A DNA stretch of 64,000 bases from Hysterangium stoloniferum (taxonomy: Eukaryota > Basidiomycota > Agaricomycetes > Hysterangiales > Hysterangiaceae). The stretch spans positions 1-64,000 of the forward strand of contig WHVD01000265.1 in NCBI GenBank assembly GCA_015178975.1, in the 5' to 3' direction. The position numbers were made by a program, and so were the translations under genes. This document shows, piece by piece, positions 1 through 64,000 of the stretch. The notes under the pieces are model-generated. The model was not told the DNA's origin, did not search any database, and was given only the letters and a program-made list of their open reading frames with translations. The stretch's first letter is position 1, and each line of letters opens with the position of its first letter.

Positions 1-3000
1 TTTGCATCCCCGGTGACCGAACCGATCGCAGATTTAGAAGGTGTTCCTAAAAAATACCATGAATTGCAGATGTCTTCAGTAAACAAAAAGCCGATCGACT
101 CGCCCCTCACAGGCCTTACGATTTGAAAATTGATATTGAAGATGGTTCACATCCGCCCCTAGGCCCAGTTTATCCTCTCTCGCAGTCCGAATTATCGGCT
201 ATCCGAGATTTCTTGGATGAACATTTGGCTATAGGTTTTATCCGACCCTCAAAGTCTCCCTATGGAGCCCCTGTCCTATTCGTTCGGAAAAAAGACGGTT
301 CCCTTCGACTTTGCGTTGACTTTCGAGGACTAAACGCGATTACTCGAAAAGACAAGTACCCATTACATTAATCTCCGATTTACTCGACGCCCCTCGGAAG
401 GCCCGAATTTATACAAAGATAGATCTCAAACACGCCTATCATTTGGTTCGGATCGCCGAAGGCGACGAATGGAAAACGGCTTTTCGCACTCGCTATGGCT
501 CCTTTGAATGGTTAGTAATGCCTTTCGGCCTCACCAACGCTCCGTCGGTCTTTCAACGTTTTATCAACGATGTCTTTTCCGACCTCCTTGACGTCTTTGT
601 CATTGTGTACCTAGACGACATCCTCATCTTCTCCGAAGACCCTACACTTCATGATGAACACGTCCGTGAAGTCCTCCGAAGACTCCGAAAACATGGTCTT
701 TTTTGCGAATGGTAAAAAATGTTCTTTTGATGTCGACACGGTTGAATACTTAGGCTTCATGATGGGACCTGATGGTCTCCGCATGGACGACGCTAAAATT
801 CAAGTCATTCAAGATTGGCCGGAACCCGAAAGGTTAAAGATATTCAATCCTTTTTAGGCTTCGCCAATTTTATCGCCGTTTCATTCACAATTACTCAAAA
901 ATTACCGTTCCGCTCACTCGTCTTACTCGCAAAGACACCCCGTGGAATTTCTCCGAAGAATGCCGATCGGCATTCCAGGAATTGAAAAGTGCGTTTACAT
1001 CCGCCCCTATCTTGTCGCACTGGAAACCCGACGTTCAACTCATCGTGGAAACTGATGCTTCGGACTATGCGCTTGCCGCGATATTGTCCATTCTGGACAC
1101 CGATGGTGAAGTACACCCAGTAGCTTTTCTGTCTCGCACATTTTCGGCGCCCGAACTCAACTACGACATTCACGATAAGGAATTACTCGCAATATTTGAA
1201 GCTTTCAAGACATGGCGACATTATTTGGAGGGCTCGGCCCACCCGGTAGATGTTATTACAGACCACAAAAATTTAGTTTACTTTTCAACCACAAAACTTC
1301 TCACCCGTCGACAAGCTCGATGGTCCGAATACCTCTCCGCTTTCAACATGGTAATCCGCTTCCGTCCCGGCCGCCTTGGTGGAAAACCCGACGCTATGAC
1401 TAGACGATGGGACGTCTATCCTAAAGAGGGGAGTAGCGACTACGCCACAGTTAACCCGCATAATTTCAAACCTATGTTTTCATCGGAACAACTGTCCGCA
1501 TCTATCCGAGCCACTTACCTCATTCATCCAGTCTTGCGAAGTGTTATCCTTATGGATACCGAAAAGTTACATCAAGACATACTATCGGCAATTACATTAG
1601 ACCCAGTCACCAAAGCACACCTCGATAACCCGTCCGACCCCGATCAACCCCGATGGTCATTAGACTCACAAGGTTTCATTCGACTTGACAATCGCATTTA
1701 TGTACCGGATTCCGACACCCTTCGGCTGCGAATCCTACAACATAAGCACGACCACCCAATCTCAGGACATTTCGGCCTCAATAAGACCCTCTCACTCATT
1801 AGAAGAGAATATACATGGCCCGGCATCCGAGATTTTGTTAAGCACTATTGTAAATCCTGTACTACGTGTTTACGCTCTAAATCACAGCGACACAAACCAT
1901 ATGGCCTACTCAAACAATTACCGATACCGGAAAAACCCTGGAACTCGATTTCTATGGATTTTATCGAGCACCTACCGGCATCCGAAGGTCACACAGCAAT
2001 CCTAGTTGTTGTGGATCGGCTCTCAAAGCAAAGTATTTTCATTCCAACATATGACACGATAACATCTGTACAGTTAGCTGAATTATTCGTTACCCACGTA
2101 TTTTCCAAGCATGGCGTTCCGTCGCATGTCACATCCGATCGCGGCTCCGAGTTTGTCTCTCACTTCTTTAGGTCACTCGGAAAAGCACTAGACATGAAGT
2201 TACACTTCACTTCGGGCTATCACCCGGAAGGCGATGGACAAACCGAACGCATGAATCAAACCTTGGAGCAATACATCCGTGTCTATTGCAACTATCAACA
2301 AGACAATTGGAAATCACTACTACCGCTGGCCGAATTCGCATACAACAACGCACCGAATGCCACTACTGGCATTTCGCCTTTCTTCGCAAATAAAGGCTAC
2401 AACCCCAACATCGCAATCCACCCGGAACGCGATCTCGCATCCGCCCGTGCTCAAGACTTTGTTACAAACCTCGACGAGCTACATCAAGAACTTCGTAAAA
2501 CTATCGCAATGGCTCAAGAACGATACCAACGGTCTGCGGATAAAAACCGACTTCCACCTCCTGATTTCAAGATCGGAGACCGAGTATTCGTTAAAGCCGA
2601 GTTTTTCCGAACTACTAGACCTTCTAAGAAGCTCTCTGAAAAATATTTAGGTCCTTTCGAAGTTATAGCACAAGCCGGCACACTTTCATGGACGCTTCGG
2701 CTCCCCGACAACATGCGTGCAGTGCACCCGGTATTTCATGTATCTATGTTAGAACCTTGTGTTCCTAACAATATACCGGATCGCATACAGCCACCACCTC
2801 CACCCGTGATTATTGATGGGGAACCCGAATTCGAGATATCAGAAATCCTAGACTCAAAAATCGACAATCGCCGACGCTCATGCAAATTACTTTATTTGGT
2901 CAAATGGGCTGGCTATGAAGGTACAGATGAAGAAACTTCATGGATCCTAGCTACAGAGCTCGGTAATGCCTCGGAAATCGTTTTAGGGTTTCACCAAGCT

Positions 3001-3036
3001 TATCCGAACAAACCCGGTCCTCTCAATTCCTTATAA
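1..3036 (+). pseudogene. Decayed pol polyprotein of element 1 (RT-RNase H-integrase-chromodomain)
   Basis: The RT part is broken by single-base shifts near positions 60, 368, 710, 838 and 865 when compared with the intact pol at 35.3-38.6 kb. The RT active site YLDD is at 608-619. From 982 to the stop at 3034-3036 the frame is open for 684 codons: RNase H (TDASDYAL near 1051), integrase HHCC zinc finger (about 1745-1875), integrase catalytic Asp, Asp and Glu near 1955, 2135 and 2243, and a C-terminal chromodomain near 2820-2985 with the aromatic VKWAGY motif retained. Pol would copy and integrate the element; the chromodomain is known in this clade to steer integration to histone-marked chromatin. 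The upstream shifts mean no full pol can be made. Confidence 0.93.
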
Positions 3037-3132
3037 GACTATCACGCGGTACCCGACCCTTTTCCGACTATGCCTTATGTTTTCACGCTATGATTTGTTT
3101 GTTTAAAAAGAAAAACCGATATATTTCACTAT

Positions 3133-4124
3133 CTAATTTTCTCCCTCTACAACTTCTCCCTCCTCTCCGACCTCCGAAACCACCTCCGCACCGACAGCCA
3201 CCGATACCACGTCACCGACCTTCTCCGAAACCCCAATTTCATGCCCACCGCAACTCGAGACTTCCAAATACTGCTCAAGTTGACCACCGAGAGACTCGAT
3301 AACACTGGTCTGTTTCTCCAGCCCGACGCCCAAGAGTCGCAATTGCTCAGTTACAAGCCCTTGTTGTCGCAACATCTCATATCGGTACCGGCTCGTCTCC
3401 GAGAAGTAGGTCCGCATGAGGCGGTTTTGCTCTTCTAGAGCATCGGCCTGTCGCTCCTGGAATGAGCCATCGGCCCCCGGAAAAACACACCCAAGCTTCT
3501 GATCAGCGCACTCTTGACAAGTGCGGCCCCGACCATTGGTCCGGGGATGACAGGTTCGACCCCGTTTCGTGCACCGATTGCACTTGGGGTCATTTTCGGG
3601 CCCCGCCTTGGGGGCCTGCTTTTGTTTCTATAAAAAAAAAAAAAAAAAAAAATTATTTAGGAAGTTTTTATTTTAGGAAACCGAACCCACCTTGGGGCTC
3701 GACGGCCCCGGTGCATCCTCCTCGTCCTCCTCTCCCTCTTCGTCATCGGACTCCGAAGGCGTTGCAGCCTTGCGCTAACAGATATTGTCAGTAAGGTTCG
3801 CAAAAGACACCAGAGCCGACTCACTTTTCCCTCCCGCTTCTTTTTCGCCGCCTCCTCCCGTGCCCGATCGGCCTCCTGCTGCTTGTTCTTTGCAAGCACT
3901 GCTTCCCAGTGCTTGCGCGCGGCCTCTTCTGCCGCCTGTTTCTTTTCCTCGGCCTCGATGGCCGCCAACTCCTCCTTCTCTTTCTGCTCCTCCTCTTCAC
4001 GCGCCTTTTTCTTCTGCTCGAGTATACGCCGACGCTCTTTCGCGTTCGCCGTACCACTCGGCGCCGACATGGGCGCAACTGTTAACCTAACCGGGAAGGG
4101 CTTTGACCCCGAGCCTATGGTCAT
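3133..4124 (-). CDS. Antisense spliced gene of chromovirus element 1: coiled coil plus Zn2Cys6-like cluster
   Basis: Runs opposite to pol, between pol and the 3' LTR. Three exons are inferred: 4070 (or 4124) to 3825, 3774-3691 and 3627-3133, with introns 3824-3775 (GTGAGT...CTGAC...TTAG) and 3690-3628 (GTGGGT, long T-tract, TATAG). All junctions are phase 0. The product is about 274-292 residues. Exon 1 is rich in Glu, Lys, Ala and Arg and should form a long charged coiled coil; exon 2 is an acidic Ser/Asp/Glu linker; exon 3 opens with six cysteines spaced CX2CX6CX10CX2CX6C, followed by a Leu/Gln-rich helical stretch and a Val/Glu-rich tail. The spacing fits fungal Zn(II)2Cys6 clusters (CX2CX6CX5-12CX2CX6-8C). 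The same arrangement occurs in element 2 (39055-40037) although most of the sequence differs, which argues for selection on a real gene. Function is unknown; DNA or RNA binding is inferred. Confidence 0.72.
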
Positions 4125-4297
4125 GGTGGTTAGAGGAAGGGAAGTGGATTTTCAAGCGCCAGGAACTCTCAAACTTTTATATGCAAACTTTTGCCGAGTC
4201 ACATGATGTTTGACACACCCAGCCGTACCCGACAAGTTTTTACGTATGGGATCTAGATTTTCGGCCTCCTTGGGATTTCGGCCAAAAGGGGAGATAC

Positions 4298-5104
4298 TGT
4301 TACGACCGTGTCGCAACCCTATCGGCCCCGAGGTTATCGCCACTTGTCAACATTTCAAGACGTCCCCTCGGAAACCATCGGCCCCGAAGCTGACGAATGT
4401 TTCGCGAAGATCAAACTCCATTTACGCCCACGTCAAATAACTCGTATTGTCTGGTCAAACTTTGATACGTCCCCTTTATTATGTTGATCCGTTCAATCTT
4501 ATGTTTCGCATATGTCAATCTATATTTGTAGTCCTCGAACCATTTCCTTTTATCGTAATTCCGCTCTCGGTTATCATCGGCCTCCGAACTAATCATAAAC
4601 TTCCCGTTCCTAGTCAAGCTTATTGTTAATACCGTGTTCCGCCCTTCTCCCCATTAGTATTTTCCAGACGCCTGTTACTTGTATATGAACCCGCTGTAAT
4701 TGTAGTTACTAGACAATCAGAATATCGACTCAGAATACCCTCATACACCTGTATCAGTCTCATACTAAGACTTCCCCCATCCGCCTTCGCGTGCGCTCGC
4801 CCACTCCCGGCCCCGACCCCTTGGCCCGACGCTCGACTTGTCCTTCGATTCCGATCGGTATCACGCTGAAAGGTACTCACTAGGACTAGTCTTCGCCCGC
4901 CCGAAATTTAAGGACATCCTGCGGATATTTGCGAGGGCGCAGCCCATAAGCTGAAGCCAAGTCCTTCCGATCGGTCCCTGTCGGCCACCGACATTAGTCA
5001 GTTTCCAGTTCTTAACACAAGGGCACAGCCCATAAGCTGAAGCCAAGTCCAACCAGATTTCCCACGGGTTTCTCTGGAAACCCTCCATGTATGCACCCTT
5101 AACA
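4298..5104 (+). repeat. 3' LTR of element 1
   Basis: Begins TGTTACGACC directly after the polypurine tract and ends CCCTTAACA, giving an 807-bp LTR with TG...CA ends. Its 3' part shares the GGGCGCAGCCCATAAGCTGA-type motif and a CCACGGGTTTCTC stretch with the LTRs of element 2. The bases right after it are CACCT; the matching 5' target duplication is outside the window. Confidence 0.88.
4935..5050 (+). repeat. 30-bp direct repeat inside the LTR
   Basis: Two copies of a 30-bp block (4935-4964 and 5021-5050), starting GGGCGCAGCC and GGGCACAGCC, differ at one base. They lie 86 bp apart near the LTR end. Element 2's LTR has the block once, so the second copy is a duplication in this LTR. Confidence 0.85.
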
Positions 5105-5213
5105 CACCTGGCTTTTGCAGTCAGAGCTTATGTGAGTGAGTTCACCAAGTAAATGCATACAAACTACCCTCATACAGGTTTGCAGCTGGTATTTAGACCA
5201 CAAAAGCCAGGTG
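5105..5213. repeat. 109-bp segment bounded by 13-bp perfect inverted repeats
   Basis: CACCTGGCTTTTG at 5105-5117 and CAAAAGCCAGGTG at 5201-5213 are exact inverted repeats. The left arm directly abuts the end of the LTR. It could be a tiny terminal-inverted-repeat element into whose edge the chromovirus inserted, or a hairpin. No target duplication can be verified. Confidence 0.6.
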
Positions 5214-5783
5214 CTGTCATTTTTACTACCTAGATACATGTAAAACAACATATTATAAGCTCATTGGGAGTGACACATCTGTTGGCCCATGAATTGGTTT
5301 GCAAGCTCAAATGGACTGCAATTTTGGGAAACATGCTGTAGGTCAAATTTTGGAGTTATAACATCAAATTATACTAGATATATAGTAGTGAAATACATAT
5401 TGGTCAATTATTGAGAGAGCTACAAGGTTTGCAATTTTCAGCAATATTTCCCCACAAATCTAGCATCGCAGGTTTGGACCGATCTTCCCGCACAACCCTA
5501 AATTCATGAACTTTGTGAGACGTGCGGGTGATGTTGACGCAGGAGGGAGGTATACGCCGGTACACGGTGGACGCGAACAAAAAACGTTAGTATTACTAAG
5601 TAACTGTAAAGTATTACTACGTTACTTATCAATTGCCGAATCCATAAGTGCGAAGAAATCAAGATTATAAGCTGAACACAAAATAATTCAACAGGTGCTG
5701 CACGGTTCGTCAGAGTGCAGGCTAAAGACCTGAGTTAGAACATGTTCGGCGTTCATTTCCCATAGTATTTAGCCACCATCCGA
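5214..5783. other. Gene-free AT-rich stretch
   Basis: No coding frame with the codon pattern or splice structure of the neighbours is visible. It separates the element 1 LTR from the 3' end of the first hydrolase gene and presumably contains that gene's 3' UTR. Confidence 0.6.
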
Positions 5784-7147
5784 CTAACTATCACACCCGC
5801 GCCGTCCCTGTCCTAATAACCATGCGAGCCCTTCCATAAGTTCCCTAGCCCCCCTACGAGCAATCTCCAGCTCCGGTGCAAATCCCTGAAATCCATGGGG
5901 AACTCCGGGATATCTTTTGATTATATAAGATATGGCACGATAATGAACAATTGTGTTAAACGACTCACACGTCGACTTTGGTCGCCACCCCAGCCTCACG
6001 CAATAGCCTGTCGTATAGAAAAGCCTCATCTCTTAATGGATCCATACCATTAATTTGAAAGTAAGTGGGCGGGACCCCGTCAAAAGAGGATGCGAGTACG
6101 GGTGACACTTCGGGGTTACTTGCGTCATGAAGTCCGTGATATGCGTCTAAAATGGATGAAAAACAAAACAACAAATTGATAGAACGCAAGCACTCACCCC
6201 AGCATTTACGTGCTAATGCACTGGGCAGAATATCTGCGTTGGCGTTCTGGTCCATAGAAAGCAATTCATCTTTAAATCTGTGATAGAAGATAGGTTTGTA
6301 AAAGTTAGAAATATAAATATGTGGCATTTAAGAAATACCTATCGTGTTCAGATGGAGCAAGCAAAGCCGGTACCATAAGAGATACTCCTGTCACTTTGCC
6401 TTTGAGCTGGGGATCCTTCATTGCTCGATGTGCCATGGCAGCGGCGAGATTTCCTCCCGCAGAGATGCCGCCAATGATCAATCCTTTGCTGATATCGGCC
6501 GAGATAGTATTCATATTTTCCACAGCCTGCGAAACAAGTGAGGGGAGGCCTTTAATAAAAAGAAACGGTACACTATACCCATTTCAGTGAAGCGTAAGCA
6601 TCGTCGAGAGGTATTGGATAGGGATTTTCGGGTGCCTTTCGGTAGTCGGCACAAACACAAGACACTCGTAACTCTACCGCGATGCTTCGTAGGAGCCGGT
6701 CGTTGTCATCAATCCGCCCAAAGCACCATCCTGAGAGGAGTCAGTCAATTTTTCTCTGAGAGATAATTGGACACAGACCACCGCCGTACATCCATACGAG
6801 AACAGGATATTTCGTTGACTCGTCTTCTTGGAGTTCTCGGTTTGGCGTTGGAACGTAGGTTCGAAGTGCATTTGCGCCGTTAGTCACGGGGAGCATCGTT
6901 TCCGCAATGCTCAGTCCTTTAGGTTCAGCTTTTGTAAAGAGGTGAATGATGAAGTATACAGAATGTTGCAAGTACGACTTAAAAAGTGTAACTTACGTGT
7001 TGTGCTACTGGCAGACAATGCCTTCTTTGTCATCTCATCTATCAGTTGCCCTAGAGCCGATGGGTCGATAATTTCTGGTTTTATTATATTGGATGATACT
7101 GCGAGCCATTCAGGGTCAGGATTGGCGAGGTGGAGATATTGTGCCAT
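5784..7147 (-). CDS. Alpha/beta-hydrolase fold-3 esterase/lipase-like protein, copy A
   Basis: Seven exons join into one frame of 342 codons plus stop: 7147-6997, 6928-6779, 6730-6579, 6526-6339, 6277-6198, 6146-5969 and 5913-5784; introns are 48-68 bp. The product is a small-molecule ester or amide hydrolase of the HSL-like family. The oxyanion motif YGGGWCFG spans the exon 2/3 junction. DYRKAPENPYPIPLDD follows, then the nucleophile elbow GGISAGGN, the acid residue in DPLRDE and the catalytic His in VPHGF. There is no signal peptide, so it is probably cytosolic. The family motif usually starts HGGG; here the His is Tyr. It is the most complete of three tandem copies. The substrate cannot be told from sequence. 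Confidence 0.92.
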
Positions 7148-9079
7148 CGTTTTGGGAGAAGTAAAGAACTTGTCAGTTTATATACGTAGCGTTTTACAGA
7201 GATTTGGTCATGGGAAAGCGGTGGCTACCCGCCGGCAAGAACCATAAGTAACAAATCTGTTGTGAGGACCAATACTATATATGGTAATTTAGACTCCCCT
7301 GTGGCTCAAATCGTGGATCTTATTTTAAAAAATATTAAGGTTACACGAATATTCAAATCTCCGAAAATCTGCCAGGAAATTTTCCATATGCCCATTATTC
7401 CCAGGGCTTCCTCAGTTGAATCAAGTTTTTAACATTAGCGAATCTAGCCGTTTTTATAGGCAAGGGACGACGAGTTTCATCTGCATTCAGCAATCCTCGA
7501 CCAAGAACTCGACCTGCGATTCCTTCAACGAACGCGGTTGAAAAAGACGGTCGACCTTTATTGAAAGATGTATCGAACTCGGCATCTTCTTCTTGTGTAT
7601 GCTTGCATCCATGCTTCCGGATCAGGCGTTGGCGAAGGTTGTCAAGGTCGCGCTTCTTCACCGCATTCAGGACCACCATCGCTTTCCATCTTCTTATCAA
7701 AAAATTTCATGATCAGGTTTTCCACTCATTGGGTTTTGTCACTTAACAACCCGAGCACATGCCTCAATTGGACGCTTAGTGATGGTACATTGGAAGCACT
7801 GTTGACAGGCACTCGGTCTCGTCACGGATTCGGGAAATATCCATGAACCACTGGTCCCTTCGGAGTACCATACAAAAAAATTGGAGCGATACATAGAAGA
7901 TTAGCATGGCCCCTGCACAAGGATGACACGCTTCTCCAGACAGGATGCGCAATATTTATTTTCCGCGCTGGTTTGGTACCCTTCAAGCTGCTGTAGATCT
8001 CAATATAAGACCTTCAAATGCCTTCTCAACGCTGGTGAAGCCTCGCCTCGGGGCAGAAAATAAGAAGGTAGCTTGCAAAGGCTGCAAAGTGTACATCCTC
8101 GTGGAGGTTTTGGAGCTTCCTATACATTCAACGCACATTACCGAGGAATCCGTGCGGGTGTTCCAGTACATTTTTATTGTGTTAGCGGCATATATAGCCA
8201 TAACATCCTGCATAGAATCCATAGTGATAGCCAGCATGTATCCATATTGAGCTTGGCCGGCCGGTATCTAGTAGCCATACCTTATGGAAATATTGCAGCA
8301 ATAAAACTGTACAGTTAAAACAAATTTTAGAGACGTAAATTTTTTATCAACAGGACTTTCCCTCGTATACTACACCATCATGCATTCCCATTGTTAGTTA
8401 CTTACATAAACATCCTGGTTTTCCCACTGCCCAGCCATGTATCCTGCTCGTTAGTTCGTCGAGCGATGCACCGTGGTACTATTAACCTGTGCGAACCGGA
8501 CCCAGTGAGCCTCTTTGACGACAGGCTTTCACGTAATGTCATATGCCTCGAAGTGAGGGTAACGTTGCAAGCTGAAAGAGAGAATGTGATGCAAGTTACT
8601 TGTTGATTCACATTCTTATATATATAATATACATTGTTCGTTATTTGGCCTTGAGGTCAGTTCTTAACTCCCAGGCAGCCGGCTCCTAACACTGCACTGG
8701 TCTTAGGGACATGGGTTGCCACCTCAAAGCCTTCGTCCGCAAGGGAAGATTCAGGGAATGTTGATAATGCCCAGTCGGCCGTTAAGATCAAGTGCAAACT
8801 CTGAGTCCTTCAGACTCCTTCTTTGGCCAAGGATTTGTTCCCCAATACCTGCGGATGCTTTTGGTTGTCGGATACAAGCTTGTGTCAGCTCATACTCTGA
8901 TTTGTGGGCTTGAGAAGAGTTGGATGAGATAGTAGAAGATTTAGACGACTGTCCGAGGCAATACTCTCGGATGAGTGCCGCATCTCTTTAAACAGGTAGA
9001 ACTCGTCATGATTTTCACAGAGGTTGTTCCCTGAGAAACAAAGACATTCATCCATTTTATCTCAAAGGGTGATTATTGA
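7148..9079. other. Intergenic spacer between hydrolase copies A and B
   Basis: Contains the promoter side of copy A, a minus-strand open frame at 7395-7700 (101 codons, Arg/Lys-rich, no recognisable domain and no start context I trust), the U6-derived fragment at 7853-7931 and short fragments without coding potential. It looks like decayed duplicated DNA. Confidence 0.5.
7853..7931 (+). pseudogene. U6 snRNA-derived sequence (5' two-thirds of U6)
   Basis: The block from GTCCCTTCGG through GAAGATTAGCATGGCCCC to GGATGACACGC follows fungal U6 closely, including the AGC triad region. Two features argue against a working gene. The invariant ACAGAGA box reads ACATAGA, and the 3' part (internal stem-loop partner and terminal T-run) is replaced by unrelated sequence. 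No clear TATA box lies at the expected distance upstream. It is best called a U6 pseudogene. Confidence 0.75.
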
Positions 9080-9580
9080 ATACTCACGGAAAGCGGTGGA
9101 TGTCCAAATATCGATGTTGCGGAGAAAGAAGTACACCTGGAGCATCTCGCTTGGACGGCCGAAATCCGGTTCATGGAATATCGGGTATAGATGCATCAGG
9201 ATATGAAGCGGGGAATGCTTTCTGAAAAGCATATAAGCACGAGCAAGCGGGGCAAAGACGAGGTCCAAAGATATATGCTAGACAATTCCTCTCGCCATCG
9301 GTGCACCAATCACCAATCACCGTGCGTCTGCACTGTGCCATCAGCCTATATCAATCCAAACATACAAGACGATACTTATCCGCAGCCAATACAGCATCTT
9401 CGCTGCAGCTGTAGCGGACACAATTCTATTGTTATGGATCCGTACTTACGCATCCTCAAGATAGCGATAATCTCAGAATGTCTCAGAGGCATTTATCATG
9501 TTCTGAATCCACCTAACAACCCATTGACCGATACGCCGTACTTCAGTCGATTTCCCACTCACGTGTCCACCGAGGTACGC
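9080..9580 (-). pseudogene. Decayed partial copy of the unknown gene at 17552-19168
   Basis: Read on the minus strand, this stretch matches two parts of the gene at 17.5-19.2 kb. One is the C-terminal segment around the FHEPDFGRPSEMLQVYFFLR motif, against the homologous block of the intact gene; the other is the TAAAKMLYWLRIS region. Frames shift and stops interrupt between them. It is a non-functional duplicate lying between hydrolase copies A and B, which suggests the two gene families were once amplified together. Confidence 0.65.
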
Positions 9581-9813
9581 ATACTTTTTTCGTTATTATG
9601 TACTTATTCTTCGTAGCAGAGATTCTATTTATTATACATATTTGTACAAATTTGCAGTTATTGCGTTCATGCGTTCACGTTCACCCAATATCACGGGAAG
9701 CATGGATCTGGGAACCCCGCTTTAATAAATTTCTGCGTGTTGCTGTGTGTCACCATAGATATGAAATCAACATGGTAGTCATGTATTTCCCTTGGCCGTC
9801 ATTCCACTAACTA

Positions 9814-11160
9814 TCACACCCGCGCCTGTCCCTGTCCCAACAACCATGCAAGTCCTTCCTTGAATTCCCTGTCCCGCCTACGGGCAATCTCCAGTTCCGG
9901 TCCAAAGACATGAAATGAATGGGGAACTCCGGGATATCTTTTTGATTGTATAAGATACCTCACTAGGACGGACAACAATGTTAAATGGCTCACATGTCGA
10001 CTTTGGTCACCACCCCGGCCTCGCGCAGTAGCCTGTCGTATAAGAAAGCCTCATCCCGCACAGGGTCTATACCATTGATTTGAAGATAAGTCGGAGGGTG
10101 GCCCTCAAAAGAGGATGCGAGTATTGGTGACACTTCGGGGTTACTTGCATCGTGAAGTCCGTGGTATGCGTCTAAAACACATGAAAAAACAAAAACGATA
10201 GATAAAAAGTAGGTACTCACCCCAGCATTTACTCAATGATAGGCTGGTCAAAATATCTGCGTTGGCGTTTTGGTCCATAGAGAGCAATTCATCCTTATAT
10301 CTGTGATGGAAGGGTCTTTAAAAGTAGAAATATAAATGTGGCATTTGACGAATACCTATCGTGCAAAGATGGAGCAAGCAAAGGGGGTACTATAAGGGAT
10401 ACTCCTGTCACTTTGCCTTTCAGCTGGGGATCCTTCAGTGCTCGATGCACCATGGCAGCGGCGAGATTTCCTCCCGCAGAAGTGCCGCCGATAATTAATC
10501 CTTTGGTAATATCAGCCGAGATAGCGTTCGCATTCTCAACGGCCTGCGGAACACTTGAGGGAGGGTCTTTAATAAAAATAAACGGTCTACTATACCCATT
10601 TCAATGAAGCGTAAACATCGTCGAGAGGTATAGGATAGGGATTTTCGGGGGCCTTTCGGTAGTCGGCACAAACACAAGAAATTCTTGACTCTACCGCGAC
10701 GCTTCGTAAGAGCTTGTCGTTGTCATTAATCTGTCCAAGGCACCATCCTGAGAGGAGTCAATCAAATTTTCTCTGAGAGATAATTGGACACAGACCACCG
10801 CCGTACACCCATATAAGAACGGGATATTTCGTTGACTCGTCTTCGTGGAGTTCTCGGTTTGGCGTTGGAACGAAGGTTCGAAGTGCATTTGCGCCGTTAG
10901 TCACGGAAAGCGTCGTCTCCGTAATACTCAATCCTTTAGGTTCTTCTTCTGTTAAGGAGATGAATACGGGAGTTCAGAGAACATTACAAATACGGTTTAG
11001 AATTTAACTTACGCGGTGGACTACTGGCAGACAACGCTTTCGCCCTCTCTGCCATCAGTTGCCTTATAGCCACCGGATCGGCGGTACCTAGTTTGGGGAT
11101 ATTGGGTGATACTGTGAACCATTCAGGGTTTGGGTTGGCGAGATGGAGATATTGTGCCAT
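9814..11160 (-). CDS. Alpha/beta-hydrolase fold-3 esterase/lipase-like protein, copy B
   Basis: Same seven-exon layout as copy A: 11160-11013, 10945-10796, 10747-10596, 10543-10356, 10300-10221, 10171-9994 and 9937-9814, giving 339 codons plus stop. Motifs in order: YGGGWCLG, DYRKAPENPYPIPLDD, nucleophile GGTSAGGN, acid DPVRDE and catalytic His in VPHSF. All triad residues are present, so it may be active. The exon 2 acceptor is ambiguous by one codon (tandem AG). It differs from A and C around the elbow (GGTS against GGIS) and ends shorter than A because the last frame reads a different tail. It is the middle gene of the array, transcribed in the same direction as its neighbours. Confidence 0.92.
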
Positions 11161-13524
11161 CGTTTGGAAGATGAAAAATCATTTTGGTTTCAGTGTTGCA
11201 TTTTATACAGGTTCTGGAAAACGTTTGTTAGCGCCTCGCAAGATGATTAAGCCATAAATTATTATCCATAACTGGAAAAATCTCCGAATCCGACAACGTA
11301 AAAGAGCTTTAGTCGGTCCTCATATACCGGATTACGTCACATTAACGGTGTCAGAGACAGGTACATCCAGTCTCACTGCGTCGTCAGGTGGATCGCATAT
11401 AGCCGTATTTAATTTTAACAGCGGATTCTTTGACTCGTTCCCGGATCAGGGGCATTTAAGTTTTCCAGTGACTCCAGCCTCATCTATCGTAGAACCTGAA
11501 CTCCGAGAAGAACTTTATGGTTTGGTAATGGGAGAGCGTTAGCTCTGCCAGATACGCCTAGGAAGACTCGTCGCTCACCCAAGAAAGGCTGCCTCTAATT
11601 GCGGTGAGTCAACTTTACCCACCCCTAGGCAGTTGTTGATCCAATTTTTAAATCCGCCATGTATCGAGATGCAATCTGTTCCATGGCTCTTATATAATAT
11701 ATTTGACCGTTATCACCGTCATGATCGGTCAACCGTCACCGCGTCACCCTTGAATAACTTGAGTTACACTCTCTCATTCTAAATGGTTTTTTTGGGAAAA
11801 AATTATGTGAATCATGTTAAAACAGTTCTGCAGAGTATATATTCAGATTTTCATAGCCGTTGAGCAACTCAAGTTATTCAAGTGACAGGTGAGCGATTGT
11901 GACGGTGATATATGCCAAAAATTTCTTTTCATTTTTCTGTCAAGCGTACTATCTTTGAATTCACCTCCTGTGCCGTGCCAAGATCACGAGGCACCGCCGA
12001 TACGAAAGGAATGATCGCCGTAGTTCCCCAACCCCATGCCCCGAATGCTGTTTATCTTATCTAGCGCAGCTCTCTTGACAACAGGTCAAATGACGCCCTT
12101 GTTTTCTCCCCAACAAAATCCGATCAGGCTGGAACAACTCTAGCTACGGCTGATTTGTGAAGAATACCGATTGGGTCTCCGATGGTAAATCTTAGCGGCG
12201 GTTCACCCTGCTCCTTCTACTACATATTGTGAACCATGCTCAGTCCACTGACTGACACATTGATTAATACAAGTACTTCATTACAAGCTTATTAAACCTT
12301 TGTAGTTTGTGGATTTACATTAAGCCAACTCACTATCTTGAATATTTCTTGCCATCAAGATGAACTCAAACCTGAACTGTAACCTCGCTTCCGCCGGCTT
12401 GAGCACGGCCTGATCACTTTTTTTTTTTTTTTTTTGATATATTTGTATCCCGCTTCAAGCAACAATGGCTAACTGCGGCTAGGGGGTGAAAAGGCCCCCA
12501 GAGAAACTATGCTACGGTGGTACGAAGTTCCGAGTGAGCTACGTGCGTGGAAGGGATTTTAGTAAGCAAAGGGGGGGCATGTAGATATATATACATGGTA
12601 TAGAGCTGAGGCCTTAAGGCCTTGGGCCGAAGCCCCAAGAAAAGCCCGAGATCCTGCTAGCAGGCGTTGACAAGAGCTGCAGGCACACCGAAGTCTTGCA
12701 TTGCTAGTGCATAGGTGAATGCTGGAGTCGGGGGTGGGTAGGAAGGGTAGACCGCTGCCAGGCAGCAGTCATGGTTGGTAGGTGCCAGTGACGTTCCGCA
12801 GACGACACTGGTGCGCGGCTGAAGGCTGCCGACTTTGACAGAGCAGTGAATTCAAAGGCCCCCAAACCTGTTCACTGTCATCCGCCTCTCCGCCCCTCAC
12901 CACGAGCACTGGGGGCCCCAACCCCAGAGACAGGTGGTGGTCACGGAACAAGAGAGCCTTGGGCCTGATCACTTTCTGGTCGCGCAAAAGAGCGGTGGCG
13001 ACGCAATATATCTCTTTTGCTTACCCAGACTCACGAACGAACTATAAGAGATCCAACGATATAGTGGCTCTGGGTTCTAACCGGCTGTATCTAAATCTAT
13101 GCGAATGTATGTACTGTAGCTAGGCCCTCGATCCCAGATGCTTTCTCCTGCTAGAGACCATTTAGGGACGGTTTTCCATTTTCCTGATGCGGCTCATTCA
13201 GGATCTATCCTATCCTTCCCCATATTGGCAAGACAACAAAGTTCACAGTGCATCTATTGGAGAGGTTTAGTATATGTCGATTGAGCTGTAGCGTTCGATT
13301 TAGCGTAGAGTGCCAGAGTTTTCGGAGGAATAGCAGATATGCTGCTAGCATCATATCGGAGAGCCGAATTTGGACGGCTGCTCAAATAGGTAGAAGGTTA
13401 GTTGGCTATTCGCTTCCAGGCCAATCGTGGTCAGAAGACTGTATAGCACTCATAGTGCAATTCGGAGTCCCACATGTTAGCCATTTATTTACCTAAGTAA
13501 TCCTAGCCATCCTCCGACTAACTA
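11161..13524. other. Intergenic spacer between hydrolase copies B and C
   Basis: Holds the promoter side of copy B, with a segment near 11320-11410 resembling the repeats upstream of copy C, and the retroelement at 12421-12961. A short plus-strand frame at 11348-11542 (64 codons, Ser/Gly-rich) has no other support. Otherwise I see nothing assignable. Confidence 0.5.
12407..12975 (-). mobile_element. Poly(A)-tailed target-primed retroelement, long copy with target duplication
   Basis: On the minus strand the element is about 540 bp and ends in a run of about 15-18 A (the T-run starting near 12418). It is flanked by a 14-bp perfect duplication GGCCTGATCACTTT at 12407-12420 and 12962-12975. Its 3' end, about 150 bp, is repeated with a different target duplication at 19302-19457. 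Poly(A) plus variable-length duplications means target-primed insertion, as for SINEs or LINEs. A TAGCTCACTCGG stretch inside the 3' part resembles a tRNA A box, but no convincing B box follows. I find no reverse transcriptase, so it is non-autonomous. Confidence 0.82.
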
Positions 13525-14871
13525 TTATACCAGCTCCTGCCCCCGTCCCAACAACCATACAAGTCCTTCCTTAAATTCCCTGTCCTGCCTACGGGCAATC
13601 TCCAGTTCCGGTGCAAACACATGAAACCCATGGGGAACTCCAAGATATCTTTATTATTAATAAGATACCCCACGATGACGGACAACTATATTAAATGACT
13701 TACATGTCGACTTTGGTGCCACCCCGGCCTCACGAAGTAGCCTGTCATATAAGAAACTCTCATCCCGTAACGGGTCTATACCATTGATTTGGAAATAAGT
13801 CGGAGGGAGGCCGCCAAAAGGAGATGCGAGTATTGGTGACACTTCGGGGTTACTTGCATCGTGAAGTCCGTGGTATGCGTCTAAAATAAATGAAAAACAA
13901 AGACAAAAACAATATATCAAACACAGGTATTCACCCCAGCATTTACGCATTGCTGCGCTGGTCAAAATATCTGCGTTGGCGTTTTGGTCCATAGAAAGCA
14001 GTTCACCTTTGAATCTGTGATAGAAAGGTCTTTAAAAGTAGAAATATAAATATCTAGCATTTAAGAAATACCTATCGTGTTCAGATGGAGCAAGCAAAGC
14101 CGCTATCACAAGGGATACTCCTGTCACTTTGCCTGTCAGCTGGGGATCCTTCATTGCTCGATGCGCCATGGCAGCGGCGAGATTTCCTCCCGCAGAGATG
14201 CCGCCAATGATTAATCCTTTGCTGATATCGGCCGAGATAGTATTCATATTTTCCACAGCCTGCGAAACAAGTGAGGGGAAGCATTTGAAAAAAAGAAACG
14301 GTACACTATACCCATCTCAGTGAAGCGTAAGCATCGTCGAGAGGTATCGGATAGGGATTCTCGGGGGCCTTTCGGTAGTCGGCACAAACACACGACACTC
14401 GTAACTCTACTGCAATGCTTCGTAAGAGCCTGTCGCTGTCATCAATCTCTCCACCGCACCATCCTGAGAGGAGTCAATCGACTTTTCTCTGAGAGATAAT
14501 TGGACACAAACCACCGCCGTACACCCATACGAGAATGGGATATTTCGTTGACTCGTCTTCTTGGAGTTCTCGGTTTGGCGTTGGAACGTAGGTTCGAAGT
14601 GCATTTGCGTCGTTAGTCACGGGGAGCATCGTCTCCGCAATGCTCAGTCCTTTAGGTTCAGCTTCTGTTAAGGAGATAAATGCGGGAGTATACAAAACGT
14701 TGCAAGTACGACTTAAAATTTTAACTTACGTGTTGGACTACAGGCAGACAATGCCTTCTGTTCTATCAATTGCCTCATAGCCACCAAATTGGTGAAATCT
14801 AGGTCGCGGATATGGGGTGATACTGTGAGCCATTCATGGTCTGGATTGGCGAGATGGAGATATTGTGCCAT
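13525..14871 (-). pseudogene. Alpha/beta-hydrolase copy C, frameshifted before the catalytic His
   Basis: Homologous exons can be laid out from 14871 to 13525 with the same introns as copies A and B. The start, YGGGWCGG, the nucleophile elbow GGISAGGN and the acid motif DPLRDE are intact. Exon 6 (13880-13704) is 177 nt instead of 178: one base is missing in the stretch encoding GVATKVD in A. Splicing then puts exon 7, which holds VPHGF with the catalytic His, out of frame. Unspliced reading also stops soon after. Unless an alternative splice site restores the frame, the product lacks its catalytic His. Exon 7 itself still has an intact frame, so the loss is recent or is a sequence error. Confidence 0.85.
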
Positions 14872-15217
14872 CGTTTGTGAAGATTAACGAGTGTTAATAG
14901 TTCTTGTTCGTTCTATTGTTCTTTACGCTAATTCTCGTATATATATATTGTACAGGTGGATAGAGTTTATTAAGTGGATCGATACATCATAAGCCACATC
15001 ATAAGCCGCATCACATATCGTATCATATGCGCGGCTCCACTCATTCCAGTGCCTATACCTTCAATGCTCGTATCTCAATAGTTTGGAAGAAGGTAAAAAA
15101 TCATCTTGGTTTTTTTTCTGTGTGGTATTTTTATAAAGTCTAACTGAGTCATGGCAAACATGAGCTATAAATAATTGTCCATAACTGGAAAATCACCCAC
15201 TGAGTCCCTTTGTTGCA

Positions 15218-15495
15218 ATTATATCGGATTAACTGGAGTACACAGTAACCGGTCAGCGGATCATATACATCCGTACTCAATTCTAACTTTCCGCCTTTGT
15301 TGGAATTAGAGAATATTTGCAACTAATGAAATATTAGCAAATTGAATTGGTTCCTTATATTCATATCAGGAACCAAGTCAGTTTGCTAATATATATTAGT
15401 TGCAAATACTCTCTAATAATTATATCGGATTATGTCACATTAACACAGTAACCGGTCGGCGGATCATATACAGCCGTACCCAATTCTAATTTCCG
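15218..15495 (+). repeat. Direct repeat pair (about 80 bp) flanking a hairpin element upstream of copy C
   Basis: ATTATATCGGATTA followed by ACACAGTAACCGGTC, GCGGATCATATACA and CCGTAC(T/C)CAATTCTAA occurs at 15218-15298 and again at 15418-15495, with small changes. A related version lies near 11320-11400 upstream of copy B. This looks like duplicated promoter-proximal DNA of the hydrolase unit. Confidence 0.75.
15306..15416. mobile_element. 111-bp near-palindromic hairpin element (MITE-like)
   Basis: The left arm TTAGAGAATATTTGCAACTA and the right arm TAGTTGCAAATACTCTCTAA are inverted repeats that continue inward to AATTGGTTCCT / AGGAACCAAGT, leaving only about 12 bp between the arms. The whole piece would fold into one long hairpin. 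It sits exactly between the two direct repeats of 15218-15495. Confidence 0.75.
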
Positions 15496-15684
15496 TAACG
15501 CTGTTTTTAGTCCTTAATCTCAGGCTAATGCGCTGAAGGCGAGTTTGACTCCTCAGTGAATCCTTTCTCGGATCGGATCAGGGTTTAAGATTTTCAGTGA
15601 TTGATGTTTATGACAACCCCGTTCACCGGTACACACAAAGCGATTCTGTCTCTTCACGGATTCAGGGAAGATCTACATACTATT

Positions 15685-15750
15685 GGTCGCCTTTGGGGTA
15701 CCACACGAAAATTCGAAACGATACAGAGAAGATTAGCATGGCACCTGGTG
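15685..15750 (+). pseudogene. Second U6 snRNA-derived fragment
   Basis: GATACAGAGAAGATTAGCAT and flanking bases match the core of U6, here with an intact ACAGAGA box, but the match ends after GGCACCTG and the 5' domain is diverged. The upstream sequence (a CACGGATTC block and a GGTC...GGGGTACCA block) parallels that of the U6-like sequence at 7853. Both are therefore copies of one duplicated locus behind the hydrolase genes. Confidence 0.7.
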
Positions 15751-15895
15751 GGTTGTAGGCAGGTGTTACATAAGAAACATGGTTGGAAAGTAACATTATG
15801 ACCTAGAACGAGCTTCAGTGGCTTGCCGTCCCATATCTACCTGTTTAGCCACTACGTTAACGAATGAAACTTTCTGACGCACCTCGCCTATCAAT

Positions 15896-16690
15896 TCAAG
15901 ACTTACTTACACCGGTGAGGCTCTTTCTTGTTTTAGAAGATGGGGATGGCTTGTGAGTATCCTTGTAAAAGGAACTAAATAAAAGGAGACATATGGTAGC
16001 AAGCATGCAACCAGAAAGCAACCCTAGACCTGTCTCAGATCTAGAGCATTCTGTTGGTGCGGGAAGGCTGGGGAAATAGTTCGATGCGAAGTATGTATAA
16101 GCTGATCGGAGACAAGTAAATATTTCAGTTCCCACATCAGGGATTTGGGAAGGTCTACACCCATTATGTAGACTCCCTAGATCTATAGTAAGCTTTTATA
16201 CCGACTAGTAAATAAGGATCTTGCGAAAGTAGCGTGTCTAGCCGAGCTAGCTAGCTCTCCTAATGGTCTGGGATGCCAGTTAGTAACCCCAGTCATCGCA
16301 ACAGGATCATAGAAGAGTACCCAAGTCAAAGTATCAGCATTACATATGGCATAAAAGAAACCTTCCCTGAAAAGTATTGGGGCAATTTCTTTGGCAAATA
16401 GCGCCAAAAACTACCAACACATTGTGAGTTTTGGCAAGGCCATTCAATTCGAAAGCCTTGTGAGGCAGTCTCAAAACGAAACTCAGATAACCTATCAGTG
16501 TAGCAAGGATGGTCGGCCAAGTGGATAGTAGGCTGCGGCCAGCTTCCCAGGTTTGAATAAATGATGGCAGGCGTCGAAGGACAAGATCTTGATACGATGC
16601 AGATAATCGTTTAAGAGAATGGTGGAGAAAGTCATGGTATCCCACTGAGAAAACAGTGCAAGGATTTGGTTTGGTAAGAGGTATCACCTT
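15896..16690 (-). CDS. Unassigned coding-like region (possibly a membrane protein gene or remnant)
   Basis: Several minus-strand open frames follow one another (16687-16340, 16407-16183, 16135-15896) and could be exons of one gene. They contain a stretch like STWPTILATLIGYLSFVLRL and another like GLLSGCMLATICLLLFSSFY, both plausible membrane segments. I cannot establish splice sites that join them in frame and recognise no family. A 120-bp dispersed repeat (16143-16265) lies between two of the frames, so this may be a disrupted gene. Confidence 0.3.
16143..16265 (+). repeat. Dispersed repeat shared with 47105-47245
   Basis: GTCTACACCCATTATGTAGA, then CTCCCTAG, TTTTATACCGACTA, AAATA-GGATCT-GCGAAAGTAG and GTGTCTAGCCGAGCTAG are shared in order and orientation with 47.1 kb. 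The other copy carries an extra CCTAGCCTCC repeat. The nature of the element is unknown. Confidence 0.75.
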
Positions 16691-17551
16691 GCCCTGACTG
16701 CTCCCAGCTAATAATTAAGACAGGCTCGGGACTTAAGAAAGAAAAGATCATGCTATCCTATCCTCAGAATTCCTTGAAGATGTCACCAATCCATCCATGC
16801 CCTGGTCCAACTCTAACTGAGATGCCAAATTGACATGATCTGGTCCTCCACACAGCAGCCTGAGTGCGTTTATTCACACCATGTTATAACTTCGACTGGA
16901 CTTGAATATGACTCGGAATTTAGAACATTAATGTCTGCAGGACCTGCGATCGTATCGTTTAAACTTGGCGATATTGCTTGTCACAAAACAAAATACGGGC
17001 ATCTTTTGATCCAGACGCTAGAGATAAAGCATCTGTGTACGACTTGGACTGTGAGGGTTCTAGTGCCACTTTTTGTACACCAGCTGTCACCTACATGAAA
17101 CTCAGTATTCCTTTTGATAAGGGACACTAGTACTAGTTGTGCAACATACCATATACGCGACAAAGGCAGAACTGTTAGCATAAATATGTCAAAAAGAAGA
17201 GGGCAAAAATGATATCCGTTATATCCAAGAATTTCAGTACACAGCAGTCATATCAAATAAGAGCCTGCCTCATCTTTGTCATTGGCTCAGTAACTCCCGG
17301 AGGAAAGCGCCATTTTTGCAGAGGGCTAGATGTAGCCTCCAAGGCGTTTTGGATGTTATATTATGTTGATTAGAAGGAAAGGGGTCTCCGAGTTTTTCGA
17401 GAGGACCTGAAGGACCGTAAATGCTCAACCTAGTTAGTGACGCAATTAACACAATTTTTGTATCTCCCAAGGCTGATCTTGAGATTGACAAAGAAATAAA
17501 CGGTCGACTCAGAAAGAAATAATGAAAAGATCGTTTATTATTACGGATAAA
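16691..17551. other. Intergenic, no feature recognised
   Basis: No coding frame with plausible exon structure and no repeat ends are visible. It contains the 3' flank of the gene at 17552-19168. Confidence 0.5.
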
Positions 17552-19168
17552 TCATCTTCCTCTGCGCATTGTCCGTCCTCGACTTGCCCGTATGCTCGGA
17601 CCAGGTAAGGGAACATTGTTCTCCTTACCCTCCGTAACAACAGACAGTCGCATATCATTCGTACGCTTCCAAGGCTGATAGCTTTGGTTCCCCCGCAACA
17701 CCCCCTTTGAAAAAGCATCGATTCCCGCCACGATATGTTCACGGAATGTGGTGGATGTCCAGATATCGATATTGCGAAGGAGGAAATACACCTGGAGGAT
17801 GTCACTTGGACGGTCGAGATTCCATTCATGGAATATCGGGCCTAGGTCTCCGGATGTCCCGGGATATGGTGCGGAGAATACTGTCTGAGAAGTGTATGAA
17901 TAAGAGCAGGAGCAAGAGTAAAAGGGGTGAAGACAAGGTCCCCAAGATACATACCGGACAATGTCTCTCATCGGCGGTGCACCAATCAACATGCGCCTGC
18001 ACCGTGCCATCAGCCCATATCAATCCAAACACGCATGACGATATCCGCAGTGAATACAGCATCCTCGCTGCCGCCGCAGTAGACATTCGATTCTGGCGGT
18101 ACGCATGATCGAGCTGCTCATAAGCCGGTTTCTTGTCTTCCCAGAAGCTGCTTGCGAATTCGAATGACGCTGTGGCAGGCGGTTGTGTGCACGGCGTGCT
18201 TTGAAAACGGAAGGAATGCTCAAGGCGGGTTCGAGAGTATTTTGCGATTTCAGGGTGGGCGTTGAGAGTTTTGTAGGGAGATTTGAGTGAGTGAGAGAGA
18301 TAGCGGATGGTGGAAGACTTGATGAATACCCCGCAGTCTGGGATGGCGCTCTTGGGGTGTAGGATACGTTGAGCCTCGCCTGAAGGCCGTTCGTGGGGTT
18401 CTGGAAGAGATATGGGACATTGATACCTGACTTTGAGTTGAGAAAAATGGTTCAGGACAAAATGCCAAGAAAATACATACCGATACGTCGAGCGCCGAAT
18501 GGCAGGACTTCGGAAAAGATTGTACACATTCGCTGCATAATCTGCCTCTGACCATCTTTCCCCTGACTGCCGCATGCTTCGAAGCCGGTGCCATGCCAGT
18601 CGAACAGTCGTCAACTCTTCAAATAATTCCTGGGTTTCCAGGGTGTCGTAAGTAATCAAACTTGAGAATAGCTCAGGGCAAAATGTTCGAGCACTCTGTA
18701 AGAACTCCATGAGTGGTGGAGATAGTGCCTTAAAATTTTGTGAATTAGGTGAATTCTACCCAGAGTCAGAATTAAATGTAGGTATAAACAAGGCCAGAAG
18801 AGTAAGCCCCACATCGTCAAGCCAAGCAGCAGGTATTCGTGCAGATAAATTAAAAACATCCGTTACATCCGCCGCCAACTCCTCAGGCAGATCCGAGAAC
18901 GCAACCTGCTCGCAAGCCTGATGAGCTGCCCATGTCTCGAAGTGCTTCACGTTCCTAGCAACTCTGTATTTAATACATAAGTATCGCGTTTCTGCGCGGA
19001 GAGATAAAAGCATACTGACTCAGACGCTGACATACATCTGCTCGATCCTGCCGTAGCCTGTGTAATTGTAACAGACTCACAACCAGGAGAGGAGCCTCTA
19101 AATGACACCTTCTTGGGCTTGCGGGATCGGGGTGAAGCTGGAGAGGGTGGCAAATAGGGATGAGCCAT
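17552..19168 (-). CDS. Unknown fungal protein, member of a divergent head-to-head paralogue pair
   Basis: I infer five exons: an N-terminal exon from 19168 (Pro/Ser/Lys-rich, low complexity), an exon with HFETWAAHQACEQVAFSDLP, an exon from about 18727 with LMEFLQSARTFCPELFSSL, an exon with ARMLYSLRISSCVFGLIWAD followed by a VQAHVDW motif, and a last exon with FHEWNLDRPSDILQVYFLLR and a basic C-terminus. Introns have GTATGT or GTCAGT donors and are about 50-60 bp. The product is roughly 450 residues with no signal peptide or membrane segment. Three blocks line up with the gene at 19567-20963 on the opposite strand, so the pair descends from one gene. A decayed copy lies at 9080-9580. I do not recognise the domain and assign no function. 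Confidence 0.72.
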
Positions 19169-19278
19169 AGGTTAGAAAGAGGAGCAGAGGCACTGCCTTC
19201 ACCGCCATCTCAGTAATGCTGAATAGAAGCCTTGCAGCGTGGGAACTCTGTTACGCGTAGAGAGCACGTGTTCAACGC

Positions 19279-19480
19279 GTCCCACATCACGTGACTTGTT
19301 CTTTTTTTTTTTTTTTTTTTGTTATATTTGTATCCCGCTTCAAGCAACAATGGCTAACTGCGGCTAGGGGGTGGAAAGGCCCCCAGAGAAACTATGCTAC
19401 GGTGGTACGAAGTTCCGAGTGAGCTACGTGTGCGGAAGGGATTTTAGTAAGCAAAGGGTCCCACATCACGTGACTTGTTC
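19279..19480 (-). mobile_element. 5'-truncated copy of the poly(A)-tailed retroelement, with 23-bp target duplication
   Basis: About 156 bp (19302-19457) match the 3' end of the element at 12421-12961. The poly(A) tail appears as a T-run from 19302. The flanking 23-bp sequence beginning GTCCCACATCACGTG at 19279-19301 is repeated exactly at 19458-19480. A truncated 5' end with a perfect long duplication shows recent target-primed insertion. It lies in the 400-bp space between two divergent genes and so may have moved promoter elements apart. Confidence 0.88.
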
Positions 19481-19566
19481 GTACTTCACGCAACAACTCA
19501 AGCATATCCTCCGACTCAGAATCACCTCTCAGAAGGCTTACCCCAAATCCTCCGTTCAAATCCGAT

Positions 19567-20963
19567 ATGTTACAGCTATCCCAGTCTTCGACATATAGCA
19601 GCTCAGAGTATGAGAGTGCACCTACTTCAGATTACGACAATTTGCCATCGGACGAATCCTTATTTGATAAAACTGAGCTTTCAGCCACCCAGTATGTAGA
19701 TGTTGAAGGGTTTATAATCAGCGACTGATGGTATTGGGTTTTCAGATTAGCTGAAAGCACAGAGCATTTTGCGATATGGGAATTGCTTCATGGGTGTCAA
19801 GAGGCTGCCTTTGAGGACATACCTTTGAAGTACAAAGATTGTCTCGCCGTTTTCGATGTGAATATGGAGTCATATCTTGCGGATGAGGTTTACCTGGTGG
19901 GATCATCACGCGTTGTTAAAAGCTGCCTACTGACGTGACGCAGGGTGCCTCCCAATACGACGGTTTATTTGCACTTGCTGGAGCGGTGAAGACGAGGTAT
20001 GTTGTGATAATATAATACAGCGCACTCGCCTTGCTTTAATTAATTGATCGCCTGTCACCATAGTGATCCCTGGTCGCTATCTGCGCCGATTTATGATTTA
20101 TCTATCGAAGATGCCATGTCGCCATTAAATATGCAGGTTCTAGCTGTGTCCCAAGTGCAGCCGACTGCTGCATGCTTTATTCCCCTGGATAAAGGACACA
20201 ATCAGCATAAAAGGGTAGACAGCGCAGGCCTGCCAGTCGATTCGAACATATACTATGAAAATGCCAGTCCCCTTGTTCATCCAAAACGACCTGCGATCGC
20301 TAGTGCCGTCTTTCTCTCAGCGGATATCATTGGTCATGACAAACCATCTTTCAACATTATGTGGAGATATAATAGACTCGCGACGACGTCATTGATGCGA
20401 GAGGCGTGTTCACTGGGGATTGATGTCCCTATATTGGGCATATTACTTCGAGACAATTTGGTTGCGATTCATATTGATTGGTACGAAGAAAAAACTGAAG
20501 ACATTGTAAGTTCAAGTAACATTCCCTTGTTGTGTTATTGATTCCATCTCAGCAGTTCAACTCGGCCTTCATACCTAGCCAACCTGAAGAAATGGACATT
20601 CGAACTTGGGACTTGAGTCAACCACAGGAGGCCCGCGCGTTTGCTTCGATCCTTTCGAATTTACGACAGTACACATGGGGTACCTTTGCGACAACTGTCA
20701 ACAACAGCGTCCGTTCCTGCTCTCTATCCTTCAAACCTTGGAAATGGAACAGTTCGGTATTGCGGCCTTTGGCATCATCCATGCATCTGGATCCATACTC
20801 GGAAACGGGAAGTAAGGATAAGGTGGTGGATTGGATGAACAGGCTGCCAGAGTTGTCTTGTAACAGTGAGACGGTTTGGGTGAAGCAGAAGTTGGTGGGA
20901 TGGGAAATTGGACTGGACACAAATATCCTGTCACCTCCATCGACGCCGCCTGGTGACAACTAA
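19567..20963 (+). CDS. Unknown fungal protein, paralogue of the gene at 17552-19168
   Basis: The start ATG at 19567 opens a Ser/Asp-rich N-terminal exon. Exons then carry HFAIWELLHGCQEAAFEDIP, YDGLFALAGAVKTR, a long exon ending with VPILGILLRDNLVAIHIDWY, and a last exon with MDIRTWDLSQPQEARAFASI, stopping at 20961-20963. Splice phases work out at three junctions checked (CA|A, AG|T and the exon after GTAAGT). The blocks HF-IW, the G-(I/L)-DW strand and the WDL/WNL-R-P motif align with the divergent neighbour, giving a weakly conserved family of about 400-450 residues. No known domain is recognised. Its promoter side faces the neighbour's and contains the retroelement at 19302-19457. Confidence 0.72.
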
Positions 20964-21128
20964 ATATTATTGTTATTGTTATTTCAATCATTTGAACTAT
21001 ATATTGCCATCATCGTGAGAGAGAGACCTTGGACAAGCTTACTTAAGCCACAGCGAAGTCGTTACTACCATCTAACGCCTCAGTTTTATTTTCATACCTC
21101 TTCCCTTTCACTTTGACGAACGCTTATA

Positions 21129-22806
21129 ATGGATGAAGAATACGATGTAAGCTCAGAACTTTCATCTGAAACCTAATTTAAGTATAAAATTGCTAGGTCG
21201 TAGTGCTCGGGACTGGTCTCACCGAATGCATCTTGTCAGGCTTACTTTCAGTCGAAGGCAAGAAGGTGCTGCACATGGATCGTAACGATTATTACGGTGG
21301 AGACAGTGCCAGTTTAAACCTGACACAGGTCCGCTCAATTTCCTCGCACCGATTCCTATTTGCTAACATCGATCTGCCCTAGCTCTACCGCAAGTTCCGC
21401 CCAGGCCAAGAGGCCCCACAACAACTCGGCCGGGACAGGGACTACGCTATCGATCTCATCCCAAAGTTCATCATCGCATCTGGCGAACTCACCAAAATGC
21501 TCGTTCACACCGACGTCACTCGATACCTCGAGTTCAAACAAATCGCCGGCAGTTTCGTCTATCGCGATGGCCGAATCTCCAAGGTCCCCAGTACCGAGAT
21601 GGAGGCTGTAAGAAGCCCCTTGATGGGCCTTTTTGAGAAGAGGCGTGCGAAGAAATTCTTCGAGTTTTTGCAGAACTGGAAGGAGGAGGACCCTGTTACA
21701 CACCAAGGTATGAGCGGAAGAATAGCTGTAGGCCGCACTTAATACTGCATCAGGCATCGACCTCGATACGGACAGTATGAAAACCGTATATGAGAAGTTT
21801 GGTCTTGAGCCTGGAACTCAAGACTTCATCGGCCACGCCATGGCACTACACTTGGATGATGAGTATGTGCAACCCGTATCCGTGCAAGTCGCTCACATCA
21901 ATTTTAAATCTATCTCAGTTACATCACCAAACCCGCGCGACCGACATACGAGCGTATCGTACTGTACACCTCCTCCATGGCCCGATACGGCAAATCTCCC
22001 TACATCTACCCCCTTTATGGTCTTGGCGAACTTCCTCAGTCTTTTGCGCGTCTAAGTGCCATCTATGGCGGTACCTATATGCTCGACAAAAAGGTCGACG
22101 AAATTGTCACCGATAGCGATGGTCAATTCGTCGGTGTTCGATGCGGCGAGGAGACCGTGAAGGCGAAGCAGGTCATTGGTGACCCTAGCTACTTCGGCGC
22201 CGGCCAAGATAGCGGCAAGCTCCGCGTTGTGGAGGAAAAGAAGGTTGTGAGGGCTATTTGTATCCTCAAGCATCCTATTCCCGGAACGGACAATAGCGAT
22301 TCCGTGCAGATCATCATTCCGCAGAATCAGGTGAACAGGCGGAACGGTACGTGCAGTTGTGCTTATGGTTTATTTATTTTATGCTCTGTCTGATCCTTTC
22401 ATTGCTACTACTATCGTAGACATATACATCGCCATGGTCTCTTCGACGCACAATGTCTGTGCCAAGGACGTCTATGTTGCGATTGTCAGCACTATTGTCG
22501 AAACGGACAAGCCTGAGCTTGAAATCGCACCGGGTATACAACTTTTAGGCAACATCTACGAGAAGTACGGCTCCCATATACCCATTGACGCAATCGCACT
22601 GACATACATGTATGACTAGATTCGTATCCGTCACACCTCTTTACACTCCCACATCATCTGGAGAAGCTGATCAGATCTTCATCACCCGTTCCTACGATGC
22701 CACATCTCACTTTGAGACTGTTGTTGAAGATGTGCAGGATGTTTGGAAGAGGGTTATGGGCAAGGACCTTGTTCTTAAGAAGCGGGAGGTTGAGGTTGGG
22801 CAGTGA
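21129..22806 (+). CDS. GDI1: Rab GDP-dissociation inhibitor
   Basis: Seven exons give a 447-residue protein, the normal family length: 21129-21146, 21197-21328, 21383-21707, 21754-21862, 21919-22346, 22420-22564 and 22620-22806. All junctions are in frame. Rab GDI extracts GDP-bound, prenylated Rab GTPases from membranes and keeps them soluble for reuse in vesicle traffic. Family signatures are the N-terminal [14 protein letters not shown] with [10 protein letters not shown] (the FAD-like fold shared with REP), the conserved region with [16 protein letters not shown], then [20 protein letters not shown]. The MDEEYDVVVLGTG start is typical. The tiny first exon of 18 nt is common in fungal homologues. 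It is a housekeeping gene, presumably single copy and essential. Confidence 0.97.
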
Positions 22807-23060
22807 TCTTTTTACATTTAGTTTCTTTCATCCCACCGTTGTCTCTCGTTGTTTGGAACCTGTGCCTACTCCACTAACTCCGCATTACTAAATAAATTTA
22901 CAATACAGACAATCTATCCTAATCACCCATTTGTGCGATTAATGTAAGACATCCGATGGACGCTAACAAACTCGGTTCGAACTATGAATCGGATATAAAG
23001 AAACCATTTGGTGACAAGATACAAAAACAAATCTACACAACATTTATATATAATTTACCT
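22807..23060. other. Convergent 3' intergenic region of GDI1 and RAV1
   Basis: The 254 bp between two converging stop codons contain AATAAA-like sequence near 22890 (AAATAAATTTAC), a plausible polyadenylation signal for GDI1. Nothing else is visible. Confidence 0.5.
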
Positions 23061-26000
23061 TCAAAAAAATGCATTCATATCAAATTCCGGCACCGTAACG
23101 TCCTGCTTCGCCGTCTTCATAAGACTGCCCAAGCCCTTCTGCCGTTCAGAATCCAGCTTAGTCTCAGTCTCAGGGACTCGGGACGATTCCAGGGATGTTG
23201 TTACGGCAAAGGGCTTTTGCCCCTCACCGGCCGGCGAAGCCGGTTCAGTGGAAGGGATGGAGGGTATATCCATGTCGATGATCATGGAGGCTCGACGTCT
23301 TGCACGAAGATTAAACGGAGAGCGGACGTGTGGCGAGGTAGGCTCATCCAGTGCGATTTTTGCGGTGATCGAAGGAGTCAGTGACGGTCGTTCGAAAGAC
23401 CATGATGCTGTCAAATCGAGGGCTAAAACATGACATCCTGGACAAATATTACTGTTTAGTGCACATGTTGATCAATGGAATAACTTATAAAAGTATCGCA
23501 CCCATTCGACAGAAAACGCGCGCCATTTGGAGTATGAAGTTGAATTCAGTGCGCTCCGGAATCTCACTCGTCCCCTTTGCTGTCTGTAGCGTCTTCGACT
23601 TGAGCTGCGAGAATAACAGCGCCAAGCTAGGATCATCATAGTGGAGGTCTTCCCCGATATCATTTATCCTAATATCAATGCTCAGGCTCGCAGCAAGATC
23701 AGCAAGCGGAGTCTAATCAACCGTATCCCGAGTCAATGTCTGCCCAAAGAGATACATCCAAATGCAAACACGCTTAACTTACCAGCAACACACGCACAGC
23801 AAGATCCCGACGATTCATTTTCCAAAACGCCCAGCTACTAAGGTAGCGGTTCCCGTCCTTGAAAGCGAGGGGCACTATGATTGTTTTGAGAAGATCTTGG
23901 AACACAGGTCCGTCATCTCGGTGTTCGACAATACGGGCTAAGGCTATCGCTAACTGGACGTCATTGAGCTGCTTCACGCATACGTTGACTGCGTCTTTTA
24001 GGCTTCCACCCAGAAGAAAGAAAGCTGCTGCATACGCTGTTGCAAACAAATACCAGTTAACGCACGCTCATTATCACAGTTGACAGTTAAATGTCCTACC
24101 AAACCGCTGTTTGCTAAGAAGGGCATATGCATTCTTCAGCGCGGCAGTCTTCCAACGAGGCTCTTGGAAGTCGTGTCCCAAAAACTTGAGCATAACGGAT
24201 TGTTCTTTGTGCCATGCGGCTTGTCGCCATAATCCATGTACCAACCGGACTTTTCCCAATGCGAAGTAATACAAAGCGCATCTGGTAGGATCCCGATCGT
24301 CCCCCGCCATGAACTCGTTACGTGCGATCGTTTCCATATGAGATCGCTAGATGCGAAGCTCGGTCATAAACATATATCTAAGCCTCAAGGGTGCATGCAG
24401 GACGCACCAATGACTCAGTCGACTCCATCCATATGTATATCCCCAATGCCTTAGCATCATCCCAGACCATTTTACCTCCACAAGCAGCCATTGAAGCAGA
24501 CAGCAAAATCTCTTGGCTCTCGCTGTGGAAGGCCCACACCATGTCTCGGTATCGGAGACGTTCCCTTCCTCTTCCTCGTGGAGCCGCCCCTTTTGGTGTT
24601 GAAGTTGGGGTGATGACTCGCTTGTTAAGGATGTAAAAGGATCTCATGGAGATGAGGTATCGAAGGCCGTTTGAATCCAAAGCTCGACGCTGCTCATCTA
24701 CCTTCATAACCACATTTAATGAATACGTGCATCGGTGCTATCTAACAAACATGCCCACCTCGAGCGTAGTCTGAATCAAGACAATTAAGTGGGCTTGCTC
24801 ATTTGACGTCAATCCTGGGACGGGGCTGGTTTCCAAATGCTTCACGGTACGATCAACAAGGTCTTTGGAGAAGGCCTGAACGCTCCCGTCGTCGAAACTA
24901 AGTTGTGGTTCAACATTATGCAGATGTCGAAACTGTCGTCACAAACCCTTCAGAACCATTGGTAGCAAATAGGGAAGTATAGGGATATCCTCCCAAAGAC
25001 TATGGCATGGATGTCAGCATGGATCAAGTTAGAATAAGCGCATTCCTTACACTTCGCTTTTGCAGCTTCTGAAGAATCTGATCCACCAACAGTGGTTTCA
25101 CATTCAGGGTTTGCTCATTGTTGCTTCGCGCACACTCCAAGCCCTCCGCAAACCGCACAATGACCCCTTTCACATACTCTAACTTTTCTGTAGAAAAGGC
25201 TTAGTAACAACACAGTGACCAGTATTAATATCATAAAACGCACCCCATAGCAAACATTGAAGAAGCATCTGCGGGTGATAGTCAACCAACGGGCCGTTCT
25301 GTGTAGCAACAACCTCGAATAGGGATCTGTTGTTGTCGGTATTTTGATCAGGGGTAACCGCTTGTCCGAAATGTAACATTTGATGGCCTGCAGCTATGAG
25401 CAAGGAACCGTCTGTCAGCCAGACAGAATCACAGATCGGATGTGGTGTCAATCTTGTGGTATGTGTCAATTATACAATATGATATGATGGAAAAAAAGCT
25501 GACTGACTGTGAAATATCGACCTTTCCGACGATCCCCCAAGCAGCCTCTTGTTCGAAGTAGGTCATCCGTTGTTGACATAGAAGGAGGACCTCGTGCTCA
25601 TAGCCAACAGCTAGAATCGATTGACCGTCTGCATTTGACGTCCAATCCAAATCGTTGACAGGTTCAGAAGCACTGATCATTAGCAAATTAGGACGCAGAT
25701 CGCTAGAAGTTGATAGTGATCTACAAGTCTGCTACATACCTTACAACTCGTCTATATTCAAGACCGGTGGAAAACTGCGATTCTTTCGAGTCCCAAATTG
25801 TGATTTCTTCGCCTTCAGGGTGTGGGACAACTGTGTTGTTACTTAGGTTGTGCTCCTTAAGAACTTGATAGAAAGATAACACACCTAAGACGGTTTTCTT
25901 GGTTGAACTGCATCTCGCCATGCGAATATCTTGTCGAAGCGTGTGTACAGAACCTGTACAACGCCACTTGCCACGATCGCATTCTGGCGACGATCCTAAC

Positions 26001-28495
26001 TCGGCACCCGGTACCCAGAAAGATAGAACTCCGTCAGTGGAGATACTCATCAATACATCGGCCTCCGTGGATACCGCATATTTAGGCCATGTAGTTGGAT
26101 CAACTGGGAGGATGAATGGAGGCGGTGTAGACAGTGGTAGGGAGGTATTCGAATGGAGGGTTGGAACGGTCTCAGTGGTTGGAGCTGAAGGAACATGGAT
26201 TTGCACAATGGATGATTCTTGGGTAATGCCAATGAGTAGAGTATGCGATTGAGCTGAAGGAATTGAGAAAAGTGATGTAAGCGGTGGCACGGCCAGCTTG
26301 AATATGTCTGGCGTAGTTCTGCTATGATTCTGGATTATCAGCTGATTCCGGGATGGGTCAAACAAAGCTGTTGTATTGCCTGCAAACTTAATTCAGTAGC
26401 TGCATCGGAGCGAATTTAACAAAAAGAGCGACCTTCATCGAAAACTGCTACCGGTCCCTTTCCTCGCCATGCACCAACTCGTCTTAAGTAAGCATTTCCA
26501 GATTGTTGGTCAAAGGTCCATGCTTCACCGCCAGATGTCCGTACTACAGCCACACCTGTCCCTTCAGGAGTGCGCACAAATTTTTCAATGATTTCCTCTT
26601 GTTCCAAATGATCAATTCGATTCTCATGGTCGTTAATGGCGACACGTCGTAACCCTTCCTGCTCAGCATTGAAGAAGGACAGGGGGTTGAACGCATAAGA
26701 TACTAATGGGGGAGAGGTCGTTAAGCGAAGATTGCTCCCGGATACACATGTCTTTTCATCGAGAGAAGGTAGATTGGACATGAGCAATTGCGCAGGCGGC
26801 CGTGGGACAGAAAGTGTCGAAGGTGGCATATGGAACAACGTAAATTGTCTAAGGAGCGTGGGTGGCCGACGATCAATGTTCTGTAGAAGAATAAGTCAGA
26901 ACTGTCTAGTGTGACGCCTCAGAAAATCCCCAAATCGGAACGTTTTCAGGGATTCTTTCTGGACTCCTGTATGGCGTAAAACCTATGCGGGCAGTATCAG
27001 GATCTAAACGAGACTCAGCATTAACAAAAGGTCCATAACAGTTGGATCCTTCGTTAGCAAGTCCGCTTCGCATCCTATCCGCTCACATGAGTTTGAGTCA
27101 CAAAAGGGGGTCCGAAAAGATCCTCAAAGTTTCAGATTGGGGGTGTTCACGAGACATTGAAGTGAAATGTTTGTAGACGTACTGCAATACCACGGACAAC
27201 GATGGACCCATCTTTCAGTATGCGGAGAAAAAGGTCCCATTCTTCATCCCTAATTTCTTCTAGCTTCTTGAGTTGATCCTTTTCGTTCACAAATACACTC
27301 CTCTCTGTAGAATTGGTCGGAAGTTGCTGATCTGCTGTTAAACGAGCAATTGATTGCAAAAGAATTTGACGATCGATTGGAAATATGAAAGATGCCGGTG
27401 GCATGGATGTTAGCGGTGAAGGAAGAAATGATCCAGGGTCTAGTGCTGAATGAAGTTGTAGACGCTGTGGCGCATCTAAAACAGGATGAAATATGCGAAT
27501 AGTTGAGTCTGAGGTCAATGTGTATAGTGTCAAGTCAGGCCTGAAATTATAAGTCACATGTTAAATTGTGTTTAGTTTGGAAGAGATCTGTGTACCGGCT
27601 ATGTGATTTAGGAGCCCTCCATATCAAACGCACCAATGGTCGAGGATGGCGTATTGTTTGGGTTTCCTGTGGAAGGGCCGTTAAATGCAATCGGACCAAG
27701 TTCCCGTGCTTCTGCATTATCTTTGTCAGTATTTTAGATTTTTAAAGAGACTGGGAAACCCACCGAAGATATTGACGCAATGTGGGTGAGAGAGGGAGAA
27801 AATAGGATTTGGCTCAACATGGGCACGCTGTTGCAGTAAACTCAGTTTTCAACATCCATTCCTGAGGCATCAACAATCTTACGCTGCCTCCCATTTTTTG
27901 ATCCAAGTCGGGATATCATTTTGTAGCGTTAACGTATATACAGAAAGGGTGGTCGCGGTTCCGACGGCCAACAAGCCTGTATACTCGATGTCATTCTAAT
28001 AAAATTTCAGCTGGTTCGAGCTCACCCGACTTGCAATCTGCAGCAGTAACTTCCTCTCCTAGCGACAAAGTTGAATGAACTTTGGTCGTTATAGACGATT
28101 TCCGTGCAGCAGACTCAGAGACGGACCAAAATGCGAGTTGTGAGCCCATGGAGGCTACTATCTAACACATGATATTAAACAAAGCTAATCAACTACGTAC
28201 AAAAGGCACACACTAGCTTCAGCCCAGCATCCGTTACAACCACCTTGAGCTTTCCTTTGGTACTATAAGAAGCGGGGAATGCTTCCCAAAATGCCAAAAT
28301 CCGAAGAAGACTCAATTCTCGGGCATCCAACACGACCAGTGTGTCTGCAGATGCGTATAACTGGGTGCATAACTCTCAAAAAGTAGAAAATGGGGTGTAG
28401 AACGCGTCAGGACTTACTAGGAGGGAGTGTCGAGCAAGGGAAACTTGGGCGACATCATTGGGCCAACCTGTATAAGCATTCAGAAGTGAGAGCAT
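23061..28495 (-). CDS. RAV1: RAVE complex subunit Rav1 (DMXL family), V-ATPase assembly factor
   Basis: A large gene of many exons. The start ATG at 28495-28493 opens with MLSLLNAYTGWPNDVAQVSL, followed by SADTLVVLDARELSLLRILA, which fits the Rav1 N-terminus. WD40-like segments follow (for example LTLYTLTSDSTIRIFHPVLD near 27.5 kb and WTSNADGQSILAVGYEHEV near 25.6 kb). The diagnostic C-terminal Rav1p_C region is at about 24.3-23.8 kb: CALYYFALGKVRLVHGLWRQ, AALKNAYALLSKQRF, LGGSLKDAVNVCVKQLNDVQ and SSWAFWKMNRRDLAVRVLL. The last exon is Ser/Pro-rich and ends at 23061. RAVE binds free V1 and reassembles it with Vo, so it supports vacuolar acidification and glucose response. An apparent TGA near 24940 falls in a 45-bp intron. 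Not all exon borders were resolved. Confidence 0.93.
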
Positions 28496-28705
28496 GGTAC
28501 AAAGACCACTATTGAGGTGACAGGAGAAGGAAAGTCATAAAATAGGCTAGGGCGGAGGGGGTTAGCGCCTGAGTACGTAATCAAGCGTCACTAAAGTACC
28601 GTAGATCGCTATATCCGACAAGAATTTACGGCAGGTCACTTGAGACGACCATCTGTCTATCATCTAAAATATTGTTCTTCTCGAAGCACTTGGCTAGTGA
28701 CTTCG
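28496..28705. promoter_or_regulatory. Bidirectional promoter region of RAV1 and EEF2KMT
   Basis: The two start codons diverge with only about 210 bp between them, so both core promoters must lie here or overlap the coding starts. I see no strong TATA box. The spacing and orientation are direct; shared regulation is inference. Confidence 0.55.
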
Positions 28706-30356
28706 ATGTCAAACTCGCTGATTATATTTCGGCTGAAGCAAATATATGGTACAGGGTCGCCGATGCCGTTTCTTTCAAAAGATCTATTTGAGGGACTATC
28801 CAACCTTGAATTTCAAGATGTTCTCGTGAAGACATTATTGCATTCTCCTCCGCTTGAGCAATTCCCACCATCACCGGAATCGCGGCACCGATTCTGGAAA
28901 TGGGTAGTGACCTTTTTGGAAACAAGTGGAGAGGCGAGCAACCCATCTTTTTGCATGATGACCCGCTGAGTCACAAAGTTGTACGAAGAGCAGGAGGTGG
29001 ACGAACGTATATACGAAGCTTGCCTCGACTCACTCGCCACAAGGTCTGTTAGAATTATTATTTTAGGGGTTATCACAGTTGCCATTTCACAAAATGTTCC
29101 GAATACTCAAAAATAATTGGACACACTACAATAATATTGGGAGTCTGTCTCGTTTTTGAAATAGTAAATCAATTTTCAGACGAAACAGTTACTGAAACGC
29201 TCAGTTTTATGCTTGCTAATGTTAAAATGGTGATCGAAACCGTTCTCAAAACAGCATCAAAATAGGGCCACTGTGATAACCCCTATTTTACTGGAAATTA
29301 TCGTACAATTAATGATAAGTTTTACAGATCCGCAACTTTTGCTCTCCAACCCCCATCCCCCGCTTACTGCACTTATTTTTGGCATATACGACCAGAAAAT
29401 ATACAGTCTGAATCTACACTACGCACCACGACACTCCTCGAATCACGGACATTAATTGAAGGTGGGACAACTGGCTTCCGAACTTGGAGAGCTAGCCTAG
29501 TGTTCGCCGATTGGCTTCGAGTGAATCCCGGTATATTAGAACGATTTTTTCAGGTGGAAAATCTCTTACTTATCACAGATGTCGTGCAAAACCGTCGAGT
29601 ACTCGAATTAGGATCCGGAATCGGATTTTTAGGGCTTGTTGTTGCCGACCTCCAACTGGATGCCAACCCCGGTAGCTACAGTCTAACGATGACTGATGTG
29701 CACTCGGAAGTTCTATCACGCTGCCGTGACAATTTTCAATTATCCTGCAGTAGGTATTGAATCCCGGAGGTGTTTTCTGGTTGGCTAATCTGTTTCTCAC
29801 TTCACTATATATTAGACAACATGAATAGACATTCGTCGTTGGATTTTTGCTTGCTGGACTGGTTCGATGCCCTACAAGATGATTCCACTGCCGATCCGAA
29901 CTCGGTACTCAATCAGATTTTGATAAAATCGGACATTATTATCGGCGCAGATCTGGTAGAGCCATTTTCTCTAGACGTAGAGGCGTTTGTAGGAATGATT
30001 TGACTTCAGGTCTATGACACATCGGTTTTGCCAGCCCTATCTGCACTCTTCGTTAAGTTCTTTCTCAATAAGAACTCTGTAGTTAAAACTACGTCACGGA
30101 GGTGCACCCCTTGCATTTATATCGCGCTAACAGTTCGACAAGAGCAAACCTTTTCAGCATTTACAGAGTGTCTCGGTGCGTGTCTGATATGCTTTATCAG
30201 GTGTATAATTAAAAATCACATCTAGCACAACATAATCTTCTCTACGAAGAATTAGATATCACTGGGATTTATCCGGAACAATTTTTGAGCAGAGCAGAAG
30301 ACAGCGGCGATTCTCATATAAAGTTTATACAAATAACTCAGTATGATGGTGCTTAG
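28706..30356 (+). CDS. Protein-lysine methyltransferase of the EEF2KMT/FAM86 (yeast Efm3) family
   Basis: ATG at 28706. The N-terminal exon contains FPPSPESRHRFWKWVVTFLE; a second has VDERIYEACLDSLAT; then CTYFWHIRP, LLESRTLIEGGTTGFRTWRA and SLVFADWL lead into the SAM-binding motif VLELGSGIGFLGLVVADL. After an intron come FCLLDWFDAL and IKSDIIIGADL, then after another intron VYDTSVLPALSALFVKFFL and the C-terminus ending at 30354-30356. The order matches seven-beta-strand methyltransferases that methylate eEF2. Introns at GTAGGT...ATTAG, GTAGAG...TTCAG and GTGCGT...TCTAG keep the frame. The intron or gap near 29046-29340 is unusually long because it holds a 218-bp inverted-repeat element; the donor after SGE is uncertain (possible GC donor). 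Confidence 0.85.
29066..29283. mobile_element. 218-bp Tc1/mariner-type MITE inside the methyltransferase gene
   Basis: Terminal inverted repeats GGGGTTATCACAGT (29066-29079) and ACTGTGATAACCCC (29270-29283) are exact over 14 bp and continue imperfectly to about 18 bp. TA flanks both ends (29064-29065 and 29284-29285), the duplication expected for Tc1/mariner. The interior has no transposase. It lies between exons encoding SLAT and the CTYFWHI segment, so it is probably removed with the intron. Confidence 0.85.
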
Positions 30357-31260
30357 TATGCTCATTTTTTCGAGTATAAATCCGTAACATTTACGCTATT
30401 GATTGATTTCAGGAATTTCAGGAGCTTGCTGTGTTGGTATCAAGATCTAAATTTCACGTATGCTGAGCTAAACCGCCTGTTGGCCCCTCACACTTATCAG
30501 TGATACCCATACGATTAATACAAGATCTTCCTCGGATCCGAAGCATTTTTTTCTACTATGACCCCTCCGTTTTCGATTAATATCATTATCTGCGACAAAA
30601 AGGTTGTTTAAAGCATTGACGATTTGCTGACAACCACTTAAACTTAACATCGAACATCTGTCTATAGACGTGTCATGCGCTCCCTGAACTTGCAATTCGG
30701 CCAGCCCCCACACATCTAAATGGACTGAAAATGGTCACTTTCAGCCCTTCTCACTCCTTCAGAATGGGATTACAAGACTGTTTTCTTTTTGCACAAGCCA
30801 TGCAAAATGTCATTGACTATTTTCATTGAGTTCAATCCCAGTGATTATTCCAGATTTTATCAATCTTCAGATAGCTGCTGGGTAGATGTGGCCATTTGAT
30901 GATGCAATTCATCAATGCTAAATATCTTCCTAACTGCATTCACTTGTTCAGTTACTGTGTGGTGAACTTGATATAAGCTGTCTTTAAGTGGAATCTATCC
31001 AATTGTATAGCCCTGCCCTCACAATAATACTGCAAAACCAGACTTATCACAACATCCAAATGATATTAGTGTGAATGCCAAGTCTTGGCAGTACAACATG
31101 TTCTGCAGGGTGACAGACATTTGTTGGAATTGGAAATACAATATCTAGTAGCTACAGCACAAGAAATATGTAATTATTATAAGTCCCCAAGTTGGCATCA
31201 GTCAATTGTGACATGTAGAATATGTGAGTATATATCCTCTAAGCAATACTACCAAATAAG

Positions 31261-31331
31261 GTCCAGTAGCTCAGGTGGCAGAGCATTGGCATATATAGCC
31301 AGGAGGTCCTTGGTTGAATCCCAGACTGGGT
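31261..31331 (+). pseudogene. tRNA-like sequence, tRNA pseudogene or SINE head
   Basis: Folds as a cloverleaf on paper: acceptor GTCCAGT/ACTGGGT (with GU pairs), D arm GCTC-AGGTGGCA-GAGC, anticodon stem TTGGC/GCCAG with loop ATATATA, and T arm TTGG-TTGAATC-CCAG. A box TAGCTCAGGTGG and B box GGTTGAATCC are recognisable. The anticodon in the loop would be ATA, which is not a normal tRNA-Tyr anticodon, and the site is surrounded by repeats. A decayed tRNA or the head of a tRNA-derived SINE is more likely than a working gene. Confidence 0.6.
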
Positions 31332-31844
31332 CAATACTTTTCTATACCTTTAATAACATTGTCCCATTGCTGTTGGCATTCCTATCTTCATGGTGCCAAT
31401 TCCAGTTGTATTGAAAATCATTGTGTCAGTTGCCCTGATACTATAGGGTGAGGTGGGATAGACTTATTAAGATCTAAGCAAATGGGGGAAGGAGGGCGAG
31501 ACCAATGATATGAAAAGAGCTAATTGGGGGACTGATGATAGAGATTGTACTAGTTGGGAGGTCCAACTCTATAAATTTAGTGGAGCTTGGCTTCAACTTA
31601 TGTGTTGCACCCTCACATGAACTGTTAGGGTGCTCTGGTATTTCAAACAGAGCAGATAGTATGGCAAAGGTGAAGATCAACACTTCACTCAATTGACCAG
31701 TGGGTTGAAATACTAAGAGTTGTAAGGTAAGAGTTCATGGCTTACCAAAGAATGTCTTTGAGGGTATTGAGAAGGGAGGAAAGAGACTGAGAACTAGTAG
31801 AGGGTAATCTAAGTCAATTTTCAAACTAAAGAAATGTAGCATAC

Positions 31845-32020
31845 TGTTACGACCCATTCCTGGATACTTCAATATCCAATATCATCTGAAACATCCAACC
31901 TCCACCCCAAGTCTCCAATCCAACTTCCCATCTCAATATCTGATCCTGACTTCCAACTACAGAACATGCCTAAAAAGGGATATTATGTAATAGTATTCTA
32001 GACCATGTTTCTACACATGT
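31845..32020 (+). repeat. LTR fragment related to the solo LTR at 42652
   Basis: TGTTACGACCCATTCCTGGA followed by CTTCAATATCCAA and CTTCCAACTAC-GAACAT parallels the first 70 bp of the complete solo LTR at 42652-43200. The right end is not recognisable, so this is a 5' LTR piece. The end coordinate is approximate. Confidence 0.6.
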
Positions 32021-32122
32021 TTAGCTATGTACATACTGTGTTTTCTTTTGAGATTTTTCACTATTTTTCCTCCCTTGGTAGCAGCCTGCCAATATGCAAA
32101 TGCCAAACATTGAAAAGGTTTT

Positions 32123-32476
32123 GTGAGTCACTGTACTTTAGCACAGCATGATCACATGATCTCAAAGTTCCACGAGGAATATGGTGGTCCCTGCCATGTC
32201 CACACACACATCATCCAGGCCATCTTGGGCCATGGCTTCTCTGGCGCCTACTACCAACATTTCCTCCCCAACCTCCCCACCTCCTGTCCCTGTGGCACAG
32301 AAGACATCCAGTCCTGCCTCTACATCCTTTCCGAGTGCCCCCTTCATGAGGAGCACCACCACACCCTCCACACTGCCTCTCAAGACCTATCACTCCCCAT
32401 TATCCTTGGCACCTACAAGGGCCTTGAAGCCCTAGCTGAGTTCATTGCCACCTCTGATGCTTTCCAGAAAGTATGA
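32123..32476 (+). pseudogene. C-terminal fragment of a LINE (non-LTR) polyprotein
   Basis: 117 codons are open, the first dozen of which are target DNA left of the insertion. The LINE part runs from HEEYGGPCHVHTHIIQAILG through GAYYQHFLPNLPTSCPCGTE to LGTYKGLEALAEFIATSDAF. This is the RNase H-distal, zinc-knuckle-like tail typical of Agaricomycete LINE polyproteins (family assignment from memory of the pattern). It has no independent start and is not a gene. Confidence 0.75.
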
Positions 32477-32831
32477 CCGTGTTAGGGTACATACATGGCA
32501 GGTTTCCAGAGAAACCCACAGGATATCTGGTAGGACTTGGCTTCAGCTTATAGGCTGCACCCTCACAAGATCGTGTTGTCCAATTTCAGACAGGCGGACA
32601 GGAATTACAGGGAGTCTGGCAGGGTTCATGGGTTGAGGGGTCGTAGGCCAGAGGTCATGGGTCAAGAGGTCAGGAGTCGAGATAAATAAGAGAGATAGAT
32701 GTGTCAGAGCCCGTGGGCTCTGACTAGCGTGAGTGGTGTAATTCAAGGAGGAGTTTAGAGTGGAAAATCTATTAGATTACTGGGGGGAATCTAAGCCGAT
32801 TATCTGACTGGGATTGTATGTACAACATCTG

Positions 32832-33789
32832 TGTTACGACTGGACAATCCCGCTGGACTCCGGGCACTAACCCGTACGCCCCCACACGCTACAAGCACCA
32901 ATCATCTGTTTATAGGATTTCCTGCCCGGACTCCGTTATGTCAAGCCTCGTTACATTCGACCTCATTACGACACATATCAGTCACCGAACTTCCCCTGGA
33001 CTCCATCTCTGTCTATGTCCGTCTTCGTCCCACGCATCAGTCACCGGTCCCCGCTTAGAATCCCGTCACCGCTCTAATCGAGCCCCATTCCCATTTTAGT
33101 CAAATGACCTGTCACGATTTAGGACTCCGCTCCCGCTCCGTTTCCCGTTATGGGTTATGCTTTGTCACGATTCGGACTCCGCTCTGTTCCGTTCCGCTCT
33201 GTTCCGTTCTGTTCTGTTCTGTTCTGTTCTGTTCTGTTCTGTTCTGTTCTGTTCTGTTCTGTTCTGTTCTGTTCTGTTCTGTTCTGTTCTGTTCTGTTCT
33301 GTTCTGTTCTGTTCCGTTCCTAACACCAATTTGGTGTTTACTATTCCCGTTTTATGTTTTGTTAGTTTCGTTTCATTATTACTGGATTTGGTATGTCATG
33401 CATTCCACGGTCTATATAAACTGGCAGATGTTGTACATACAATCCAGTCAGAAAATTAGCTTAGATTCCCCCCAGTAATCTAATAATATTTTCCGCTCTA
33501 AAACCTTACTCGATTCACATCGCTCGCACTAGTCGGAGCCCACGGGCTCCGGCACATCTGTCTCTCTCAACCAACTCGACTCACGACCCACGACCTCCGA
33601 CTTACGACCCGCGACCCAACTTACGACCTACGACCCATGAACCCCACCCGGACTCCCCGGGATCCCCGTCCATCCGTTTGAAATTGGACAACACGATCTA
33701 GTGAGGGCACAGCCTATAAGCTGAAGCCAAGTCCTACCGGATATCCCACGGGTTTCTCCGGAGACCCGGCCTGTGTGTGTATCCTAACA
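32832..33789 (+). repeat. 5' LTR of element 2 (958 bp)
   Basis: Starts TGTTACGACTGG and ends GTATCCTAACA. A TATA box TATATAAA at 33413-33420 marks the U3/R region; a GGAGCCC-AC-GGGCTCC hairpin lies shortly downstream near 33534. It is 128 bp longer than the 3' LTR, almost entirely from a GTTCT repeat tract. The bases after the LTR (from 33790) do not match a primer-binding site I recognise. Confidence 0.95.
33206..33310 (+). repeat. (GTTCT)21 pentanucleotide microsatellite in the 5' LTR
   Basis: Twenty-one perfect GTTCT units, with imperfect GTTCC units on both sides. The 3' LTR has only CCATTCCATTCCGTTCC at this place. As both LTRs are identical when an element inserts, the tract expanded after insertion, or was lost from the other LTR. 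It creates artificial open frames reading FCSVL repeats. Confidence 0.97.
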
Positions 33790-33825
33790 GTATTTTCTGA
33801 CTAATACTCGCAGATTGTTTTCATT

Positions 33826-35118
33826 ATGCCACCAAGAAGAAGTACACGCACACAGTCATCAATGCCTAAACCGTCGACTCTTCATTCCCCGTTAACTCTG
33901 TATACCAGTCAGACGCTTGCGAACCAGTCAGAACCCATGGAAGAAGCCCGTATCGAAGAAGTCCCGGAAAACCTGGACAAATCAGAGAACGAGTATGATT
34001 CCGTGTCCCCCGACAAGGGCAAAGGTGTCGAAATCCCTCTCAAAAACCCTCCGCCTCTTCAACGACCGCATTTGGGGGATCCTACTTCTGAATTTTTAGC
34101 AGGAACCATAGATAAATTCATGACTCACCTGCTCGAAGAACGAAAGAAAAAGGAACAAGAACCTCCACGGTCAAAAGTCAATGCTCCAGAACCCTTCACG
34201 GGTTTCAACCCAAACAAACTCTCCACTTTCCTCATGCAATGTCGCTTCAACTTCCGTGATCGTGCCGCTGCATTCTCCACGGACTCCCAAAAAGTCAATT
34301 ACGCACTGTCATATTTGTTGGGATCCACGTTGAAATGGTTCGAACCGGCTTTTAGCGGGATTTCCGAGGAAGAGCCGCTCTGGCTTGAAAATTGGGAGGC
34401 GTTTGTTGAGGAGCTTGAAACCAACTTTGGCCCATATGACCCGACAGGAGAAGCCGAGAATAGTCTCACAAATCTTCGTATGAAGGACACGCAGCGCATC
34501 ACGGACTACATCGTCCAATTCAATAATCTTGCAGCTCGTTGTCAGTGGGGCGATCCCGCTCTCCGCCACCAATTCTATGCCGGTCTGCCGTCCCGCCTTA
34601 AAGACGAAGTCTCAAAAGGAGAAGATGGCAAGCCAAAAACCCTGTCCCGTATGTGCCTCAAAGCTCAAAACGTGGACGCACGTTATTGGGAACGTCGCAC
34701 CGAAGTTGCCTGCGAGATGTCCGCGGACAAAGTAAACAAGTCCAAGGACAAAAACAATAACACCAATTCGTCAACCAGCAACCAGAACTCCACGCAATCT
34801 GACAAGAAGAACGATAAAAAGTCTTCAAACAACAACAACAACAATAAGGACAACAAGGACAACAACAAGGGTCAACAGTCCGGCAAGCAAGCCGGAAAAC
34901 CCGACCTCTCAGGCAAACTCGGACCCGATGGCAAATTGACTCCACAAGAAAGACAATGTCGTATGGACAACAACCTCTGTCTCTTGTGCAGGAAACCCGG
35001 TCATCGAGTCCCGGAATGTCTGCTGGCAAAAGCAAACTCTTCAAAGGGTCGATCAGCCAAAGCTTCCACGGAAACCCCGTCGAAGGACAAACCGGCTGCC
35101 AATTCGAAAAAAGAGTAA
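33826..35118 (+). CDS. gag: Gag of chromovirus element 2
   Basis: 430 codons from the ATG at 33826, 36 bp after the 5' LTR. Gag forms the particle that packages element RNA. The N-terminus is Ser/Thr/Pro-rich; the retrotransposon gag domain spans about residues 120-265 (with APEPFTGFNPNKLSTFLMQC and LGSTLKWFEPAFSG). An Asn/Lys/Asp-rich linker follows at about 300-355, then a CCHC zinc knuckle CLLCRKPGHRVPEC near residue 390. The stop at 35116-35118 comes one codon after a run of six A (35107-35112). The protease frame is -1 relative to gag and overlaps its end, so -1 frameshifting is the likely route to Gag-Pol. Confidence 0.93.
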   Translation: MPPRRSTRTQSSMPKPSTLHSPLTLYTSQTLANQSEPMEEARIEEVPENLDKSENEYDSVSPDKGKGVEIPLKNPPPLQRPHLGDPTSEFLAGTIDKFMTHLLEERKKKEQEPPRSKVNAPEPFTGFNPNKLSTFLMQCRFNFRDRAAAFSTDSQKVNYALSYLLGSTLKWFEPAFSGISEEEPLWLENWEAFVEELETNFGPYDPTGEAENSLTNLRMKDTQRITDYIVQFNNLAARCQWGDPALRHQFYAGLPSRLKDEVSKGEDGKPKTLSRMCLKAQNVDARYWERRTEVACEMSADKVNKSKDKNNNTNSSTSNQNSTQSDKKNDKKSSNNNNNNKDNKDNNKGQQSGKQAGKPDLSGKLGPDGKLTPQERQCRMDNNLCLLCRKPGHRVPECLLAKANSSKGRSAKASTETPSKDKPAANSKKE

Positions 35119-38100
35119 GCAACCCCGCGGACTCCGTGCGGGTTAGGGGTTGCGTTGCCTCTCCACACATTCAAGAGTTCACTCGCCTCAACGCATCCGC
35201 TCTTTCACATTTTGATTCATTTTTCGTTAAACTTATGTCTAATATGATCCCGAAATTCGTTTTTTCAGCTCTCATAGATTCCGGCTCGACTCATTGTTTT
35301 TTTAGATACAAAATTCACGCAAAAAAATTCTTTGTCAACTTATTCGATAAATCCCGTCACACTCCGCCTCTTCGATGGCACAAGTAATTTGGTTGTTACC
35401 CAAGCTTGTGATTTACCCATCAATTTCCCTTGTGGAACATCTCAATTGGTCACTTTCTATGTGACCCAGTTAGACTCAAGTTGCTCGGTGGTCCTAGGAC
35501 ATAACTGGCTTACCCGCTACAATCCATTGATTGACTGGATAGCTAACAGTATAACATTCCAGACTCCCGCGGCGACCGAGGAAACTGCACCTGTCTCGGC
35601 CTCCACGGCACCCATGGCCTTCCTGGCACCTGCAGTCTCGAGGACTCCTGTGATCCCTACGGCACCTATAGCTTCCCCGGAACCCACGGCACCTCCGTCC
35701 ATTTCTCTGATTAATGCTGCAGCTTTTATTAGGGCTTCAAAAATGGATGGGTCCCAGGTGTTCACTATCAACTTAAAGATTGATGAAGCAACTGGATGTT
35801 TTTCAACCCCAGTATCTGAATCTGAGCAAGCCGCTGACCTAGAAGGCGTCCCGGAGAAATATCATGACTTCGCGGATGTTTTTAGCAAGCGGAAAGCTGA
35901 CCGGCTTCCGCCTCATAGAGAATACGACTTAAAAATTGATCTTGAAGATGGCGCCCAGCCACCCCTAGGACATATTTACCCACTTTCATCCACGGAACTA
36001 TCCGCAATCCGTGATTTCCTGGATGAACATTTGTCCATAGGTTTTATTCAACCCTCAAAGTCTACTTTTGGAGCACCTGTTCTCTTTGTCAGAAAAAAGG
36101 ATGGATCCCTTCGACTATGTGTTGATTTTAGAGGACTCAATGCTGTCACCAAGAAGGATAAATATCCACTCCCACTTATATCTGACCTCCTCGATGCTCC
36201 GCGGAATGCCCGGATTTACACCAAAATAGATCTCAAGCACGCCTATCATTTGGTCTGGATTGCCGCAGGCGACGAATGGAAAACCACTTTTAGAACCCGT
36301 TATGGCGCCTTTGAGTGGTTGGTCATCCCTTTTGGACTCACCAATGCTCCGTCTGTTTTTCAGTGTTTTATCAACGACATTTTCTCTGACATGCTCGGTG
36401 TATGCGTCATTGTTTACTTGGATGACATTCTTATCTACTCCGAGAATCCCGCAGAACACGACAAACAAGTCCGTGAGGTTCTCCGGAGGCTCAGACAACA
36501 TGGTTTATTCGCAAATGGTAAAAAATGTACTTTTGACACGGACTCCGTGGAATACCTAGGTTTCATGATGGGACCCGATGGTCTCCGCATGGATGAAACT
36601 AAAGTACAAGTTATCAAAGATTGGCCCGAACCCCGAAAAGTTAAAGATATACAATCCTTCCTCGGCTTTGCCAATTTTTACAGACATTTTATCTGTGGAT
36701 ATTCCAACATCACGGTACCCCTCACCTGTCTTACATGTAAGGGTACTCCGTGGAATTTTAATGATAAGTGTCAAAAAGCTTTCAATCTTTTAAAAAATTC
36801 TTTTTCTACAGCTCCTATTCTGTCGCATTGGAAACCGGACTTCCCGCTCATTGTTGAAACGGACGCCTCCGACTATGCACTTGGAGCCATTCTCTCCATC
36901 CAGGACTCTGACGGAGAAGTCCATCCCGTGGCTTTTCTGTCCTGGACTTTTACCAGAGCAGAGCTCAACTACGACGTTCATGGTAAAGAACTTCTGGCAA
37001 TCTTTTCAGCTTTCAAAGCGTGGCAACACTATTTGGAAGGTTCAGGAGCTCCTATTGACATTGTAACAGATCACAAAAACCTGGAATACTTTTCTACCAC
37101 AAAACTCTTGACCCGCCGGCAGGCCTGCTGGTCTGAATATCTCTCTGCCTTCAACATGATTATCCGTTTTCGACCCGGCCGTCTTGGCGGCAAACCCGAC
37201 GCTTTAACTAGACGATGGGACGTCTATCCTAAAGAGGGGAGCAATGACTATGCAACGGTAAATCCGCACAACCTGAAACCTATTTTCACGAATCAACAAC
37301 TTACCGCATCAGTCCGCGCAACTTTCCTCGTCAATCCCATTGTCCGTGGAATTATCATTATGGATATCGAGAAGTTACATCAAGATATTCTATCGGTGAT
37401 TCCGCTAGACCCAGTTACTAAAGCTCATCTGGACAATCCTGTGGACCCCGATAAACCTCGGTGGTCTCTTGATCAACATGGTTTCATTAGACTTGACGAT
37501 CGTATCTATGTACCAGACTCCGACGGCCTCCGCCTCAGGATCCTTCAATACAAACATGATCATCCACTCTCAGGACATTTCGGGTACAACAAAACTCTAT
37601 CATTAATAAGAAGAGCATACACTTGGCCCGGACTCTGTGGATTCATTAAGCACTATTGTAAATCTTGTACTACTTGTCCCCGCTCGAAATCTCAGCGACA
37701 CAAGCCATACGGCCTTTTGAAACAACTCCTGGTACCGGAACACCCGTGGAATTCTATCTCTATGGATTTCATTGAACACCTACCGGATTCCAAAGGCTTT
37801 TCTGCTATTCTAGTCATTGTTGACAGATTCTCAAAACAAGGTATCTTCATCCCTACTTATGATACAATTACGTCCGTGCAGTTAGCGGAACTTTTCATTA
37901 TCCACGTATTTTCCAAGCACGGAGTTCCGTCCCACGTGACTTCTGATAGAGGATCAGAGTTCGTGTCTCACTTCTTTAGATCCCTCGGAAAATCCTTGGA
38001 CATGACACTACATTTCATGTCCGGACATCATCCGGAAGGTGACGGACAAACCGAATGCGTCAACCAGACATTGGAACAATACCTCCGCATATATTGCAAT

Positions 38101-38843
38101 TATCAACAGGACAATTGGAAGACCTTGTTACCACTTGCAGAGTTTGCTTACAACAATGCACCTTCAGCCACTACTGGCATTTCCCCATTCTTTGCAAATA
38201 AAGGATATAATCCAAATATTACAGTACATCCAGAACGAAATCTCACCTCTGCTCGTGCTCAAGAGTTCACCACGGATCTCCACGAGCTCCACAAGGAACT
38301 CCAGACTGCAATATTGTCCGCGCAAGAGCAATACCAACATTCAGCGGACAAACACCGGATCCCGCCACCCAACTTCAAGATTGGCGACCGTGTTTATGTC
38401 AAAGCTCAATTCTTCAGGACTACCCGTCCATCAAAGAAGCTTGCTGAAAAATATTTAGGCCCATTTGAAATTATTGCACAAGTAGGTTCAGTTTCTTGGA
38501 CTCTACGGCTTCTGGATAGCATGCGCGCGGTACACCCGGTATTTCATGTTTCTATGCTTGAACCTTGTACTGCTAACACTATCCCAGATCGCGTGCAATC
38601 TCCGCCTCCTCCTGTCGCATCGACGGAGAACCCGAGTTTGAAATCTCACAGATTTTAGATTCAAAAATAGACAAGCATCGACGCACTTGTAAACTGCTTT
38701 ACTTGGTCAAGTTAGCGGGTTACGAGGGCACCGATGAAGAGACCTCATGGATTTTGGCCATGGAACTCAGTAATGCCACGGAAATCATTACTGACTTTCA
38801 TACAGCTTACCCACTCAAACCTGGACCATTATCGTCTCTCTGA
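34956..38843 (+). pseudogene. pol: Pol polyprotein of chromovirus element 2 (protease-RT-RNase H-integrase-chromodomain), two frameshifts
   Basis: The protease motif LIDSGSTHCF is in the frame overlapping the gag end. A run of seven T (35297-35303) then shifts the frame by one, after which RT to integrase is open to 38658. Landmarks: RT YLDD at 36415-36426, RNase H ETDASDYALGAIL near 36855, integrase zinc finger near 37550-37690, and catalytic DFIEHL, TSDRGSEF and GDGQTE near 37765, 37945 and 38040. A one-base deletion near 38615 diverts the end into a premature stop. The chromodomain continues in another frame to the stop at 38841-38843, with the cage Trp of VKWAGY replaced by Leu. Compared with element 1 it is the better preserved pol. 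Confidence 0.93.
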
Positions 38844-39054
38844 CCGCACTCCACAGACCCCGTGTTACGTTTGGACTCATTTTCATTATTCCCTGTCGCC
38901 CTATGTCTCTCTTTGCTTTTACAGGTTCTGACATGTCTTGTCAAGTCTTTAAGCGGATTCCCCGTGGACTTTGGCTTTGACTTTTAATTTTTATGTTTTT
39001 TCTTTCACGCTTTGCTTTTATGATTCAAATTATTTTTTAATTCTATACTACTTT
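38844..39054. other. Gap between convergent pol and antisense gene of element 2
   Basis: About 210 bp of T-rich sequence where the sense pol and the antisense gene end facing each other. In element 1 the gap is 96 bp. Overlapping 3' ends of the two transcripts are likely. Confidence 0.5.
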
Positions 39055-40037
39055 TCAGTCTACATTTATGGGACTGTGTTTTTTCCCCGCCTCCTCAGCT
39101 ACCTCTCCAGGAAGCTCCGTGATCTCCGCGGCAACCCCCTCCTCATCCGACCCGGCATCCTTGGAACTCCCGATCTGTGGCTCTTCATAGACATAGCCGC
39201 CATACTCCGCCAGGAACTTCCAAAACTCCTCACGGAGTCCGGACAGCTCCTTTGCCACCACAATTTGGACTTTGTTGCTCTTCCGGAGCAACTCATTTTG
39301 GGCCTTGATGCCCTCGGCGATCCGTCCAAGGACCTCGTCCAAACCGGACAACCCGTCCGTCCCACTTATGTCTCGCATCCCGGACCCCGTGGCCTGCTTA
39401 TGCACAAACGAGCACCTCGCCTTGAGGTGCATGCATTGGTAACATCCCAGACCCCGGCCGGACTTTCTGTTGCATTCCGTGTTCCAGTTGTTGCAACCGG
39501 AACACCGCAGCTTGTTCCGCGTCGGAAGACGGACTGGCGCCGCCTTCCTTGCCTTCTGTTGATATGGTCAGTTTCCGTGGGTATCCCACGGATATGAGGC
39601 CTACCTTTTGGGGGCTCTCTGGCTCCCCCTCGGACTCGGACTCCACCTCTGTCACTTTGCGCTGAAAATAACAAGTCAGTAAAGTTCGACAAGTGAGATT
39701 TGGAACTTACCTTTCCCACAACAATGGCGGCCCTCTCCGCGGCCAACCGGGTGTTCTCTGCAGCCACCCGGGCATTCTCCGCGGCCACTCGCGCAGCCTC
39801 CTCCGCCTCACGCTCCCTCTCCTTCGCGGCCTCTTCCTCCGCGGCCAACGCTTCCTGGTACTCTCTGTCCAGGGCCTCCTCGGCCTCCCTAGCCTCTCTC
39901 TCTGCTGCTTCACGAAGCTGGCACTGCTCTTCTCGCCGCACCAACAATTGGGCCGCACTCCAAGGTGCCCGATACGGAGAACCCATGGAGGGCCCTGATG
40001 TAGGCATTGGTTTTCGTGGTGTTGGTTTTGGTCCCAT
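39055..40037 (-). CDS. Antisense spliced gene of chromovirus element 2: coiled coil plus Zn2Cys6-like cluster
   Basis: Three exons on the minus strand: 40037-39711, 39661-39605 and 39555-39055, with introns 39710-39662 (GTAAGT...CTGAC...TTTTCAG) and 39604-39556 (GTAGGC...CTGAC...AACAG). Both introns are phase 0 and the joined frame has 294 codons plus stop. Exon 1: a Pro-rich start, then a long Ala/Glu/Arg helix with heptad-like repeats (ARVAAEN twice, then TRLAAER). Exon 2: acidic Ser/Glu linker. Exon 3: six cysteines CX2CX6CX9CX2CX6C (CSGC, C, CYQC, C), then a leucine-rich helical segment and an acidic tail. Fungal Zn(II)2Cys6 regulators have this cysteine spacing followed by a dimerising coil. 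Element 1 has the same three-exon plan. A DNA-binding or silencing-related role is inferred only. Confidence 0.78.
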
Positions 40038-40247
40038 AGTGACGAAGATGGGGGTAATGAAGAAGAAGAAATTTCTATTTTTTCAAAAATTTATATAGGC
40101 TCATTGCGTTTGAACCTTACCTTCCAGATCACATGACTCTTTGACACATACGTGTAACCGACATGACTTTTGACACATGCGCATAGCCGACAAGAACCTT
40201 ATCCAGGTCTAGAGCCTCTTTGGGACTTCGGCATAAAGGGAGGATAC

Positions 40248-41077
40248 TGTTACGACCGGACAATCCCCCCGGACTCCGGGCACTAACCCGTACGCGCTAC
40301 AAGCACCAATCGTCTGTTTATAGGATTTCCCACCCGGACTCCGTTACGTCAAGCCTCGTTACGTTCGACCTCATTACGACACATATCAGTCACCGGACTT
40401 CCCCCGGACTCCGTCTCTGTCTATGTCCATCTTCATCCCACGCATCAGTCACCGGTCCCCACTTAGAATCCCATCACCGCTCTAATCGAGCCCCGTTCCC
40501 GTTTTAGTCAAATGACCTGTCACGATTTAGGACTCCGCTCCCACTCCGTTTCCCGTTATGGGTTATGCTTTGTCACGATTCGGACTCCGCTCCATTCCAT
40601 TCCGTTCCTAACACCAATTTGGTATTTACTATTCCCGTTTTATGTTTTGTTAGTTTCGTTTCGTTATTACTGGATTTGGTATGTCATGCATTCCACAGTC
40701 TATATAAACTGGCAGATGTTGTACATACAATCCAGTCAGAAAATTAGCTTAGATTCCCCCCAGTAATCTAATAATATTTTCCGCTCTAAAACCTTACTCG
40801 ATTCACATCGCTCGCACTAGTCGGAGCCCACGGGCTCCGGCGCATCTGTCTCTCTCAACCAACTCAACTCACGACCCACGACCTCCGACTTACAACCCAT
40901 GACCTGACTTACGACCTATGACCCACGAACCCTGCCCGGACTCCCCGGGATCCCTGTCTGTCCGTTTGAAATTGGACAACATGATCTAGTGAGGGCGCAG
41001 CCTATAAGCTGAAGCCAAGTCCTACCAGATATCCCGCGGGTTTCTCCGGAGACCCGGCCTGTGTGTGTATCCTAACA
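40248..41077 (+). repeat. 3' LTR of element 2 (830 bp)
   Basis: TGTTACGACCGGACAATCCC to CCTAACA, TATA box at 40701-40708. It differs from the 5' LTR by scattered substitutions that are almost all transitions, plus the missing GTTCT tract and a small indel near 40295. Confidence 0.95.
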
Positions 41078-41691
41078 ATCTGCCAGACTATATAGACCAT
41101 GGAATTAATGACATACCAAATCCAGTAATGATGAAATGAAACTAGCAAAACATGAAACGAGAATAGTAAACACTAAATTTGGTGTTAGGAATGGGACGGA
41201 ATAGAGTGGAGTCTGAATCGTGACAGGTCATTTGACTAAAACGGGAATGGGGCTCTGTTAGAGGGATGACAGGTTTTCTGAGCGGGGTCCGGTGACTGAT
41301 GCGTGGGACAGAGTCGGACATAGACAGGGACGGAGTCCAGTGGGTATTCTGGTGACTGATACATGATGTAACAAAGTCGAACATGGACAAGTCTGATGTA
41401 TGGAGTCCAGGGGGAATTCCAGTAAACTGACAATTGGTGCGTCTAGGGCATGGGTGCGTATAAGTTAGTGCCCAGAGTCCGGCGGGAATTCCGGTTGTAA
41501 CAAACTGGCCCACCATCCCTGCTCTTCCCCACCCTACATTTGACCCTCTTGCCCATACCAACCAGCTACATACACATCCTGCTGCCCCCACCTACCATTA
41601 GGGTACTTTTCTCCCAACTGCTATGTATCTTAGTTATGCGACACAGTATATAAATGTATTAAATAAAAAAATAAAAAGCATGATCACATGA

Positions 41692-42335
41692 CATGTTGAA
41701 AAATATAAACAAGTGCAAACAATCAACATTGTCATATGATTTTCATGCAAAAGCCTGTCAGTGACAAAAGGTATCCAATGACCCCTCTTTATTAAAATAT
41801 TTATTTGTTACCATATATGGATATTACATAATGTCTTTATGGTACCTTGGACTATGCATGATAGAGCATGTTGGCAAATACTTTGGTGATTTGTATGATT
41901 TTGTCTACTGGGGTATAAGCTATACAAGTTGAAACTGCAAAACATTGGATACATTTTGTAAGTCACTGTAGAATTGGACCTCCTGATTAGTGTGATTCCT
42001 TATTTTCAGACCTCCCAATTAGTACCATTCACCATTTTTGGACCTCCAAAATCATCCCCTTTTTGCCCCCTTGTTTAGATCTTAACAGTCACCCTCAACA
42101 GCTGTGTTAGCCTTGGCCATCTTATAATTGGATCTTGGTTTCTCCAGAGTTTTCTCTTTCTCTTGCTTCTTGTTGCTTTTGCTTTTGCAACCAGATCTAA
42201 TAAGCCCCTTCTGGCCATATTTTCAGCATTCTGTATCTGGACTCAAAGTGTTGGCACTACTCTAACCACTTTTTCCCTTTGCCACTTGGTTGCCTTTACC
42301 ATGGTCATTAGGGTACTTTCTGCACCCTTGAGCTG
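41692..42335. other. Repeat relics between the LINE end and the copia gag
   Basis: Contains a block near 41967-42090 (TTGGACCTCC, CTCCCAATTAGTAC, TTTAGATCTTAACAGT) that also occurs inverted near 31455-31570, and a stretch (41925-41975) resembling 32087-32135. These are pieces of older LTR elements. Downstream of the copia gag, minus-strand frames are too decayed to assign. Confidence 0.5.
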
Positions 42336-43474
42336 TCATTCAACCTGAAGATGCTCAAAATCATCAATGAGATTCAAAACAACAACTTCTAGCTCAAGTT
42401 CCACCTTAGCAAAAGATACTGACATAGACATGGAATTGATTATGGAGCAATAAGACCTCAGAAGTATAACAGTAATGAAGTCTGCCTTAGAGAGACCAAT
42501 GCCCATACTGGTGATTTGCTCTTGTATCTTCACCAAGGTCTCCAAGTGCTTCCAGACATTCAATTTGTCCTCACATTTCATTTTGTACATGCAGTGACAA
42601 ATATCCACCTTAACAGTGAGCACCTTCTTTTCATGCTTCACACAGACTGCCTGTTATGACCCATTCCCGGATGTTTCAATATCCAACTTCCAACTTCCAA
42701 CTTCCAACTACGGAACATCATAGTTACCGCATCTTCCATAATCTTCCCTTGTTCTGCATTTGGTAATTGTCCATTGACAAGTATTCACTCGTTTGTTTAT
42801 TATATTCTTGTTTCGGAATAATGTCTCCCCAATTCATCTTATTGTATTCCCATTTCGGAATACTTCTGTTTCCATCTTATTGTGGTTTTAGCTTGTAGTA
42901 CAATAACGAGAAGACTTATATTAGTTTCCATGAATTTGTACTTTACTTTAGATCTGATATTGACTTAGTTTCTTATTCCCTCTTCTGTCTTTCTGTACAC
43001 TCGATATTCGGAACTCTTCAGAACTCTGAATATCTGTATCTTCCAGCGTAAGTCCCGCCTTTGAAATTAAGGACTTCTGAGCATTTACGTAGAGGCACAG
43101 CACATAAGCTGAAGCCAACATCCTGACCCTATCTGATAGTTTCTGAATTCCCAGTGACTTTCCGATAGTTCTGGAATAAGTTCCAACACTGCCCTTAACA
43201 CTGCCTCCCACATTTCATGAGCAGTTTTGAGTTTTCAGACTTCTATAACAAGACTCTCTGGGATTGTTGTGAATATCTGAGCCTTGATAATCAACCCCTG
43301 CTGGTCATACTCATCCCAACACTTCTCAAGTTCTTCAAGTGCTACTCCATCTTCTTTTGTGACAGGACAAGATGTGGGTAGTTCCAGTGATACCTGGACA
43401 GTACCATCAATGAGCCACTTCATTCCCTTGGCTACCACTGATAGTGTGGACAGTGTCTGTATCTTCTTGAGCAC
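42336..43474 (-). pseudogene. Ty1/copia gag remnant, interrupted by a solo LTR
   Basis: Minus-strand coding from 43474 to 43206 (with VAKGMKWLIDGTVQVSLELP, WDEYDQQGLIIKAQIFTTIP and AHEMWEAV) continues after the solo LTR at 42641-42336 (VWKHLETLVKIQEQITSMGI, SLSKADF-like helix and a YCSIINSM segment). The pattern of A-K-I-W, L-L and SLP-like positions is that of copia gag (UBN2-type). One in-frame stop and the LTR make it inactive. It belongs to the element whose 5' LTR is 43535-44809. Confidence 0.75.
42652..43200 (+). mobile_element. Solo LTR (549 bp) with 5-bp target duplication
   Basis: Starts TGTTATGACCCATTCC, ends TGCCCTTAACA; CTGCC at 42647-42651 and 43201-43205 flank it. The shared CATAAGCTGAAGCCAA motif lies near its 3' end as in the chromovirus LTRs, so it is probably also a gypsy LTR of another family. 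The internal part has been lost by LTR-LTR recombination. It interrupts the copia gag. Confidence 0.92.
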
Positions 43475-43534
43475 AGGACTTGAAAAGATTTTGAAGCAGA
43501 AGGTATGGTCATGGACTCTGTAGAGCCAATACCC

Positions 43535-44809
43535 TGTTGAAATTATACACAGTTCTATAATGAATAAACTCAGTGATATACATAGTTGATCACCAAAGTA
43601 TTGCTATATGGCAATGAGCCATTATAATGGCTCATGCACTGACTAAACATTGGTTTTGGTTGTGTTCTAGCATATACCATACTGTGATGTATCAGCATCA
43701 TCTCATAATATCCTCTTAATTTTCTGTGGATTATTTAATATTCTTTCGAATTTATTGTATTTTTATTATATTTTTATTGTGAAATATAAGGCCTTATTCC
43801 TTTTAACTTCGCATAATAATAGCATATATGAGCTCATATTATGCTATTATATCCTGAGTCACACAAGTCACAAATGTGACTACCCGAGTCATTATTAGAT
43901 TCCGCCGACTCATTGTTTGCTTCTGTCCCAGGACTGTGGCCTTGAACCTTCATGTTCAAGCAAGAGGTTAGAACCCTTGTCTCAGAGAAGGGAATCACAT
44001 GATAAACAAAGGGTAAATAATGAGTAGAATATGAGGTCATTATGATCTAACTAATGACCTCATAAACTAAATAGTTAGCTAATCATTGAGTTATCAAAAT
44101 GTATATAAGGAGGGCCAAGTTTCCAATAAAATCATCTATCACACACATATTTTACAGTACAGCACAGAAGCTTACCTCATCATCCTAAGGACAATAATAG
44201 CCTTAGTCTGATACACTAACTGCAAGCACCTACACTTGCAGAATCTTGATTCTTTGTCAGCAACTCTTGGACTTAGCTAATCATCTAAGTCCCCCAGCCT
44301 CACAGCTACCCTTTAGGCTTATTAATTAGATAATAAACCTAATAAGTATATAAGTATCCTTACTGAAATCCCTGCCAATACTAAGTTTATTGAATTAATC
44401 AAGTACAAGCACTCAGATAATCCAATACATATTATTTTCTCTATTAATAAATTATTTAACACCTTGTTAAATAACTATTAATAGTTACAAATAAGCATAC
44501 AAGAATCCGAAGCTCTTATATCAAGTCTCTGCCAAGTTACTGCACATATATTCAGCTTCCAGCCCTATTCTCAAGGAATAGTTCTTTTATTTGCTAAAAG
44601 AGTCATACACAGTTCTATTGAACCTTTCAATAATAAAAATAAGCATTGATTTGAGTTGTTTAAGCTTCATAGCACAGCTCATTAATCTATCAGTATTTAA
44701 ATTACTGGACCTTTGCTTGTTTTATTGTTGAAGCTCTGTGACACTATAGCATATATTGAGCTATCTAAGAGAATCCCCTGAATACATTACACATACTGAA
44801 AACTCAACA
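43535..44809 (-). repeat. Copia-type LTR (1275 bp), 5' LTR of the minus-strand copia relic
   Basis: Bounded by TGTTGA at 43535-43540 and TCAACA at 44804-44809, the perfect inverted ends of a copia LTR. Read on the minus strand it is followed directly by GGGTATTGGCTCTACAG, a plausible primer-binding site, and then by the copia gag. Inside are a TATATAAGG box near 44103 and a 35-bp near-palindrome at 43816-43850. The 3' partner LTR is not seen in the window. Confidence 0.65.
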
Positions 44810-46257
44810 AGGATAGAAGCATGAAAACTGGGGATTTGGTTCTAAAGACAAGTGGCTTGGCTTTAATGTATGTGTTGCACCCTTGCAAACTGTCTGGGTG
44901 CTCCAGTATTTTGGAAATAAATGAGAAGTATGATTAAAACAATGTAATCAACACTTGGCTGATAACTGGAGTGCCAGAGTCTAATGTTGATGACAATTAG
45001 AGTCTCAGACTTGCCACAGACAAAAGTACAAGACACTAATAACAGAACAGGAAAATACCTTAGTTGATATTTGAACTGAGGAATAGTAGAAACAGGTAGA
45101 GACTTTATGTTGAAGTCTAAACCAGGGAGGGTTCCTAGGGATGAGGAGAATGGGCTCCAGGGGTCCATAGGGTTAAAATGTACTTAACTGGGAGGTCTGG
45201 TTCTACAGGACAAGTGGAGCTTGGCTTCAATTTATGTGTTGCACCCTTGCACAAACTGTTGGAATGCTCTGGTATTTCAAAACAAGCAAATAGTACATAA
45301 CAGACTAAAAGTCCACACTTACATAGCTTAATCAGGTGGGTGGCTGGAGTGTTAAGAGTTGGAGTGATAAGAGTCTTGGCTGGCTGATGACATCTCGAAG
45401 AGGATTAAGTAAAAGAGTAGGGAAACTTGACTCAATATTCAAACTGAAGAATCATAGCATACAAGATGAAAATTACTGTATATACTAAAATGAGATGGAG
45501 GATCAGGAGGCTGATTATGGAGGTAAGAAGGCAAATGGATCAAAAAGAAGCAAGTGATGAGATGGAGAGATGATAGGAACTAAATGCAAAGTAATAGTAG
45601 AATACTAAATTTCATCATTTACTTATGACTAAATTATGATTTAATAATAAGTAAACAATGAAAGGGATAAAAGGACAATATTAGGAGCAAAGAGAGTCAG
45701 TCAGAAAACACTGACATGAATCGGATTTTACTCAATAAAGTTGAATAATGATTGAAGTATATTCAACAATATTGAATACAGATGCCTTGTTTGACGAAGT
45801 ATTAATTTGTCCTGTTAATAAAGTGTGAGGCAAATATAGGACACAGAAGCAAATGAATTATTATGTCAAGAAATCTCAGATAGAGGTTGAATTAGTAATA
45901 CAACATTAAGAATACAGATTATTATACAGGTTTTCTGACTGACTTCCCTCACTTTCCTGATGTTTTGTAAAGAACAGCCAGCCTGTAACCCCAAGGTAGA
46001 TGATGTAAACTCATTATCTTACATAGGGCATGCCTAAATGGAATTTTAAAAAGAAGCCAGTTAACAGAGGAAAGAAAGAGATCGGTAAAATCCGACGAAT
46101 CTAGCAAAAAGTGGTCGGTCCGGGGATTCTAACTTAAGATATTAAGATCGGATCATTTTCGGTGGATAATTCGTTGATTACAGGGCATCTGCCGCTCACC
46201 TTCATTTAGCAATTTCATTTCGGTGTTACTTAAAAATTTCACCTCGAACGTAGCTAG
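44810..46257. other. Repeat-rich intergenic stretch
   Basis: Two related reverse-oriented LTR pieces carry the TTGGCTTCAATTTATG / TTGGCTTTAATGTATG motif followed by GTGTTGCACCC (near 44860 and 45222), each followed by similar AT-rich sequence. No credible gene. Confidence 0.55.
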
Positions 46258-46267
46258 AGAAGAGGAT

Positions 46268-47036
46268 GCCTCTCCCAATCAAGGTCCTGTACTCCTCCTG
46301 GCAGCTCTCGCACAGCATATCGGTGTCCAGCGACCAAATCCTCCTCCTGCATAGGCTAATAGAGTTAACAAATCAAGTTCGTTCGTATACGATATACGCT
46401 TAGGTACCTTCCTTGCGCAGGTCAGTAAGCGTGCATGTTTTGTCTACACTCATAAAACTAAAGCTATATTTTACGACAGACTTTTTCTCTTTCGCTTTTA
46501 CTTCTAAAAGTAGTATCAATTGTGCTATTTCCTTCGAAGGAGTCTAATGCCTTAATTGGCATGGCCCCCACCACCATATGTTCAGCAAATCCTTATATCA
46601 AACATGCTCACCACATTATCAGCTTTGTTTATCACCGGAGTGATCATGATGTTCGTCGGGGTACTCATTCGAATCTAGTGTTATAGGACTTTGGGCACGT
46701 TATTCGCCTATGAAATAACCATTCGGCCGAACCATAAACTCATTACATGGGGACCATATGCCTTTGTCCGTCACAAGTTACACGGGCAGCCTCTTTCTGC
46801 TTTCCAGGACCGTCATCACCAAACTTGGCGCTAACGGTTCTGGGGATATCTGTAGCATCATGACCAAGTCCACTATTATTCAGTGGCTACTGCGGTGGGC
46901 TGTGTCATTTTATGTCATTTATGCCCTCTTCAGTCGCGGACCTGTGGAGGATTCGAAGCTTAAGAAGGCGTTTGGAAAGGAGTGGAGTGATTACGCGCGG
47001 AGAGTAGTGTATAGGTGCATTCCGGGGATCTATTAA
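46268..47036 (+). pseudogene. Isoprenylcysteine carboxyl methyltransferase (ICMT)-like pseudogene
   Basis: Fragments in different frames line up with a fungal ICMT. They are an N-terminal hydrophobic piece (LLLAALAQHIGVQRPNPPPA in the second frame), then CYRTLGTLFAYEITIRPNHK, LITWGPYAFVRH, SYTGSLFLLSRTVITKLG and finally KAFGKEWSDYARRVVYRCIP. ICMT methylates farnesylated cysteines of Ras-type proteins in the ER membrane. Here a TAG precedes CYRTLG, and one-base shifts separate VRH from SYTG and the N-terminal pieces. It could alternatively be a gene with sequence errors, but three separate breaks favour a pseudogene. Confidence 0.72.
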
Positions 47037-47104
47037 TTATTTAGGAGATATTGTATATTTGGATCGAGGGCCACGCTTCGGGATTTTTTTTTCACCGATC
47101 ATCA

Positions 47105-47245
47105 GGAATTTGGGAATGTCTACACCCATTATGTAGACTCCCTAGCCTCCCTAGCCTCCCTATATTTATAGCAAACTTTTATACCGACTACTAAATAGGG
47201 ATCTCGCGAAAGTAGTGTGTCTAGCCGAGCTAGTTAGCTCTCCTA
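47105..47245 (+). repeat. Dispersed repeat shared with 16143-16265
   Basis: Same ordered blocks as at 16.1 kb in the same orientation, with an expanded CCTAGCCTCC tandem. Both copies lie next to broken coding sequence. Confidence 0.75.
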
Positions 47246-47456
47246 GATGGCTCTAGACAATATAGACGGCATACTTACTGATCTTCTCACTTTCCTGATG
47301 ATAACCTTTCGAATTGACCTATCTCTGGGGGTTTCTAATAACATGGGAGCTATGTATAATAAAATAAATTCATTTTTATTTGTAGAAAGATTATCAACGT
47401 GCGACTGGATACATTGATGCGTGTTTTAGACATCAAAAAATGTTCGCTAGCGTCTG

Positions 47457-47693
47457 CTACAGTGAGTTGAAAAACCATGCGCTGCAGTATCGATACTGTC
47501 CCTGAATATACCTGCAAGGTGCATCGAGACTGTACTCAATCCAGACATTACTGAATCTCTCCTTCAACAATCCGTTGTCCAAGCTGCCCGTGCTCGGAAC
47601 CAGCCATCTCGTCGGTGCAGACCTGATATCCCATTCACAGATCAAACCGTCATGTAGCAAATACACCGCCAGCGCACCCAGTAAGATGAACAT
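47457..47693 (-). CDS. Hypothetical small open frame
   Basis: 78 codons with a hydrophobic N-terminus (FILLGALAVYLLHDGLI), possibly a membrane anchor or an exon. No family recognised and no splice partners identified. Probably part of a decayed gene or chance. Confidence 0.2.
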   Translation of the reverse strand: MFILLGALAVYLLHDGLICEWDIRSAPTRWLVPSTGSLDNGLLKERFSNVWIEYSLDAPCRYIQGQYRYCSAWFFNSL

Positions 47694-47902
47694 CGCGGCG
47701 GTATAGCCCCGATCTAACCTTTTTGTGTTCGATTTTCGGCTATCATCTGGCGGAGATCATCCCAACTAAACCCAGATTGTTTCTGAAGGATATGTACAAC
47801 TCTGTACTCTCTTTTTCATCTGCAAAGAAAGAAATATGGATATAAATGAGCATGAGGGGGGCATAATAAGTGAAAGCAGGTCACCAGCGAGACTTGCTCT
47901 GT

Positions 47903-48775
47903 TTAATGCTTTTTGCCCCAAGGCCAGAAAACTGCACCTTTAGAGCAGTATGAATGGCCTGTCAGACAACTAATTTGAATCCTAAATGCTTGACCATATC
48001 CCGCCTCTTTCTCAATGAGCACTCTGACAAGGGTGGCTTCTTTGGCGGCAGGCCACGTTCCGCTGGATTTCTCATCATCCGCCATGATAGATGGGGATGT
48101 CAAGGGGAAATGGAAGAGAATGCAGTAGGAGACAGGATGTGAGATGTTGGGAGTGTGGTCATGATCAAGCTTTCCAGACCAGTTTGTGATCTTTCATTTC
48201 GGCGCTTTAATGAAGGGTGACAAGGCACGCTGCAGTAAATCTGTGTACCGAACGGAAAGTAAAAAAATTTTCTTTCCAATTGTAAGAGTTGGGATCAAAT
48301 TTCGAAGCTCAGAATAAAATCAAGTGAGGAAGAATATACGGTGACCTCAGTAGCCTGCAAGATGAGGGAAACGGATCAGTAATTATATATATGAGCGGTA
48401 AGCTAGCTCTTTATATCGATATAAATGTAATTGTTCTCAGGAGGCCCAGCCTGTGATAACACCTGGAACAATAGCAGCACCCTGTAGCCTCTAATAAAAC
48501 AACAGCTTCTCTGGCCTAAATTTGATCTGCTGAACAAATGGAAGGTAGCAACGTCTTAAAAGGACATCATACACTGCAATCAACAATCCACGTCTCGTTC
48601 TCTTTTCCTTTTTCTGTTGACCAGTCTTTCATTTGTCTCCATTCTCAGGCATCCACATTCCCCCTCGACTCTTTCCTTCATTCATAGCTCGCAATCTTAT
48701 CCTGCCAGGAGCAGAAAGAACTTTTCTTGACAACCTCGACGACTCAGCCCAGTTCAAGCTCAAACGACTCTGGTC
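47903..48775. other. Intergenic region with a minor minus-strand frame
   Basis: A minus-strand frame at 47903-48103 reads MADDEKSSGTWPAAKEATLV near its start, reminiscent of the beginning of Myb/SANT-like transposon-derived proteins, but no remaining domain is visible. The rest is the promoter side of the secreted-protein gene, including a pyrimidine-rich tract (48595-48680). Confidence 0.35.
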
Positions 48776-50270
48776 ATGTTCGTCAAATATTTTGCTATTG
48801 CCCTTGCTTTGGCATTTGCCTTTCCCCGTGTTCTCCCTCGTGAGCTCATCTATGAGCGTAGCGGTCGTGCAATCTATCCTCGCCGTTTCAGTCAGGAGGC
48901 GTGCGGTGGTATTGCTAATCAAATCGGAGCCGCCTGCAATGGCGCAGTCTGTGGTGTCCTAGGGGGTCGAGTCCCCGGCACCCTCTTAGTCGCAGCAGAT
49001 CCTTGCGAGCAGCAAGATCTTGCTGACGATATTATCAACGCTAGCAAGCAGCAAGACGCTGCCACCGCTGCGACGATGGTGGCTCTCGCCGTCAAGTTCA
49101 GGCAGTGTGAAAAAAACACTCCGCCAGACTTTTCCAAAAAGTACGCCCTCAATATCTTATTTTTGACATTGTCTGACCCAATAGTAGCCCCCCAGCACTC
49201 CGAAACAGCGTCTTCTGCCGGAAGGCACCTGCCAACGCTCAATTGAACGGCCTCGTTCAAGCTCAAGACCCCGCTAATGACCCTAGTATACAGCAATCTA
49301 TGACATGAGAAATTTGGAAAACTAACGATGGATTCTCTCCATAGGCTTATTCTTTGATGTCGCTACTCAGTCGACTGTTCTGAAGGGATTCCAAGCAAAC
49401 ACTTTCCCCCTCGGACAAGGTGGTGAAGTCATTGCTCCTCCCCCTGTTGCCTCTAGTTCTCCTCCTGTGGTGTGTCCGCTACCAACAAACACTCACACCC
49501 CCCAACCCATTACTTCAGCCAACCCAATTCCGGTTACCGCAGCCTTCAGTTTCGGCTCTTGCACCAACCCAACTGTCGAATTTGTGAGTATGCGGACTAA
49601 AATCTGTTTTCATCGCTTTCTGAAGCAAGTAACAGGGACCTAAATTTGAAGGTCGCAAATTGAGGGAGAACTCCTTCAAGCCCGTCAACAAAGCTGAATT
49701 CAACCAGGGATCTGCACTCAATGGACAGATTGTCTTCAATGCTGTCTGCAATATTCTCAACGACAAGTGCAAAGCTCCTACTGAGACTGTTACTGCCTGC
49801 AAGAATGCCATCGGCACAGTTGCCAACATCTCTGGAGGAGCCCAGGCTGATCAATTTAACGCTGGTAAGCAGTTGTCACCAATCTATGAACAGCCCGCTG
49901 ACTCCATTTATTAGCTCTAGGCATCATTACCGACTTTGCAACCATCCCAGCTACACCCGGTGGAGGACCTGGTTCTGCTGCTCTCGCCTCTGCTGCCAAC
50001 TTCAACACGTGTGTCGTCCCCAAGATCGCATTCGGAATCTTTGACGGCCGCACGGAGAACTCATTCGCCCCCGTTGGCAATGACTACCAGCACGGATCTG
50101 CCTTGAACCCTGACATCATCACTAGATTTGTTTGCGATCAGCTCGTTAACAAGTGTGATGCCAACACGGTCGCCATAAACGACTGCGCTAAGGCCATCAC
50201 TGCTACCAGCGGCTTGGCTGGGCAGGATTTCGTTGATGCCTTCAACTCTGCCGTGTCCGCCAACGCATGA
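48776..50270 (+). CDS. Secreted protein with internal domain duplication
   Basis: Five exons form 427 codons plus stop: 48776-49140, 49185-49285, 49345-49583, 49636-49864 and 49921-50270. The first about 20 residues (MFVKYFAIALALAFAFPRVL) are a clear signal peptide. A Pro-rich spacer (about residues 185-215) leads to two similar modules, each starting with a Cys and then P-(K/T)-x-(A/E)-FG, an F(E/D)GR motif, ENSF-PV, GSALN and a C-x6-C pair with NKC/DKC. Exons 4 and 5 each encode roughly one module, so exon duplication is likely. Even cysteine content suggests disulfides. It is probably extracellular; no enzyme motif is visible. I recognise the general type from basidiomycete secretomes but know no function. 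Confidence 0.85.
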
Positions 50271-50442
50271 TCAATCCAATACCTCTGCCGGATCGGTCTT
50301 TCTCTATTCTCATGTAGCTTTCTAGATTGCACATGTATTTATGAGCATTTGAACGAGAACGTGGATTACACTATCACTTCAGAGACATTCCGAAGCTTTA
50401 GTAAAATTTTTCCTCTATTGAGACCTTGCTTCCCACCCTTAC

Positions 50443-50694
50443 ATGTCCTTCGGGGAAATAGTCGTTGGAGCTCAAGGTGTTGGAAAATCCACATATGCAT
50501 ACAGAGAATACCGGCTGTTTGCTGCACTCGATCATTATTGGCTTTCAGACTTCTTATCGATCGCGATGAAGCGTGGCGGACAGATAGTGGAATGGCCATC
50601 TTCGGTGCACGGCAGGACTTTGGCACCTAAGTCTCGTCTCCATAGGACTCAACCTATTGCAAGTATGCCCCTGGTGTTGTTTAGACGTTTTTAG
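50443..50694 (+). pseudogene. GPN-loop GTPase 2-like N-terminal fragment
   Basis: ATG at 50443 opens MSFGEIVVGAQGVGKSTYAY, close to the start of GPN2 (PFGxIVxGxxGxGKST, a P-loop). Similarity fades after LFAAL; the GPN motif and later G boxes are absent, and the frame ends without an intron leading to them. GPN2 helps RNA polymerase II assembly. This is probably a broken partial gene copy located 170 bp after the secreted-protein gene. Confidence 0.6.
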
Positions 50695-53600
50695 TCTCAC
50701 TTTCCATCCAGATTGTCATTATCCCAGATATGGACACACCGGCTCCTCTGGGCCATTATCCCCTCGTAGAGGATGGTATGTCGGCTCAGACGCCACCGAA
50801 CCAGTATTGCGGATTCGTCATTCTGCCCTTTATTGAATGTGCGAAGATGTACACTTTATTTTTATATATTGATACAGAGACAGCTTGGGCAAAATATGGC
50901 TGTACTTGGGGGGTCCCATCCCCCTCACCTACCGCCTGTCGAAGCCCAAAAGCGGCAGCAAGCCAACAAAGTGTCGGAAATGTGTGGCGGGTTTTTGTGC
51001 GGATGATGGTGGCTACAAATTCACTTGTAGATTACAACTGATTACTTTATATAGTGCCACATAGCTGAATGTCCATCAAATTAATCGAATATACTACCTG
51101 CTAATATAGCATAACCAAAAAGAGCACAGCAAACCGCGGGCGTCCTCAACGACTTGCAAGACAAACATCAAGAAATCCCAATACGAAGGAGAAGAAGCAC
51201 ACTTCCTTTGTGCTTTCACCGTGTCCCTCTTCAAGCCCCCGACTGCAATATTTCTTATTACCAAAGATGGTCTAGCAACGCACGCACACACACTATGAAC
51301 GTCTCAAATATTCGTGGCGGGAAAAGGACATGATATGGAGGTTGAGTTGCGACAAATGCGGGAGTAAGTTGCCGCGTATGTGAAGGAGCATGCCTTCTGG
51401 ATCCTGGCAGGTGAAATGTGCAACCTCAGTCGGCGTCTTCTAGCATACCTTTTGGCAGGAGATGGACCAAGATTTTACCCATATCACCTGCCATAACAAC
51501 GAGCTGGTCTGTACGATGGGCTAATAGATGCATAAAAGGCAACGGAAACTGTTGCACACTATTAGCATATAGCGGCTTTGAGCCCGGATTGAACACTTTG
51601 TAGGATGTAAATATAAAATCTATGTATGATAGAAAAACAACCAACAGTTCTGGAAGTACGCAAAAATGATTGAAGTGAGTATGTGACAATGATGCTCATA
51701 ACTTGTGAGAGAGTAAATTCAGAGTGGGAAAACTACCAGTGGTGTTGGGGGAAAGGTTGACGTACTGTATCAAATGGGTCAACCATCAGTTCAGACGAAT
51801 AGCGCCTTCTTCGTTAGGCCGACCCTTGAACGATCAGGAATCTAAAACAAATAGATCAGTGGTCAGTCAGTACCTCACAGATATCGCGGGCTTACAAACA
51901 GGACGACTACTTCAAATCTAAGGAGGCTTCTGTCATACAGAAATGACAAAACAAGTACACTTGTAGAGTATTTATTAGCACATCCTCCAAGTCTATGCTG
52001 CTTTCCCCGGAGTTGGCATCCTATTGAGGCAAAACTATGGAGGGCTATGGCTATTCATAATTGGACTTTCTATACCATCTTATTCTATTTCTTGTTTGTG
52101 TGGTGGCCATGGGTGATATAATATAGATGTCGGTTAGGTCAAATAATATGATGTGACCAAACACAAGTAAAAATATCCATACCCTCTTTACTTTAATACG
52201 AACAACTGAGGACCTAGCTAGCCGGAACTCCCCACGTTACTTGGTCATCAGATAGAAATAGCTGGCTTCAAGATGCACTTTCATTGTGAGCGGAAGTAAC
52301 GGAATACAAATCCACCCAAGGCGCCGACTTAGAGTTCTATCTATCCCTAGCCACTCGATAATTAACTCAACTATAAGGCCTCGATCCGCCGTGATTATGA
52401 GGAAGTGTAGTGTAGTAGAGTGTATTTAGGGTTAAACCCGATGGTAGACTTTAAGAATCATGGCACAATACAACTGGTAAATTCCAGAAGCTAGTCTGTA
52501 CAAAGGCTATATGGAAAGGTGGAGTCTATTTGGGGCTAAACTCGAAGTCAGCCCACGATGCAGCCCGTGATTCTCCCATGCTGCACGCGTGGCAGACTTT
52601 GGGGGCCAGGGTACAATATCATTGGTAAATTCCAGAAGTTAGTTTGAGTAAAGGTTATACAGAAAGGTAGAGTATATTTGGGGCAAAGTCAGCCACGGCG
52701 CAGCCCGTGATCTTCTCATATTGTATACTGGCGGCCCGAGACCTTGAACCGCAGTAACCATTGCTATCACAACTTGCTCACAACGAGGTGATACAAATCA
52801 AATAAAGAAGAGAAACCGCTCAGACGGCGGCAAGGGATAACCATTGTTATCGAGCATTTCTGAAATATCGAAAACACTAGCCTGTTTTATCATAGCTTTA
52901 CCATTGCTTCTACCAAACCCGTATTCATGTCTTATCACTGCTATAATAACCATTCCGGGCACTCAAGTAAGAGAGGAAAACCTCCTCAGGCTTATGCCAC
53001 TTTGACTGGTTGTTGGGCGTGGTTTTACACATACACATCAGTAAAGGTTATTTTAAGCCCTGATGCGAACCAGTGAATTTTAGCCGGGGTTGGGCGAGCG
53101 GTGTAGCTACTTGACCCTTCCCCTCAAGCTTCACAAAGAAAAAACAATGGGGTTTTAAGCGCCGAGACCTTCTCCTGAGGCGTACAAGTCTCCCAGAATG
53201 CGTCCCTCTTGAAAAATTAAAAGTTGAAGAAGGAAAGACCATATTAATTTTTACGGTCCCTAATAAATGGGATTCATATGTCGTGCGATAGATATTGGTT
53301 CTGATTTTCACTCTCCGTGGGAAGCCTACTAAAAATTACAAGGATTTCAACATGTCGGGTTTAATCTACAAATATTGGGCACCATTAATCACACCCAGAA
53401 GTTTAGGCACAATCATTAAGATCATCAATGATAGTGCATTTCCTGGCCCTTGCTTCTTCTCGCCTTCGTCATGATGGTTTGAAATTTTCCTCAGTTCTGT
53501 TCGTCTCACATCTCTGACACCGAAAGAATTTGCCTAACAAGTAAGGAATATACTCATTTCTTCGCGAAAGCTCACGTTCCATAATAGGAGACATTTTTAA

Positions 53601-53763
53601 CCTCATGGAAGTGGGATGGTTCATGTCTGGTTGGGAAATTGGGAAGACGCTTTAGATCGCAGGAAGATGCTCTTCTTTCTGTCAAACAGGGGCCTTTGTT
53701 AGATAGACCCTTTGCAGGATTCTTTGTTGACCATTTGGGCTTGACGAGGGTCTCCTGTACATG
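50695..53763. other. Gene-poor region
   Basis: Many short frames but no consistent gene. A minus-strand frame at 51426-51689 (87 codons, with FPLPFMHLLAHRTDQLVVMA) might be a terminal exon of an unknown gene; no partners found. Contains the tandem duplication at 52430-52735. Confidence 0.45.
52430..52735 (+). repeat. Two tandem copies of a roughly 150-bp unit
   Basis: Unit landmarks occur in order in both copies: GGCAGACTTT/GTAGACTTTA, CATTGGTAAATTCCAGAAG/ACTGGTAAATTCCAGAAG, then AAAGG(T/G)(G/A)GAGT(C/A)TATTTGGGG and GCAGCCCGTGAT. The copies are clearly diverged. No coding frame. Confidence 0.8.
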
Positions 53764-54575
53764 CTATCGTATCATCCGACTCTCTCGCATTTGATTCTTT
53801 ATGATGAAACACATGCCACGACAATTGTATACCGTTCGAGACCACTTCAGAACGCCTGATGCATTCTCACGATGTAACTCTGTAATGTGGGATTTTTCGC
53901 CTTCCACCGCAAAGCGCAAAGAAAGTTTCACCCAAGCATCTACATTATTAACACAAAATGTCCGATGAAGATACACTGCCAAATGCACAGGGGTCACTAG
54001 AGGGCGATCGAGAAGCACTTTGGTCATATCTCTCTAGAGACAGGAGCCAGGTTCGAAATGTAGTTCAACACCATCCCCATAGAATGTTCCACAATTTTCG
54101 GGAGATAGAGAACGCTCCCCAGATTATATAGACAAAATGTAAAGCGAATCCGGAGGACATGTCCACCAGACCAGGGGATTTGGAATAACATGAAACTCAG
54201 CAGTGAACCACGGAAGTGACGTTGCAGATGACGTTTGCAAAGGGCACTTGGTTCCCTCGAGTGCGCTAGGACGCCATGGGTAATGCTGGCGAGACCCCGA
54301 AACTCACTGGCAGCAGGGCCATGGGGGGTTTTGATTACTGAATCAAGGTTAATAAACGTATATTGATCGTTTGTGGTGGTGTGGTGATCATGAAACACGA
54401 TGATGGGCCGGGGATAGACAAAACGAGGCAAGACCAGCCATAAGTTATTAATATGGTTATTCATCGCTGGCCCGCGTGGTGCGGAGAAGTCAGAACCACT
54501 CGCGCGCGTAGATTTCGGCACTCTAATGGGCTGGTCATAAGGGGTCCGACCTGAGAAGGGGAAAAATACTCCCAA
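53764..54575 (-). CDS. Hypothetical protein (unassigned)
   Basis: A 183-codon minus-strand frame (54575-54024) followed by an 87-codon frame (54027-53764) may be one gene. Sequence such as LVLPRFVYPRPIIVFHDHHT and then NLDSVIKTPHGPAASEF suggests strands of a leucine-rich or F-box-associated hypothetical protein, but no motif is decisive. A decayed partial duplicate of the first part lies upstream (54669-54840). It may itself be a relic. Confidence 0.35.
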
Positions 54576-54840
54576 TTGGGGGACGTATCTTTACGTGGCT
54601 CTGGAATTAGATGGAAACTTTGTAGTGCGTCATGGAGCTGATGATCTCACTCACATTCGCGAAGGATACTCTGGTTCCCCACAGTGCGCAAGGACGCCAC
54701 GGGCAGTGCTGTTGAGACCCCGAAACTCACTGTCAGCATGGCAATAAATCACTGTATCAGCGTCATGAGACACGATGATGGACCGGGAGAGAGACAAAAC
54801 AAGATAAGACTGGGGTTATATTCGAGTTATTACTGTTGCC
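54245..54840. repeat. Diverged direct duplication (54245-54450 and 54669-54840)
   Basis: GAGACCCCGAAACTCACTG, GTGCGC-AGGACGCCA and ACACGATGATGG-CCGGG occur in the same order in both. The left copy lies in the hypothetical open frame; the right copy has stops in the matching frame. Confidence 0.8.
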
Positions 54841-56914
54841 ACTTTTTGGCGGCCGTGTGATGCGATGCGTGGGACGATTCATGTAGATTTCACATTTGGA
54901 AAGGCGGGTTGTAAAGGGTTTGATATCAGAATGAGAAGGAGAAAAATAGTCTCGAACGACAACGCCGCAGTATTGGACACCGCTTGCTTGTATAATGTTG
55001 CATCATCTATGGTTGACGATGGAGGGTAATGGACTCACCTGGCAAACAAAACCCCATCGCTATTGGAGATGCTTGAATTCTTCGAAACTCTTTGGATCTT
55101 TAGATTCCTCTCCTCATTTGACGATGTATTGCTGTCCCCATAATGGCGGACTATAGCTATAGCATATCTGTGGCATACATCGCGACAACAGCGATGATTG
55201 TTATGGATTGTTGAGGGTCGCGTCATGTATGGTACACGATGGCGGTCCATGGACCATGGACGCACAACCACCACAGGATGTGACGGGACGAAAGCTGTGG
55301 GCTACGATGGAACACCGGAACTTCTGTTAATTGGTCCTTTTATACACGGGCAGGGTTCCCCCGAAGACGCGACTCGGGATCCCACGTTCATATACTAGAG
55401 TTGATGACGGCGGTCATTAAGGCCGAGTTTGAGTTCAGTGATTTCTAGAAAGAGCGCTGCATAGCTGTTGTAGTGGAAAGGCTGAAACTACGGCGAAACC
55501 TGCGGGAGGACATTTTTCGACTTGGACTCGAAGCTATTTTCAAAGTCGGAACGGCCCTCCGAGTTGAATGGAAGAATGCAGATTCAGGTATGTCTGAATA
55601 AAATAATATAGTTGCTTTCGCTGCATTCAAGGATCGGCGTTCTTTTCTGGTTAGAGTCATAAACGGAATAGTGTATATATTTTTAGCTGTACTACACATG
55701 TGGCAGTTGCACACAACTGGCTGATTATTTGCCCTCGATCAAGGGCGTGGCGATCATTGAGGGTCATCGAGTCACTGTCATGGCTTCATATGAAAATTTC
55801 GATTACCACCTACCGTGTGGAGGCATTGAGGTGTCATGCAGCTGCCCTACTACAGCCGCGGGGAAGTGGGCCTTCCAGTGACCAGAGCAGGCTTGATACA
55901 CGTTCGATTCTGGATGGGGCGATATGAAGCACGTTAAATGTTGACGTATATGGGACAATCTAGACCTGCTAAACTTGAGGATAAATCCATATCTGGCCCA
56001 TCATAGCAAAAGCGTCCTCCGGGAAAGCCTCTTCGAAATACCCACGGGAGCGGGTCGAACCACTCGGAGGGTACTTCGGTGGAATTTGATGTTTGGCGTC
56101 AGATACATACTTTCCAACGGATCCTACCCGCCAACAATAACATCGGCACTCAAGCGATATGGTCGGAGACTGGCGATTAAAGAACGCTGTGAACTTGAAG
56201 GCGGTGCATCATCAACGAGATCCTCCACATCTATAGTGGCTTCCAGAGCACGATTTGGACGGTCCGTCCTAAATATATAGCCCCGAACATACGACGAACT
56301 TCATTGCGCAGCCGGATTCTTTCAATGGCGACAGGCTGGCTTGCCAGCAACAAGATTGGATGTAGTAGCCATTATTAACCAACGTGTCCTAGCCTTTCAG
56401 AGATGAATTGCTCTTTGGGACATGTGCCAGTCCTTGTACCGACTGTCCCCGTGAGCACAAATTGCCAATATAGACTCGGGGTCCTTGTGCGGCTAGGAAA
56501 TATTAGCAGGCGTTCCTGACAATTATAAGAGGAACACGGTTTTTTTTTTTGCCAACGTATCCTGTAATTATACACCAGACTTCTTTATGTAATACATCAT
56601 AAATTCGATGCCTTCCATTTAACTTGAATAATCAGTTGTTACTGAGGTTTGGGCTGCGAAAAGAGAGCAGTAAGTCGTAGACTCAGCCAGATCTGCGATG
56701 CTACTGTTTACTGTACTTGACGGGTGTCTCTAACCCCTCTGTTGGCTTGCTGTAGCGGCAAATTGGCAACAATGGTAAGACATGCGTTATTTGTTGATTT
56801 AATCTTTGTTTATTTGGTCGTGTTTGCCGCCTTCCGGGGAAAGGGTTAACCGATAAGATTAGATCTTCATATTACATAATCTTAATTGACTCAACGCCCA
56901 CATAAAACTCTTGC
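54841..56914. other. Gene-poor region left of ARG2
   Basis: Short overlapping frames on both strands without splice structure or motifs. I see nothing I can assign. Confidence 0.45.
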
Positions 56915-56941
56915 ATGCCTTCCGTCCTATCCCCCGGCTAG
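56915..56941 (+). promoter_or_regulatory. Short upstream open frame before ARG2
   Basis: ATG at 56915 opens eight codons (MPSVLSPG) and stops at TAG 34 bp before the ARG2 start. Ascomycete arg-2 mRNAs carry a conserved 24-codon attenuator peptide; this one is shorter and does not look like it. Whether it is transcribed is not known from the sequence. Confidence 0.3.
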
Positions 56942-56975
56942 ACTCACTTCTCATTCCTTCCCATCTCTTACCCCC

Positions 56976-58943
56976 ATGATCTCCTGCAAGAATGCAGCCA
57001 ATCTTAAAATCCTAACAAACTCTTTGTCCAGGAACCCGCAGCATGTATATAGAGCACCGCTGGCGGTGAGCGCGCTGTTCTGCTACCAAGCTCAGCGTTT
57101 AGAGTGTCTAAACCGTTCTCTAGACGGTACGGGGGTCACATAGACTAGATGGTGATGAGGTTGAATCAGAGCGTGGGGCAAATGTACGTCCTGGCCTCGT
57201 CTTCATCTCATACATTGTCGAATGTCGTACTGAGACCGTTGCTGTTCTTTTCAGGATTTTATTCTATCTATTCTTCGTTCAAATCCATCCATTCGAGATA
57301 CCAAATCGTATCTCGCGTCGTTTGGTCCACGTCCAGCAGCACCTCAGCCTAAACCAGTGCAAGTACCGGCTCTACAACTCCCCGACGTCACATCAATGCC
57401 GACCGTAAAGCCGACGGTAGAGGCGCCGAGTCTAATTATCTCCTCAATTTTGGACCCTGTTTATCGCCGGACGGCGTTGGTGAAGATCCAGGGGCCGTTT
57501 ACAGACCGCCAATTGGAGAGCGTCGCCACTGGAATGGTGTATCTAGAAAAGCTTGGCCTCGTCAGTGTTGTCGTTGTGGACCACGATGATTGGGTAAAGG
57601 GAGAAGCTGGTGAGCGGGCACGTGTTGTTGAAGAAGTAATTCGTGTTACAGCCGCTCTGGAACGACAAGGGGCCAAGGCACGTCCGCTACTTGAACCTAT
57701 TGTCAGGCTTGGACCAGAGTCGCATCCCAACAGCCCTCCCGACATCGACCCTCCAGAAGCGCACGCTTTAGCCCAAGATCTTATTCCTATCCGCTCAGCA
57801 TTGCGTGCGGGCGAAATACCAGTACTGACCCCGGTTGCGATGGACACATTTCTCCGCTCGATGCGTATTGATTCGAATGACGTTATTGCCGCTCTTGTTC
57901 GTGGCATGGTCAACTTCGAGTCGCATAAGTCGCCAAGCACAGACACATCCGATTCAGAATTCGATCTTACGCCCCTGCGGCTCATGATCATCAACCGTGA
58001 AGGCGGCATACCGTCGTACGCGCGTTCAGGCTACCCCCATCTACTCATCAACTTGGATTCGGAATACTCATATATCCGGGATACGTTTTACGAGCCATGG
58101 CAGGGCTCGCATCCAACAGCACTTGCAAACCTTGCGCTAGCGCGGAAATGTCTGTCATACATGCCGCCCACATCCTCAGCTGTCGTCGTGTCGCATCGCT
58201 CTCCCAAGTCACTTATTGCCAATCTCATCACAAATAAACCCATTGTCAGTTCCAGTCTTCCTCACGCGCTACTGCAAGGAAATCGCAAGCTCAACGCACA
58301 TACGCCTACCCTACTGCGTCGCGGTCTTCCCATCTCTGTGGTCAAGCGCGTGTCCGAAATTGATAGACCAAAGATGAAGATACTTCTTGAACAATCGTTC
58401 AATCGCACGTTAAACGAAGACGACTTTTACAAGCGTCTGGAGCAACACCTCGACTTTGTGATCGTTGCCGGCGACTACATCGGCGCCGCGATCGTGACGA
58501 AGGAGTACGCTTGCAGCAAACGCATATCATACCTCGACAAATTTGCCGTGCTCCCATCGCACCAGGGCGACGGCACAGTCGACTTCCTCTGGGTCGCGCT
58601 GCACGACGAATCGTACGGCCTCGGGCTCCCGTCGTCCGTCAACCCGCACGGGGGCAACGAGGGCCAGGGCGAGGGCCAGGATCTCGTCTGGCGCAGCCGC
58701 GCGGACAACCCGGTGAACAAGTGGTACTTTGAGCGCAGCAGCGGGCACCTGCGCCTGGGCAAGTGGGTGCTGTTCTGGTGCGATGCGGAGGCGCGGCTGC
58801 GCGCTGTGGCGGAGGGGCGGGCGGCGGCTGTTGCGGGGACTGGGCGGCGGCGAGAGTGTACGTCGTATGTGGAGCCGGACGAGCGGGGGAGGTTGGGGAT
58901 GTGGGCGCAGGCTGTGCTGCGGATACCGTCGAGTTGGGTGTGA
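56976..58943 (+). CDS. ARG2: Mitochondrial N-acetylglutamate synthase (amino-acid N-acetyltransferase)
   Basis: Exon 1 (56976-57065) encodes an Arg/Lys/Ser-rich leader without acidic residues, fitting a mitochondrial presequence. After a 189-bp intron (GTGAGC...TTTTCAG), exon 2 (57255-58943) continues in phase with DFILSILRSNPSIRDTKSYL. The total is 592 codons plus stop, the usual length for fungal Arg2. The enzyme makes N-acetylglutamate from acetyl-CoA and glutamate, the first step of arginine synthesis. The degenerate amino-acid kinase domain covers about residues 75-390 (SVVVVDHDDW, RSGYPHLLINLDSEYSYIRD). The C-terminal NAT domain is at about 400-570 (SYLDKFAVLPSHQGDGTVDF, NPVNKWYFERSSGHLRLGKW). 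The terminal 150 codons are strikingly GC-rich compared with the rest. The intron is longer than its neighbours', so a missed mini-exon is possible. Confidence 0.94.
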
Positions 58944-59212
58944 GAGTGAGTGCTGGATGTCAGTCAGGTCGTGTGTTGAGGACATTGAGGAAAAAGTGTT
59001 GTATTATGAGATGTCTATGTACCTTGCATGAATTCTTGGAATTGACGATGCTTTCAGACCTGTTTTGGGCGCGTATTATCGTTTGTTTATGTTTGTATGG
59101 GCCACTTGAAAAGAAAGAGTTATTTAAAACATTTATTGTACATAGTCTGAGGGCTCTCTTTACACAAAGCTAATAATTAAACAGCATGACGCTCAATAGT
59201 GCATAAACACGC

Positions 59213-59927
59213 TCAATAATCCACATCCATATCCATGTCGCGCAAATCATTACCACCACCACCATTATTTACACCATCATCCTGCGCTGCTTTTCCGAAC
59301 GACTCAAAAGTGCAGGACATCAGCTCGAATGTTTGCCGAAGACTTTTCAGCTCATCATTACTCAACGAAATGGCATTCGACCTGCGTCGTTTGAACACAG
59401 GCGATATACCATCCCCCATCGCCCCAAGTGCCAACGAAGAATCTTCTGAAATGAAAGTGATAAGCAGATGGGGGAGAAAGAAAGTTAGGGGAGAGTGGTA
59501 CTTGGAGGAGGTGAGAAGCCACAGCTAGGTGATAGTGAGGGTGCTGAGGGATCTGAGGCCCAGTGAGCATCGTAACAAGAAACCAATAATCATATTTATA
59601 TGGGACACATACCTAATGATTGGATTATAATATTGACCTGATCATCCATGCGCGCCTTACTCGATTTTGCCGCTGCCACAACGTCTTCCTCGATGGGATG
59701 GGGACGTCTGATCACTATCGAAGGCCGACTAGCAATGGCCGTCGCGACTAAATCGATCTGGGCCCGCTTGAAAGGCCGCGCAGTGCATTCTGGGCTCTAT
59801 GAGAAATATCAGAATGACGCACGAGCAAAAGCGACCATGGGCACTGGCATGCGAGCCAAGCCAAACTTACGGCCACGGGCAATACAATTCTACGACGCTT
59901 CCTAGGCCGCGCTGCGTCCATTTCCAT
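59213..59927 (-). CDS. Small unknown protein with basic nuclear-localisation-like start
   Basis: Four exons: 59927-59871, 59796-59613, 59552-59502 and 59445-59213, joined by introns with GTAAGT, GTATGT and GTACCA donors and TAG/CAG acceptors. The summed frame is exactly 174 codons plus stop. The N-terminus has RPRKRRR, a likely nuclear localisation signal, and another basic patch KRRR lies mid-protein. A helical stretch LSNDELKSLRQTFELMSCTF is followed by an Asn/Gly and Asp/Met-rich acidic tail. It is convergent with ARG2. No family is recognised; a nuclear role is inferred only from the basic clusters. Confidence 0.65.
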
Positions 59928-62458
59928 GACATAGACTGGGGACTGATTGAGCGCGAGCTGGTTTATATGACTTGGAGCAGAAAGGGGCAGCTGCCGCAGC
60001 TTTGCCTTGTACTGTTGTGCAGCCGCTCGACCCCTTATTGATCGATATTGGTGTCACTTAGAGAACGGTTTTTTTTATTTCAGTATAACGCGTGTGGATG
60101 CCTTGACTTGTAACCAAGATGAGGTGGGGTGGAGGGTTTTATGCGGATGGCACCCCGCGTGCCACGTTGGCAAGTCATGGTTCTAACAACACTACATTGT
60201 GTGATAAACATAGGAAAATATCCGGGGTTAAAATGACGTGGTATGCGAATCCAAGACTAGAGATGGGTCAAATGCATATTAAGCTCAAGGTTCTCGCGGA
60301 GTCGGGGAATTTCAGAGTCGGTACTTAGAGATAACCTGCATGATACTTCCAAGGAAGGCACTTGAAATATGACAGTAGTCCACATGCCATACTATTATAG
60401 CCAGTAGGAAATAAATGAAGCCCGAAATGAAATAAAGTCCTTAAGACGGAGCGATGCGTAGGGGGTGATTCTAATATACATGCATAGGTCTGAGTAATGA
60501 AGTCAGGTGTAACTGTGGGAAAATGACACACTTGACAAACGACAGAGTTCATTAAAGTCTTACCTCTACATGCCAAGACTACATTCCGAGTCATTTAGTG
60601 TCAATAAAATTAGTATACTGAACCCACACCATTTCAATAATTCATGACGTATTCGGGCACCGCGCTGATTACAACACAAGTGATGTGTCGATAGACTTAC
60701 AGGTCAATCAACCGAATCAACGACCACGAGCAATGGAAATTCTAATCATTACTTTGATTCAATAATTACCCTGTCAAATCTGTTATGTTGTCCAATATAT
60801 TTCTTAAAAACTGAACGATTACAGGGCTAGACACAACACGGAAAGGTACAGAATTAAACGTCAGGTGCAAAAAGACATACTTTAGAAATCCAAAATTCCC
60901 CATTATGGCGTTCTTCCAGCTCGGTTTCTCCCGGCGTCTTGAGGATCGTTGAAGAGATCCAACTTCACGTCTCTGTCGAGAACGAGGACAATGATAGCAA
61001 ACTGATGGTTACATGTTTCAGGTGGTTGAGATAAGACCGAGGGAGTTTGCCAAGACCGACGTGCCCCGTAGCCGGTATCATATATTGCAGCAACAATTCG
61101 GAGAGAGCGCGGTCTATGCTTTTGACAATCTTGTTTATCCAATTAAATAGAAGATTAAATTGTAGCATGTCGCCCGGTCTATGTTAGGTTAGAGGGAGCG
61201 AAGGAAATACGAGGAAACTACGATTATATTAGCGCAAGCTAGATGCGGACACCCACACCCTATCATTATACAGGGCAGTGGCGTTCCTACCGACTTCAGG
61301 GTTTTCAACTGTTAGGGAGACTTACAACTAGGAGGCGTAGACTTTTCACAGTAGACTTTTACACGGTAACTCAGGCTCCGAACAACAAATCATCCTCCTG
61401 ACCAAGTGCCCGATGGCTACGGTTTCTTAGTAGCCAAGTCCACGCACAATTTATTTTATGGTCACGAGGCGGTCCCCCTGATGTTCGACTGTGAAGAAAA
61501 AACCTGAACGTCGCTGCCTGCAGTTATCGGTTCATGTATTAGCCCACGGAATTTTGTTGAAATCGCAGTATTTCTTTTATAGGTCATATGCAAGTCACTG
61601 TCAAATAAAACCATAAGGAGTGCAAAATAATAGAAATTAATCTTAGTATTTTGTAGTTACAGAGAAGTCGACTATCCAAAGGGCATGTGAATGAGAAAGG
61701 ACCTCGAAATGCGCTGGAAAGTGTTTCAGACACAATCAATTATATGTCAAGATGGATAAGCTCCCGATCCTGTTAAATTCACGGTAAACCGCACGTTTGG
61801 CTTTATTTAGATACAGGGGAATTTGTTAGAAACGTGTAACGAAATACTACAGGTGCGCTAACTATATATCTAATCCTAGCCTAAGCCGGTGATCTCTAAT
61901 ATTCCATTAGGTCATACCCGAGAGGATGGGACCATCACACCCTTTCTAATCTATCATATTGCTCAATTTATTAGCTATCATACATATACCATCACCACCT
62001 TGCTACAAATTAGACAGTTGCCGCCATCAGTAACCGCATTCCTGGCATACTGTAATCCTGGCCGACTTACCACACATGGAGAGCCGCATCATTGACCACT
62101 GGCCCCCTGGCCGACTTACCAATTGCCCGTGTCGCCGAGTCCCAACCCGCTATTGGGCTCGATCAACAGCCATTCCCCTAGTGACACATACGCCTGGTGG
62201 AACCGGATCAGAATCTCGAATCTCTTCTCATCTCCTTGACCACCACATTATAGAACCCCGGTTTTCTCCTTTTCTAATTCTGTCGTCACAAACATTCAAT
62301 GGTTCCGACTCCTATAAATTAGATACACCATACATCTGTAAAGCTAGCAAAAGGAAGCACCAAATACAATACTCTTGTCCCATCTGCTACTGACCGAGTG
62401 AGGCTGATACCGACAGCCTTACACTTTTTTTTTTGACGTCGACAGATTCCTTGCCATT
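59928..62458. other. Intergenic region
   Basis: No gene with supportable structure. Short minus-strand frames at 60325-60594 and 60903-61168 lack motifs. The right end (from about 62040) may contain the LTR or leader of the retroelement that follows, but LTR ends could not be fixed. A T-run and stop-rich leader lie just before 62459. Confidence 0.5.
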
Positions 62459-64000
62459 GTGCCTCAATCACCTTCAAAATACACACTCCCACTCACATAC
62501 TCTGAGACGAGATGGAGATACCAACTTGGACTACCTCCTCTCCTCATAAACCCTTTTTCTAACAACACACCTGGATCATCTACCCACCTAACGCCATCAC
62601 CAACTGAACCTGACTCTTTGGGAACAGAGACTGATTCAGAACCAGAAAACCTCACACAACAACCATATTCCACATACCATGAAACACTATAATCCCAACC
62701 CCAAAGATACAGAATGCCACAGACCAAAAAGTCCCAGCCCATAGCTGAAGTCAAGGTTGGCAAACTCAAAGAATGCCCAATGCTCATGGCTGGACAATAC
62801 ACACTGTTCACTCACCAAAGTTCGTCCACTGCATGCCACAGATACATGAAATTTGGAGAGAAGAAACCTGACGACATCGTGAGCTACTGTACGTCGTGGA
62901 TGCCATGATGGAGCCTCGGCTCATGGCCTGGTACCAAGGTGATCAAACACGAATTGATGCTCTTACCTTGGAGGAGTATCTGAAGGAACTTGCATCCATC
63001 ACCCTCAAAAAGAACTAGGCCCACCCCATCCAAGAGAAGATCCTCATGACCCATCAGGATGGACAAAGATTCATAGATTGGAAGATCAAAATGGAAAACC
63101 TCAATGCAATCCTTACCACATCCATGAAACCCTTCACATTATCTACCATGGCCTTGAAAGTACAACTTGAGGCAAATTTGGACAGAGCACTGAAATGCAA
63201 CCTTCTCGTTGACCCAGTCCCTTCAACGGATCTTGCAGTGTGGACCAGCAAAGTAAAAGAATGGGATGAACATGTTTGTGAGCAGCAAGAAATTGTCCGA
63301 GAACAAATCCTCATTAACAATGCGGCCCGTGCTCTCCGTCGCACTGAAAGGAAAGACTTAGCATCCTGATTATCTGACCCCCCTGTAAATACCAACTCAA
63401 CAAGCAAGATGTCTAATATCAAGCTCCCCAGGATAACAGATGAGGAAAGGAAGTTGCTAACAGAGTATGAGGGATGCACCCACTGTCATACCTTCTATGC
63501 AGAACATTGTTCAGACACATGCCCAATGAAAACAAGCAATTCATGGCCAGATGCGACAACTTACAGGACACTCATGGTATCAATGGCTCAAGTTGACACA
63601 CCTTGTACTCTTTCTGGTCTTGCCATAGCCAGGATTGAAGAATACCCAGATGAGGAGACTGACATGTGCATTGCCTTCACATCACATTCCCCCTTCACAG
63701 TTCCACACCTCTACGCTCCAGTAGAGCTTATGGGACCACTCATTTCCGAGTTTCCCCTCCAAATAAAAGCCCTACTTGACATCGGTTGCCCCTCTACAGT
63801 GATTAGTGATGACCTAGTGTCACAATTAGGCCTCCACCATTTTCCCCTACCTATAGAAGAAGATAACCTATTGTTGCTGTCTGAAACACCCTTGAAGTGT
63901 GGAGAATTTGTTAAGATACAGGTTACCTCAGGAAGGGGGATGTGGCAGTCAGTGGTTTTTAGGGCAAAAATAAATGTTGGTTTACCTGTACCTCTTATTA
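62459..64000 (+). mobile_element. Gag-protease part of another LTR retroelement (runs off the window)
   Basis: A Ser/Thr/Pro-rich leader frame (62459-62692) precedes frames coding a gag-like helical region (WYQGDQTRIDALTLEEYLKE, then HQDGQRFIDWKIKMENLNAI and WTSKVKEWDEHVCEQQEIVR). The 63.4-64.0 kb part contains a Cys/His knuckle CTHCHTFYAEHCSDTC and a retroviral-type protease segment ALLDIGCPSTVISDDLVSQL. Gag is interrupted by a TAG at about 63016 and a frame change near 62900. The protease motif has Ile where D-S/T-G is expected. Decayed; RT would lie beyond the right edge. Confidence 0.75.

Follow-up and report, generated by a model that had tools for sequence, protein, structure and literature searches.

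The 64,000-nucleotide stretch of Hysterangium stoloniferum DNA analysed here (the window) raises the question of whether a fungal retrotransposon carries, on the strand opposite to gag and pol, an intron-bearing gene of its own, and what the product of such a gene would do for the element. The element shows the hallmarks of the Ty3/gypsy group, namely LTRs, a target-site duplication, gag, and the order of reverse transcriptase, RNase H and integrase. In the window copy gag, pol and the chromodomain are separate open frames.

32827-32831 and 41078-41082: target-site duplication ATCTG, 5 bp, read from the sequence
32832..33789, plus strand: 5' LTR (958 bp), TGTTAC...CCTAACA, by LTR comparison
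33805..35118, plus strand: gag frame (Pfam Retrotrans_gag, E 2.9e-12)
35278..38658, plus strand: pol frame with reverse transcriptase, RNase H, integrase and a Tf2-1-type SH3 domain (Pfam RVT_1, E 2.3e-36; RT_RNaseH, 3.9e-32; Integrase_H2C2, 3.7e-18; rve, 4.6e-10; SH3_Tf2-1, 4e-19)
38577..38843, plus strand: chromodomain frame (Pfam Chromo, E 2.7e-5, 24.4 bits against a cut-off of 25.1)
40235..40247, plus strand: polypurine tract AAAGGGAGGATAC, from the sequence, before the 3' LTR
40248..41077, plus strand: 3' LTR (830 bp), by LTR comparison

Between the chromodomain and the 3' LTR, the minus strand holds a three-exon gene of 294 amino acids plus stop, whose exons are joined in phase 0 and have coding lengths of 327, 57 and 498 bp.

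39711..40037, minus strand: exon 1 (109 codons), proline/basic N-terminus and charged helix
39662..39710, minus strand: intron 1, 49 bp, GTAAGT...CTGAC...TTCAG
39605..39661, minus strand: exon 2 (19 codons), acidic SESEGE linker within a possible bipartite nuclear-localisation signal
39556..39604, minus strand: intron 2, 49 bp, GTAGGC...CTGAC...AACAG
39055..39555, minus strand: exon 3 (166 codons plus stop), six-cysteine cluster, heptad helix and acidic tail

This agrees with the first-pass annotation of the window, which had proposed the three antisense exons at these positions, their phase-0 joins and the two 49-bp introns with GT, CTGAC and AG; the cysteine spacing CX2CX6CX9CX2CX6C and the acidic linker (SESEGE) that it had described were also found. 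The NCBI gene model P0004 of H. stoloniferum, a prediction rather than a transcript, reads ...GK|HK... at the border of exons 1 and 2, as predicted here, and leaves out the cysteine region. Another model from this species, P0003, diverges from the three-exon structure before the fourth cysteine.

The 111 Mb genome, in 554 contigs, was searched for further copies. From the DNA search, 40 of 742 candidate places were scored, all of them at least 90% identical. Exon 3 was used for a protein search, of whose 1,214 candidates the best 150 were scored; 109 of these have an exon 3 free of stops. The aligned set of 61 sequences consists of the window copy, 39 copies contributed by the DNA search and 21 by the protein search, 20 of the latter being hand-picked for low identity or unusual frames. 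Copies L057, which is without the 5' part, and L058, which has an insertion, were excluded from the statistics, leaving 59. An uninterrupted product of 285-298 amino acids was present in 36 of the 61 aligned copies. Among the 59, the pol stretch 37555-38843 could be aligned over more than 60% of its length in 53, and the 3' LTR over at least 500 letters in 54.

A search with pol only, made without using the gene, gave 1,744 candidates, and the best 40, which are near relatives of the window copy, were scored. The antisense gene stood beside 37 of the 38 testable pol ends. Exon 3 adjoins pol in 36 places, and the place on C116 has the border of exon 1 and intron 1 at the right distance; the places on C32 and C10 reach the contig end and hence are not among the testable ones. 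At the last place, C2:324433-326012, we found the TATA pattern only, about 635 bp too near, so the gene there is probably damaged, likely by an internal deletion. By its antisense position between pol and the 3' LTR and its presence in most copies closely related to the window copy, the gene resembles an aORF-3R. Protein searches for relatives, which need shared five-residue words and scored the 8,000 best word-sharing candidates in one round, returned only P0003 and P0004, both from H. stoloniferum; conservation of the gene has therefore so far been seen within one species.

The pooled pairwise dN/dS of the antisense frame is 0.248 (95% CI 0.198-0.308, codon bootstrap, 59 copies). For the same copies the integrase gives 0.183, and the chromodomain frame, itself under selection, gives 0.232, which puts the constraint on the antisense gene at about the level of that on the chromodomain. 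A ratio below 1 had been named beforehand as a check in the first-pass annotation, as had conservation of the cysteines, and the six cysteines are kept in 353 of 354 cells across these own-genome copies. Because picking by protein favours copies with low dN (the 19 copies so picked give 0.217), the 40 copies picked by DNA were also analysed alone (0.302); the value for eight clade representatives is 0.208. Codon positions 1, 2 and 3 differ by 0.060, 0.063 and 0.148. As point estimates, dN/dS is lowest, 0.15, in the cysteine cluster and in the stretch with the putative nuclear signal and acidic linker, and highest, 0.51, in residues 133-145.

The frequency of variants was also considered. Variants shared by at least two copies comprise 194 non-synonymous and 199 synonymous changes, when compared with a neutral expectation of 2.18:1 (p 3e-15) under an assumed transition- and CpG-biased model. 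Singletons (96 non-synonymous, 67 synonymous) also fall short of this ratio (p 0.011), which indicates that the model is rough and that part of the deficit may be misfit. Variants in at least six copies (89 and 98) differ from the singletons at a Fisher p of 0.041, in the direction expected if selection acts while the elements are active and stops after insertion.

The splice AG is present in 59/59 copies at both introns, the GT in 59/59 for intron 1 and 58/59 for intron 2, and the start ATG in 59/59; CTGAC is found in intron 1 of all 61 aligned copies, while the exact CTGAC is missing from intron 2 in 8 of the 61. Splice-site positions differ by 0.004 (intron 1) and 0.062 (intron 2), compared with 0.175 and 0.199 for inner intron positions, near the synonymous rate of 0.199. 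Intron 1 ranges from 48 to 72 bp among the copies. Its length is offset from 49 by a non-multiple of 3 in 25/59 copies, and that of intron 2 in 10/59; such length changes occur in exons 1, 2 and 3 in 6/59, 1/59 and 8/59 copies, respectively. The raw counts for intron 2 and exon 3 are similar, but exon 3 is ten times as long, so the introns drift far more per base. The splice sites so kept, together with purifying selection on the frame (pooled dN/dS as above), support the separately encoded, spliced antisense gene that had been proposed.

That these introns survive retrotransposition, as the first-pass annotation had claimed, is borne out by genome-wide counts. The border of exon 1 and intron 1, the one exon-intron border counted genome-wide, occurs at 369 places against 19 in the reversed control. 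No spliced junction of either intron was found at up to 3 mismatches, although the two patterns used recognise 53 and 58, respectively, of the 59 sampled copies when their exons are joined. The absence of spliced junctions fits reverse transcription of sense RNA only: new DNA copies would be made from the sense genomic RNA alone, where splicing of these introns is impossible, and the introns would persist for that reason. They offer natural evidence for an antisense gene keeping its introns through retrotransposition.

We confirmed that the antisense gene is more than chance: its codon pattern is maintained in the 59 copies of its own genome, and so are the splice sites, the TATA box and the cysteines. 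At the level of sequence, the copies show a two-intron antisense protein-coding gene that has been kept by purifying selection while the element multiplied.

The predicted product consists of a proline/basic N-terminus, a charged helix, a basic-acidic-basic stretch (residues 109-132), the cysteines (146-176), a helix (200-245) and an acidic tail. The stretch 109-132 resembles a bipartite nuclear signal, and K109, K111, A130, R131 and K132 in it are invariant in the 59 copies.

39412..39504, minus strand: six-cysteine zinc-cluster-like motif, residues 146-176 (dN/dS as given above)
39205..39342, minus strand: heptad helix after the cysteines, residues 200-245, from sequence periodicity

Besides the cysteines, H171, K173 and R175 are kept in 59/59 copies; when compared with the other columns of exon 3, the conservation excess of the cysteines is modest (p 0.02-0.05). 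The heptad-rich helix of the first-pass annotation calls for one correction. The N-terminal helix (residues 31-100) has no significant heptad periodicity in five of six copies (p 0.052-0.92), copy L051 alone reaching p 0.042, whereas helix 200-245 is heptad-periodic in all six copies tested (p 0.005-0.035). The latter excess agrees with the dimeriser-like helix that was expected after a zinc cluster.

The fungal Zn(II)2Cys6 domain (PF00172) is defined by CX2CX6CX5-12CX2CX6-8C, and such domains have a basic run between Cys2 and Cys3 and a coiled-coil dimerisation helix after the cluster. The antisense product is like these regulators in its six-cysteine spacing and in the helix that follows, and this part of the proposed assignment stands. 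It differs in two respects. In the Pfam search that had been suggested as a check, no copy rose above the Zn_clus cut-off: the window copy scores 8.0 bits against 21, and a weak match (E up to 10) was obtained for 22 of 25 copies, with a best E of 0.18. Family membership by Pfam is thus rejected at the cut-off. Also, the stretch between Cys2 and Cys3 lacks the basic run, being NNWNTE, with no basic residue, in the window copy; many other copies read NDRNTE or SDRNTE there and have a single one. The conserved basic residues K173 and R175 lie instead between Cys5 and Cys6, in the second CX2CX6C half. Several ORFs with tandem Zn_clus domains in the same genome present a half-swapped order, where the second half of one cluster meets the first half of the next. 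Profile comparison gives a probability of 45% with this half-swapped register and 15% with canonical domains, and for this reason we call homology to Zn(II)2Cys6 domains possible only. A solved-structure search by sequence returned weak matches such as talin (best E 0.056), and an NCBIfam search returned nothing near a cut-off. As a separate observation, ORFs with several tandem Zn(2)Cys6 clusters form a multi-copy family in this genome, with members L063, L064, L065, L067 and L070 on contigs C56, C115, C85 and C550.

We give a rough probability of 0.55 to the reading in which the fungal chromovirus possesses a true accessory gene, whose spliced product is nuclear, binds zinc and DNA, and most likely tunes the element's own LTR. 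RNA polymerase II would start at an internal antisense promoter, and the transcript would be spliced twice and translated into a protein of 294 amino acids. The protein may enter the nucleus by means of the basic stretches around acidic exon 2, dimerise through the helix after the cysteines, and use the six-cysteine cluster to bind zinc and DNA. Tuning of transcription from the element's own LTR would be the likeliest function of the protein, by analogy with the HBZ/APH proteins of HTLV, which act on the 5' LTR.

HBZ of HTLV-1 is made from spliced and unspliced antisense RNA, is nuclear and lowers HTLV-1 expression (PMC10186651). The genes of HBZ and APH-2/3/4 resemble the present one in being antisense and lying at the 3' end, and they have spliced transcripts (PMC10186651), as predicted for the fungal gene. 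HBZ is nuclear with a bZIP dimerising helix (PMC10186651), while the fungal product is predicted to be nuclear and has a heptad helix. The promoter of HBZ, as described in that source, lies in the 3' LTR and its domain is bZIP; the fungal gene would use an internal promoter and a putative cysteine cluster for DNA binding. We claim no sequence relation between the two products. If the fungal product controls the LTR, it would provide a fungal-chromovirus parallel to the antisense spliced regulator of HTLV.

The closest competitor, to which we attach a clearly smaller though still appreciable probability, is that the protein acts not on LTR transcription but on the landing site or on nuclear entry of the DNA or RNA, for example as a partner of the integrase or chromodomain. 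The basic stretches flanking exon 2 and the possible DNA-binding motif fit this equally well. The chromodomain, however, is the usual targeting module of chromoviruses, and the element already has one; nor does anything tie the protein to the integrase. A point in its favour is that the antisense protein of the maize element Grande is nuclear, with no role assigned to it (PMC7264820).

The stretch upstream of the antisense ATG includes a CT-rich run as well as the following features.

40091..40099, minus strand: TATA box CCTATATAA, about 60 nt before the antisense ATG (p = 0.008 over 40090-40101)
40131..40192, minus strand: two tandem 29/30-bp units upstream of the antisense TATA box

The promoter pattern was found at 324 genomic places and at none in the reversed control, and copy L062 has three of the tandem units upstream of its TATA box. 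Positions 40135-40254 are among the most conserved of the 3.5 kb examined, with 0.025-0.026 differences per site, when compared to 0.02-0.06 for the integrase and chromodomain and 0.05-0.13 for the antisense gene; this conservation may partly serve the polypurine tract and packaging. The copies thus show a conserved upstream stretch that holds a TATA box and tandem units, and these features support the promoter which the first-pass annotation had envisaged for the gene, as far as sequence can do so. The presence of this promoter-like stretch would also suit a reading in which the antisense transcript itself is the regulator, through dsRNA or interference, the protein being secondary, as has been proposed for plant antisense genes (PMC7264820). 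We consider this improbable, as codon-level selection and conserved splice sites are needless for an antisense RNA, the fold of the 163-nt upstream stretch is nothing unusual (z 0.14), and Rfam has no match in 38800-41100.

Still less probable is that a host gene was captured and is carried as a passenger of no use to the element. The introns and TATA box are host-like, and capture has been discussed for other elements (PMC7264820). On the other hand, the gene is under purifying selection about as strong as that on the chromodomain and follows pol wherever this could be judged, with the one exception described above; no separate host parent appeared among the best 150 of the 1,214 protein candidates, which is a weak point. 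That the antisense ORF exists by chance, as the mirror image of a sense gene or as an effect of base composition, is refuted by the frame-specific substitution pattern, for although sense ORFs 39697-40098 and 39426-39665 are open in 48/59 and 50/59 copies, one sense frame of the joined exons is stop-free in 34/59 and another has a dN/dS of 0.326, this last frame has stops in 59/59 copies, the other four of the five alternative frames give dN/dS values of 1.20-1.40, and the long sense ORF 38953-39597 is open in only 10/59.

The brtn gene of Boty is reportedly the subject of Zhao et al. (2011). Boty, or BcGypsy1, of Botrytis cinerea has this antisense gene between pol and the 3' LTR (PMC7264820), a Boty-like element with both a CHROMO domain and brtn is described in PMC4227169, and brtn is mentioned as an additional ORF in PMC8365987. 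An antisense gene in a fungal chromovirus is therefore not new, since the Boty-like element already combines the two (PMC4227169). Like Boty, the present element is of the Ty3/gypsy group, comes from a fungus and has its antisense gene placed between pol and the 3' LTR (PMC7264820); Boty has a chromodomain (PMC4227169), and so does the present element by a Pfam score just under the cut-off. It differs in that the available parts of the descriptions of brtn, by which alone the two were compared, speak of no intron, zinc cluster or selection test.

In plants, aORF-3R also lie between pol and the 3' LTR, in maize Grande (gene23), rice RIRE2, Silene Retand and PvRetro13 (PMC7264820, PMC11963269). 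Grande has its own antisense promoter (PMC7264820). For Retand, DNA binding of TRP28 is predicted (PMC7264820, PMC11963269), and antisense ORFs with TRP28 occur in 97% of Retand clusters, with a suggested regulatory role (PMC11963269). The fungal gene shares with these the antisense orientation and the place, but the proteins described there are others, and no TRP28 match was obtained in Pfam: with 25 exon-3 copies searched at E up to 10, five families matched and TRP28 (PF04195) is not one of them, and window exon 1 has no match to it at E up to 1. The word 'intron' does not occur in the main text of PMC7264820 and PMC11963269, nor does 'antisense' in that of PMC3248453, which deals with fungal LTR retrotransposons. 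The titles and abstract openings of the literature searched, mostly non-subscription, included no zinc-cluster or intron-bearing antisense gene in a fungal retrotransposon. As far as these searches show, what is new here is the two selected introns and the zinc-cluster-like, probably nuclear product.

What antisense accessory genes do for LTR retrotransposons is treated as an open question in PMC7264820, which also calls for a look at spliced and antisense transcripts. A single genome here provides hundreds of copies, clear codon selection, two introns that would report the strand being expressed and a short conserved upstream stretch, so that direct tests of expression, of zinc binding and of an effect on the LTR are feasible.

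Whether the LTR carries binding sites for the product was considered with the motif CGG-N3-CCG. Five such sites occur in the 3' LTR (40270, 40335, 40405, 40581 and 40831) against 0.27 expected. Enrichment is likewise seen in pol, with 6 against 0.45, and across the remaining window sequence, with 20 against 5.9. CpG retention inside the LTR sites equals that outside (p 0.75), so the sites are not counted as evidence and are taken as a lead only; their inner positions are marginally more conserved, 5.8% of random blocks being as low.

The gene block, at about 38935-40030, has roughly twice the divergence of its flanks, with fairly sharp borders, in the 59 copies. Its third-position divergence is 0.148 compared to 0.069 in pol, and 0.104 compared to 0.043 outside CpG, so CpG decay alone does not account for the difference; at synonymous sites the antisense module shows about double the divergence of pol in these copies. 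Synonymous distances of the gene and pol are correlated (r 0.79, 1596 pairs). The gene and pol trees disagree for L050 and L039. In AU tests on pol, based on quick trees and 33 of the 53 usable copies, the gene clades were not rejected (p 0.073, 0.19 and 0.45). The pol pair L039+L049, supported at just 0.818 in the pol tree, is rejected by the gene data (p 6e-59). Exchange of the module between element lineages is the simplest idea for this divergence, and the data are suggestive of it. A fuller picture, in which the element would have its own spliced sequence-specific factor with a half-swapped zinc cluster that binds the CGG-N3-CCG arrays of the LTR and sets dosage, and in which lineages swap the module, seems to us doubtful as a whole.

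Some minor observations concern the surroundings and the decay of the element. To judge by window positions 32489-32831 and 41078-41480, the element appears to be inserted in a related LTR of opposite orientation. A search for this inverted LTR family, with 40 places scored out of 4,459 candidates, was followed at four sampled loci; none has the antisense gene, which carries little weight as these loci may be solo LTRs. Beside an LTR of this family, the minus strand of L078 (1-704) has an open frame of 234 amino acids, which may belong to another mobile element. In the 5' LTR, TTCTG pentamers form a long run at 33178-33320 that the element's 3' LTR lacks, so the pair diverged there after insertion. 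With the LTR ends placed 1-2 bases off the borders listed above, comparison of the two LTRs over 829 aligned positions gives 42 differences, of which 41 are transitions and 29 lie in CpG context. Among the best 150 of the 1,214 exon-3 candidates, 41 have stops, and TGA is the only stop in all but three of these. The TGA-only stops and the LTR transitions together point to C-to-T decay in H. stoloniferum.
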